Part shown: positions 1 through 47,567 of the stretch, one piece after another
Position numbering within the stretch: the first letter of the stretch is position 1
How the letters are laid out: each line of letters opens with the position of its first letter
From: Bacteroidales bacterium
GTDB lineage: Bacteria; Bacteroidota; Bacteroidia; Bacteroidales; UBA3824
Length of the DNA stretch: 47,567 nt
Assembly: GCA_017544805.1 (NCBI GenBank)
Contig: JAFYDK010000038.1
Coordinates: 1 to 47,567, forward strand
Direction of reading: 5' to 3'
The notes under the pieces: generated by a model
The model's input: the letters and a program-made list of their open reading frames with translations, nothing else
Databases searched by the model: none
Told to the model about the DNA's origin: nothing
Made by a program: the position numbers and the translations under genes

Positions 1-136
1 CGTTCAAGTCCTCAGGATTTATGATTGCGGGAAGGGCGGCGCGGTTCATTGTACCGTCTTCTTTCATAGCATCTTTGCCGACATTGTGGGTGTCTGGCAC
101 TTGCTTCATTAAAACAATAATTTTAAATCCTTTCAT
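1..136 (-). CDS. etfB: Electron transfer flavoprotein beta subunit, N-terminal fragment
   Basis: This is the first 45 codons of a gene that runs off the left edge of the window. The protein begins MKGFKIIVLMKQVPDT and continues with NRAALPAIINPEDLN, the typical N-terminus of EtfB (FixA), including the KQVPDT segment of the nucleotide-binding fold. In this family EtfB pairs with EtfA to carry electrons from acyl-CoA or other dehydrogenases to the quinone pool or to a bifurcating partner. The start is the ATG at 134-136. The gene is divergent from the PAP2 gene across a 129-base AT-rich gap. The rest of the protein and the etfA neighbour cannot be seen. Confidence 0.9.
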   Translation of the reverse strand, partial: MKGFKIIVLMKQVPDTHNVGKDAMKEDGTMNRAALPAIINPEDLN

Positions 137-211
137 TGTATATATTTTCTTAATAATAGGTTTAAAATTTTTTTCGCAAGGTAGACATTTTTATTCAAAC
201 GGGCAAATTTT

Positions 212-243
212 TTTGGAAATTTAGGTTTTTCTAGATATTTTTG
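212..243 (+). promoter_or_regulatory. Bacteroidota-type promoter for the PAP2 gene
   Basis: TTTG (212-215), a 20-base spacer and TATTTTTG (236-243) fit the primary sigma factor consensus of Bacteroidota. Transcription would begin near 250, about 16 bases before the ATG at 266. Confidence 0.55.
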
Positions 244-265
244 CCAAACAAACAAAAATCATAAA

Positions 266-865
266 ATGAATCCCATTGTACAATTAGATCAAGACATTAC
301 TCTTGCCATAAACGGCTTCAACTCAGAGAGTTTCGATCCGTTTTTCTATTATGTATCCTCCAAATACGTTTGGTTTGTAATCGGAGCACTGCTTATTTTT
401 TATGTTTTCAAAAAGGCACGTCCCGAATATAGAAAAGCCATAATTTTTATGATATTTTTAGCACTGGCAATTCTTTGCGCAGACCAGATTTGCAACCTTT
501 TTAAATACACGGTTCAAAGATTCCGTCCCTGTCATGACGATACGATTAAAGATATTGTTCATATCGTAAACGGCGACCGCGGTGGAAAATACGGATTTTT
601 CTCGGCTCATGCCGCAGTATTTTTTACGATAGCTTTTATGACCAAAAAATATTTCTCCAACAAATATTATACTTTTGGTGTTTACTTTGCTGCCGTATTA
701 GTTTCATATTCAAGAATTTATCTGGGACGACATTTCTTGGGCGATATAATTTGCGGCGCATTGGAAGGTACTTTAATCGCATGGGGCGTTTACTATTTTT
801 ATGAAAAATTTTTAACAAAATACACAGCGAAAAAAAGCACAAAAAAAGTTTTCGATTTCAAATAA
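266..865 (+). CDS. PAP2-family membrane phosphatase
   Basis: A 199-residue integral membrane protein of the PAP2 (type 2 phosphatidic acid phosphatase) superfamily. The three signature motifs are visible. K80 with R87-P88 forms the KX6RP motif. S113-A-H115 corresponds to the PSGH motif, with Phe and Ala replacing the usual Pro and Gly. S149-R150, H156 and D160 form SRX5HX3D. The histidines and the distal Asp are the expected catalytic residues. Hydrophobic segments lie near residues 34-49, 58-76, 116-126 and 137-150. Such proteins dephosphorylate lipid phosphates, for example undecaprenyl diphosphate, phosphatidylglycerophosphate or lipid A intermediates; the substrate cannot be deduced here. 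It has its own promoter, and the next gene follows after 37 bases in the same direction. Confidence 0.87.
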   Translation: MNPIVQLDQDITLAINGFNSESFDPFFYYVSSKYVWFVIGALLIFYVFKKARPEYRKAIIFMIFLALAILCADQICNLFKYTVQRFRPCHDDTIKDIVHIVNGDRGGKYGFFSAHAAVFFTIAFMTKKYFSNKYYTFGVYFAAVLVSYSRIYLGRHFLGDIICGALEGTLIAWGVYYFYEKFLTKYTAKKSTKKVFDFK

Positions 866-902
866 AAAAGTATTATTTTTACGGCGATAATAAAAAATAA
901 CA

Positions 903-1622
903 ATGGCAGATTTTAAAAACCATATATCGGTCGGTGCTGCAACGGGTTTCGCAGTTGCAATTATTTCATATAATTGGAATTTGATACCTAATGCGTACAT
1001 GGCGATTATAGTATTTTTTGCGACGGTTTTGGGTTCGTTTTTACCCGACATGGACTCACCACCGGGTATCCCGTTAAAAATAGTTTTCGGCGTTAATGCT
1101 TATTTTTTAGCAGCAATGTCGCTTTATTGGATGCACGTTGCGGGTGCAGTGTTAGCACTTAAAATTTTCGTGCCATTGGCTGTTTTTGTCTTTGTGATAA
1201 AGTACGTTAAAGATTTTTTCGCAAAAACTACAACGCATAGAGGAATCATTCATTCGATTCCGGCATGGATTTTAAGTTACTTAATTTCGCTTTGGCTCGC
1301 CTCAACGACCAAACTCAATATCAGAGAACAATTCGTAATCGCCTTTGCAGTAAGTTGCGGGTATTTAAGTCATTTGATTTTGGACGAATTATGGTCGATG
1401 AATATGGTCAGCGAAGGATTTTTCGGAAAAAACGATTTTTCGTTAAGCAAAATCTTCAAAAAAAAGTGGGGATTAAAAAAATCCTCAGGTACGGCCTTAG
1501 ATTTGGGTTTCAATCAAAAAGAGCGTTATCCGGGAGTTATTGCATGGATTCTCGTTATAGTATTTTTCTTGTTGAACCAAAAAACTATTTTCTTATTGTT
1601 CAAGGAAATAGGAGTTAATTAA
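903..1622 (+). CDS. YdjM-type inner-membrane metal-dependent hydrolase
   Basis: A 239-residue multi-pass membrane protein resembling the YdjM (LexA-binding, membrane-bound hydrolase) family, PF04307. Conserved potential metal ligands are H7 near the N-terminus, D49 and D51 in LPDMDSP, H112-R113 and H117 in THRGIIHS, and H157 and D161 in LSHLILDELW. Hydrophobic stretches at about 10-26, 31-48, 60-80, 83-101 and 119-134 indicate the membrane location. The biochemical reaction of the family is unclear, although members are associated with envelope or phospholipid metabolism and with stress responses. It lies between the PAP2 gene and the radical SAM pair, with only 7 bases to the next start, so co-transcription is likely. 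Confidence 0.75.
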   Translation: MADFKNHISVGAATGFAVAIISYNWNLIPNAYMAIIVFFATVLGSFLPDMDSPPGIPLKIVFGVNAYFLAAMSLYWMHVAGAVLALKIFVPLAVFVFVIKYVKDFFAKTTTHRGIIHSIPAWILSYLISLWLASTTKLNIREQFVIAFAVSCGYLSHLILDELWSMNMVSEGFFGKNDFSLSKIFKKKWGLKKSSGTALDLGFNQKERYPGVIAWILVIVFFLLNQKTIFLLFKEIGVN

Positions 1623-1629
1623 AAACACT

Positions 1630-2181
1630 ATGAGCAACAAAATTTTATCACCGTTTGCAGCAATAGCGTTAATTTTTGTAGCAATAGCGTTTGCTGTTAC
1701 AATCTTTGGTGTATTTGTAACAAAAGGAAAATCAGAGTTTTGGATTGACAAGAAACTAAAACTCGGCGGAATAGTTTTGACACTAATATCAATAGTTTCT
1801 TGTACGTCTTCAGGAATAGGCTGTCATACAACGTGTTACGAGGTAGCAAGAGAACCAGAACAAGTTTCGTGTTATGACATGCCTTGCTCCGACGTGCTCA
1901 ATTTGGAACAAGACAGCATTGAAATATCTAAAACTAAAGAACTTAAAGGCAATATTTATGATTGCACCAAAGAAAAATATAGTTTTGCATTAATCAAAGA
2001 CCAAGATACCGTACAAAGCGGAGAAATAAAATTTCTTCAAGAAGATTCGTCAAAAACATCAACAAATAGTTTTTTAATTATGCTCGACAAAAAAATATCA
2101 GAAGGCGACTATGTGATGATTATTTATGACGAAAATCCCAAAAATGTTATATCCTCTTATAATTTTTCAATCGTAAAATGA
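1630..2181 (+). CDS. Cys-rich membrane protein partnered with a radical SAM enzyme
   Basis: A 183-residue protein with no family I can name with certainty. Residues 8-30 form one hydrophobic segment. A positively charged stretch (DKKLKL) and a second hydrophobic segment follow at 45-57, ending in a lipobox-like IVSC at C58. A Cys-rich stretch comes next, with C58, C65, C69, C81 and C86 and the repeated CYE/CYDMPC pattern. The remainder (about 95-183) is hydrophilic and looks like a small beta domain. The stop overlaps the next start by four bases (ATGA), so the protein is translationally coupled to the radical SAM/SPASM enzyme. The arrangement recalls the Bacteroidota rSAM/lipoprotein pairs, in which the small membrane or lipoprotein partner is the putative substrate. 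That assignment is inference, since the double hydrophobic N-terminus is unusual. Confidence 0.6.
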   Translation: MSNKILSPFAAIALIFVAIAFAVTIFGVFVTKGKSEFWIDKKLKLGGIVLTLISIVSCTSSGIGCHTTCYEVAREPEQVSCYDMPCSDVLNLEQDSIEISKTKELKGNIYDCTKEKYSFALIKDQDTVQSGEIKFLQEDSSKTSTNSFLIMLDKKISEGDYVMIIYDENPKNVISSYNFSIVK

Positions 2182-3188
2182 AACCAAGACTGCCGTTTGT
2201 AAGTTATGAAGTAACAATGAATTGCAATCTAAAATGCAGATTTTGTTACAATCATTTCAAAGGCACGGACTCAACGCCGAAGGAATCATCTTACGTCTTG
2301 GCAGACAAAGCGTTACGCAGAATTTTTAAGGTTTTTGACATAGGACAAATCACTTTTACGGGCGGAGAACCTTTTTTAGGCGAAAGGTTTTCGGAATTAG
2401 TTTTAACGGCAAGATTAAAAGGTGCTTCGGTAGGAATAATTTCAAACGGAAATTTTGCTGAAAAAGAAAAATATTTTCAGCTTATAAATCTCGGAGTAAA
2501 ACTTTTTGAATTACCAATTCATAGTTATAATCCTGAAATTCATGATTTTATGACAAGGTGCAAAGCCTCGCATAAAAAAAGTGTCAATATTATTAACGCA
2601 CTAAAAGAAAAAGGCATCATGCCAACCGTCGTAATAGTTTTAACAAAATTCAATGCCGAAAATATTGACAAAACGATTCAATACATTTCAAATCTCGGAA
2701 TCAACAAAATCATGTTAAACCGTTACAATATCGGCGGTGAAGGCGTGTTGAATCCACAAGAAATTCTTCCGAGCAAAACTCAATTAAAAGAGGCCTTCAA
2801 GAGAGTTTCCGATGAAGCGTTAAAAAACAAATTAAACGTTTATTCAAGCGTTTGCACACCGGTTTGTATTCTTAACCCGCAGGATTACAAAGGAATACAT
2901 TTTTCCTTTTGTTCGTTTGAAGTTTCAAAACGTCCCGTTACGATAGATTATTTAGGAAATTTAAGATTCTGCAATCATTCACCCGTTGTTTTGGGAAATA
3001 TTTTCAAGGATACGCCTCAAGAAATATTTTCAAACCCCAAATCAAGCGAGTGGAAAGCCACAATTCCTGATTTTTGTAAAAATTGCACAAAATATTCCGT
3101 TTGTAAAGCCGGTTGTAGAGCTGCAAGTCAGCAATACGGCTTAGGACTAAACTCACCCGACCCGATTTTGGATTTTTTAAAGAACTAA
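2178..3188 (+). CDS. Radical SAM/SPASM domain protein
   Basis: A 336-residue radical SAM enzyme. The iron-sulfur cluster motif CX3CX2C is C16, C20, C23 (CNLKCRFCYN), followed by the GGEPF SAM-binding motif near residue 62. The C-terminal third contains the Cys pattern of a SPASM domain: FCSFE, RFCNHS, FCKNC, VCKAGC. SPASM domains hold auxiliary [4Fe-4S] clusters in peptide and protein maturases. The upstream gene overlaps by four bases and encodes a Cys-rich membrane protein that may be its substrate or partner. The pair resembles the rSAM/lipoprotein system known from Bacteroidota. The modification carried out is unknown. No obvious terminator follows, but the next gene has its own promoter. 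Confidence 0.85.
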   Translation: MKPRLPFVSYEVTMNCNLKCRFCYNHFKGTDSTPKESSYVLADKALRRIFKVFDIGQITFTGGEPFLGERFSELVLTARLKGASVGIISNGNFAEKEKYFQLINLGVKLFELPIHSYNPEIHDFMTRCKASHKKSVNIINALKEKGIMPTVVIVLTKFNAENIDKTIQYISNLGINKIMLNRYNIGGEGVLNPQEILPSKTQLKEAFKRVSDEALKNKLNVYSSVCTPVCILNPQDYKGIHFSFCSFEVSKRPVTIDYLGNLRFCNHSPVVLGNIFKDTPQEIFSNPKSSEWKATIPDFCKNCTKYSVCKAGCRAASQQYGLGLNSPDPILDFLKN

Positions 3189-3278
3189 GAGTAATTTTTT
3201 TTCATTTTTTTTTGGTTGATAATAATTTGAAAATCATTTTTTTAAACTTAAAGCATTTTTTAGGCACGGGAAAAAGGC

Positions 3279-3309
3279 TTTGAATTACAGAAAATTATCT
3301 TTAAATTTG
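3279..3309 (+). promoter_or_regulatory. Bacteroidota-type promoter
   Basis: TTTG (3279-3282), a 19-base spacer and TAAATTTG (3302-3309) match the consensus well. The predicted transcription start near 3316 rules out in-frame TTG starts upstream and sets the start of the next gene at ATG 3349. Confidence 0.75.
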
Positions 3310-3348
3310 CGCACTATCTTTTTTTATTTTAAACGTATAAGTAAAAAT

Positions 3349-3789
3349 ATGACAACAACTATTTCATCAGGCTTCTTAGGCGGCCTGTTTGCTACATTCG
3401 GTGTCATTCTTGCGATTTTGATTTTAGTGGGCGTTTCGTTCCTGATAAAATCGTATGTAGGCGCAAGAAGGGGCAGAAAGGATTTGCCTAACATTATGTT
3501 AGAGTACAGAAAAACTCTACTCAAAAGGGACATGTTTGAAGAATACGTGTTCATCACAAAATTTCTCAAGCAGTTGAAAAAGAACGAAGTACCTAAGGAA
3601 CTTGCCGATAGGTATATTTTGGACGTAGACTGCAATCTCAGTTGGTTTACCGACAATGACGGAGCAGAAAGATTAGGGTTTAAATATAGTTATACCCTGA
3701 TTCCCCGTGTGCCGTTCATCAAGAAAAAAGAAAATTTGGAAGACGGAGCAAAAAAACCTGATTCCAAAGAAAACACTGACAAAAAGTAA
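3349..3789 (+). CDS. Small membrane-anchored protein of unknown function
   Basis: A 146-residue protein starting at ATG 3349 (MTTTISSGF). A longer in-frame reading begins inside the promoter and is unlikely. Residues about 8-33 form a single membrane helix. A basic stretch (GARRGRKDLP) follows, and then a cytoplasmic domain of about 80 residues that includes a helix FEEYVFITKFLKQLKKNEVP. The end of the protein is charged and Lys-rich. I do not recognise the family. The gene is monocistronic, bounded by its own promoter and a strong terminator. The N-in topology suggested by the basic residues after the helix is inference. Confidence 0.65.
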   Translation: MTTTISSGFLGGLFATFGVILAILILVGVSFLIKSYVGARRGRKDLPNIMLEYRKTLLKRDMFEEYVFITKFLKQLKKNEVPKELADRYILDVDCNLSWFTDNDGAERLGFKYSYTLIPRVPFIKKKENLEDGAKKPDSKENTDKK

Positions 3790-3800
3790 TTTCTAAGGTA

Positions 3801-3836
3801 AAAAAAACGGCGGTTTCATTAACTTGCCGTTTTTTT
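3801..3836 (+). terminator. Rho-independent terminator
   Basis: ACGGC (3807-3811) pairs with GCCGT (3826-3830). The stem is extended by an A-run on the left and a T-run (3830-3836) on the right. It lies 11 bases after the stop of the small membrane protein gene. Confidence 0.75.
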
Positions 3837-3867
3837 ATCTTAATATGTTTTTTTTGAAAAACACTCA

Positions 3868-6348
3868 ATGATATATCCGAAAAATTTTGAAATTAAAACC
3901 GGTTTCTTAAAAATCAGAAACCTTTTGAAAGATAAATGCTCCTCCCGTTTAGGCGCAGACAAAGTTGAAAAAATGACTTTTTCAACTGATTTCAATTACA
4001 TCAAAACCCAATTAAATTTAGCAGCGGAGTTCAAGGAAATCTGCGTTATGAACGTTGATTTTCCGCAAGATAATTATTTCGATTCAAGACAAGCACTAAA
4101 AAAAATTTCCTTGGAAAACACTTTTTTGACAACACGCGAATTGTTTGAATTGAAACTCTCGTTAGACACGTTAAAAAATATTGTAAAATTTTTCAAGAAC
4201 AGCGATGAAAGCAAATTCCCGTTTTTAAGGAATTTATGTCAAGAGGTTTTTCTCGATTACGTACTTTTGCAGGCAATCTCAAGAGTTATAGACGAAAGCG
4301 GAGAAATCAAAGATTCAGCAAGTGAGGAGTTAAAAAGAATCCGTAGCGAAAAAGCGGCTAAATCAGCTGCCGTTTCAGGAGTTGTTGCAAGACTTTTGCG
4401 TGAGGCAAAATCTCAAGGTTGGTGCGAAACGGATGCTGAAATTACGATTAGGGACGGTAAAATGTTGATTCCTGTTTCAGCGGGCAACAAACGCAAAATT
4501 TCGGGTATTGTCAGCGACGAATCTGCCTCAGGAAAAACAGCTTTCATCGAACCGCTTGAAAGTATCGAACTCAACAATGCCGTCCGCGCTTTGGAATTTG
4601 AGGAAAGAAGAGAAATCGTAAAAATTTTAACGGAAATTTCTGACAAGATACGTCCGTATATTCCTGACATTCAAGCCTCTGAAGAAATTCTTGCAGAATT
4701 GGATTTTGCAAGAGCAAAAGCACGTTTGGCAATTGATATGAACGCCGTAATACCGCATTTGAACGAAGATGCAATTATGGACATAAGGACGGCACGGCAT
4801 CCCGTTTTGGAAATGACACTTAAAGCCGAGGGCAAAAAAGTTGTTCCATTGGACATAGAATTAAATGAAAATCAAAGGATTATAATGATTTCAGGTCCTA
4901 ATGCGGGAGGAAAATCCGTTTGCCTTAAAACTTCGGGACTTGTTCAATATATGCATCAAAACGGACTTTTAACGCCCGTCAGTTCAAATTCGCATTTAGG
5001 AATTTTCCGTGATATTTTCATTGATATCGGCGATGAGCAAAGTATTGAAAATGACCTCAGTACGTATAGTTCGCATTTGTTGAACATGAAAAAATTCGTT
5101 AATAACGCCTCTGATAAATCACTTATTTTAATAGATGAGTTCGGCTCGGGAACAGAACCGATTCTCGGCGGTGCTATTGCGGAGGCTGTTTTGGAAAGGC
5201 TCAATCACAAAAAGGTAAAAGGCGTTATAACAACGCATTACACCAATCTTAAAAATTTCGCCTCTGTAACGGAAGGCATTATCAACGGTGCAATGCTTTA
5301 TGATAATACCAATATGAAACCGCTTTTTGAATTGCAAACAGGACAGACTGGAAATTCTTTTGCCTTTCTGCTCGCTAAAAAAATCGGTTTGGACTCAGGA
5401 ATTTTAAAACACGCTGAAGAAATCGCCGGAAGGGAACATATTGATTATGAACGCCGTATACAAGAACTTCAAGAGGATAGGCGCGTTATGAAAATCCGTC
5501 TTAAAAATCTTGAAATCAAAGAACAGACTTTGAGCCGTCAGGAAGATTTTTTCCGCACAGAAACCGAATATACGCTTTCACAGCGCAAAAGTATTATTAA
5601 AGCCGCTAAAACAAAACTCGAATCGGTTTTAAAAGAGGTTAATAAGAAAATCGAAAATACGATTCTCGAAATCAAAAACGCTCAAGCGGAAAAAGAAAAA
5701 ACAAAAGAAATCCGTAAGAATTTTAAAAATTTTGCCGAAGAAAAACTTGCCGAAGTCTCTCAAGAAGAGGACGAAATCGACAAAAAAATAGAAAAACTCC
5801 GTCAAAAACAGCAAGAAAAAGCCGAACGCAAAGCCCAAAAACGTCTTGAAAGGGAACAACAACTTTCAAAAATTATTCCCGAAAAAGAAAAACCTTTGCA
5901 ACCCGGTGATAAAGTTTTTCTTGATAATTCACAAACGGAAATCAAAATTTTGGAAATCAAAGACGGAAAAGCTCTTTTGCAATTAGGACAAATGCAGACC
6001 TTTGCCGACTTAAAACGATTAACAAGAGTTAAAAGCAAAAATCAAGAACCTGAAAAACCAAAAGTTAATGTCAGCATTGAAACCGAAACAAAAAAAGGAA
6101 GTTTTCTTTTCGGTCTTGATGTCAGAGGTTTAAGAGGAAACGAAGCCGTAGAAAAAGTGGCAAAATATCTCGATGATGCCATTGCAAGCGGACACAACGA
6201 AATTAAAATTCTTCACGGTACAGGTACGGGAGCATTAAAATCAATGATTCGGGATTATCTTAATTCCCAACTAATTGTAAAAAAATGTCATGACGAAAAA
6301 GTCGAACTCGGAGGCGCAGGCATCACGGTCGCTGAATTGGACTTTTAA
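3868..6348 (+). CDS. mutS2: MutS2 family ATPase/endonuclease
   Basis: An 826-residue MutS2 protein of normal family length. The order is a MutS-like clamp/lever region, then the ABC-type ATPase with Walker A GPNAGGKS (about residue 344), the LILIDEFGSGTEP Walker B/signature region and the TTHYTNLK switch. A long Lys/Glu-rich coiled coil runs from about 510 to 665, with a KOW-like linker, and a C-terminal Smr domain contains LDVRGLRGNEAV and the HGTGTGALK nuclease motif. MutS2 proteins lack the mismatch-binding domain of MutS. In other bacteria they suppress homologous recombination or, through Smr, act on collided ribosomes. The DUF4922 gene follows after 18 bases and is probably co-transcribed. 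Confidence 0.93.
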   Translation: MIYPKNFEIKTGFLKIRNLLKDKCSSRLGADKVEKMTFSTDFNYIKTQLNLAAEFKEICVMNVDFPQDNYFDSRQALKKISLENTFLTTRELFELKLSLDTLKNIVKFFKNSDESKFPFLRNLCQEVFLDYVLLQAISRVIDESGEIKDSASEELKRIRSEKAAKSAAVSGVVARLLREAKSQGWCETDAEITIRDGKMLIPVSAGNKRKISGIVSDESASGKTAFIEPLESIELNNAVRALEFEERREIVKILTEISDKIRPYIPDIQASEEILAELDFARAKARLAIDMNAVIPHLNEDAIMDIRTARHPVLEMTLKAEGKKVVPLDIELNENQRIIMISGPNAGGKSVCLKTSGLVQYMHQNGLLTPVSSNSHLGIFRDIFIDIGDEQSIENDLSTYSSHLLNMKKFVNNASDKSLILIDEFGSGTEPILGGAIAEAVLERLNHKKVKGVITTHYTNLKNFASVTEGIINGAMLYDNTNMKPLFELQTGQTGNSFAFLLAKKIGLDSGILKHAEEIAGREHIDYERRIQELQEDRRVMKIRLKNLEIKEQTLSRQEDFFRTETEYTLSQRKSIIKAAKTKLESVLKEVNKKIENTILEIKNAQAEKEKTKEIRKNFKNFAEEKLAEVSQEEDEIDKKIEKLRQKQQEKAERKAQKRLEREQQLSKIIPEKEKPLQPGDKVFLDNSQTEIKILEIKDGKALLQLGQMQTFADLKRLTRVKSKNQEPEKPKVNVSIETETKKGSFLFGLDVRGLRGNEAVEKVAKYLDDAIASGHNEIKILHGTGTGALKSMIRDYLNSQLIVKKCHDEKVELGGAGITVAELDF

Positions 6349-6366
6349 AAAAAAACAATACTAAAA

Positions 6367-7263
6367 ATGGACGTAAGTTTTTTTTTCAATTATCAGACGG
6401 AATATGACGAAAAATTCCGCAACACTTTCAACGGTCTGAAAAACAGTCAGTTAAGAGATATTAATTTTGATGGTTTTAAATACGTTTTGCAACTCAATCC
6501 CATGAGAATAAAATCCTCAACGGCTGATATTACCAAACCGCTTGACAGTTCAAAATGTTTTCTTTGTAAAGAAAATATGCCACAAACTCAATTAGGATTG
6601 GATTTAAATACAAAATTTACGCTTTTTGTTAATCCTTTCCCGATTTTTCAAAAACATTTTACGATTGTCTCAAGACAGCACGTTAATCAAACGATTATCG
6701 GTAATACGATGATAATGTTGGAGTTAGCAAAAGTTTTGGAAAATCTTGTAGTTTTTTATAACAGTCCTAAAGCCGGTGCTTCAGCTCCTTTTCATTGTCA
6801 TTTTCAAGCCGGAGGAGAAGATGAAATGCCGCTTTTTTATCAGATAGAAAATCTTAAAAAGCTTTATACGGAAAAATCCGAGAATGGAATTTTTAAGATT
6901 AACGACGGGACACGGCGTTTTTTAGTTGTTGAAACCAAAGATATTTTCAAAGCCGATGAAATTTTAAGAAAAATTCTTGACGGCGTTAATGAAATTTATT
7001 CAACCCAAGAGCCTGAGGCTAACATCGGCATTATTTTCAAAAACGGATTTTTCCGTGTGATAGTTTTGCCAAGAGAGAAACACCGCCCAAAAGAATACAG
7101 CCTTGAAGGTGATAACAGAATACTCGTTTCACCCGGTTTTGCTGACATGGCAGGAATTGTTCCGTGTTCGTTGCCATCTGATTATCAGAAAATTACAAAA
7201 GAGAACATTCAAAGCATAATGTCGCAGGTTTCGATTGAGGAAGAAAAATTTTCAAGATTATAA
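6367..7263 (+). CDS. DUF4922 HIT-like nucleotidyltransferase/phosphorylase
   Basis: A 298-residue protein typical of Bacteroidota DUF4922. A CFLC pair (C64, C67) may bind zinc. A HIT-like active-site motif HCHFQ (H143, H145, Q147) is preceded by GASAPF, as in galactose-1-phosphate uridylyltransferase, Ap4A phosphorylase and GDP-hexose phosphorylase relatives. Other conserved-looking histidines are H97 and H105 (QKHFTIVSRQH). The family is thus likely to catalyse nucleotidyl transfer or phosphorolysis through a nucleotidylated histidine; the substrate is unknown. The gene sits 18 bases after mutS2 and is separated from thiC by a probable promoter. Confidence 0.72.
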   Translation: MDVSFFFNYQTEYDEKFRNTFNGLKNSQLRDINFDGFKYVLQLNPMRIKSSTADITKPLDSSKCFLCKENMPQTQLGLDLNTKFTLFVNPFPIFQKHFTIVSRQHVNQTIIGNTMIMLELAKVLENLVVFYNSPKAGASAPFHCHFQAGGEDEMPLFYQIENLKKLYTEKSENGIFKINDGTRRFLVVETKDIFKADEILRKILDGVNEIYSTQEPEANIGIIFKNGFFRVIVLPREKHRPKEYSLEGDNRILVSPGFADMAGIVPCSLPSDYQKITKENIQSIMSQVSIEEEKFSRL

Positions 7264-7280
7264 GTTTTTGGTTAAATTTG
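7250..7280 (+). promoter_or_regulatory. Probable promoter for thiC
   Basis: TAAATTTG (7273-7280) is a good -7 box. TTTC (7250-7253) lies 19 bases upstream in place of TTTG and overlaps the end of the DUF4922 gene. The 50-base intergenic space contains no THI-box or TPP-riboswitch sequence. Confidence 0.5.
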
Positions 7281-7289
7281 CAAACTTAA

Positions 7290-11209
<3,920 letters not shown>

Positions 11210-11287
11210 AAATGTTTATTCCGATAAAATAAAAAAGGCAAATTTCTGTTTTTATATTTAGAATCACACTTATTTTTTTAAAATAAA

Positions 11288-11998
11288 ATGAAGACAAGAA
11301 TTATTTGCATATTAATATTGATTTTTTTAGGCTCTGATTTGTCGGCGCAATATAGCAAAACCGTTAAAAACCTTCCGCAATATGACAATAAATTGTGGCA
11401 TTTCGGCTTTACGGTCGGTTGCAACAATATGGGGTTCAAAATAGACCGCAGCGATGATTTTTTCGCATTGGAAGATATGTATGGCATTGAGGCTGAAAAG
11501 TTTACGGGTTTTCACATCGGACCTATTTCCTCGCTTAGAATATGCAAATATTTGGATTTGAGAATGATGTTCAATTTGTCGTTCAATCAAAGAGATTTGG
11601 TTTATTATTTTATGGAGGGCGACAAAACAGAAATGAAGAATCACAGAATGTCAATCAACAGCACGATGTTGGAATTTCCCGTTTTGTTTAAATACAAAGC
11701 CGAAAGATGGGGAAATTTTTCACCGTATTTAGTTGCAGGAGCTAATTATAAATACGATTTAGCGGCTGACAAAAAGCCCCGCCCTGAGGAAATGCCCAAA
11801 ATTAAACTCTTAAAACATGACCCTTGTGCAGAATGGGGCGCGGGTTTTGATATTTACCTTCAATATTTCAAATTGTCATTGGAACTCAAATACAGTGTCG
11901 GACTTCTTAACACTTTGAAACGTGATAACACGCCTTACACTGATTGTATTAACAAATTGAGTTCCAATGCACTAATTTTTTCAATACATTTTGAATAA
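11288..11998 (+). CDS. porT: PorT-family outer-membrane protein (type IX secretion)
   Basis: A 236-residue outer-membrane beta-barrel protein with a signal peptide ending SDLSAQ (cleavage near residue 21). The conserved N-terminal stretch NLPQYDNKLWHFGFTVG is typical of PorT/SprT, and alternating aromatic beta strands follow to a terminal Phe-Glu (IFSIHFE). In Porphyromonas gingivalis and Flavobacterium, PorT is required for the type IX secretion system. In several Bacteroidota porT is adjacent to ubiE/menG; here menG lies 4.4 kb downstream, separated by four to five genes. It converges with the beta-propeller gene, the two stops lying only 14 bases apart. A 78-base AT-rich leader precedes it without a convincing promoter. 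Confidence 0.82.
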   Translation: MKTRIICILILIFLGSDLSAQYSKTVKNLPQYDNKLWHFGFTVGCNNMGFKIDRSDDFFALEDMYGIEAEKFTGFHIGPISSLRICKYLDLRMMFNLSFNQRDLVYYFMEGDKTEMKNHRMSINSTMLEFPVLFKYKAERWGNFSPYLVAGANYKYDLAADKKPRPEEMPKIKLLKHDPCAEWGAGFDIYLQYFKLSLELKYSVGLLNTLKRDNTPYTDCINKLSSNALIFSIHFE

Positions 11999-12012
11999 TT
12001 TTTCAACCCGCC

Positions 12013-13380
12013 TTAAAATCCGGCAGGACGCTTAAAAACGAAAATTGAAGGTTTGCAACTGCCTTTTTTCAATCCGATTTTTTCGCCGTATTCAGAAACA
12101 AGGTCGTTGTTGTTGTCAAAACCGATAAAAATAGCATCTTTGGTAAGCCACAACGCCTCTGCCATTCCGAAGTCTGCGAGATAATTGTTTTGAACTCTGT
12201 CTGTTGAATATTTAACGAAAGATGCGTATTTGCTTTCTTTGGTTTTAACATCCAATCGACGGACAAAACAGTTTTGTCTGTCCAAAATATAAAGATATTT
12301 TCCCTCACAACACATATCCGAAATATCACCGTCGCTAGGCAAAATCACATCGTCAAACGGTGCTGAAAGTTGTCCCGTCTTAATATCATAAACAAAAACT
12401 CTTCGCGGATCACGCTCTTTAGCAATATAAATCAATTTGTTTTTATTGTCAATCGTCATGCCCTCAATTCCGGCATTCCTCTTGCCCCATAATTTCATAT
12501 CCTCGCCCAAAACGGTAAAATCTATTTCAAGCGGTTCAAAAAGCTCGGGATTGTTATTGTTTTGAAAATATAACAAATCATGAATTTCGTCCGAAATTAC
12601 AAAACGGTTGTCATAAACATCAACTACTTCAATATCAAGCTCTGGGGTTTTAATATTAGTTTTAACAGCTCTTGTAATGTAAAAATTACCGTCAGAACAA
12701 GTATCAACTTGATAAATATCCGGCGTTTCAACCTTGTCGGCAATGCAGTAAATTTTGCCGTCTTTGCCGGTAAGGCCAGAAATATCAAATCTGTGATGAG
12801 ATTCTTCACATTCGTTTTCACCCAACATATAAATACTTCCGCTGTGATGCAATTCCAATTTTATAGCCTCAGGTTTCTCAGGAAAGGCCATGTAAGCCAA
12901 ATGGTTAACCCAATGCATCGGCAGCTGACAAAAAAATTTGTCAATCAAAAATTCCGTATCTTCATTTTTTAGATCTACCAACGTTGCGTATTCATCAGGC
13001 CAAACAAAAAGCCTTTTCTTGTCTTGACTGTAAAAAAATACGCTTGATATTTTATCGGTATTATTATAAACAAAAGTTACTAAACCACTAATTGTCAATC
13101 CTTTAGCATTAGAAGAAGGTTCAACTCTGAATTTAAACAAAGTATCACGCATAATTTGCAAATCGCTAAAAGTTACGGGCGTTTTACTTTTTAAATGTTG
13201 AGTATTCACTTGATAACGGTTGTTAATGATTTTTGCTACATTAAAATCCCTAATTGTGTCCATATTGCAAGTAAAGGCTTTTTTGACCTCAAAAAACATT
13301 TCCTTTTTACCTCTGTTATTACAACCGGTAAAAAAAACAAAAATTGCAATAATGTTCATTATTAATGCTATTGTTTTCAT
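12013..13380 (-). CDS. Beta-propeller lipoprotein, phytase-like esterase domain
   Basis: A 455-residue protein with a lipoprotein signal (FFTGC, C20). The body is made of repeated beta-propeller blades. EGMTIDNKNKLIYIAKERDPRRVFVYD and AEALWLTKDAIFIGFDNN resemble the esterase-like activity of phytase family (PF13449) and SdiA-regulated-type propellers. I see no catalytic residues that would settle a reaction. Location at the outer or inner membrane facing the periplasm is inferred from the lipobox. It is divergent from the M14 peptidase gene across 33 bases. Confidence 0.65.
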   Translation of the reverse strand: MKTIALIMNIIAIFVFFTGCNNRGKKEMFFEVKKAFTCNMDTIRDFNVAKIINNRYQVNTQHLKSKTPVTFSDLQIMRDTLFKFRVEPSSNAKGLTISGLVTFVYNNTDKISSVFFYSQDKKRLFVWPDEYATLVDLKNEDTEFLIDKFFCQLPMHWVNHLAYMAFPEKPEAIKLELHHSGSIYMLGENECEESHHRFDISGLTGKDGKIYCIADKVETPDIYQVDTCSDGNFYITRAVKTNIKTPELDIEVVDVYDNRFVISDEIHDLLYFQNNNNPELFEPLEIDFTVLGEDMKLWGKRNAGIEGMTIDNKNKLIYIAKERDPRRVFVYDIKTGQLSAPFDDVILPSDGDISDMCCEGKYLYILDRQNCFVRRLDVKTKESKYASFVKYSTDRVQNNYLADFGMAEALWLTKDAIFIGFDNNNDLVSEYGEKIGLKKGSCKPSIFVFKRPAGF

Positions 13381-13388
13381 TTTTTTTA

Positions 13389-13396
13389 TAATTTTG
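13389..13396 (+). promoter_or_regulatory. Possible -7 promoter box for the M14 peptidase gene
   Basis: TAATTTTG matches the -7 consensus and lies 18 bases before the ATG at 13414. No good TTTG is seen 19-20 bases upstream, so support is partial. Confidence 0.35.
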
Positions 13397-13413
13397 TAAA
13401 AAATATTTTAACT

Positions 13414-14601
13414 ATGGATATTGTAACCTTACACGGAAAATACGATATTTACAAAGAAAACGCTTTACCGCAAAGACGGTTCAAATATAATAAATTAAAT
13501 GAAGTATTGCAGAAACATTTGCATAAAAAAAATTTTAATTTTTTATATTGCGGATACTCGTTTGAAAAACGTCCCATAAATTTGTTAAAGTACGGCAGCG
13601 GCCCTACCACCGTGCTTATAATGTCGCAAATGCACGGCAACGAACCCGTTTCAACGCTTGCATTAACCGACGTTATGAATTTTATGGAATCCGAAGAAGA
13701 ATTAAATCATATAATAAAAGAGAAAATTACGGTTTACGTTTTAGCACTTGTTAATCCCGATGGAAACGAAAAAAACGACCGCCGCAACGCTCAAGGAATT
13801 GATATTAACAGAGATGCAAAAAGTTTGATTTCGCCGGAGGCAGTTTTTTTAACAAAAGTTGTCAAAGAAATCAATCCAAATTTTGTGTTAAATTTGCACG
13901 ATGAGGAATTGTATTATATGACAAAACCTTTACTTTTGCAAACTGCAATTGCGATGTTAGCGCCCGAATGTGAAATTTCACCGAAAGCGTTGAAAGCAAG
14001 GAGTAATGCCATGAAACTTATTTCGTGCATTTCTCAAACTTTGGAACCGATAGCAAAAAACAGAATTGCAAGATACGATGACGTTTATACGCCCGAGGCT
14101 TTCGGCGATACGTTCATCTCAAACGGCATTTCATCGGTTTTGATAGAGGCGGGCTCTTCGGAGGGCGACAAAGAAAGATGTTTTGCAAGAAAAACCGTAT
14201 TTTGTGCAATTTTAACGGCATTAGAGGCTGTTGCAAATTCAAGTTACGACTTTTTCTCGGAGGATATTTATCAAAATCTTCCTCTAAACATAAGATACAA
14301 ATCCTTCGATTTGAAGTTGAAAAATCTTGAAATCAAATCAGAATACGGCTCTTACCGTGTTGATTTGGGCATAAGACGCATAAAACCGACTTTCAACGAT
14401 GAGGATTTTACTGACGATTTTACGGACTACAGAATTGTAAACATCGGAAAACTTGACAATTACGGAGCATTAAAAACTTTTGACGCCTCAGAATTTTGTC
14501 TTAAAGGAAATTATTCCGATATTTACATCGGTAAAAAATCCGATTTCACGATTATTAACAACTTCGGCATTGAGAAAGAATGTCAGAGTTTATTATTATA
14601 A
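13414..14601 (+). CDS. M14-family zinc peptidase
   Basis: A 395-residue protein with the carboxypeptidase A-type zinc site: H74 and E77 in MHGNE, and H162 in NLHDE. The substrate-binding region NPDGNEKNDRRNAQGIDINRD (residues 114-134) is present, as is the probable catalytic E245 in LIEAGSS. No signal peptide is seen, so it is probably cytoplasmic, as for murein-peptide amidase-like or DUF2817-like members. The C-terminal 110 residues (about 285-395) form an extra beta domain of unknown role. It is followed after 6 bases by a membrane protein gene and the two are likely co-transcribed. Confidence 0.78.
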   Translation: MDIVTLHGKYDIYKENALPQRRFKYNKLNEVLQKHLHKKNFNFLYCGYSFEKRPINLLKYGSGPTTVLIMSQMHGNEPVSTLALTDVMNFMESEEELNHIIKEKITVYVLALVNPDGNEKNDRRNAQGIDINRDAKSLISPEAVFLTKVVKEINPNFVLNLHDEELYYMTKPLLLQTAIAMLAPECEISPKALKARSNAMKLISCISQTLEPIAKNRIARYDDVYTPEAFGDTFISNGISSVLIEAGSSEGDKERCFARKTVFCAILTALEAVANSSYDFFSEDIYQNLPLNIRYKSFDLKLKNLEIKSEYGSYRVDLGIRRIKPTFNDEDFTDDFTDYRIVNIGKLDNYGALKTFDASEFCLKGNYSDIYIGKKSDFTIINNFGIEKECQSLLL

Positions 14602-14607
14602 ATTAAT

Positions 14608-15684
14608 ATGGCAAACGATAATACAGGCGTTTCGACTGAAGAATTAACGGAAGAACAACGCCGTTTTTTTATAACTAACTATTTCAAAGTCACCAAATTG
14701 GAACTTCCCTCTTTTACGAGCGGACGTATTTTGCTCGTTTATGCGGGAGTTTTTTTAGGGCTTTTGCTGATGATATATTTAAGACGCGCTATCCCGACTG
14801 TAATTTTTAGTTCGGCGTGTTTTATTTTTGCGTTTTGGCAGTTTTATCTTTTTATCGGACCGTATTTTAGGACAAAAAGGCTTTTTTCGCAACGTCCGAG
14901 CGAGGAACAAATGGTTTCGTGGCTGATAAAGGATTTAAAAAAGACTGTTAAACCGCGAAGTATCACAACATTAGGCTTAAACATGAGCGATGTTAAACCC
15001 GAAAATTTCATAATAATTCCTGTTCCGATTTTTTGGCAGGCTCAAGGCTTAGGAGCGGAAGAGGTTTTAAGGTCGCCGCTCTCGGACGGAACTTACATTT
15101 ATACGGCTTGGAGGGTTCAGATTTTAGTGCTGACAAAATATTACATAAGCCTTTTTAAATGCAATTATAATTGGCTGACTGACAGTATTAATACCGTTTC
15201 AACCAATGAATTTTATTTTCAGGACATTACCTCTATCAACAACGACATTCGGGAAATAGAGTTTAGTTTTATTGACAATCCCGAACAGCCGATAGGGGCG
15301 GGCAAAGTTTTTCACGTTACGAATTTTTCTGGCGAACATTTAACCGTTATCAACGAAATTCCTTCGCTTGCAAGTCCTAAAAATATTGCCGTTAATTTGG
15401 AATATATCGTATCGCTGCTCAGAATGATTTTGCGCAACCGCAGATTCAACATTATGAGGGAAGAATACGTTGAACCTAAACAGGAGGAAACTCCTGAACA
15501 AATTGCGGAGAATAAAGAAAAAGAACGTCAGGAAAACGTTGAAGCCATCAATTCGATTGATTATTTGATGCAAAATCCTGATTCTGAAAGCACGCCTGAT
15601 TCTCAATTCGGAAACGAAACTGCCGTTTCAAGTTTTGAGAATGACATCGAAGTTTCAGAAGGCTCGTTAGAAGATTCAGAATAG
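14608..15684 (+). CDS. Membrane protein of unknown function with acidic tail
   Basis: A 358-residue protein that I do not recognise. After about 40 hydrophilic residues there are two membrane helices (about 42-60 and 65-90, LLVYAGVFLGLLLMIYL and VIFSSACFIFAFWQFYLFIG). A soluble domain of about 200 residues follows, and the C-terminal 60 residues are rich in Glu, Asp, Ser and Gln. Both termini are probably cytoplasmic. It follows the M14 peptidase gene after 6 bases, which suggests a shared transcript. Confidence 0.6.
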   Translation: MANDNTGVSTEELTEEQRRFFITNYFKVTKLELPSFTSGRILLVYAGVFLGLLLMIYLRRAIPTVIFSSACFIFAFWQFYLFIGPYFRTKRLFSQRPSEEQMVSWLIKDLKKTVKPRSITTLGLNMSDVKPENFIIIPVPIFWQAQGLGAEEVLRSPLSDGTYIYTAWRVQILVLTKYYISLFKCNYNWLTDSINTVSTNEFYFQDITSINNDIREIEFSFIDNPEQPIGAGKVFHVTNFSGEHLTVINEIPSLASPKNIAVNLEYIVSLLRMILRNRRFNIMREEYVEPKQEETPEQIAENKEKERQENVEAINSIDYLMQNPDSESTPDSQFGNETAVSSFENDIEVSEGSLEDSE

Positions 15685-15723
15685 AATAAAAAAAACAACT
15701 TAATAATTAAACCTTTAAAAAAA

Positions 15724-16353
15724 ATGTGCGTTATGAAATATGCCATTGTTATTATTTTGATGTGGATTTTTCCGTTTTTTAATTGTTCGGCTCAAAACGG
15801 TTATCCGCAATTAAAACAAAAATCAGATTCTTTAATCTCACGCTTTGAGAAAGAATTATCCAAGCAGAGTTTTGTTAATACGGAATTGACAAACAATGCT
15901 AATAATTTTTTTGCGGATTATAACAACGAACTTACAGGCGATACGGTCTGGCTCGAAAACTATGAAGATTTCAAATTTTACCGTGTTAAACGCAAAGACG
16001 GATTTTTTATTGCGGAGTATTATACGGGCAAAATAGGAACGCTCTTCGAATGTGAAAAATACGTTTATTACTTTTATGACGGGAAATTACAAATGACTCA
16101 GTCATTGTTTTTTAAGCACGGTGAGGAATTGGACGATTACGGTTCGAATCTTTACGTAGAGGAAAAACGTGTTTTGTTTTCGCAAGGAGAGCCTTTACAG
16201 TTTTATCTTGTGCGCGACGGAGAGGGTTCGTCCCGTACGTTCGATATTAAAACATTACCTTTCAAAGAGATAGATGTCAAAAAAGTAATTTATGACAAAT
16301 ATGCTTTTGAAACCGTAGGAATTAAAATTTTTAACGGAAAAACTGATTTTTAA
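15724..16353 (+). CDS. Secreted protein of unknown function
   Basis: A 209-residue protein; the ATG at 15733 (MKYAIVIIL) is an equally good start and gives a more typical signal peptide. The hydrophobic segment ends FFNCSAQNG, consistent with signal peptidase I cleavage after Ala. The mature part is a small mixed alpha/beta domain with many aromatic and charged residues (KFYRVKRKDGFFIAEYY, EKYVYYFYDGKLQMTQSLFF) and is probably periplasmic. No family is recognised. It ends 10 bases before menG. Confidence 0.55.
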   Translation: MCVMKYAIVIILMWIFPFFNCSAQNGYPQLKQKSDSLISRFEKELSKQSFVNTELTNNANNFFADYNNELTGDTVWLENYEDFKFYRVKRKDGFFIAEYYTGKIGTLFECEKYVYYFYDGKLQMTQSLFFKHGEELDDYGSNLYVEEKRVLFSQGEPLQFYLVRDGEGSSRTFDIKTLPFKEIDVKKVIYDKYAFETVGIKIFNGKTDF

Positions 16354-16363
16354 CAGCAAAAAA

Positions 16364-17092
16364 ATGGAAGTAAAACCATACGCATCTTCTTCTAAAAGCA
16401 AACGCGAACAAGTAGAAGAGATGTTTGATAATATTGCCGGCAATTATGACTTTTTGAATCATTCCTTAACTTTCGGAATTGATAAAATTTGGAGGAAAAA
16501 AGCCATAAAAGCGGCTGCGGAAAAAAATCCCGCAACAATTCTTGACATTGCAGCCGGAACGGGTGATTTTTCGATTCTTGAGGCAAAAAAAACTTCCGCA
16601 AAAATAACGGCAATCGACATTTCACAAAAGATGCTCAACATCGCCGTTAAAAAAGCTGAAAGGGAAAATTTATCAGACAGAATAGATTTTCTCAAAGCCG
16701 ATTCGCTGGATATGCCGTTCAAGGACAATAGTTTTGAAGCTGTTACGGTCGGTTTCGGTGTCAGAAACTTTTCGGATATTCCGAAAGGACTTTCAGAGAT
16801 TTTCAGAGTTTTGAAACCCGGTGGAAGGCTTGTGGTTTTGGAATTGTCAGAACCGCCTAATCCCGTAATTAAAGCGGGATATAGTTTTTATTTTCATAAA
16901 GTTTTACCGTTTTGGGGCAAAATGGTTTCAAAAGACGGCGAGGCTTATAAGTACCTTCCCAAAAGTGTTGATAATTTTCCCTACGGTGAAAGGTTTTTAT
17001 CACTCATGGAAAATGCGGGGTTCAAAAATGCGTCTTTAAAATGGCTGTCATTAGGATTATCAGCCATATATATCGGCGAAAAAATGACTTAA
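16364..17092 (+). CDS. menG: Demethylmenaquinone methyltransferase
   Basis: A 242-residue class I SAM-dependent methyltransferase of the UbiE/MenG family, also called ubiE. Signatures are VEEMFDNIAGNYDFLNH at the N-terminus, the SAM-binding LDIAAGTGDFS, VGFGVRNFSD, the RVLKPGGRLVVLELSEP post-motif and the C-terminal YIGEK. It performs the last C-methylation in menaquinone synthesis; Bacteroidota normally use menaquinone rather than ubiquinone, so menG is the better name. The gene is preceded by a secreted-protein gene at 10 bases and followed by a TonB plug protein. Confidence 0.95.
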   Translation: MEVKPYASSSKSKREQVEEMFDNIAGNYDFLNHSLTFGIDKIWRKKAIKAAAEKNPATILDIAAGTGDFSILEAKKTSAKITAIDISQKMLNIAVKKAERENLSDRIDFLKADSLDMPFKDNSFEAVTVGFGVRNFSDIPKGLSEIFRVLKPGGRLVVLELSEPPNPVIKAGYSFYFHKVLPFWGKMVSKDGEAYKYLPKSVDNFPYGERFLSLMENAGFKNASLKWLSLGLSAIYIGEKMT

Positions 17093-17116
17093 AACCTTTA
17101 AAAAAAATTAAATACT

Positions 17117-17776
17117 ATGAAAGGATTTTTATTTTTGCTATTGATTCTCTCTTGCATTGAGATTCACGCACAGGATACCGTAAAAATTTCAGGCACGGTC
17201 TTTACGCTTGACACTTTAACAGTTTCAGGAATATCCATATCAGCGAAAAAAGCCAAAACCTCCGCTGTTACAGATAGTTTAGGCAATTTTACGATTGAAT
17301 GTTGTAAAAATGACCGGTTGCTTTTCAAATCACGCTGTTTCAATACCATGCGGATAAAAATCGATGAAAAAACCAAAAATCCTCTTTCAGTAAAATTACA
17401 TTTCATTCCCCGCCCTCAAAACGTTGAAATGGCAATCGGTTACGGTTATATCAGCGAAAAAGAGCGCACACAAGCCATAGAATATATCGGAGGCGGCAAA
17501 AATTACTGCACTTATCTTAACATTTACGACCTCATCAGGAATAATTTTAACGGTATAAACATTACCTCAAACGGCTGCATAATTGTAAGAGGCATCAGCA
17601 CTTTGTACTCTTCACCATGTGCAACATACGTTGTTGATGGTTATTATGTTGATTCGATAGATTATATTTCGCCCTGTGATGTCAAAGAAATTTCGCTTCT
17701 AAAAGACAGCAGTGCAGCGATTTACGGTAGCAACAGTTCAAACGGTGTTTTTATAATAAATTTAAGGAATCGTTAA
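17117..17776 (+). CDS. Stand-alone SusC-like plug-domain protein
   Basis: A 219-residue secreted protein with a signal peptide ending EIHAQ. Residues about 22-95 form a carboxypeptidase-regulatory-like beta domain (ISGTVFTLDTLTVSGISISAK). Residues about 110-219 look like a TonB-dependent receptor plug: VRGISTLYSS, ATYVVDGYYVDSID, EISLLKDSSAAIYGSNSSNG, VFIINLR. The usual 600-800-residue barrel that should follow is absent. There is no frameshifted continuation: after the stop there are 127 bases without similarity before the next gene. It is therefore a short plug-only protein, seemingly intact. Its role is unknown. Start spacing is 24 bases after menG. Confidence 0.7.
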   Translation: MKGFLFLLLILSCIEIHAQDTVKISGTVFTLDTLTVSGISISAKKAKTSAVTDSLGNFTIECCKNDRLLFKSRCFNTMRIKIDEKTKNPLSVKLHFIPRPQNVEMAIGYGYISEKERTQAIEYIGGGKNYCTYLNIYDLIRNNFNGINITSNGCIIVRGISTLYSSPCATYVVDGYYVDSIDYISPCDVKEISLLKDSSAAIYGSNSSNGVFIINLRNR

Positions 17777-17861
17777 TTAGCAGGCCTCGCTGTTGATGTG
17801 CAAAGAGTAAAAAAAAAAAACGTTCTATCATTTTGTGATTTGCATTGTTTTTATAAAAAAA

Positions 17862-17892
17862 TTGCAACTTTTAGAAAAAATCAGTAACTTTG
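17862..17892 (+). promoter_or_regulatory. Promoter of the TIR-like gene
   Basis: TTG (17862-17864), a 20-base spacer and TAACTTTG (17885-17892) match the consensus. Transcription would start near 17899, a few bases before the ATG at 17904, which excludes the longer upstream GTG start. Confidence 0.7.
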
Positions 17893-17903
17893 CCGTCAGG
17901 AAA

Positions 17904-18776
17904 ATGGACATTATAACACTTTTTACGGATCATATCAGGGTTTTTGTCTGTGAAACCACACCAGATATTAACGCTCAGAGGCAAAAACTTCTCACGGTGC
18001 TTTCAAGGGCGCAAATAGAGGCGATTACAGCCGAGCCAAACGCCACTGAAGATACCGTAAAGGCTCTTATGCAAAGTTGCGAATGTTCGCTGCATATACT
18101 CGGCAAGCAAGATTTTTACAATCAAGATGGCGAGGCTTTCACCACCGATGCGGGGCTGCAATACCGCGCTGCACGAAGTTTACGCCAAAAGGATTTCAAG
18201 ATGTTTTTGTGGAATCCATTTGGCGAGGTCAATTTTGAAAATAAGTACATCAACGACATCCGCCGCGACATCGTAGACAATACAATCTACAATGCCAACC
18301 CCTCACCAATATTTTTTGTGGAGGAACTCAGAAGCATGATGAGTTCAAAATCCGTTGCTCAAACCAAAATAGAAGAAAAAGATATATTCTTCATTTACAA
18401 TTACTTGGACAAAGAAACTGCTGAAGGAATCATAGGAATGACAGAGGACGTGCTGACACTGTCAAAACTTGCAGTTTCCATGGACAACTACACTGACTAC
18501 ACCGACTACATCCAAAAACAACTCCCCGGCTGCAAGGCGTGCATCATCTATTACGACTACGCAAGCGAATGGGCTGTGTCGTTTGCACGTCAGATATGGA
18601 AAGACAACGGTGGCAAATCCGCCAAAACTCCGATTTTGCTAATCGGAAATTCAGCCCATGCTACCTCTGAGGCTCACGCAATTTTCAATCATGTGCTAAA
18701 GACCGCAATCAGTGAAGTGAGTCTTATACCATTGGAAATCAAAGTGTTCTACGACAAAGTTACCGGCAAGGAATAG
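17904..18776 (+). CDS. TIR-like protein associated with an nSTAND1 NTPase
   Basis: A 290-residue protein starting at ATG 17904. Residues about 10-105 resemble a TIR/DUF4062-like Rossmann-type domain: strand IRVFVCETTPD (11-21), helix INAQRQKLLTVL, strand CSLHILG (61-67), helix GLQYRAARSL and strand KMFLWNP. Residues about 158-285 appear to be a second domain of similar topology, including KACIIYYDYASEW (211-223), similar to the C-terminal half of TIR-like proteins found upstream of nSTAND1-WD40 genes. I see no clear TIR catalytic glutamate. It may be a sensor, adaptor or effector of the NTPase encoded next. It is separated from that gene by 270 bases with an independent promoter box. Confidence 0.6.
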   Translation: MDIITLFTDHIRVFVCETTPDINAQRQKLLTVLSRAQIEAITAEPNATEDTVKALMQSCECSLHILGKQDFYNQDGEAFTTDAGLQYRAARSLRQKDFKMFLWNPFGEVNFENKYINDIRRDIVDNTIYNANPSPIFFVEELRSMMSSKSVAQTKIEEKDIFFIYNYLDKETAEGIIGMTEDVLTLSKLAVSMDNYTDYTDYIQKQLPGCKACIIYYDYASEWAVSFARQIWKDNGGKSAKTPILLIGNSAHATSEAHAIFNHVLKTAISEVSLIPLEIKVFYDKVTGKE

Positions 18777-18856
18777 CCGCAAGACTATAGGGAAAAAACG
18801 TTAGAAATTTAATAAAAAATGGGAATTTTCAAGCTTTACAATCTGAATTTTCCAAC

Positions 18857-18909
18857 CACGAAAAACACAGATTATAAAATAATCGGAAGAAATTTCTGTG
18901 TTTTCTGTG
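18857..18909. repeat. Imperfect inverted repeat in the intergenic region
   Basis: CACGAAAAACACAGAT (18857-18872) is an imperfect inverted copy of TTTCTGTGTTTTCTGTG (18893-18909) across a 20-base AT-rich loop. It is too distant from the stop at 18776, and lacks a following T-run, so it does not look like a terminator. It resembles small dispersed hairpin repeats (CACGAAAAACACAGA type) seen in intergenic DNA of many bacteria. The rest of 18777-19046 holds only the next promoter box. Confidence 0.5.
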
Positions 18910-18980
18910 ATTAGTAATTGGACACAAGCAAAAATTGAATAATTTAAAGAAAACTTCATCCATTTCACACAAAAAATTAC

Positions 18981-19004
18981 TATCTTTGTATGCCAAAATG
19001 GCAT
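18981..19004 (+). promoter_or_regulatory. -7 box with overlapping palindrome before the nSTAND1 operon
   Basis: TATCTTTG (18981-18988) matches the -7 box; no good -33 element is seen at the usual distance. Directly downstream, at the expected transcription start, ATGCC (18990-18994) and GGCAT (19000-19004) form an inverted repeat around AAAAT. This could be an operator or a 5'-end hairpin. Confidence 0.45.
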
Positions 19005-19046
19005 TTATTTTGCAAACTTTAATAGAGTATCTACACATTAAGCGCA

Positions 19047-22000
19047 ATGAATCAAGGCATCTGTCCATATCCCGGCCTAAGACCTTTTACCGAAGAAGAG
19101 ACAATCTTTTTCAAGGGAAGGGATGCAGATATCCGTGCGTTGGCCAAAATGTTGGAAACCAAAAAAATGGCTTTCGTAACAGGTGCTTCTGGTGATGGAA
19201 AATCGTCATTAGTATATGCAGGAGTAATTCCTTTTATTAGAGCTGGCTTCTTAAAAGCAGAGTTCAATAAATGGATTATCGTTGATTTTAAGCCTCAACG
19301 TAATCCACTGAAATCGCTTTGTGAGGCTCTCGCTGCACACACCAATCTTGATGTAGACTATCTATTAGAAGAACTTGACAATGGCTTTTCGTCGATCGTG
19401 GAAGTCTACAAACAAAACGGCTTATACGTAGATAATGATGAAGACAAAGCTGTCAACAAAGGTAAAAATCTACTTATTATAGCCGACCAATTTGAAGAAG
19501 TATTCACCAACAAAGAAAATTTCGACGATGGTACGCCAAGCCTTGAAACATACACCACAGTAAACCTTTTGTTGGAAACAGTAAGAATCGCTGTTGCCGA
19601 GCATTTACCTGTGTATGTGATGTTTACAATGCGTAGCGATTTTATTCCGCAATGTACTGTATTTAAATATCTGCCAGAATTTATTGCATATTCTCAATTT
19701 TTTATACAGCAACTCAAACGCGAAGAAATCACCCAAGTGATTCAAGAGCCAGCAATACTTGCAGGGGCAAGTGTATCGAGCCGCCTTACAGATTATCTTG
19801 TGAATAATCTAAGCAGCGGATTCGACCAACTTCCCGTTATCCAGCACACGATGAATCTATTGTGGAAAAATGCAAACAATGGAGAACAACAGTTGGACTT
19901 GTTGCATTTGGCCAAAATTGCAGGCATTTCCAAAAACGTTCTCTCGCCCAAAGACCGCAAAGAGTTCGACGAATGGTATGCGAAATTACCAAACTACGAA
20001 AAAAAATATTTTGCAAAACCTGGGCTCAACAACGTCTTGAACGCGCATGCCGGTATATTGTACGAATCTGCATTCGATTATTATCAAAAAAACATAGCGT
20101 GGACACAGAAAAATATCACAAAAGAAGACGCCGAACTTATAATCGAAACAGCTTTTAAATCTCTCGTAAAAATCGATAATTCGCGTCCCGTGCGCAACCG
20201 TTGTACCCTCAACGAAATAACGGGAAGCATCAATAGAGATAATATCACCAACGCCGTTGTATGCGGCTGCTTAAACGTATTTAGATTACCCGAAAACACA
20301 CTTTTGCGGCCGTTTATTGATACAGAGACAATGGAAGAAAAATATCTCAGTGGCAATGCCATTCTCGATATTACGCACGAAGCATTAATCCGAAACTGGA
20401 AAATGCTTGCAGCATGGAATGCCGAAGAAGATATTTTCGTAAAAGACTACTACGATTTCAAATCGCAGCTCAACCGTTGGATCGACAACGAGCGCAAGGA
20501 AAATTTCCTTTTGCCCGAAGGCAACCTTATATATTTCGAAAAATGGGTAAAAGAGTGCAATCTAACATCGTATTGGATAGCTAAATACGATAATACCAAA
20601 ATTCCGCAAGACCAAAAAATCCTTGCTGCTGACATCGAATACAAAAACGCAATAGAATTTCTATCGAAATCGCGCGATGCTGTTGTGGCACAACACGAAC
20701 GCCGGAAAAAACGTCAAAAAATTGTATTGTTTGCGATTTTAGCAGTAATGACACTTTTAACGGGATTTATGGTATGGGCGTTGAAAGAAAAAGACATTGC
20801 AAAATCGGAAAGTGCAAGAGCAAATCTCAAAGCCAAAGAAGTTGAAGATCAGATGATTATCAACGAGCACGAAAAACAACGAGCCCTTGCCGCAGAAAAT
20901 CTTGCCGATAAGGAACGTCAAAAAGCATTAAAAGAAGCATACAACGCTCGTATTGCCAAAGAAGATGCCGAAAAAGCATACAACGAGGCAAACTACGCAC
21001 GTATACTTGCCGACAGCATGAAAAACATTGCTCTTAAAAACTTACAATCGGCCGAAGATGCCCGTAAGGAAACAGAGCAAGCTCTTATTGTGGCCGAAAA
21101 TCAAACAGAACGTGCTCGTCAAGCCTCCGATAGTGTTAGCAGGCTATACAACACAGCGGTATCTAATGCGTTGGCTATGAAAGCGCAAAATCACTACGAA
21201 GACAAATCTCTCAACTTGAGACTTGCTTGGTCGTCGTGGTTGATGTGTAGAGATTGTGGATTATCGTCGAACACCGCCGAGCTCTACCAAGCAATGCTAT
21301 TTGCTATGAAAGAAAACGGATTCGACAACAAACTCGAAATCACAACAGACAAAATCGCTGATTTTTTTGTTAGCGCCAACAACAACATATTGGTATTAAC
21401 AGAAAAACCTGAAATAATTGGCTACAAAATTTCGGGCGATGCGCCACAAGAATATACAAGAATAGATTGTGCAGAATCAAATTCGCCCGTAGAAAAAGCA
21501 TTCTTTATCTCCGACGACAAAGTTGTATTTTCTACCAAAGACAAACAAACTTTTGTATCCGACGTCAACAGCAAAAAAACAGTAAAATTACCACGGCAAG
21601 GCTATTTTACAGCTGCTGATAATGGCATCAACAATATGTTTGCAACTGCAACAGCAAATGGCATTTTGGATGTTTGGCAAAACGACAATGGCGAAATAAA
21701 AATAAAAAAAATGTTTTCTTTCGACACAAAAATTTCCGACATAAAAATATCGTCAGATGGTTCCAAAGTATTTGCACTATTGCACAAAGGAATACTTATG
21801 CAATGCAATATCAACGACGGCTCTACTGAAACTATTATAGATAAGCATCCACTCTATGCTTATTCGATGGAACTTCTCGAAAGCAACAACTATATAGTAA
21901 CATGTTTTTCAGATGGTAATATTCGTTATTACAACACCGAAAATAAAACCATATTTGATTTTTTGGGAGGACACTCTAAGCCCGGCGAAATGACTTACGA

Positions 22001-22301
22001 CCCCAATAGCAAACGATTGGCACGCTCAAGCAGCGACAAAAGAATTATGATTGTAGATACCGAGAATTTTATGGCTCAGCCATATTCTTTGGAGGAATAC
22101 AATCTCAATGGCGGAAAAGTAAAATCAATGAAATTCAATCGAAAGGGTGTGTTGTATGTTTTAACCGACCAAAACGAACTAAGATATTTCGACACCGACA
22201 TACGTCAGTATGCCAATTCGCTAAGCAAACTCAATCTACAACCGCTCTCCAATATGGAAAAGCGTATGATACTTAGCAACGAATTTGTTGGAGAGTATTA
22301 G
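19047..22301 (+). CDS. nSTAND1 NTPase with membrane helix, coiled coil and C-terminal propeller
   Basis: A 1084-residue protein. Its N-terminus YPGLRPFTEEETIFFKGRD (8-26) is diagnostic of nSTAND1 NTPases. Walker A is GASGDGKSS (46-54) and Walker B LLIIADQFEE (142-151), followed by the winged-helix region of STAND ATPases (to about 480). One membrane helix lies at about 556-578 (IVLFAILAVMTLLTGFMVWAL). Next comes an Ala/Glu/Lys-rich coiled coil (about 580-720), then WD40/propeller-like repeats (about 745-1065). STAND proteins act as signal-triggered oligomerising switches in immunity, conflict and regulated death. The helix implies that the sensor region lies on the opposite side of the inner membrane from the NTPase. 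Three more genes follow in the same direction with short gaps. Confidence 0.85.
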   Translation: MNQGICPYPGLRPFTEEETIFFKGRDADIRALAKMLETKKMAFVTGASGDGKSSLVYAGVIPFIRAGFLKAEFNKWIIVDFKPQRNPLKSLCEALAAHTNLDVDYLLEELDNGFSSIVEVYKQNGLYVDNDEDKAVNKGKNLLIIADQFEEVFTNKENFDDGTPSLETYTTVNLLLETVRIAVAEHLPVYVMFTMRSDFIPQCTVFKYLPEFIAYSQFFIQQLKREEITQVIQEPAILAGASVSSRLTDYLVNNLSSGFDQLPVIQHTMNLLWKNANNGEQQLDLLHLAKIAGISKNVLSPKDRKEFDEWYAKLPNYEKKYFAKPGLNNVLNAHAGILYESAFDYYQKNIAWTQKNITKEDAELIIETAFKSLVKIDNSRPVRNRCTLNEITGSINRDNITNAVVCGCLNVFRLPENTLLRPFIDTETMEEKYLSGNAILDITHEALIRNWKMLAAWNAEEDIFVKDYYDFKSQLNRWIDNERKENFLLPEGNLIYFEKWVKECNLTSYWIAKYDNTKIPQDQKILAADIEYKNAIEFLSKSRDAVVAQHERRKKRQKIVLFAILAVMTLLTGFMVWALKEKDIAKSESARANLKAKEVEDQMIINEHEKQRALAAENLADKERQKALKEAYNARIAKEDAEKAYNEANYARILADSMKNIALKNLQSAEDARKETEQALIVAENQTERARQASDSVSRLYNTAVSNALAMKAQNHYEDKSLNLRLAWSSWLMCRDCGLSSNTAELYQAMLFAMKENGFDNKLEITTDKIADFFVSANNNILVLTEKPEIIGYKISGDAPQEYTRIDCAESNSPVEKAFFISDDKVVFSTKDKQTFVSDVNSKKTVKLPRQGYFTAADNGINNMFATATANGILDVWQNDNGEIKIKKMFSFDTKISDIKISSDGSKVFALLHKGILMQCNINDGSTETIIDKHPLYAYSMELLESNNYIVTCFSDGNIRYYNTENKTIFDFLGGHSKPGEMTYDPNSKRLARSSSDKRIMIVDTENFMAQPYSLEEYNLNGGKVKSMKFNRKGVLYVLTDQNELRYFDTDIRQYANSLSKLNLQPLSNMEKRMILSNEFVGEY

Positions 22302-22337
22302 ATTTACAATTAGTATGGTGTAAAATGTTATAAATTC

Positions 22338-23504
22338 ATGACAATAAAACAAAATATATTATTAATATTGATATTGGTGTTTTCGAGTTTTGCCACTATT
22401 GCGCAAGACAAGGGAAAATATATCCCATTGTTCGACAATATTCAAAGCGACGAAGCTACCAACATGCAAAAAAAATACAACAACGAACTCAAAATCGCTG
22501 TGCCACAAACATACGCCGATATAAAAATTTCTGAGGCCATTCCTGCTTTGAAATCATTTTACAATGCAGGCAAAATAGCCGAAACAATGGAATTTTCTAC
22601 ACTAATCCAAAAACATTTTCGTCACAACGACAAAGAAGGTAGCGAATATATGGTATATAGAATTTCGGCCTTTAAAGATGCTGGATTAGACCACGAGGCA
22701 GATTCTATGATACTAAATTTTCGAAAAAAATTTCCTTTCTACGAAATAAAAAAAGATGAAGATCCTATTGTATTTCAAGATTTAATGCAAAATTACTACA
22801 CAAGACCTCTTTTATCTTTTGGCGTTGCCGTAACGAAATTATTTCCGATGATAAAAGTAGATACAGTGTTTAATATAGCAAAAGAAGATACAGCAAGAGC
22901 TGTTAGCTACCACAACTTTAAATATTTAATGAATGAGGCTTTTTTGCAATTTTATATCACCTCACAACTTTCCACTACGATAGGTTTATCTTTTTCAAAG
23001 CTTGAATTTACACGCAAATCCAAACCAACAACAAGCATAGAAAAAACATCGTCATATTGGATACCAATAAGATTGAGCTACAATTTCAAGCCCAAATTAA
23101 TAAAAGGTCTATATCCAGAATTATTTGTAGGAGCAAAAATAGGATATACAAAACAAAAAGAGTACAACATTACAACGTTGATACAGAAAGGCAACTCATA
23201 CGAAGAAAAATTAGACACTATATCAAATACTTACAAGCCAAAACAATCTGACAAATATATCAATTGCATAGTATTTGGAGGGGTAAGACTCAATTACAGT
23301 ATAAGACGTTTTTGCGTATTTGCCGATTACTCTTTCGGATATTCGCTCAAAGAACTCAATAACTCCAAAAGCAACGACACTCCAATGTCGTTTGCAAGCA
23401 ACTTTACTCCCGATGCCGTGCGCATCTTGGAAAATGGAATTGCAATTGGCTTCAAAGTAAACTTTTGCTACAAAACATTCATAAAATATAATTACGGATA
23501 CTGA
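22338..23504 (+). CDS. Predicted outer-membrane beta-barrel protein
   Basis: A 388-residue protein with a signal peptide (MTIKQNILLILILVFSSFA, cleavage near TIAQ at 20-23). Residues about 25-160 are helical and TPR-like (IPALKSFYNAGKIAETMEF, DAGLDHEADSMILNF). From about 165 alternating strands predominate, with Tyr/Phe at ends (LLSFGVAVTKLF, FLQFYITSQLSTTIGLSFS, YWIPIRLSYNFKP, LFVGAKIGYT, CVFADYSFGYS, GIAIGFKVNFCY), as in 8- to 10-strand outer-membrane barrels. I cannot assign a family. It begins 36 bases after the nSTAND1 gene and 13 bases before the next, so it belongs to that operon. Confidence 0.6.
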   Translation: MTIKQNILLILILVFSSFATIAQDKGKYIPLFDNIQSDEATNMQKKYNNELKIAVPQTYADIKISEAIPALKSFYNAGKIAETMEFSTLIQKHFRHNDKEGSEYMVYRISAFKDAGLDHEADSMILNFRKKFPFYEIKKDEDPIVFQDLMQNYYTRPLLSFGVAVTKLFPMIKVDTVFNIAKEDTARAVSYHNFKYLMNEAFLQFYITSQLSTTIGLSFSKLEFTRKSKPTTSIEKTSSYWIPIRLSYNFKPKLIKGLYPELFVGAKIGYTKQKEYNITTLIQKGNSYEEKLDTISNTYKPKQSDKYINCIVFGGVRLNYSIRRFCVFADYSFGYSLKELNNSKSNDTPMSFASNFTPDAVRILENGIAIGFKVNFCYKTFIKYNYGY

Positions 23505-23517
23505 AAAAAAGGGTGTT

Positions 23518-25113
23518 ATGATAAAAAAATTAAGCATATTATTATTGTTGGCTATGGTATCTTGCAACAAAGCGTTGTTAGATGATACTGTATATACATT
23601 GGAACCAAACAGCGAAACCAAATGTATTAATTGTAGATATACTACAATACCTATTCTATGCGGCGACGATATTGTTACCATAGAATCTATAGAAGAAAAC
23701 TCCAACCAACCATACAAGTATGCTTTTGTAAAAATTAGTCCTAACGGGGAAAAAACTACCAAAGAATTCCAACTAAACTGGACATTAAACATCAACTACG
23801 ACGAAGAAAAAATTTCCGACCCAAATTACAAAAATAATTTCGACTCCAATATAAACTTAATAAAAGACCAATACAATTATTACTCTATATCTACAGCGAT
23901 GTACAACCATACGAAATTCACCAAAAATTCCGACGGTGATTTTATGCTAATTATAACCGACACCGACAACGATCCTAATTATAATGTATCACGTTTGGGC
24001 ATCATAAAATTTGATCCCGACGGCAATATTATCTACAAAAAACTTGAGTACAACGTAGATATGACACTTACAGAAGGATATGTACAAACCGCTTTTGCAC
24101 TCAACAATGGCGGTTATGCTGTTGTATACGAGTATCCAAATAAAGAAGAAGACAATTACGACATCTACAACCCCGACGATTACATTGACAATACCAACAA
24201 CGAATATAATAATAACGAAGAATACAACACTGACAACGACGAATATACGGATAGTAATGAATACTCTGACAACGACGAATATTCCGATAGTAATGAATAT
24301 TCCGACAACGACGAATATTCCGACAACGACGAATATTCTGATAGTAATGAATATTCCGACAACAATGAATATTACGACAACAACGAAAATGAATATGGAA
24401 AACTCTATATAGAAACATATGATGCTAATGGCAACAAAGTATCGCAAAATACATTAAAAATCGGAAACGACGTATTAGTAAACAACGGTGTAGACCTTGG
24501 AAATACAATACTACTTACAAGCTCCGATAATACATATATGATTGATATGGAAGGAAACCTCCAAAAACAGAGCTTATTGGGATGTGCTAATATTTCTAAT
24601 ATATTTACAATAGACGACAAAATCTACATATCATGGTCTAATAGTTTGGAGGATGGATACGGATTCTCCGCTTTCGACATAAACGGCAACGAAATATTAC
24701 GACAAAATTACGGCAAAAAAAATTCAGTTTTGATTCTTAACGCATCAAAAATAAACGGAGAAAACTATTTTTCGGGATTTATTATACACGATTCACGCTG
24801 GGCAGCTGAGCGTTTCAGCTATACAATCGACAACAACATTGACGCAATAATACTATCGGAAAATAGTAATACTTTCAACAGCAATGTGATAAACAACGAC
24901 AACGACATTGTAATATTTGGAATAACACAAAACGCAAATGGATCGTACAATATATATTACGATACCAACACCCTTACCAACAAATGGAATAATTATTTAT
25001 ATATATACACAACCAACGATTTAAATATGTTGTATTCTGCCGACGATAGTTTTTTGTATGAAGACACTACAGAAGAAAATTCGGACAATAACACTGACAG
25101 CTATGAATATTAA
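23518..25113 (+). CDS. Lipoprotein with acidic hexapeptide repeats
   Basis: A 531-residue lipoprotein with lipobox AMVSC (C16). Both flanks of the repeat look like beta-propeller blades (FDPDGNIIYKK, DANGNKVSQNTLKIGND, FDINGNEILRQNYG). Residues about 235-291 hold a low-complexity tract: eight contiguous six-residue units of the form E-Y-[STY]-D-[NS]-[DN], preceded by EYNTDND. It is rich in Asp, Asn, Glu, Tyr and Ser, giving a strongly acidic, flexible and possibly cation-binding loop. No known family is recognised. Codon choice (AAC, GAC, ATA, TAC frequent) seems unlike the flanking chromosome. The last 11 bases overlap the phosphatase gene. Confidence 0.65.
   Translation: MIKKLSILLLLAMVSCNKALLDDTVYTLEPNSETKCINCRYTTIPILCGDDIVTIESIEENSNQPYKYAFVKISPNGEKTTKEFQLNWTLNINYDEEKISDPNYKNNFDSNINLIKDQYNYYSISTAMYNHTKFTKNSDGDFMLIITDTDNDPNYNVSRLGIIKFDPDGNIIYKKLEYNVDMTLTEGYVQTAFALNNGGYAVVYEYPNKEEDNYDIYNPDDYIDNTNNEYNNNEEYNTDNDEYTDSNEYSDNDEYSDSNEYSDNDEYSDNDEYSDSNEYSDNNEYYDNNENEYGKLYIETYDANGNKVSQNTLKIGNDVLVNNGVDLGNTILLTSSDNTYMIDMEGNLQKQSLLGCANISNIFTIDDKIYISWSNSLEDGYGFSAFDINGNEILRQNYGKKNSVLILNASKINGENYFSGFIIHDSRWAAERFSYTIDNNIDAIILSENSNTFNSNVINNDNDIVIFGITQNANGSYNIYYDTNTLTNKWNNYLYIYTTNDLNMLYSADDSFLYEDTTEENSDNNTDSYEY
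24241..24384 (+). repeat. Eight tandem 18-bp coding repeats
   Basis: Eight contiguous 18-base units of the type GAATATTCCGACAACGAC or GAATATTCCGATAGTAAT encode E-Y-x-D-x-x hexapeptides within the lipoprotein gene. The two unit types are interspersed. There are no spacers. Gain or loss of a unit would keep the reading frame. Confidence 0.9.
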
Positions 25114-26287
25114 TACATACATAATATTTTTTTCTATTCTGCTAACTTTAGCAGTGATAATTGCGATATATTTCTTCGTAAAATATCGCAAATTGAGCAA
25201 TGCTACCTTCACTCTAAACGAATTGCGTCTAAAACGCGAACTCAAAAAAACAACCGACGAACTTGAACGGGTGCAAACCCTTTATACCAATAGCAAAAAG
25301 GAGAACGAAAATACCAATCAACCTGCACAACCTAATAAGCAAGACAGCGAAGCTTTCCGCCACATACTATCTGAGGCAGAATCCATTTTAATGGAGCGCA
25401 AACTCATTGAAGAAGAAAAATTGGAGGTGGAAAACCGCAATCGCAAACTATGGGATATGAGCCTGAAAATTCAGAAGGAAAAAGAGCGGATTGACTTTTT
25501 GAAAAGAGACATCGAGAAAAAACATATTTCAGTAACTGATAGTATTCATTATGCAAGATACATTCAGTTAGCAGTTTTGCCGGCTGTTGATGTTTTGGGG
25601 AATTGGTTTAAAGATTATTTCATATTTTGGCGGCCTTTGGAGATTGTCTCAGGAGATTTTTATTGGATGAAACAATCGGGCGATATTGTGGTTTTCACGG
25701 TTGCGGACTGTACAGGACATGGTGTCCCGGGTGCGTTTATGAGTCTTCTCGGAATCACTTTTTTGAACGACATTTGCGTAAATATTGACGAAAAAACTAT
25801 GCCTTCTGACATTTTGGAGGCTCTTCGTGCTAATATTATCACCGCTATGAGCCGCAATATCGACGGTCGAAACATGGACGACGGTATGGACATTGCCCTT
25901 TGTATCTATAATATGAAAACTAAGAAAGTATATTTTTCGGGTGCTAACAATCCTATGCTTTTGGTGCGTAATGGTGAACTTTCAGAATACAAAGCAATTC
26001 GCAATCCGATAGGTAAATATCCTGTTATAAAGCCGTTTGTAACTTATGAGGTTGATGTTATGCCCGGTGATTGGATTTATATGTTTTCGGACGGTTTCAT
26101 TGATCAATTTGGAGAAAAATCTAAACGCAAACTTATGGGTACAAGGTTTCGCGATATGATAAAATCACTTTCGGCTGAAAATTCTTCCGGTAAGGATCAG
26201 GAAAATTTCTTAGGCGAATTTTTAATCAATTGGAAAGGCAATTTCTTACAAATGGACGACATTTTAGTAGGTGGGTATCAGATTTAG
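25103..26287 (+). CDS. Membrane-anchored SpoIIE-type PP2C phosphatase
   Basis: A 394-residue protein. The ATG at 25103 (MNINTYIIFF) is preferred because it gives a clean membrane helix (residues 4-26) and only an 11-base overlap with the lipoprotein gene; an in-frame ATG at 25058 would overlap by 56 bases. A charged coiled coil spans about 35-150. The SpoIIE catalytic domain (about 155-394) has VSGDFYW, ADCTGHGVPGAFMSLLG, DDGMDIAL, MFSDGFIDQFG and MDDILVGG, including the metal-binding aspartates of the PP2C fold. Such enzymes dephosphorylate Ser/Thr, classically on STAS-domain anti-anti-sigma factors, but no STAS or anti-sigma gene is nearby. The second half reads more like host DNA than the first. 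Confidence 0.85.
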   Translation: MNINTYIIFFSILLTLAVIIAIYFFVKYRKLSNATFTLNELRLKRELKKTTDELERVQTLYTNSKKENENTNQPAQPNKQDSEAFRHILSEAESILMERKLIEEEKLEVENRNRKLWDMSLKIQKEKERIDFLKRDIEKKHISVTDSIHYARYIQLAVLPAVDVLGNWFKDYFIFWRPLEIVSGDFYWMKQSGDIVVFTVADCTGHGVPGAFMSLLGITFLNDICVNIDEKTMPSDILEALRANIITAMSRNIDGRNMDDGMDIALCIYNMKTKKVYFSGANNPMLLVRNGELSEYKAIRNPIGKYPVIKPFVTYEVDVMPGDWIYMFSDGFIDQFGEKSKRKLMGTRFRDMIKSLSAENSSGKDQENFLGEFLINWKGNFLQMDDILVGGYQI

Positions 26288-26356
26288 AAAATCTAATACC
26301 CAACAAAATTAAGCCAATGATTACCATAAAGGAATAAAAACAATAATCTTGACATT

Positions 26357-27139
26357 TTACATTAATTCCGGCCGATATTCAAAGTGCATTGTGTCGTAAT
26401 GATACCAACGTCCGCCCCAAATGAAACCGTGTTTTTCAAAAACCCTTACAATCTCCAACGGAATTTTATTAGCGTACTTTATGGAATCCGTTTCTGATTT
26501 GTTTTTGTTAGCCCAAAGCCAATATGTGCTGTTAGCAACATTAATGTCAATAGCGATGCCGTAACTATGTGCGCTCAATCTTTTTGCACCGCGCACCTGC
26601 CGCCAATAAAAAGATGAAGATTTTTCAAAATATTTTTTCAAATGCGGCTTTTGTGCTAATTCCTTTGCAATAATTTTCAAAGTATCTGAAACACCGTTAA
26701 TTTTTGTCATAGGAATCTGTTGTGAAAACCAATTAACTTTTTCAAGATTTGCGGAAACCTCAGCAGCACTTTTACCGTAAACCTTCTTAAAAAACTGCTC
26801 AGAACGTCCGCGCCCGCAATCGTTAAGATATTTTGGCTGCATCGAAACCGTATCGTATTTCATTGAAAACATATCTTCAATATCGCAATCGTCAAGTTGC
26901 TCAATAAATCCTTTTTTCCGCCCGTCATCGTAAACGATTTTCTCTCCGTCGGGGAAAATTATATAATTGTCAGAATATTTTAAATTCAAAGCAGGATACG
27001 AAAGAATCAACTTTTTTGCACCCGAAGGAATTGTGTCATGATTTTCAACCATAAGAGTATTCTTAGCAACAGAACCGTTATTGGTTTGCGCTATGGTACA
27101 TGACACAAAAATCAAAATAATAATAAAAAAATTTTTCAT
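26357..27139 (-). CDS. M15-family peptidoglycan peptidase
   Basis: A 260-residue exported protein starting at ATG 27137-27139 (MKNFFIIILIFVSCTIAQ), chosen because the promoter lies just upstream. The signal peptide ends near TIAQ; the VSC inside it is a weak lipobox alternative. The catalytic domain has the M15 zinc site SAHSYGIAIDIN (H and D ligands) and WGGRWYHYDTMHFEYRPE (catalytic Asp and H ligand). This pattern suits the VanY-like or L-alanyl-D-glutamate endopeptidase subfamily (Peptidase_M15_4), acting on cell wall peptides in the periplasm. It converges with the SpoIIE phosphatase gene across 69 bases without a clear terminator. Confidence 0.85.
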   Translation of the reverse strand: MKNFFIIILIFVSCTIAQTNNGSVAKNTLMVENHDTIPSGAKKLILSYPALNLKYSDNYIIFPDGEKIVYDDGRKKGFIEQLDDCDIEDMFSMKYDTVSMQPKYLNDCGRGRSEQFFKKVYGKSAAEVSANLEKVNWFSQQIPMTKINGVSDTLKIIAKELAQKPHLKKYFEKSSSFYWRQVRGAKRLSAHSYGIAIDINVANSTYWLWANKNKSETDSIKYANKIPLEIVRVFEKHGFIWGGRWYHYDTMHFEYRPELM

Positions 27140-27161
27140 CTTTAATAGCTTGTTTTTGGAG

Positions 27162-27193
27162 CAAAGTAAAAAAACTTTTCGGTAAAATCCAAA
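27162..27193 (-). promoter_or_regulatory. Promoter of the M15 peptidase gene
   Basis: On the minus strand TTTG (27193-27190), a 20-base spacer and TTACTTTG (27169-27162) match the consensus with one mismatch in the -7 box. The start codon is 22 bases downstream. Confidence 0.55.
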
Positions 27194-27230
27194 AATAAAA
27201 ATCACCAATAATAACGTATGAGATATAAAA

Positions 27231-27257
27231 AAAATGCGGTCATTTCAACCGCATTTT
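27231..27257 (-). terminator. Terminator of the aromatic amino acid operon
   Basis: AAAATGCGGT (27231-27240) pairs perfectly with ACCGCATTTT (27248-27257) around a 7-base loop. Read on the minus strand it is followed by a T-run and lies 10 bases after the aroD stop. Confidence 0.85.
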
Positions 27258-27267
27258 CTATTTATTT

Positions 27268-27900
27268 TCAGATTAATTCCAAGAGTTTTTTCATCTCTGA
27301 TACTTTGAATTGACCGGGAGCAGTTTCATTACCCTCATCAGGAGCAAGATATGTTATCGGTGAACCGCATTTTAGACACGCAACTCGCGTTATTTTGCCT
27401 AATTCGCCCATGCCGAAAGCAACAATGTTTTCGTCTAAGGTATATAGCGACAATAATTTAGCATTGTCCTCAGGGAAATTTACTTTACAAGCAAGTTTCA
27501 CGCAATCCGCACCGTAATTTATGCACGTCCTAATAATAGAATGAAGTTCCTCTAAATCAGGTGTTTCCTCAAAATTATGATACGAAATTATTAGTTTGCA
27601 AGAAGAGTTTTTGCAAGCGTTTTTCAACCTTTGAGCAATTTCTTCTCCTCGTTCAATTTCTGTGTCAATATAATCCGCACCCGATTGAGCTGCCACCTCC
27701 AACATTTTTAAGGATGTTTCTTCGTCAAAAGCACCTTTTCGACACGTTACAATAAAACTTACCGATTTGTCGGAAAGCATTTCAATCATCTCTTGGGTTG
27801 AAGGTTTTACCAAATCGAGCCTCAATTCGGCGTATTTATTGTCGCTGAGTTGCTTACTCGCATTTTCGACTCCTTCAGCCGACAAGCATACGTATAACAT
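27268..27900 (-). CDS. aroD: Type I 3-dehydroquinate dehydratase
   Basis: A 210-residue class I dehydroquinase, catalysing the third step of the shikimate pathway. The active-site histidine H108 lies in SYHNFEETP and the Schiff-base lysine K135 in DCVKLAC. ELRLDLV, VTCRKGAFDE and the substrate loop TAPGQ are also present. Its length is slightly below the usual 220-250. It is the last gene of the operon, two bases after the DAHP synthase-chorismate mutase gene, and is followed by a terminator. Bacteroidota often carry this short type I enzyme. Confidence 0.9.
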   Translation of the reverse strand: MLYVCLSAEGVENASKQLSDNKYAELRLDLVKPSTQEMIEMLSDKSVSFIVTCRKGAFDEETSLKMLEVAAQSGADYIDTEIERGEEIAQRLKNACKNSSCKLIISYHNFEETPDLEELHSIIRTCINYGADCVKLACKVNFPEDNAKLLSLYTLDENIVAFGMGELGKITRVACLKCGSPITYLAPDEGNETAPGQFKVSEMKKLLELI

Positions 27901-27902
27901 AA

Positions 27903-28961
27903 TTATTTTTCGTTAACGATTTGCGACTGAACATTGATACTTGCCTGATGGATTGCTTTGAAAATCGTGTCAATCATCTTTTTGTCGAGATTGTTTTCGT
28001 CAGCGGCCTTGTAATATTTCTCCAAAAGCGAATCCCAACGCTGCTGTTGCAAAACGGTCATGTTGTTAGCCTTTTTGTATTCGCCGATTTTTTCCGAAAT
28101 ACCCATACGTTTTTTGAGCGTTGAAATAATTTCGTTGTCAATTTGGTCGATTTTGAAACGCAACTCGTTCAAGGTTTCCATTGAAGCATTTTCAGGATTT
28201 ACCTTTCTGACAACAAGTTCCGAAAGCATTTGTTTTAAAGCCTCAGGCGTTAATTGCTGTTTTGCGTCTGACCATGCTTTGTCGGGGTTGCAGTGTGATT
28301 CTATCATCAAACCGTCAACGTTGAGGTCAAGAGCCTTTTGAGAAATTTCTTTCAAATATTCACGTTTCCCGGCAATGTGAGACGGGTCGCAAATAATAGG
28401 AAGGTCAGGACGGCGGCGTCTGAGTTCAATCGGCATTTGCCAAATAGGTGCGTTGCGGTAAAGAATTTTCTCGTAACTTGAAAATCCACGGTGAATTACG
28501 CCAATGTTTGTAAGTCCCGCTGCTTCAAGCCTTTCGATTGCGCCGAGCCAAAGTTCAACATCGGGGTTGACGGGGTTTTTTACCAAAACGGGAATGTTAC
28601 AGCCTCTTAAACCGTCAGCAATTTCTTGCATTACAAACGGGTTTGCTGACGAGCGTGCGCCAATCCACAAAATGTCAACACCGCCACGGATAGCGTCCCA
28701 AACGTGCTTTGAATTAGCAACTTCAACGGCGGTAAACATTCCGGTCTCTTTTTTTACTTGTCTTAACCATTCAAGACCGATTTCGCCAACGCCTTCAAAA
28801 TTGCCCGGACGTGTGCGAGGTTTCCAAATACCGGCGCGGAAAACTTTTATACCGTTAGCGGCTAATTGTTTTGCAGTATCAAGTGTTTGTTCTAAGGTTT
28901 CAGCAGAGCAAGGACCTGCAATTATCCATGGCTTGTCGCCGAAAATTTCTTTAAATTCCAT
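27903..28961 (-). CDS. DAHP synthase-chorismate mutase fusion
   Basis: A 352-residue bifunctional enzyme. Residues 1-255 form a 3-deoxy-7-phosphoheptulonate synthase of the KDOPS-like type: GPCSAET, FRAGIWKPRTRPGNFEG, WIGARSS, VLVKNPVNPD, ICDPSHIAGKRE. Residues about 262-352 form an AroQ-class chorismate mutase (LNELRFKIDQIDNEIISTLKKRM). DAHP synthase commits carbon to aromatic synthesis and chorismate mutase makes prephenate, so one polypeptide controls both the start and the Phe/Tyr branch. In fusions of this type the mutase domain can also mediate feedback inhibition by prephenate or chorismate. It starts 4 bases after the tyrA stop. Confidence 0.93.
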   Translation of the reverse strand: MEFKEIFGDKPWIIAGPCSAETLEQTLDTAKQLAANGIKVFRAGIWKPRTRPGNFEGVGEIGLEWLRQVKKETGMFTAVEVANSKHVWDAIRGGVDILWIGARSSANPFVMQEIADGLRGCNIPVLVKNPVNPDVELWLGAIERLEAAGLTNIGVIHRGFSSYEKILYRNAPIWQMPIELRRRRPDLPIICDPSHIAGKREYLKEISQKALDLNVDGLMIESHCNPDKAWSDAKQQLTPEALKQMLSELVVRKVNPENASMETLNELRFKIDQIDNEIISTLKKRMGISEKIGEYKKANNMTVLQQQRWDSLLEKYYKAADENNLDKKMIDTIFKAIHQASINVQSQIVNEK

Positions 28962-28965
28962 TTTT

Positions 28966-29820
28966 TTATTTCTTTAATGTCCTTTTAATTTTGTTTGCGT
29001 TGAAAATATAATCGTAAAGTCCTTCATAATCATCTTTTTCCATCAAGTTTTTAAAATCTTGAAGTTTTTCGATGTAAGTATTTAGGACAGTCATAACGTT
29101 TTCTTTGTTGTCTTTGAAAATTGGTGTCCACATATCGGGACTTGATTTTGCAATTCTGACAGTGCTGTTGAAACCGCCCGAAGCAAGGTTGAAAATATTT
29201 TTTTCATTTTTCTCTTTTTCGAGGACTGTCAGCGCCAAAGCAAACGAGCAAACGTGCGGCATGTGCGAAACGTAAGCCACGTGAATGTCATGATTATACG
29301 AGTTGAAAAACATCGGGTTCATGTTGAGATTATCTTCAAACATTTTTCTGATAACGCCGACTGCTTCTTCGCTGCTGTCTTCAACATCGCAAAGGATAAC
29401 GGCTTTACCGTCAAACATTCCTGAAATTGCCGACCACGGTCCTGAATTTTCCGTTCCCGCCATCGGGTGACAAGCCACATAACGTTTTCTGTTAGTGTGA
29501 TATTTTACTCGTTCGCAAATTGTTCCTTTTGTGCTGGCAACGTCAATAACTATTTGATTATCAGAAATTTTGTCCAAAATTCCCGGCAGAATTTTTATAA
29601 CTGCGCTCACGGGGACAGCAATTATAATAATGTCAGAGCCTAAAATTGCGTCTTCAATCGAAGAGGCCTCTTCGTCAATGATTCCGACTTGTTTTGCGTA
29701 AGAAGTGTGAACGGGGTCTTTGTCAAAACCTTTAACATGGTCAGTGAACTTTCTGTTTTTGAGGTCGATAGCGAGCGAGCCGCCTAAAAGACCAAGTCCT
29801 ATTATTGAAATTTTTTTCAT
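28966..29820 (-). CDS. tyrA: Prephenate dehydrogenase
   Basis: A 284-residue NAD(P)-dependent enzyme that oxidatively decarboxylates prephenate to 4-hydroxyphenylpyruvate for tyrosine synthesis. The N-terminal Rossmann motif is IIGLGLLGGSLA. Family signatures IIAVPVSA, DVASTKGT, CHPMAGTENSGP (catalytic His) and SHMPHVCSFALAL follow. There is no C-terminal ACT domain, so allosteric control would have to come from elsewhere. It is separated from pheA by a 56-base AT-rich repeat tract. Confidence 0.93.
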   Translation of the reverse strand: MKKISIIGLGLLGGSLAIDLKNRKFTDHVKGFDKDPVHTSYAKQVGIIDEEASSIEDAILGSDIIIIAVPVSAVIKILPGILDKISDNQIVIDVASTKGTICERVKYHTNRKRYVACHPMAGTENSGPWSAISGMFDGKAVILCDVEDSSEEAVGVIRKMFEDNLNMNPMFFNSYNHDIHVAYVSHMPHVCSFALALTVLEKEKNEKNIFNLASGGFNSTVRIAKSSPDMWTPIFKDNKENVMTVLNTYIEKLQDFKNLMEKDDYEGLYDYIFNANKIKRTLKK

Positions 29821-29832
29821 CGTATTTTACTT

Positions 29833-29876
29833 AATTATGCATTATGCATTGTGAATTATGAATTATGAATTGTGAA
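29833..29876. repeat. Short tandem ATTATGAATT-type repeats between pheA and tyrA
   Basis: Degenerate direct repeats of ATTATGCATT and GAATTATGAATT/GAATTGTGAATT fill nearly the whole gap between pheA and tyrA and run up to the pheA stop codon. No hairpin-plus-T-run terminator is formed. Confidence 0.7.
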
Positions 29877-30725
29877 TTAATTATTGTGAACTTCCCTCCA
29901 TGATTGATAGCCTTCTTTGTATTCTCCGAGAATACTCAAATCTCTTAAAAGCGGGCGTATGGCGGTCAGCATATTTTTATAACGCATTATGTCTTTGAAC
30001 TTTACGTCAATATAAAACATATAGTTCATTGGTTGTCCCATTAGCGGCATAGATTCGATTTTGGTTAAATCCACATCATAAATCGAAATAATTGAAAGTA
30101 TTTTTGAAAGACTGCCTTGTTCGTTTTCGAGAACGATATTCAGCGATGCCTTGTCGTAAGTACTTGGATTTTCTTCGTTTTTGGGCCTTATTATAACAAA
30201 ACGAGTGTAGTTTCTTGAATTTGTTTCGATACCGGGTGCGAGAATTTCGAGATTGTTGAGTTCGATAGCATAATCGCTGCCCACTGCGCCTATTGTTGTT
30301 GATTGAGTTTGAGCCACTTCCCTCAAACCGACAGCGGTGCTTGCACATTCCACAAGTTTGATATGCGGATATTTTCTGAAAAACTGCCGTGTCTGATTGA
30401 TAGCCATGTAATGACTATGAACCTCTTTCAAATCTTCAATTTTAACACCTTTGTTAGCGGCTAAGTTTTGTTTGATGCGGATAAAAATTTCGCCGCAGAT
30501 TTTTACGTCGTTTTTTCTGATGAGTTCGAGATTAACGTTGATAGTCCCTGACAATGCGTTTTCGATAGCGATAACACCGTAAGCGGTTTCGTAATTAGCA
30601 ACGCTTTCCACAACGTCCTCAAACGTCAGTTTTTCAACAATTTCCAAATCGTTGCGGTCTTCGAAATATTTCCGTGCCGCAATTTCGTGAAATGCACCTT
30701 TCACGCCTTGAATTGCTACTTTCAT
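29877..30725 (-). CDS. pheA: Prephenate dehydratase
   Basis: A 282-residue monofunctional enzyme converting prephenate to phenylpyruvate. The catalytic region contains GVKGAFHEIAA, VIAIENALSGTI and the NYTRFVII Thr-Arg-Phe motif. The ACT domain begins near residue 195 (LNIVLENEQGSLSKIL) and contains KIESMPLMG, where the usual ESRP is altered to ESMP, which may affect Phe binding. It is the first structural gene of the aromatic operon, 17 bases after the attenuator T-run. The ATG is at 30723-30725. Confidence 0.93.
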   Translation of the reverse strand: MKVAIQGVKGAFHEIAARKYFEDRNDLEIVEKLTFEDVVESVANYETAYGVIAIENALSGTINVNLELIRKNDVKICGEIFIRIKQNLAANKGVKIEDLKEVHSHYMAINQTRQFFRKYPHIKLVECASTAVGLREVAQTQSTTIGAVGSDYAIELNNLEILAPGIETNSRNYTRFVIIRPKNEENPSTYDKASLNIVLENEQGSLSKILSIISIYDVDLTKIESMPLMGQPMNYMFYIDVKFKDIMRYKNMLTAIRPLLRDLSILGEYKEGYQSWREVHNN

Positions 30726-30741
30726 AATTATTTTTTATAAT

Positions 30742-30780
30742 AAAAAAAGCCTCAACCGTTTTTTTTAACAGGTGAGGCTC
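30742..30780 (-). terminator. Attenuator terminator upstream of pheA
   Basis: In the transcript GCCTCACC (30778-30771) pairs with GGTTGAGGC (30757-30749, one bulge), followed by seven U (30748-30742). It lies between the leader peptide stop and pheA. Its 5' arm GCCTCACCT (30778-30770) can pair instead with AGGTGGGGC (30831-30823) in the last leader codons, eight Watson-Crick pairs plus one G-U. That alternative pairing would form the antiterminator. Confidence 0.85.
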
Positions 30781-30817
30781 TAAATAATTTTAAGTTATTT
30801 TACTTTACGCAAAAAAA

Positions 30818-30889
30818 TTACCGCCCCACCTTATTGCTAAAGTAGAAATAAAAGGCGTAAAAATAATATGCGTTAGAGTTAATAACCAT
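30818..30889 (-). CDS. Phe/Tyr-rich leader peptide of the aromatic operon
   Basis: A 23-codon open frame, ATG 30889-30887 to TAA 30820-30818. Residues 7-17 read AYYFYAFYFYF, so nine of the ten codons 8-17 are Tyr (5) or Phe (4). It starts about 30 bases after the predicted transcription start and is followed by a rho-independent terminator just before pheA. This is the architecture of a classical pheL-type leader whose translation senses charged tRNA-Phe and tRNA-Tyr. A ribosome stalled in codons 8-17 would leave the antiterminator segment (30831-30823) free. A ribosome reaching the stop codon would cover it and allow termination. The peptide itself probably has no other role. Confidence 0.85.
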   Translation of the reverse strand: MVINSNAYYFYAFYFYFSNKVGR

Positions 30890-30924
30890 TTCTTTCTAAA
30901 AACTAATCTTTTTACTATGCGAGG

Positions 30925-30955
30925 CAAAGTTATAGTATTTTTCGACTGCTGCAAA
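30925..30955 (-). promoter_or_regulatory. Promoter of the leader-pheA-tyrA-aroG/CM-aroD operon
   Basis: On the minus strand TTTG (30955-30952), a 19-base spacer and TAACTTTG (30932-30925) match the consensus exactly. Transcription should begin near 30918, about 30 bases before the leader peptide ATG. Confidence 0.85.
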
Positions 30956-30984
30956 ATTTTTTTTAGACTTTTTTATTAAATCCG

Positions 30985-31006
30985 AAAAAAATACGTATAA
31001 AACGTA
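30985..31006 (-). terminator. Weak terminator-like hairpin after the SNF2 gene
   Basis: TACGT (30992-30996) and ACGTA (31002-31006) form a 5-bp stem followed on the minus strand by a U-run (30991-30985). It lies about 30 bases after the SNF2 helicase stop and before the pheA operon promoter. The stem is short and AT-rich. Confidence 0.35.
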
Positions 31007-31038
31007 ATTTTCAAAAAAATATTTTTTATGACAGATTT

Positions 31039-33921
31039 TTACAATAAATTTAGAATTTCGTTTTTCAAAATAAAAGTTTCTGCCAAATCGGATTTTTTTT
31101 GTTGATAAAGTTGAATTTTTTCCTCAATAGTATCCTTTGAAATAAAACGATAAACCATCACGGAATTTTTTTGTCCCATACGGTGCGCCCTTGCAACAGC
31201 CTGAGCCTCAACAGCAGGATTCCACCACGGATCGATTATAAAAACATAATCCGCTTTTGTTAAATTCAAACCCGTGCCGCCCGCTTTCATCGAAATCAAA
31301 AACACGGGAACGTCATTTTCATTAAATTTTTTCACGACGTTTTCTCGGTTTTGAGTTCCACCTGTCAAAAGTACAAAATCAATATCCAAGGCTTTCAAAT
31401 TCTCTGCAACAAGATTCAAATGTTTTACGAATGAGGAAAAAATCAAAACCTTATGACCTTGAGATACAACATTTTGAACGTATGACATTATTTGAGAAGT
31501 CTTGCCCGAAGTCTCCTCGCAGCCTTCGTCCATGGTCAAAAGCGGCGAACAAGCAAGCTGTCTCAACTGAGTCAAAGCCTGCAAAACCATAACGGAAGAT
31601 TTTTCAAAACTATCCGTTTCCATAATGTCAAGAATAGAATTTCTGACTTTCGATTTTTCCTTTTCATAAAGTTCTTTTTGCTTTTCGGACATTTCGCAAT
31701 ACACAATTTGCTCAACTAATTCAGGCAAATCGCTCAAAACCTGTTCTTTGGTTCTGCGCAAAATAAAAGGCTTAATCTGCGATAAAAGTTTTTCTGAACG
31801 TTCGGCATCACCGTTTTTTTCAATCGGGAAAACATAATGTCTTTTGAAACTTTCAAGACTGCCGAGAAGTCCCTGATTTAAGAAATTTATTTGACTCCAA
31901 AGGTCTGTAAGAGAATTTTCAACGGGTGTTCCTGTTAGTGTAAGTCTATGATAACAAGTAAGTTGCATAAGACTTTGATAAGTTTTTGACGATGGATTTT
32001 TTATTATCTGGCTTTCGTCCAAAATTATATAATTAAAACGCTTTTTGCTCAAAAGTTCAACATCGTTTCTAAGAGTTCCGTAACCCGCAATTATCAAATC
32101 ATAAAGAGGAAAAGCCTTAATCATTTCCTGACGGTTTTGACCCGTAAATTCAAGGATTTTCATATCGGGAACAAACTTTTTCGCCTCATTTTTCCAATTG
32201 TAAATGAGCGATTTAGGTGCAAACAAGAGCGAAGGAATTTTCTCCGAAAAATCAAACAATCCGTCCTTGAAACCCTCGCCGCTGTTCATTTTGCTCTCGC
32301 TCAAAAGCGATAACGTACAAAGCGTTTTTCCCAACCCCATATCATCGGCAAGACAAGCTCCGAAACCGTGTTTCTGCATCATTTTCAACCAGTTGAAAGC
32401 CGTAATCTGATACGGACGAAGTACGGCATTAACGTTTTGCGGCTTATCCGAAGGAAGTTTCGTTAAATCCGTCAAATCCTCATAAATATCTGATAGTCTT
32501 TTATTTAAACTTTCCTCAGAGGACAATCCGCTTATAAGTTGAAACTGAAAATTTTTAAGCCTCACACTTGAGTTCTCTTTATTAACAACACCTGTCAAGA
32601 AAACGGCTTTATATTTTTCAAACCACTCTTCCGGCAAGACAACAACTTCGCCATTAGGCAGTTGAAACTCACGTATATTATTGAGAATATGATATTTAAG
32701 CGATGTAAAGGGAAATGCAAAATTCTCAAGTTGAACCATAATATAAACATCAAACCAATCTTGAGAACTTGTAATTTTGGTATCCAAAGAGATTTTTCCC
32801 GTATAATAATTTTTGACTTTTTCGGATTGTTCGACGATGATTCCGTGTTGAAGAAGTCTTTCTCGGTTTTCGTTCAGAGCATTGACAGCAAACGCATTCT
32901 GAACTACAAGATCGGGAGTTTGCGTTTTCAAAGTGTAAATTCCCTCTGAAATTTTGTCCGGAAAAATCTCATCAACGGCAGTTTCGATGTCCGCCTCAAA
33001 CTGCAAATCTCTTTTCAAACGGCTAAAATAAAATCCGCCTTTGTCATCGGTAAAAAATTTTACGATGATTTTGTTCGGTGAATTTATCTTGAAATTGATT
33101 TCGTTGTATCTAAAATAAAGTTGAAAAACGGTCATTCCCGTTAAATCCTTTTCCAACGACAAAACGGCTTGAGGCAAAACCTTTTCGTCATAAATTTTAA
33201 AACCCGAATGATGAATTTTTGCACCGGAGGCGATTACGTTTTTAATAAACTTTTCGTAATACTGCTGTTCGGTACGTTTTATTACAGGAATATATTTTTT
33301 TGTAACAAAAGGAATAATTTTTTTAGCATTAACATCATCAAAACCATACAATTTGTTATCAATAATTAAAAAACACGGATTATCCGAGAGCAAATGAACG
33401 GATTTTCCGTAAAAACTTAAATTCTGATTTTTATAACAAGCTGAAAGAAAGTACTTTGTTTCTTCATCGGTACGAAAAAAATTGAAAACAGCCTCGGCAT
33501 TTTCCTTTGTCAGAGAGATTTCGTCCTCCAAGAAAACAGCTTTTTGATTAGTTTCCAAAAAGAACATACGAACATTGTTTTCCCTACAAATTTTTATAAT
33601 TTCAACGATGTTTCTTTCAATAGAAGGGCGAATGTTAAGTTCAAAAAAATTTCTATCCAACTGTTTTAAAAACTGTTGGTTGTCTGAAACCTTCCTATCT
33701 CCGAAAGTTTTTCGGATTTGTGTTTCCGAGTATTTTTCCGAAATTTTAACGATTCTCTGCTGAAAATCAGAATATTTCTCAGGATTTTTATCAACATCAT
33801 CTTTTGTAACAGTATTCATAACGTAAAAAAAATCATGCGAGGAATCCTCCGAAACAATACACGGCATTATAATCCAACCGAAAACTCTGTGGTTTCTTAC
33901 GGCAGCGATAAAATTTTTCAT
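31039..33921 (-). CDS. SNF2-family DEAD/DEAH helicase
   Basis: A 960-residue protein. The C-terminal half (about 500-960) is a SNF2/RapA-type ATPase: LRPYQITAFNWLKMM, Walker A DDMGLGKT, FAPKSLIYNW, the DESQ box (variant of DEAH), LTGTPVENS, then the helicase C lobe with VLIFSSF, AGGTGLNLT and QAVARAHRMGQ (motif VI arginine fingers). The first 500 residues are less conserved, resembling the N-terminal region of bacterial SNF2 proteins. There is no visible SWIM zinc motif. Such proteins remodel protein-DNA complexes or recycle RNA polymerase; the specific role is unknown. It has its own promoter and is monocistronic. Confidence 0.9.
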   Translation of the reverse strand: MKNFIAAVRNHRVFGWIIMPCIVSEDSSHDFFYVMNTVTKDDVDKNPEKYSDFQQRIVKISEKYSETQIRKTFGDRKVSDNQQFLKQLDRNFFELNIRPSIERNIVEIIKICRENNVRMFFLETNQKAVFLEDEISLTKENAEAVFNFFRTDEETKYFLSACYKNQNLSFYGKSVHLLSDNPCFLIIDNKLYGFDDVNAKKIIPFVTKKYIPVIKRTEQQYYEKFIKNVIASGAKIHHSGFKIYDEKVLPQAVLSLEKDLTGMTVFQLYFRYNEINFKINSPNKIIVKFFTDDKGGFYFSRLKRDLQFEADIETAVDEIFPDKISEGIYTLKTQTPDLVVQNAFAVNALNENRERLLQHGIIVEQSEKVKNYYTGKISLDTKITSSQDWFDVYIMVQLENFAFPFTSLKYHILNNIREFQLPNGEVVVLPEEWFEKYKAVFLTGVVNKENSSVRLKNFQFQLISGLSSEESLNKRLSDIYEDLTDLTKLPSDKPQNVNAVLRPYQITAFNWLKMMQKHGFGACLADDMGLGKTLCTLSLLSESKMNSGEGFKDGLFDFSEKIPSLLFAPKSLIYNWKNEAKKFVPDMKILEFTGQNRQEMIKAFPLYDLIIAGYGTLRNDVELLSKKRFNYIILDESQIIKNPSSKTYQSLMQLTCYHRLTLTGTPVENSLTDLWSQINFLNQGLLGSLESFKRHYVFPIEKNGDAERSEKLLSQIKPFILRRTKEQVLSDLPELVEQIVYCEMSEKQKELYEKEKSKVRNSILDIMETDSFEKSSVMVLQALTQLRQLACSPLLTMDEGCEETSGKTSQIMSYVQNVVSQGHKVLIFSSFVKHLNLVAENLKALDIDFVLLTGGTQNRENVVKKFNENDVPVFLISMKAGGTGLNLTKADYVFIIDPWWNPAVEAQAVARAHRMGQKNSVMVYRFISKDTIEEKIQLYQQKKSDLAETFILKNEILNLL

Positions 33922-33955
33922 TGCGGAAAACTTTTTGTGTTAAAAAAACAGACCG

Positions 33956-33986
33956 CAAAGTTAAAAGTTTTTTTTAAGATTTTCAA
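33956..33986 (-). promoter_or_regulatory. Promoter of the SNF2 helicase gene
   Basis: On the minus strand TTG (33986-33984), a 20-base spacer and TAACTTTG (33963-33956) match the consensus. The start codon lies 34 bases beyond the -7 box. Confidence 0.7.
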
Positions 33987-34019
33987 GAGATGAAAAAAGC
34001 AATTTTTTTTAAGTTTCCA

Positions 34020-36290
34020 TTAAACTCTGATTCCAATCATTGTAATATCATCGACCTGCGACCTGCCGCTACGCCATTCCATAATTCTCTGATGAACAAG
34101 TTCTTTCTGCTGTTTAGGTTCCAAACTATAAGCCTCAGTCAAAAGTGATACAAGATTTTTACCCAAAAATTTCTTACCGAAACCCATTGATAAATCTCCG
34201 CCTAACTGGTCTTGGATACCGTCAGAATACATATAAACCATATCACCATGTTTTAGTGAGATTTTCAAAGTCTGAAAATGTTCCTTTTCTCTGACATAAC
34301 GTCCGACCGGCATCGTATCGCCCTTTAGTTTTATCACCTCACCTGCGCGGATAATATAAGCCGTCTGATTTGCAATGGCGTATATCAATTCCATTTTCTC
34401 GAAATCGAAACAGCAAATCGTCATATCCATACCGTCGTCAATCGTCTTGGTTGCCGAAGAAGCCAAAGTCGTTTTGATAAAATTACGCATACGGTCAAGC
34501 ACCGTACCCGGATTTTCGGCATCGTGTTCGGTTACCATAAACTCTTTCAAAGACGAAATGCCGAGCATCGAAAGAAACGCACCCGGAATACCGTGTCCCG
34601 TACAATCCGCCGTTATCATAACAGAATATTTCCCGCACTTCAACGCCTGATAAAAATCTCCGCTGACAATATCCCTCGGACGATAATAAACAAAATTTTC
34701 TTTGAACAATTCCGTAACGTCCTCTGGCGAAGAAATTGCCGCCCGCTGAATCCTCTGAGCGTATGAAATAGAATTCAAAAGTTTTTTATTGACATTCTCC
34801 ACCTCTTCCCATTGACTGGTAATAATATTTTTTTGAGTTTCAATCTCGGATTTTTGATTTTCGATTTCAGACTTTTGACTCTCAATTTCGTCTTTCTGGA
34901 TAGCAAGAATACGGTTTTTCAGCATTAGGGTATTATTAGCTTTTTTCTTGATTTTCAACATTTTCAAAACGTAAAAAACCAAAATCGAAGTAACCGTAAG
35001 AAACGCACCAAGCGAAATTGCAACCGTTTTCAAAAACTTTTTCTCGCTCTGAGCCGCCTGCTGCACACGCTTTTGACGATCTTTCTCCATCGCTAAAGCA
35101 TGGTCGGACTGAAAGTTAATAAGTGCGGCAACCGTACTATCGTTGATGTATTCAATTTTATGCTCATAAAATTTTTTCTGATAATCAAAAGCATTTTTAT
35201 AATCACCCAATTTGATGTAAATTTTCATCAACAATTCGTTGTATACTTCAACGAATTTTGCTTTCTCGTCAGAGCCTAAATATTTTTTCAAACTGAGCAT
35301 TAAATTCAATGCCTCTTTACTTTTTCCCTTATAACAAAGATAATCAGCATCTTGCATTTTTCCCAACATATAGTTTACCCAATCGCCTTTATTAAAAAAG
35401 AAATCACCGATTCTCTGATTATAAAGATTTGAAGTATCGGCATACCTGTCATCTCCGGTTTTTTCAGCGATTTGCAAATAAGCCCTCGCCAAACCTCCGT
35501 AACTAAAATTCAAATACGAACGGTAATACTGACTCAAATCGTCCCTCGTAAGAATATCAACCGACTTTCTAAAATTCTCTATCGCCAACTTATTATCAAC
35601 ACTCAGTTTCAAATATCCGATATAATAGTAATCAAGTCCCATATCCATATCTATCGAAGCGACAGAATCCAAATAAAAGGCTTTGTTGTAATACTCCTCT
35701 GCAATGTCCAAAAACGACATTTTTTGAGCCGCTAATCCCGCACCACGATAAACGGTAGCCAAACCGACAGTATCTTGTTTGTCCAAATAAATCTGCTCCG
35801 CCAAGCTGAAATAATAAAAAACGCTGTCCCTTTTGCTCAAGTTGATATAACATTGAGCCGCTAAAGTGTAAACATCAACGATTTTAATAGTGTCCTGACG
35901 TTGCAAAAAGATTTTCAAGGCCGTCAAAGCATGATTCAATGCCGTCTGAGATTCGTTGCTGTACCAATAAGCTTGAGCCACCAAATAATTTCCATTTCCG
36001 ATAATATCCAAACGGTTTTTACTTGCATAATTCAACGCTTTAGTATAATATTTAATTTTGTCGGCATTGCTCTCCGAATAATACGCCGCATTATAATAAT
36101 AAAGTGCTGCAACGGTATCAGGCGTATTGATTTTCACATGGTTAAGATTTTCTATAACTTTTTGAGGGTTGGGATTATTAAATTGAGCATAATTTTCTTT
36201 TGAAAGCACACAAAACATAAGTGCGAAACAAATAAAAATCCGAACCGCACTTATATTATATATACCGCAGAAAATTTTCAATATTTTCAT
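34020..36290 (-). CDS. TPR sensor with SpoIIE-type phosphatase domain
   Basis: A 756-residue protein from ATG 36290-36288, chosen because the promoter's expected transcription start falls near 36306; an upstream in-frame ATG would lie before it. The N-terminal hydrophobic segment (ICFALMFCVLSKENYAQ) is a signal peptide. Residues about 30-360 are tetratricopeptide repeats in the periplasm. A membrane helix (about 420-440, VAISLGAFLTVTSILVFYVL) and a coiled coil with IENQKSEIETQK heptads lead to a cytoplasmic SpoIIE PP2C domain with IVSGDFY, ADCTGHGIPGAFLSMLG, DDGMDMTI, MYSDGIQDQ and VDDITMIG. It therefore couples a periplasmic TPR sensor to Ser/Thr dephosphorylation. Its output target is not encoded nearby. 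Confidence 0.88.
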   Translation of the reverse strand: MKILKIFCGIYNISAVRIFICFALMFCVLSKENYAQFNNPNPQKVIENLNHVKINTPDTVAALYYYNAAYYSESNADKIKYYTKALNYASKNRLDIIGNGNYLVAQAYWYSNESQTALNHALTALKIFLQRQDTIKIVDVYTLAAQCYINLSKRDSVFYYFSLAEQIYLDKQDTVGLATVYRGAGLAAQKMSFLDIAEEYYNKAFYLDSVASIDMDMGLDYYYIGYLKLSVDNKLAIENFRKSVDILTRDDLSQYYRSYLNFSYGGLARAYLQIAEKTGDDRYADTSNLYNQRIGDFFFNKGDWVNYMLGKMQDADYLCYKGKSKEALNLMLSLKKYLGSDEKAKFVEVYNELLMKIYIKLGDYKNAFDYQKKFYEHKIEYINDSTVAALINFQSDHALAMEKDRQKRVQQAAQSEKKFLKTVAISLGAFLTVTSILVFYVLKMLKIKKKANNTLMLKNRILAIQKDEIESQKSEIENQKSEIETQKNIITSQWEEVENVNKKLLNSISYAQRIQRAAISSPEDVTELFKENFVYYRPRDIVSGDFYQALKCGKYSVMITADCTGHGIPGAFLSMLGISSLKEFMVTEHDAENPGTVLDRMRNFIKTTLASSATKTIDDGMDMTICCFDFEKMELIYAIANQTAYIIRAGEVIKLKGDTMPVGRYVREKEHFQTLKISLKHGDMVYMYSDGIQDQLGGDLSMGFGKKFLGKNLVSLLTEAYSLEPKQQKELVHQRIMEWRSGRSQVDDITMIGIRV

Positions 36291-36312
36291 GTTATTTAAC
36301 ATCTTACCATTG

Positions 36313-36343
36313 CAAATGTAACAAAAATTAAGCCGAAGCTCAA
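36313..36343 (-). promoter_or_regulatory. Promoter of the TPR-SpoIIE gene
   Basis: On the minus strand TTG (36343-36341), a 20-base spacer and TACATTTG (36320-36313) match the consensus. This gives the phosphatase gene its own promoter downstream of the kinase operon and fixes its start near 36290. Confidence 0.65.
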
Positions 36344-36427
36344 CATTCATTTTGTACATTTAAGAGTAGAAAATACTTTTTTTTCACAAAAATCAAAAGA
36401 AAAACAATGGCAGATGTTAAAAAAAAA

Positions 36428-39400
36428 TTAGCGTTCCAACTCTTGAGAGAGTCCCAAAACGTAATTCTCTAATTTTCTTGTATTAATAGTAATACTTGAA
36501 ATATCGTAATTCTTGATATTGAGCAACAAATCGTCTGCAATTTCAATACCTTTGTCGATATGATAATTAACGGACTGCTCCCTGAAACGATTCACAAATT
36601 CGGTTAATTCTTCAAACGAAATCTGATTTTTAAGAATTTTATATTCGGGAATAACGGCGTATTTCAAAACCGAAATATATTCTCTCATTGCATCATTATT
36701 ACGTTTTTTTGCTGCAGACAATTTACCGTGCAAAACTTGTTCTGCCTCGCCAGAGGGTTGAGTATCGCTCTGCACAGTCAGATTAGGTATCGTCAAAGTA
36801 AAAAGACTGCCGACACCCTCGGTAGAACGCACCGTAATAGTAGCTTTCATGGAGTCAGCCATTTTTTTCGACAACGCCATACCACGGATATTACTACTCG
36901 AGGTCGCATTAATGGAATTGAACATAACATCGGCTTTGTCTTGTTTGATACCGACACCTGTATCGGCTATCATAAAAATCAAATTAATTTTATCTTTCAA
37001 AACCGAAGGCGAGGTGCTGATAGTTACCTTTACGCTACCCTTTTCGGTAAAAGTAATAGCGTTCAAAAGCAAATTAAAAAGTATCTGACGCAACCTAACC
37101 TCATCAACTTCCATTTTCGGCGGAATATAACCGTCTGAATTCAATTGATAATCAAGATGTTTTTCTTCAGCTTTGTGTCTGAAAATTTCAAAAACATCTT
37201 TCCCGACGGTAACGGGATTAACAAGTTTGGTGAAACGGTTTTTGATACCGAGTTCCATTTCTGTCAATTCCAAAAGGTCAGCAAGAGTTTCATTGACATA
37301 CGAAGCCGAATTGAGCACAGACCTCAAATCAGAAGAATCTTCATCGGTACGCATACCGGCTACAAGAGCCTCACATTTTTGAACGATATGATCAAGCGGT
37401 TCTTTGATTTTAGAAGACATTCCGCTGATAAACTGACTTTTTGCAATGCTGGTTTCTTGAGCGTTCTTTCTGTCATTTTTCAGTTTGTTCTCAATACGTT
37501 TCTGACTTGTATTGTTTCTGACATAGACTAAAACTGTTGAATCATCGCAAAGTGTAAACCTTGCCTCCTTGGAAGTATCAGGATCATTTTCGTCAAGCAT
37601 ATAATCCACGTATTGAGGCTCACCCGTCTTTCTAACGGTATTAAAAGCCACAAGGAAAGGTAACAACAAATCCTGAGAAAGAACATCACGGAAATTTTTA
37701 CCGAGATAAGCATCTTGTTTTGCCTTACTCAAACCGGGAACCCTGGCAAAAATATAATTACCGTCAGCATCTAAACGGTAAAAAGAATCCGGCAAAATCT
37801 CCAAAATATTTGACAAATTATCATGTTTTTCGGCTCTGCGTTCTGCAAGTTTGCTTTCCGTAATATCCTGAACAATCATAATACCGCCTCGTTCAACACC
37901 GGTTCCGGTATTATAATAATATGATTTCAATGTAATTGCAACAATAGCATCACGTTCGGGAGTTTTTATGTCAAGTTCCTGACGGATAACACTTTGATTG
38001 TCGCTATTTTCACTCGTATGAAAATCTTCAAAAACTTTGGTCGGGAAAATATTGCTGATATTTTGTCCGATAACATTCTTGTTGCTCAAACCAAAAATTT
38101 CCAAAAATCTGTCATTAACGGTCGTAATTATAAACTTATCACTAAACTGAATAATTCCTATCGGCGTTTTTCTGAACAAAAGACGATATTTCTCTTCTGA
38201 ATTTTTAAGTTCCATTTCCGCCATTTTTCTCTCACGGATTTCGCTTTCCATTTTGTTGTTAGCGATTGAGAGTTGTTCGTTATGGCGTTTTTTCTCCGAA
38301 TAACGGTAACGGAAAATAAAAACCAAAACTATAATCAAAATGATAATTATAGTTAATAAAAGTATATTGCGCGTATAACTTTTTTTCTCAAGCAAAAGAC
38401 GGCTTTTTTCGGCAGTGATTTGCATCATTTCCAATTCCTTTTGCTGTCTTTGGTTTTCGATGCTGACCTGAAACTCAGAAAACTGTTCCTTACGTTTGAG
38501 AATATACACACTATCGCCTGTTAAGGCATAGCGTTCGCAGTATTGCAAAGCCTTACTCTGATTACCTAACTTAATATTAGCCTTATAAATAATCTCACAA
38601 GCACGGTGTTTTATCAAGATTTCTTCTGTTCCGTGCTGAAGCTCCTCGGCTTGAGCATCGGCAAGTATTTTTTCGCCATTAGCCAAAGCATCTTCCGATT
38701 TGCCGACCGTAAGCTGCATTTTAGCAAGTCTTAATTTCGTAAGCAAAGCCAAATGCGTAAGTTTAAGCTTTGTAAAGGCATCAACGGCATCAATATAATA
38801 TTCCTCAGCCGAAGAATAATCTTTCAAAAATTCTTTTACCTCACCGTAAACCCAATACGTATGGGCAATATCTTTTTCTAAATCGGGATTGTCATTGTAA
38901 TATTTTAGATTATAATCCAAAAGTACGATTGCAGAATCAGGCTCTTCAAAATAAAGATAAGCCCTTGCGATATTAACATTCAAACCACTTGCCTGATTAT
39001 CAAGTTTCAGAGAATCATAAATATGTTTTGCCTTTTTCATATTTCCGATTGAGGTTTCCTCATCGCAGATAACATAAATTCTGCCTAAAACGGCAAGAGC
39101 ATCGGCTTTGATATCCAAACGGTCGTTAGCTTCGGCAATTTTAATTGCTTTCATGCAATATTCCTCGGAAAGGTCTGAAACGTCTTGAACAAAATAAATT
39201 TTCGCAATATCAACAAAACAAAGGGCGACCTCTTCCTCCATATCGTATTTTGAATAGATTTCAAAGGCTTTGAATTGCATTTCCATCGACAGATAATAAA
39301 TTCTGACGGTAAAATATGCACGTCCTAAATTTCTGTAAGACAAAGCAATATCAAGACTGTCAAGATATTTTTCGGCAACTTGACGGGCTTGAGCGGCATA

Positions 39401-39577
39401 TTCCAATGCCATATATGGTTCGGTATTTATGTTTTTTCCGTATTTATCGTTCAAATCCGAGAAAACTTTGCTCAAAGAATCCCTCTGAACAAAATTTTCT
39501 TCCTGCGCAGAAAGTCCGCCGCCGTAAATCAAAACGGCAAGCCACAAAACGGATAATATTTTATAAAGTTTCAGCAT
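36428..39577 (-). CDS. TPR-PAS protein with degenerate histidine kinase core
   Basis: A 1049-residue protein with a signal peptide (LAVLIYGGGLSAQ) and periplasmic TPR repeats (about 30-370). A membrane helix follows (about 400-422, ILLLTIIIILIIVLVFIF). Two PAS domains lie at about 455-575 and 590-700. The HisKA-like segment reads GMSSKIKEPLDHIV, where the normal phospho-accepting His of MSHEIRTPL is Ser722. The ATPase domain keeps the N box (LLLNAITFTEKG) and IADTGVGI, but its G2 box is GMALSKKMA instead of GLGLAI. A C-terminal helical extension of about 100 residues follows. It is probably a pseudokinase sensor or scaffold working with the neighbouring kinases. The gene lies 26 bases after the preceding kinase gene. 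Confidence 0.85.
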   Translation of the reverse strand: MLKLYKILSVLWLAVLIYGGGLSAQEENFVQRDSLSKVFSDLNDKYGKNINTEPYMALEYAAQARQVAEKYLDSLDIALSYRNLGRAYFTVRIYYLSMEMQFKAFEIYSKYDMEEEVALCFVDIAKIYFVQDVSDLSEEYCMKAIKIAEANDRLDIKADALAVLGRIYVICDEETSIGNMKKAKHIYDSLKLDNQASGLNVNIARAYLYFEEPDSAIVLLDYNLKYYNDNPDLEKDIAHTYWVYGEVKEFLKDYSSAEEYYIDAVDAFTKLKLTHLALLTKLRLAKMQLTVGKSEDALANGEKILADAQAEELQHGTEEILIKHRACEIIYKANIKLGNQSKALQYCERYALTGDSVYILKRKEQFSEFQVSIENQRQQKELEMMQITAEKSRLLLEKKSYTRNILLLTIIIILIIVLVFIFRYRYSEKKRHNEQLSIANNKMESEIRERKMAEMELKNSEEKYRLLFRKTPIGIIQFSDKFIITTVNDRFLEIFGLSNKNVIGQNISNIFPTKVFEDFHTSENSDNQSVIRQELDIKTPERDAIVAITLKSYYYNTGTGVERGGIMIVQDITESKLAERRAEKHDNLSNILEILPDSFYRLDADGNYIFARVPGLSKAKQDAYLGKNFRDVLSQDLLLPFLVAFNTVRKTGEPQYVDYMLDENDPDTSKEARFTLCDDSTVLVYVRNNTSQKRIENKLKNDRKNAQETSIAKSQFISGMSSKIKEPLDHIVQKCEALVAGMRTDEDSSDLRSVLNSASYVNETLADLLELTEMELGIKNRFTKLVNPVTVGKDVFEIFRHKAEEKHLDYQLNSDGYIPPKMEVDEVRLRQILFNLLLNAITFTEKGSVKVTISTSPSVLKDKINLIFMIADTGVGIKQDKADVMFNSINATSSSNIRGMALSKKMADSMKATITVRSTEGVGSLFTLTIPNLTVQSDTQPSGEAEQVLHGKLSAAKKRNNDAMREYISVLKYAVIPEYKILKNQISFEELTEFVNRFREQSVNYHIDKGIEIADDLLLNIKNYDISSITINTRKLENYVLGLSQELER

Positions 39578-39603
39578 TTTCTTTTTCTAAACAAAACTAT
39601 GTC

Positions 39604-41619
39604 CTACATTCCTGCCTTGCGGTAAGGAATATAAAAACTAAAGGTTGAACCCTCGTTCAAAACGCTTTGGACGCTGAGTTTTCCGTCCATTCGTTTTACT
39701 AATTCGTTTGCAATAGCAAGTCCAAGACCGTTGCCACCGTATTGACGGGAAATTCCCTCGTCAGCTTGTCTGAACCTTTCAAAAATAATATTCAGTTTCG
39801 ACTCCGAAATTCCAATTCCCGTATCTTTTACGTAAAATGTTACGGTTTCCTGACCAATTTTAGCACCGATTTCGATTTTGCCATTTTGCGTAAAAGTAAC
39901 CGCATTTGCAATCAACTTTTTGAAAATTTGACTAATATACTGATTGTCGGCATAAATCAAAGCCTCGTATTCGTTGAAAGCCTCACTTCTTAAAAGCTCC
40001 AACTTTTTGCCCGATTCTGCGTGAGTATCAGTAAGATAAATAAAAGCCTCTTCCAATATCGAATTAACACTGCATATTTCATGCCTTAATTTTATCTGCC
40101 CCGATTCTATCTTTGAAAGCTCAACTATATCGTCAATTATATCAAGCAGTTTTTTGGTGTTTTTGAATATTGCCGTCAAATAATCGTTGAGTTTTTCAGG
40201 ATGCAGACCAGATTGAATCATTTGAACAAAACCACTTATAATAATAGCCGGCGTCCTTGTTTCGTGAGCAATGTTTGCCAAGAAAATCGTTTTCAAATTA
40301 TTGGAATCCTCGGCATGGTTCTTTTGTTTTAAAAGTTCCGCTTGATAACGTTTTAGTTCGGAAATGTCGTTTGAAATTATCTGAACGACCTTCTCCCCCA
40401 TAAAATCGTTGATTAACTGCATCGTAGAGAGATACCATCTTTCTTTTCCGGCAACCACTACGCTGAGTTTGCGGGTCATAACCTCGCCCGTCTGCGCTAC
40501 GGATTTTATTAAATCCATATCAATAAACTCCTCTGCGGGAATTTTCGTCGTGCCTAAAGCTCCGTTAGTGGTATCCTCTTCAAAAAGTTCTACTGCCGTA
40601 GAATTACACATTATAATATTACCGTCCAGATCCACAACGATTATCGGCTGTTTGATACCGTTGAAAAGAGTTTTGTATCGGTTTTCGCTTTCAGCCAATT
40701 CCCTGCGGGCTTTTATCATCTTGTCAATATCCTGCATAACGCCGATAATACCGGAAATTTTTCCCGAAGAATCGGTGATAAGAGTTTTGCTGACAATGTA
40801 TTCCCTAACAATATTATCAGCACATTTTATCGGACCTTCATAAACCTGAATACCTTTTTCTTTAATAAGTTCGATGTCTTTGCCTTGACAAAAATCTGCA
40901 TATTCTTTTGGAAAATATTTGTCAAGTTCTTGAGAGGTTTTTCCAATAATTGTTTCGGGAGATACACCGATAACTGTCTTGGCATAACAATCGTTACAAA
41001 GCAGATAATGTCCTTCCACGTCTTTGTAAAACAACGGAACGGGAATGGCATCAATCATTTTTTGCGTAAATTTCAGATTTTCACGGACTTTTTTGCTGGC
41101 CTGAGAATCTCCCGTATCGGGTTTGAAATCAGCAAAAAAAGTATCATGTCTTACGGCTGAAACTTTCACAGAAAGGATTTCGCCGTCTTCCTCGGCATTA
41201 AAACTAACGGTATCAAGGATTTTGACAGCTTGTGCAAAACCCTCCAACCAAACAGAAGATTTCATCAAGGAAAGTTCTGAATTAGTTTTACCGATAATAT
41301 CCTCTATTTTTTTTGAATAAAATTTAGCGAACTCGGGATTAATCCTCGTAAAAACAAAATCCACAGGGTTTTGATTGTCCTCATCGTCATAAATAATAGA
41401 GCCAGCAAAAGCCGGAATTTGAATATTCTTAAAAAAAACATCCAAAAATTTTTCCGTATATTGCAACTGTTCGTAAAGGTCGCTTTCGAGACTGTCAAAA
41501 GCGGAGGGTTCCGCAAAAAAAGCATACCGTCTTAAAGTTTGCTTCAAGACGAGATTCTCTTTTTGAAGTTTTTCCAACGTTTTACCGTATTCAACTATGT
41601 CTTCTTCAAGATTTGTCAT
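39604..41619 (-). CDS. Three-PAS sensor histidine kinase
   Basis: A 671-residue cytoplasmic kinase without membrane segments. An N-terminal coiled coil (1-50) is followed by three PAS-like domains (about 55-170, 183-300 and 315-430). HisKA contains the phospho-accepting H452 in NIAHETRTP. HATPase_c has the N box LIANAVTFTQNG, KDTGIGIS, FERFRQADEG and the G2 box GNGLGLAIANELV. It lacks a receiver or phosphotransfer domain. All catalytic motifs are intact, so it is likely active. It follows the TPR gene by 5 bases. Confidence 0.9.
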   Translation of the reverse strand: MTNLEEDIVEYGKTLEKLQKENLVLKQTLRRYAFFAEPSAFDSLESDLYEQLQYTEKFLDVFFKNIQIPAFAGSIIYDDEDNQNPVDFVFTRINPEFAKFYSKKIEDIIGKTNSELSLMKSSVWLEGFAQAVKILDTVSFNAEEDGEILSVKVSAVRHDTFFADFKPDTGDSQASKKVRENLKFTQKMIDAIPVPLFYKDVEGHYLLCNDCYAKTVIGVSPETIIGKTSQELDKYFPKEYADFCQGKDIELIKEKGIQVYEGPIKCADNIVREYIVSKTLITDSSGKISGIIGVMQDIDKMIKARRELAESENRYKTLFNGIKQPIIVVDLDGNIIMCNSTAVELFEEDTTNGALGTTKIPAEEFIDMDLIKSVAQTGEVMTRKLSVVVAGKERWYLSTMQLINDFMGEKVVQIISNDISELKRYQAELLKQKNHAEDSNNLKTIFLANIAHETRTPAIIISGFVQMIQSGLHPEKLNDYLTAIFKNTKKLLDIIDDIVELSKIESGQIKLRHEICSVNSILEEAFIYLTDTHAESGKKLELLRSEAFNEYEALIYADNQYISQIFKKLIANAVTFTQNGKIEIGAKIGQETVTFYVKDTGIGISESKLNIIFERFRQADEGISRQYGGNGLGLAIANELVKRMDGKLSVQSVLNEGSTFSFYIPYRKAGM

Positions 41620-41624
41620 AAGTA

Positions 41625-44351
41625 TTATTCAGTCAAGTTTTCCAACAGTTTCAACGAATATTCGTAATAATAACCAGCGGAACCGTTGTAGAGATAAGGC
41701 TGCAACAGTTCTGTATTGCGATTAAGATACTCAACGCAAAGGTCGTAAAAATTTTCGGAATTTCCGCTGTTTTTTTCATAAATATAACATTGAACAATAT
41801 TAATATTTGTCATCGCTATTGCCAATACCGTTTCAATGTTGTAATTCTCCTGCGGTACTAATTCAAACAATTTCCGTGCCTTGAAATAACAGTCCTGAGC
41901 ATTTTTAACGTCAGAATTTTTAAAATACATCAGTCCGAGATTGTTCAGCGTTGAGGCGGGATAATAGTATGAAATCAGTTTTTTTTCAGACAAAGAAGTT
42001 CTGATTTCAAGAGCTTGTTCGTAATATTTTTCAGCCTCCTGCCAAATTGAAAGGTCAGAGGCATAATTTCCGAGTTGATTTAAGGCATCTGTCAAATCCA
42101 AAAGATAATTGTCAGAGCCTAAAGCATTAGCAGAAGAAAACTCGCTTTCGGCTTTTTTCATTATGGTATAAGCCTCCAAAGTGTTTCCTAAAATGCCGTA
42201 AGTCATTGCTATATTGTAATCTATGAGAGCTGTTTGATAATAATATTCCAAGTTTTGAACTCCCACAAGATTCAAATAAACTTCTTTTAATTCCAACAAA
42301 ACATCCAAAGCCTCAATATGTTTTTTTTCGTTGTTGTAAACGGAGGAAAGATTAAAAAGCGTAGTGCAAAAACTTTCCAAAAACAATTCGGGGTTTTGCG
42401 AAACTATTGCTTTTCTTTCCTGATGAGAGAGTTGATAATATTCCGTAGCCTCTTCTGTATTACCGTTTTGAAGAGCTGCGTAAGCCAGATTGTCATAATT
42501 ATCAGCCAAAAGATTCTGATATTTCGGATTTTTGCTTTTTGCCTGATCTTTTCGTATCTCCAACGACTGTTCCAAATAAAAAACTGCCATGTCCGCATCT
42601 CCCAACTCGGCATAAAACATTCCGTAATTGTTGAGAATATCAGCCCAAAGGTCAATGTAAAGATTTGATTTTTTGATTAATTCTTCACGGATTTTATAAG
42701 ATTTTGTATAATAGACTTCCGCGTTGTCGTAATCGTTGTTATTTTTATAAAGTATAGCCAAATTGTTGCAAAGCGAAGAATACTCTGCACTTTCGGGATC
42801 GGTAAAAGTCTTTTTAGCGGCAAAAATATTCAACGCCTCCTGAAGATATTTCATCGAGGAATCCGTCTTTGAAAACTTTCGGTAAAGATTTCCGATATTT
42901 GTTAAAATTTTGGCGTAAGTTACTAAAACAGAACGGTCTACGCATGAAAGTTTTTTCAATATCATTGCTGAAGTTTTGTAACAAGTAACCGCATCGTCAA
43001 AATTGTTGCCTCTATCGTAAAGATAACCGAGATTGTTTAAAACCAAAGCCCGCTGAAAATCATATTTTTTATGACAAATTTTAGCCAAAAGAGCATAATT
43101 TTCCAATGATTCATCGTATTTTCGTTTAGCCTCCCAATACAAGGAAGTTTCCTCAAAAATATTTCCGTAAGTGTTTAATACTCCGGCTTTTCCTTCCAAT
43201 GCACCCGGAGAATTTGAAAAACTCTTATCGGAATAAATATTAAGTGCCTCTTCGCAAAGTTTTTGAGCACGCGGAAAATTTTTCATCTGAATTTCAAGCG
43301 AAGCCTGCAAAGCCTCAACATCAGCTAAATCAGAAGCATAGTTAGGATTTTTTTTAACGTTTTCCATCGCCAATGAAAGGCTTAAATTCAGTTTTTCTCT
43401 TGACATAGCATAATTTCCGTAATTTTTTTCAACCTCGCCCCATTTAAGATAAACCTTTGAAAGAAAGACGTTTTTGTCGGTTTCATCAGGAATTATTTGA
43501 GCATATTCAACAGCTTTTTTCAAATTTTGAACCGCCAAATCATATTCCAGTCTTGCCAAATGAATTTTTACTCTGTCCAAAAGTATTATCTGAGAAAAAA
43601 AATATCCGTCTTGAATTTTATCGAAAATATCCAAGGCTTTTTTATAAAAAGTCAAAGCGGAATCGAATTTTGCCTCTTGAGCGCAAATAAGACCTTTTAT
43701 AAAAAAAATTTCCGCTTTTAATTTTTTGTCCTGTTTGGAATTTTTGATTTCCCCAGCTTTGAAAATTTCCTCCTCCGCTTTTGAATCATGCCCTAAATAA
43801 TAATTTACAACGGCTGACAAAACGAAAGCTCTTTGCTTTTGATCATTGTCTAAAGCGATTTTCATGACTTTTTGAGAATACTCTTCCGCTTTTTGAGTAT
43901 CACCGTTATAAATGCAAAATCTTACAAATTCGGTTAAAGTAGAAAATTTTTCATAATTTTCCAACTCCGCAAGTAAGGAATAATAATTTTCTGCACCCTC
44001 GACATCAAGCCTTAAAACGGAAATTCTTGCAAGGAGCAACAGACGTTCTTCATCGTTAAGACCGCTAACTAAAGCCGCCTCCATAACGGCATTTTCTACG
44101 TCAGCCTTTTCGATAAATCCCATTAAAGAAGAAAAATTTGAATATTTTTCAAAAAAATCGTCCCTAAAACCTCCCGCACACAACCGCGCCGCATAAACGG
44201 AAGATCTTTGAGAATTATGTTTTACAGACGAAGAATCAATACATTTTAGCAAAACGCTTTTGTCTTGAGCCTTGCAACACAAAAACGGTGATATAAAAAA
44301 TATTAAAAATAATATCGCAAATTTTCCCGGCATTTTTCTTATATTTTTCAT
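41625..44351 (-). CDS. Large periplasmic TPR protein
   Basis: A 908-residue protein with a signal peptide (FAILFLIFFISPFLCCKAQ). A lipoprotein site is possible but not well formed (LCC). The rest is a nearly continuous array of tetratricopeptide repeats, for example ALTFYKKALDIFDK, AEVYYTKSYKIREEL, AVFYLEQSLEIRKDQ and AEKYYEQALEIRTSL. There is no enzymatic domain. It probably acts as a periplasmic protein-binding scaffold for the adjacent sensor proteins. Its start codon directly abuts the stop of the upstream kinase gene (TAGATG). Confidence 0.8.
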   Translation of the reverse strand: MKNIRKMPGKFAILFLIFFISPFLCCKAQDKSVLLKCIDSSSVKHNSQRSSVYAARLCAGGFRDDFFEKYSNFSSLMGFIEKADVENAVMEAALVSGLNDEERLLLLARISVLRLDVEGAENYYSLLAELENYEKFSTLTEFVRFCIYNGDTQKAEEYSQKVMKIALDNDQKQRAFVLSAVVNYYLGHDSKAEEEIFKAGEIKNSKQDKKLKAEIFFIKGLICAQEAKFDSALTFYKKALDIFDKIQDGYFFSQIILLDRVKIHLARLEYDLAVQNLKKAVEYAQIIPDETDKNVFLSKVYLKWGEVEKNYGNYAMSREKLNLSLSLAMENVKKNPNYASDLADVEALQASLEIQMKNFPRAQKLCEEALNIYSDKSFSNSPGALEGKAGVLNTYGNIFEETSLYWEAKRKYDESLENYALLAKICHKKYDFQRALVLNNLGYLYDRGNNFDDAVTCYKTSAMILKKLSCVDRSVLVTYAKILTNIGNLYRKFSKTDSSMKYLQEALNIFAAKKTFTDPESAEYSSLCNNLAILYKNNNDYDNAEVYYTKSYKIREELIKKSNLYIDLWADILNNYGMFYAELGDADMAVFYLEQSLEIRKDQAKSKNPKYQNLLADNYDNLAYAALQNGNTEEATEYYQLSHQERKAIVSQNPELFLESFCTTLFNLSSVYNNEKKHIEALDVLLELKEVYLNLVGVQNLEYYYQTALIDYNIAMTYGILGNTLEAYTIMKKAESEFSSANALGSDNYLLDLTDALNQLGNYASDLSIWQEAEKYYEQALEIRTSLSEKKLISYYYPASTLNNLGLMYFKNSDVKNAQDCYFKARKLFELVPQENYNIETVLAIAMTNINIVQCYIYEKNSGNSENFYDLCVEYLNRNTELLQPYLYNGSAGYYYEYSLKLLENLTE

Positions 44352-45947
44352 CTAAATTACAAAACCGAAAGTCGTTAAACTATTTTCACAAGAAACCGTA
44401 AGTTTGCTTGCATGAAGTTGCAAAAAAGTATTACAAAGTTTAAGTCCTATACTCGAACCCTTTTCCATATCCGTCCCGGAAGTTGATTCCACATCTTGAG
44501 CAGTGTTAATTTTATCAATTTTTTCCTTGTCAATCGGCACACCGCAATCCACAACGGTAATCAGAACTTTACCTTGAGAATCTTCTTCAGCCTTTATAAC
44601 GACATCTTTGTCTTTATAACTGAATTTCACAGCATTAGAAACAAGATTTCTGATTACGGTTGCAATCTTGTATTCGTCGGCGCAAAGATTAATATCTTTT
44701 GGGACTTGATTTACAAGACGTATGTTTTTTCTGTAAGCCTGAGCCGAAAGCAAGTCGATTACACGGCATACGGACACATTCAAAGGAAAAGTCTGAAGAT
44801 TAAGTTTTAGATCATCGGAAACAGAATTTGAATATTCCAAAAGATTAACCAAAAAATCATAGCCCTCGGCAGAGGCTTGTTTAATAATCTGAATATATTC
44901 CTCCGCCACCTTATAATCACCCTGCGCAAGAGATTTACCAAGAAGTTCACTAAATCCGATTAACGCATTAAAAGGATTTCTCAAATCATGTCCTATAATT
45001 CTTATAAGGCGGTTTTTAGCAGCGTTTTCCCTTTGAAGTTTTTCCTGAATTTCTTTCAATTCCGTAATGTCTGAAACCGTTCCTAAAATTCTTGCAGAAA
45101 AACCTTGGTCATTTTTTAGGACAACACCTTTTATTTCAATCCATATTTTTTTCCCGTCAATCGGTCTTACAACTTGAGTTTGTACGGAAAAAGGATTTCC
45201 GCCACACAAAACCTCATCCGTAAAAAAATCAGTAATACGTTTTCTATCCTCTAAAACGACCATCGCATAAAACTCCTCCAAAGTACAGCGTTCTTTGTCT
45301 TTAAGACCCAAAATTTCACCCGTATTACGGCTGAGAATATACTTATTTGTCTGAATATTAAAATTATAATAATTGCCGTATTTAAAAAACAAATCATAAT
45401 TAACCCTCGACAAGAAATCCTCCTTGGAAATACTGTTCAAACAATATTCAAAAATTCGGCTTCCGCTTGTGCATATCTGCCAGACCATATATTCGTAAGA
45501 GCGACGGCAAATTATAGGATAAGAAGAAAGGACAAACGAAGAATCATTGTTCACGGTATAAAATTTTCCGCAAATAACATAGCCTATACACTTTTCTTTC
45601 AAGCATATAGGAATACAGATACAACAAGTTCCGTCATCTGATTTTATAATATCGGCATAGGGTTTAGGATTTTCGATACGGTCAAGGGCAAGGCTTGTAA
45701 CAAAACCGTTAAAATTCTTGTCGTTGTGTTCCAAAAAGAAACTCGAACGCTGTCCTAAAGGTTCTTTTACTACTGCAACAATCTCAATATCAAGCAAATT
45801 AGCAATTGCAGAGATTTCTTCTTTTCCACCGAAAAGTCTTACAAAAAGTCCGCTTAAGCTCTCAATATCAAAGTTTGCTCCGTAGCCGTCCAAACCGATA
45901 AAGTTTTTTACTATCTGCCTAAAATCTCCTACCTCTAAATAGCTCAT
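44352..45947 (-). CDS. PAS-domain histidine kinase
   Basis: A 531-residue protein from ATG 45947-45945 (MSYLEVGDF); an in-frame GTG eight codons upstream is less likely. Residues about 10-165 form a sensor domain with several Cys (TCCICIPICLKEKC), resembling PocR/GAF-like sensors, though this is not certain. A PAS domain follows (about 185-300). HisKA contains H320 in IIGHDLRNPFNALIG, and the ATPase domain includes RNLVSNAVKFSYKD and VVDCGVPI; the G2 region GSSIGLKLCNTFL is slightly divergent. No membrane helix is evident. It heads the signalling operon. The upstream -7 box TAATTTAG is only a weak match. Confidence 0.82.
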   Translation of the reverse strand: MSYLEVGDFRQIVKNFIGLDGYGANFDIESLSGLFVRLFGGKEEISAIANLLDIEIVAVVKEPLGQRSSFFLEHNDKNFNGFVTSLALDRIENPKPYADIIKSDDGTCCICIPICLKEKCIGYVICGKFYTVNNDSSFVLSSYPIICRRSYEYMVWQICTSGSRIFEYCLNSISKEDFLSRVNYDLFFKYGNYYNFNIQTNKYILSRNTGEILGLKDKERCTLEEFYAMVVLEDRKRITDFFTDEVLCGGNPFSVQTQVVRPIDGKKIWIEIKGVVLKNDQGFSARILGTVSDITELKEIQEKLQRENAAKNRLIRIIGHDLRNPFNALIGFSELLGKSLAQGDYKVAEEYIQIIKQASAEGYDFLVNLLEYSNSVSDDLKLNLQTFPLNVSVCRVIDLLSAQAYRKNIRLVNQVPKDINLCADEYKIATVIRNLVSNAVKFSYKDKDVVIKAEEDSQGKVLITVVDCGVPIDKEKIDKINTAQDVESTSGTDMEKGSSIGLKLCNTFLQLHASKLTVSCENSLTTFGFVI

Positions 45948-46001
45948 AATTTTTCTAAGTAAAAACCGCACTAAATTAAATATTTTTTTGAAAAAAAAGT
46001 A

Positions 46002-46032
46002 TTGGAGTTAATAAAAAAAAATAATAAATTTG
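46002..46032 (+). promoter_or_regulatory. Promoter of pgk
   Basis: TTG (46002-46004), a 20-base spacer and TAAATTTG (46025-46032) fit the consensus. The ATG lies 43 bases beyond. Confidence 0.75.
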
Positions 46033-46074
46033 CATTTGTAAAAATTTTTAATTCAACATAAAATTTAATTATTC

Positions 46075-47352
46075 ATGCAAAAGATTGATAATTACAATTT
46101 TAAGGGCAAAAAAGTTATTGTCAGAGTAGACTTTAACGTGCCTTTGAACAAAGAAACCGGCGAGGTTTCTGACGATACGAGAATCCGCGGCGCGTTGCCG
46201 ACCATCAAAAAAATCATCGAAGACGGTGGAGCAGCTATCTTAATGTCGCACATGGGCAAACCCAAAAACACAGACCCGCACGCAGGCGATGCTAAATTCT
46301 CCCTCAAACAAATTATTCCCGCTATTGAGAAATATACGAAAGAATTTGGTGTTCCCGCACTTCAATTTGCTGAAGACTGCGCTAATGCAGATGCTAAAGC
46401 AGTTGCTTTGAAACCCGGTCAAATCCTCCTTCTTGAAAACTTACGTTACTATGCTGAAGAAGAAGGCAAACCCAGAGGCATTGAAAAAGATGATCCCAAA
46501 TTTGAGGCTGCTAAAAAAGAAATGAAAGCTAAACAGGCTGAATTTGCAAAGAAACTCGCTTCTTACGCAGAAGTTTATGTAAACGATGCATTCGGTACTG
46601 CACACAGAAAACACGCTTCAACAGCAGTTATCGCTGATTCATTTGCTGAAGACAAAAAAATGTTCGGTTTCCTTATCAACAAGGAACTCAACGCAATGGA
46701 TCAAGTTCTTAACGATGCACGCAAACCTTTCACTGCAATCATGGGCGGTGCAAAAGTTTCTGACAAAATCAACGTTATCACCAACCTTTTGGACAGAGTT
46801 CAGAACCTTATCATCGGTGGCGGTATGACCTACACCTTTATTAAGGCTCTCGGCGGCAAAATCGGTAATTCTCTCTGCGAAGACGACAAACTCGACCTCG
46901 CAAAAGAAATTCTCGACAAAGCTAAAGCTAAAGGCGTAAACGTATATTTACCTGTTGATGCTGTTAATGCTGACAAATTCGACAAAGACGCTAACACCCA
47001 AGTTTCAGACGTTAACAACACTCCTGATGGTTGGATGGGCTTGGATATTGCTGAAAAATCAATTGCTAAATTTGAAGAAGTTATCGTTAACTCTAAGACC
47101 GTTATTTGGAATGGTCCTATGGGCGTTTTCGAAATGGAAAAATTTGCAAAAGGTACTTCTGCAATCGCTCAGGCTGTTGCTAAAGCTACTGCAAACGGTG
47201 CATTCACCCTTATCGGCGGCGGCGACTCAGTTGCAGCTATCAACAAAAACGGTCTTGCTGACAAAGTAAGTTACGTTTCTACCGGTGGCGGTGCAATGTT
47301 GGAATACATGGAAGGCAAACAACTTCCGGGTATCGTAGCTATCAGAGGCTAA
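46075..47352 (+). CDS. pgk: Phosphoglycerate kinase
   Basis: A 425-residue phosphoglycerate kinase, catalysing the first ATP-forming step of lower glycolysis in the cytoplasm. Motifs are [12 protein letters not shown] (substrate-binding Arg and Asp), [47 protein letters not shown] and the nucleotide-binding GGGDSVAA near the C-terminus. Its length is slightly above the usual 390-400 because of an insertion near residues 135-160 ([18 protein letters not shown]). Codon choice (AAC, CTT, GGC, GCT) suggests high expression. It has its own promoter and a strong terminator. Confidence 0.97.
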
Positions 47353-47357
47353 TTTTA

Positions 47358-47416
47358 AAACACACATATAAAAAAAATCGTCGGCTAAACCGGCGATTTT
47401 TTTTATATGTGTGTTT
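47358..47416. terminator. Long bidirectional terminator between pgk and the convergent gene
   Basis: Two 27-base arms (47358-47384 and 47390-47416) pair around the loop CTAAA with one mismatch, a T-G wobble. The GC-rich core TCGTCGG/CCGGCGA is flanked by A-runs and T-runs on both strands, so it can stop transcription from either side. Confidence 0.9.
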
Positions 47417-47420
47417 CTTC

Positions 47421-47567
47421 TTATTGTGCTTTTTCCACCCAAGCCTTAACCTCGTCTGCTGACGGGTTCGTGAGATTGAGTTTGCCTTTTTTGTTGAGCG
47501 AACAAAGGTCGTTGAAAAGTTTTCCGGGTTTTGCATCTTTCAAGTTTTCAACTTTCAAGAAACCGAG
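47421..47567 (-). CDS. lysS: C-terminal fragment, probably lysyl-tRNA synthetase
   Basis: The last 48 codons of a minus-strand gene that extends beyond the window. The readable end includes KPGKLFNDLCSLNKKGKL and NLTNPSADEVKAWVEKA. This resembles the C-terminal extension typical of class II lysyl-tRNA synthetases in Bacteroidota, where a helix-hairpin-like tail with the pattern KL..DLC..NKK.KL.LTNP...V..W is common. The identification rests on this short tail alone and is tentative. It converges with pgk across the bidirectional terminator. Confidence 0.5.
   Translation of the reverse strand, partial: LGFLKVENLKDAKPGKLFNDLCSLNKKGKLNLTNPSADEVKAWVEKAQ

Follow-up and report, generated by a model that had tools for sequence, protein, structure and literature searches.

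We analysed a 47,567-nucleotide stretch of DNA from a Bacteroidales bacterium (the window), which carries an aromatic amino-acid operon on its minus strand. The operon begins with pheA, which has close relatives in Bacteroidales records from goat and sheep stomach, and continues with tyrA, a DAHP synthase-chorismate mutase fusion and a type I 3-dehydroquinase (Table 1). Directly upstream of pheA, a candidate attenuator spans 30955-30738. Beyond it, on the same strand, a SNF2-family gene ends at 31039.

Table 1 Features of the pheA leader and operon in the window
Feature	Positions	Strand	Details
Promoter motif, Bacteroidota -33/-7 type	30925..30955	(-)	TTTG 30955-30952, 19-nt spacer, TAACTTTG 30932-30925
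Leader peptide frame MVINSNAYYFYAFYFYFSNKVGR, 23 codons	30818..30889	(-)	Stop TAA 30820-30818
Regulatory codons 8-17	30839..30868	(-)	Tyr Tyr Phe Tyr Ala Phe Tyr Phe Tyr Phe
Run/region-2 (1:2) helix	30857-30838 with 30833-30822	(-)	5' strand inside regulatory codons
Region 2, antiterminator 5' strand AGGTGGGGC	30823..30831	(-)	Inside leader codons 20-23
Outer helix P0, 3' strand	30793..30811	(-)	Pairs with leader codons 2-7 (30887-30869); from the fold
Region 3 GCCTCACCT	30770..30778	(-)	Common to antiterminator and terminator 5' arm
Intrinsic terminator	30738..30780	(-)	Hairpin 30780-30747, -16.7 kcal/mol; U tract from 30746
pheA, prephenate dehydratase, operon gene 1	29877..30725	(-)	Pfam PF00800
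tyrA, prephenate dehydrogenase	28966..29820	(-)	Pfam PF02153/PF20463, NF006307
aroF, DAHP synthase-chorismate mutase fusion	27903..28961	(-)	Pfam PF00793 + PF01817
aroD, type I 3-dehydroquinase, last aromatic operon gene	27268..27900	(-)	Pfam PF01487

An earlier note on this DNA, made from the sequence alone, had proposed a leader frame with Tyr/Phe codons at positions 8-17, a terminator before pheA and a 9-bp alternative pairing, all of which we verified on the minus strand. Nine of the ten regulatory codons encode Phe or Tyr, and an equally Phe/Tyr-rich short frame occurred in none of 200 shuffled upstream regions of this locus. The predicted peptide matched no Pfam or NCBIfam family at E <= 10, and its 23 residues are short for such profiles. 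A run of Phe/Tyr codons is not in itself rare in the AT-rich window genome; it is the combination of features and their conservation that exceed chance. Six consecutive TWY triplets had 78 matches in the whole genome, compared with 105 for the reversed pattern, so a pattern search is unfit for finding other leaders.

The same note had also claimed a consensus promoter. A promoter motif is present, but TTTG-N19-TAACTTTG is what we take to be the Bacteroidota -33/-7 motif, not the sigma-70 consensus. Transcription of the leader is expected to start near 30920-30915. Among the 99 Phe/Tyr leaders described below, 65 have the -7 motif TAnnTTTG at most 110 nt upstream (about 7 in shuffles, 11 on the reverse strand), and 33 are preceded by a complete -33/-7 promoter (about 0.3 in shuffles, none on the reverse strand).

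Folding of the leader and the predicted switch

None of 200 shuffles of the window leader RNA folded as well as the real sequence (z -3.8). Regions 2 and 3 can form an antiterminator of 9 bp with one G-U (8-10 bp are predicted at this locus). Since the terminator is always part of the lowest-energy structure once the leader is complete, antitermination must be decided kinetically. We therefore followed the pairing in a stall scan, in which the free RNA was folded with the ribosomal A site on each codon in turn, assuming that the ribosome covers 13 nt past the first A-site base. Before the 3' arm of the terminator is made, 10 antiterminator pairs are available at codons 8-12, 9 at codons 13-15, 8 at codon 16 and 5 at codon 17; from codon 18 onwards, the stop included, none is left. 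The loss of these pairs at codons 17-18 places the predicted switch point at the end of the Phe/Tyr run. The scan agrees with the earlier proposal that stalling within codons 8-17 would expose the antiterminator strand and that completing translation would cover it.

These predictions suggest the following mechanism. When charged tRNA-Phe and tRNA-Tyr are both plentiful, the ribosome would reach the stop codon and cover region 2, and the terminator (3:4) would form. A shortage of Phe or Tyr would stall it in codons 8-17 and open the 1:2 helix. Pairing of the released region 2 with region 3 would then let RNA polymerase continue into pheA. If the leader were not translated, region 2 would be held by the outer helix P0 together with the 1:2 helix, which would favour termination. 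The parts of a leader-peptide attenuator are found together in the window: a short frame with a codon run for an operon product, an intrinsic terminator between the leader and the first gene, and an antiterminator that excludes the terminator and that the stall scan predicts to be freed by a ribosome stalled in the run and masked by one at the stop.

Conservation and co-variation across pheA loci

We scored 122 pheA upstream regions for a short frame in which Phe/Tyr make up at least six of ten codons. The set comprised 35 loci from the order, 48 from the class (two of them also of the order), 21 from other classes and 18 from named contigs. The class and other-class loci were an even draw over the phylum, fetched from part of the matches. 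Excluded were L017, L018 and L030, whose upstream DNA is lost at a contig end, L031-L033, which are the same records as L002-L004, and L129. A Phe/Tyr leader lies upstream of pheA in 99 of the 122 regions, which are loci related by descent, compared with about 3% of shuffles. By sample, the leader was found at 35/35 order loci, 45/48 class loci, 3/21 loci from other classes and 16/18 named contigs; the order and class samples combined give 80/83. The earlier note had named loss of the Tyr/Phe codons among relatives as a refuting result, and its proposal withstood this test. Holders of the leader include contigs of Marinifilaceae, Paludibacteraceae, Saprospiraceae, Crocinitomicaceae, Gilvibacter, Taibaiella and Chitinophagaceae.

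The three leaderless loci of the class sample (L084, L087 and L097) all come from one family, f51, in which L098 keeps the leader. No Phe/Tyr leader was found upstream of pheA on the Capnocytophaga contig L046 or in the pheA upstream region of L035. The L035 gene (L035:5001-5822) is 53% identical to the window pheA, has no aromatic neighbour genes in the stretch examined, and lies on a contig where UGA is translated as Gly (code 25). It appears to have passed from Bacteroidales to a UGA-recoded organism.

In the 16 loci of the window's genus, the Phe/Tyr run is kept through exchanges between F and Y and through wobble changes, and the genus alignment is conserved chiefly at the Phe/Tyr codons and at the pairing partners. 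A terminator separates the leader from pheA in 98 of the 99 leader loci (L096 is the exception). A U tract preceded by a hairpin of -10 kcal/mol or better occurs in 97/99 leaders and in 7/495 shuffles (1.4%). The 5' strand of the antiterminator starts 2-17 nt past the last Phe/Tyr codon in 96/98 loci. When the stall scan was applied to 98 loci, the antiterminator was predicted to form with the ribosome in the run in 97; L023 had none. With the ribosome at the stop, it is lost in 79 of these 97, and at least 4 bp are still possible in 18. Antiterminators of at least 5 bp are common by chance, arising in 74% of shuffles. We dropped this criterion and used pairings of at least 8 bp and partner swapping instead. 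With a mid-run stall, 87/97 loci reach at least 8 bp, compared with 33% of shuffles (L023 left out).

For partner swapping we took 69 loci with differing terminator arms, after a crude dereplication in which arms were compared position by position (L023 and L101 were not used). The mean pairing energy of region 2 is -14.2 kcal/mol with its cognate terminator arm and -8.6 kcal/mol with non-cognate arms, and none of 10,000 permutations matched the real pairing energy. For 17 of the 69 arms the cognate region 2 is the best partner, and for 47 it is among the best tenth. The antiterminator partners thus co-vary, as the earlier note had proposed to check. The helices that would hold region 2 also co-vary over these loci: the centred z is -6.6 for P0, which joins the leader start to the RNA after the stop, and -5.9 for the 1:2 helix, compared with -2.0 and -2.3 for two control pairings that play no part in the model. 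When only the 10 genus loci are taken, both helices are weak (z about -2.2). They are better supported than two further pairings that had been pointed out, TTTACGC/GCGTAAA and TACTTTA/TAAAGTA. Both of these exist in the window but are not conserved, GCGTAAA being confined to the window genome and its sister (G016) among the 16 genus loci.

In the genus alignment, 94.6% of the antiterminator cells pair, compared with 34.8-55.1% in slid versions, and the covariation score exceeds that of 500/500 shuffles. One pair is changed on both sides (U-A to C-G, in five rows). Shuffles equal the real alignment on both-side changes (473/500) and on further pair types (500/500).

Two Phe/Tyr leader modules stand in series at 7 of the 99 loci (L019, L042, L043, L044, L052, L099 and L128). 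Each module ends with a hairpin and a U tract; the first-module hairpins of L043 and L044 are weak (-8.6 kcal/mol). In both modules, the antiterminator pairing is predicted to be free with the ribosome in the run and to fall afterwards. In one module each of L019, L043 and L099, and also in L052, 4-5 bp remain or return when the ribosome is at the stop. In six of the doubles, 11-60 nt separate the first hairpin from the second start codon (11 nt in L044), a distance too short for a second promoter in most of them.

Tyrosine codons and operon content

We counted Tyr, Phe and Trp in 12 codons around the run of the 99 leaders. Phe codons are present in all of them, and Tyr and Phe codons are one base apart, as would suit an attenuator that, like the enterobacterial pheA leader, senses Phe only, its Tyr codons being a by-product of the similarity between TTT and TAT. 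We consider this unlikely. The number of Tyr codons is zero in 3 leaders and at least two in 96, and never one; Tyr equals or outnumbers Phe in all 16 leaders of the genus; and the Tyr-less leaders are found exactly where pheA is solitary.

This last point comes from the DNA downstream of pheA at every one of the 19 order loci that lie outside the genus, which was examined with tblastn/BLAST and Pfam. Three of the 19 have a solitary pheA, and these are the Tyr-less L029, L121 and L126, a natural experiment in which Tyr codons are missing beside a lone pheA. No aromatic gene was detected by tblastn in the 7 kb behind their pheA. What follows instead is an opposite-strand C25 peptidase, opposite-strand frames, or an ilvD and TPP-enzyme pair about 210 nt on; a large opposite-strand frame behind one of the three had no Pfam match. 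The 16 Tyr-bearing loci all have DAHP synthase-chorismate mutase downstream, and 15 also have tyrA, which was not detectable by BLAST or Pfam downstream of L123. The association of Tyr codons with operon content over the 19 loci has a Fisher p of 0.001, a value that rests on three Tyr-less cases that may be related. Among 60 further Tyr leaders from the other sets, two run off the contig and 58 have partner genes downstream. The partner is tyrA or DAHP synthase in 45 of the 58 (at least 3.9 kb away in L043) and just a class I/II aminotransferase in the other 13, within the roughly 1.5 kb examined behind pheA.

With Tyr absent where pheA is solitary and present where it has partner genes, the leader codons follow the products of the operon. 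The earlier suggestion that either amino acid could be sensed gains support from these three cases, and Tyr is likely to be sensed beside Phe. Taken comparatively, the leaders are likely to switch the genes on when Phe or Tyr is scarce.

A single Trp codon lies within the counted codons in 22 of the 99 leaders (L048, L075, L091 and others), mostly outside the window's order. A response to the third aromatic amino acid is possible in these.

A structured leader with a terminator and an antiterminator is also common to regulators that work independently of translation by binding a metabolite or a protein (a riboswitch, a T-box or the site of an RNA-binding protein). The 47.6-kb window has no match to a T-box or a known riboswitch and none to any Rfam family at its gathering cut-off, conservation in the genus centres on the Phe/Tyr codons and their pairing partners, and codon content tracks the operon product, all of which makes such a regulator very improbable here. 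Least credible of all is that the hairpin terminates the SNF2-family gene and that the leader frame is fortuitous: that gene does share the strand, and the AT-rich genome has many runs of F/Y triplets, but a promoter motif and the leader frame stand between the gene and the hairpin, the antiterminator partners co-vary, and, among the stretches L001-L051, a SNF2-like neighbour occurs only in the window and its sister (L001, L002 and L031) while leader and terminator persist elsewhere, so the terminator is not that of the SNF2 gene.

We are thus left with high confidence in the prediction that 30955-30738 is a ribosome-controlled transcription attenuator of pheA-tyrA-aroF-aroD that senses both Phe and Tyr. 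Its anatomy, its conservation and co-variation, and the match between Tyr codons and operon content are observed; from these we infer the start of transcription, translation of the leader, stalling and the change in read-through.

Other amino-acid leaders and known systems

Predicted leaders of other amino-acid types were found upstream of other biosynthetic genes. In the window genome (G000), a His leader MITLKLHNGSHFHFHHIHHGNNIVVRF with a terminator and an 8-bp antiterminator (GTGCGGTT/AACCGCAC) precedes hisG on contig C63 (L173). His leaders occur at 43/55 hisG loci and at 0/182 other genes (the partial matches L188, L189, L303 and L304 were left out). A clean antiterminator was not seen at every His leader; z was -1.7 or lower at three of eight tested. 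On contig C94 (L202), a Trp leader MKNFSTYNNWWWRLRNKNS lies upstream of trpE and scores 48.2 bits against Bacteroid-trp, whose cut-off is 49. Its antiterminator strand, CGTGAGA, runs across the UGA stop and has its pairing partner in the terminator loop. Trp leaders occur at 25/42 trpE loci and at 0/195 other genes (L213-L216, L310 and L325-L333 were left out, for reasons that include partial, weak or contig-end matches). When the scan includes the terminator loop, a trp antiterminator pairing is present in most of 20 loci; two of the 20 have no terminator by the rule we applied, and the pairing in L322 is weak. We assign the putative Trp leader of the window genome to the known Bacteroid-trp family.

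Ile/Leu/Val leaders occur at 10/27 ilvD loci and at 5/210 other genes (L244 and L245 left out). Nine of the ten lie outside the window's genus; examples with terminators, such as MLHIILVVILLVISKDARKVCR, come from other families of the order (L217, L218, L225, L242 and others). The tenth, an 11-codon frame 46 nt before ilvD at the genus locus L221, may be due to chance, and we found no convincing ilvD leader in the window's genus. Phe/Tyr leaders occur at 7/133 amino-acid genes other than pheA. Across loci, the codon type of these predicted leaders is specifically matched to the gene downstream. Homoserine dehydrogenase was tried as an attenuated gene and rejected, the best Thr/Ile leader having 5 of 10 codons over 13 loci; at 4 of the 13 the gene is fused and its start lies outside the stretch. 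For the counts of leader type by gene, nine unfused genus loci were kept of 33 rows.

We think it reasonably probable, from the comparative picture, that leader-peptide attenuation is the ancestral control of aromatic synthesis in Bacteroidia. It would act through a dual Phe/Tyr leader, the first with regulatory Tyr, whose codon mix is tuned to the genes of the operon and which is sometimes doubled for one signal, and it would coexist with leaders for His, Trp and branched-chain amino acids. That such control is maintained would imply tight transcription-translation coupling across Bacteroidota. Bacteroidota largely do without Shine-Dalgarno-led initiation. Leader switches work only if the ribosome closely trails RNA polymerase, which makes such coupling in Bacteroidota testable. 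The Phe/Tyr leader is an RNA family without an Rfam model, in which Tyr looks sensed and serial doubles serve one signal.

The enterobacterial pheA leader has a Phe-rich peptide, overlapping 1:2, 2:3 and 3:4 helices and a terminator before pheA. Our leader likewise combines Phe codons, overlapping helices and a terminator before pheA, but it falls below membership of the corresponding family, RF01859 Phe_leader (24.6 bits, cut-off 55, E 0.044). At relaxed settings the whole model (1-125) aligns to 30881-30740 of the window, and two of 13 further loci match it at E <= 0.5 (33.7 and 30.0 bits). Unlike the enterobacterial leader, that of the window also has Tyr codons, tyrA in its operon, a Bacteroidota promoter and an extra outer helix, and some of its relatives have serial double forms.

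Leader-peptide attenuation is not new in Bacteroidota; the Phe/Tyr leader is a variant of it found across the class Bacteroidia. A survey of attenuators from 2004 reportedly names Bacteroidetes/Chlorobi. The earlier note had regarded ribosome-mediated attenuation as established in Proteobacteria, a scope too narrow in view of RF01692 and of the relevant passage in PMC9723704. The first of these, Bacteroid-trp, is presented in the part of Weinberg et al. 2010 concerned as a cis-regulator in Bacteroidetes (PMC2864571). Both it and the Phe/Tyr leader are leader-peptide attenuators of aromatic amino-acid operons in Bacteroidota. Bacteroid-trp differs in that it senses Trp and precedes trpE; at the trpE loci examined here, the antiterminator pairs with the terminator loop plus the base of the arm. 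It has no match in the window (cut-off 49 bits), where the Phe/Tyr leader has no Trp codon.

Closest to our locus is a 2021 study of Flavobacterium psychrophilum, whose passage on 5' elements reports structured ones before pheA and hisG that are kept in Flavobacteriaceae without an Rfam match, together with clues to leader-peptide attenuation before amino-acid operons (PMC9723704). The window leader resembles these elements in being structured, in lying upstream of the same gene and in having no Rfam family; that passage mentions no peptide, Tyr codons, covariation or reach past Flavobacteriaceae (PMC9723704). In the literature on Bacteroidota leaders, we found no Phe/Tyr leader described beyond PMC9723704, and no precedent for the likely sensing of Tyr, for codon tuning or for a serial form with one signal; Tyr leaders of other phyla were outside the scope of this search. 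A map of B. thetaiotaomicron mentions, in the section concerned, sORFs reminiscent of leader peptides (PMC7366714). For the serial doubles, the nearest parallel is Salmonella mgtCBR, where, according to the passage on its leader, tandem attenuating frames respond to different signals, ATP and proline (PMC3641672). The seven pheA loci similarly have two attenuating frames in series. The mgtCBR frames as described there differ in signal (PMC3641672), whereas Phe/Tyr codons are found in both pheA modules, each of which is followed by a hairpin of its own.
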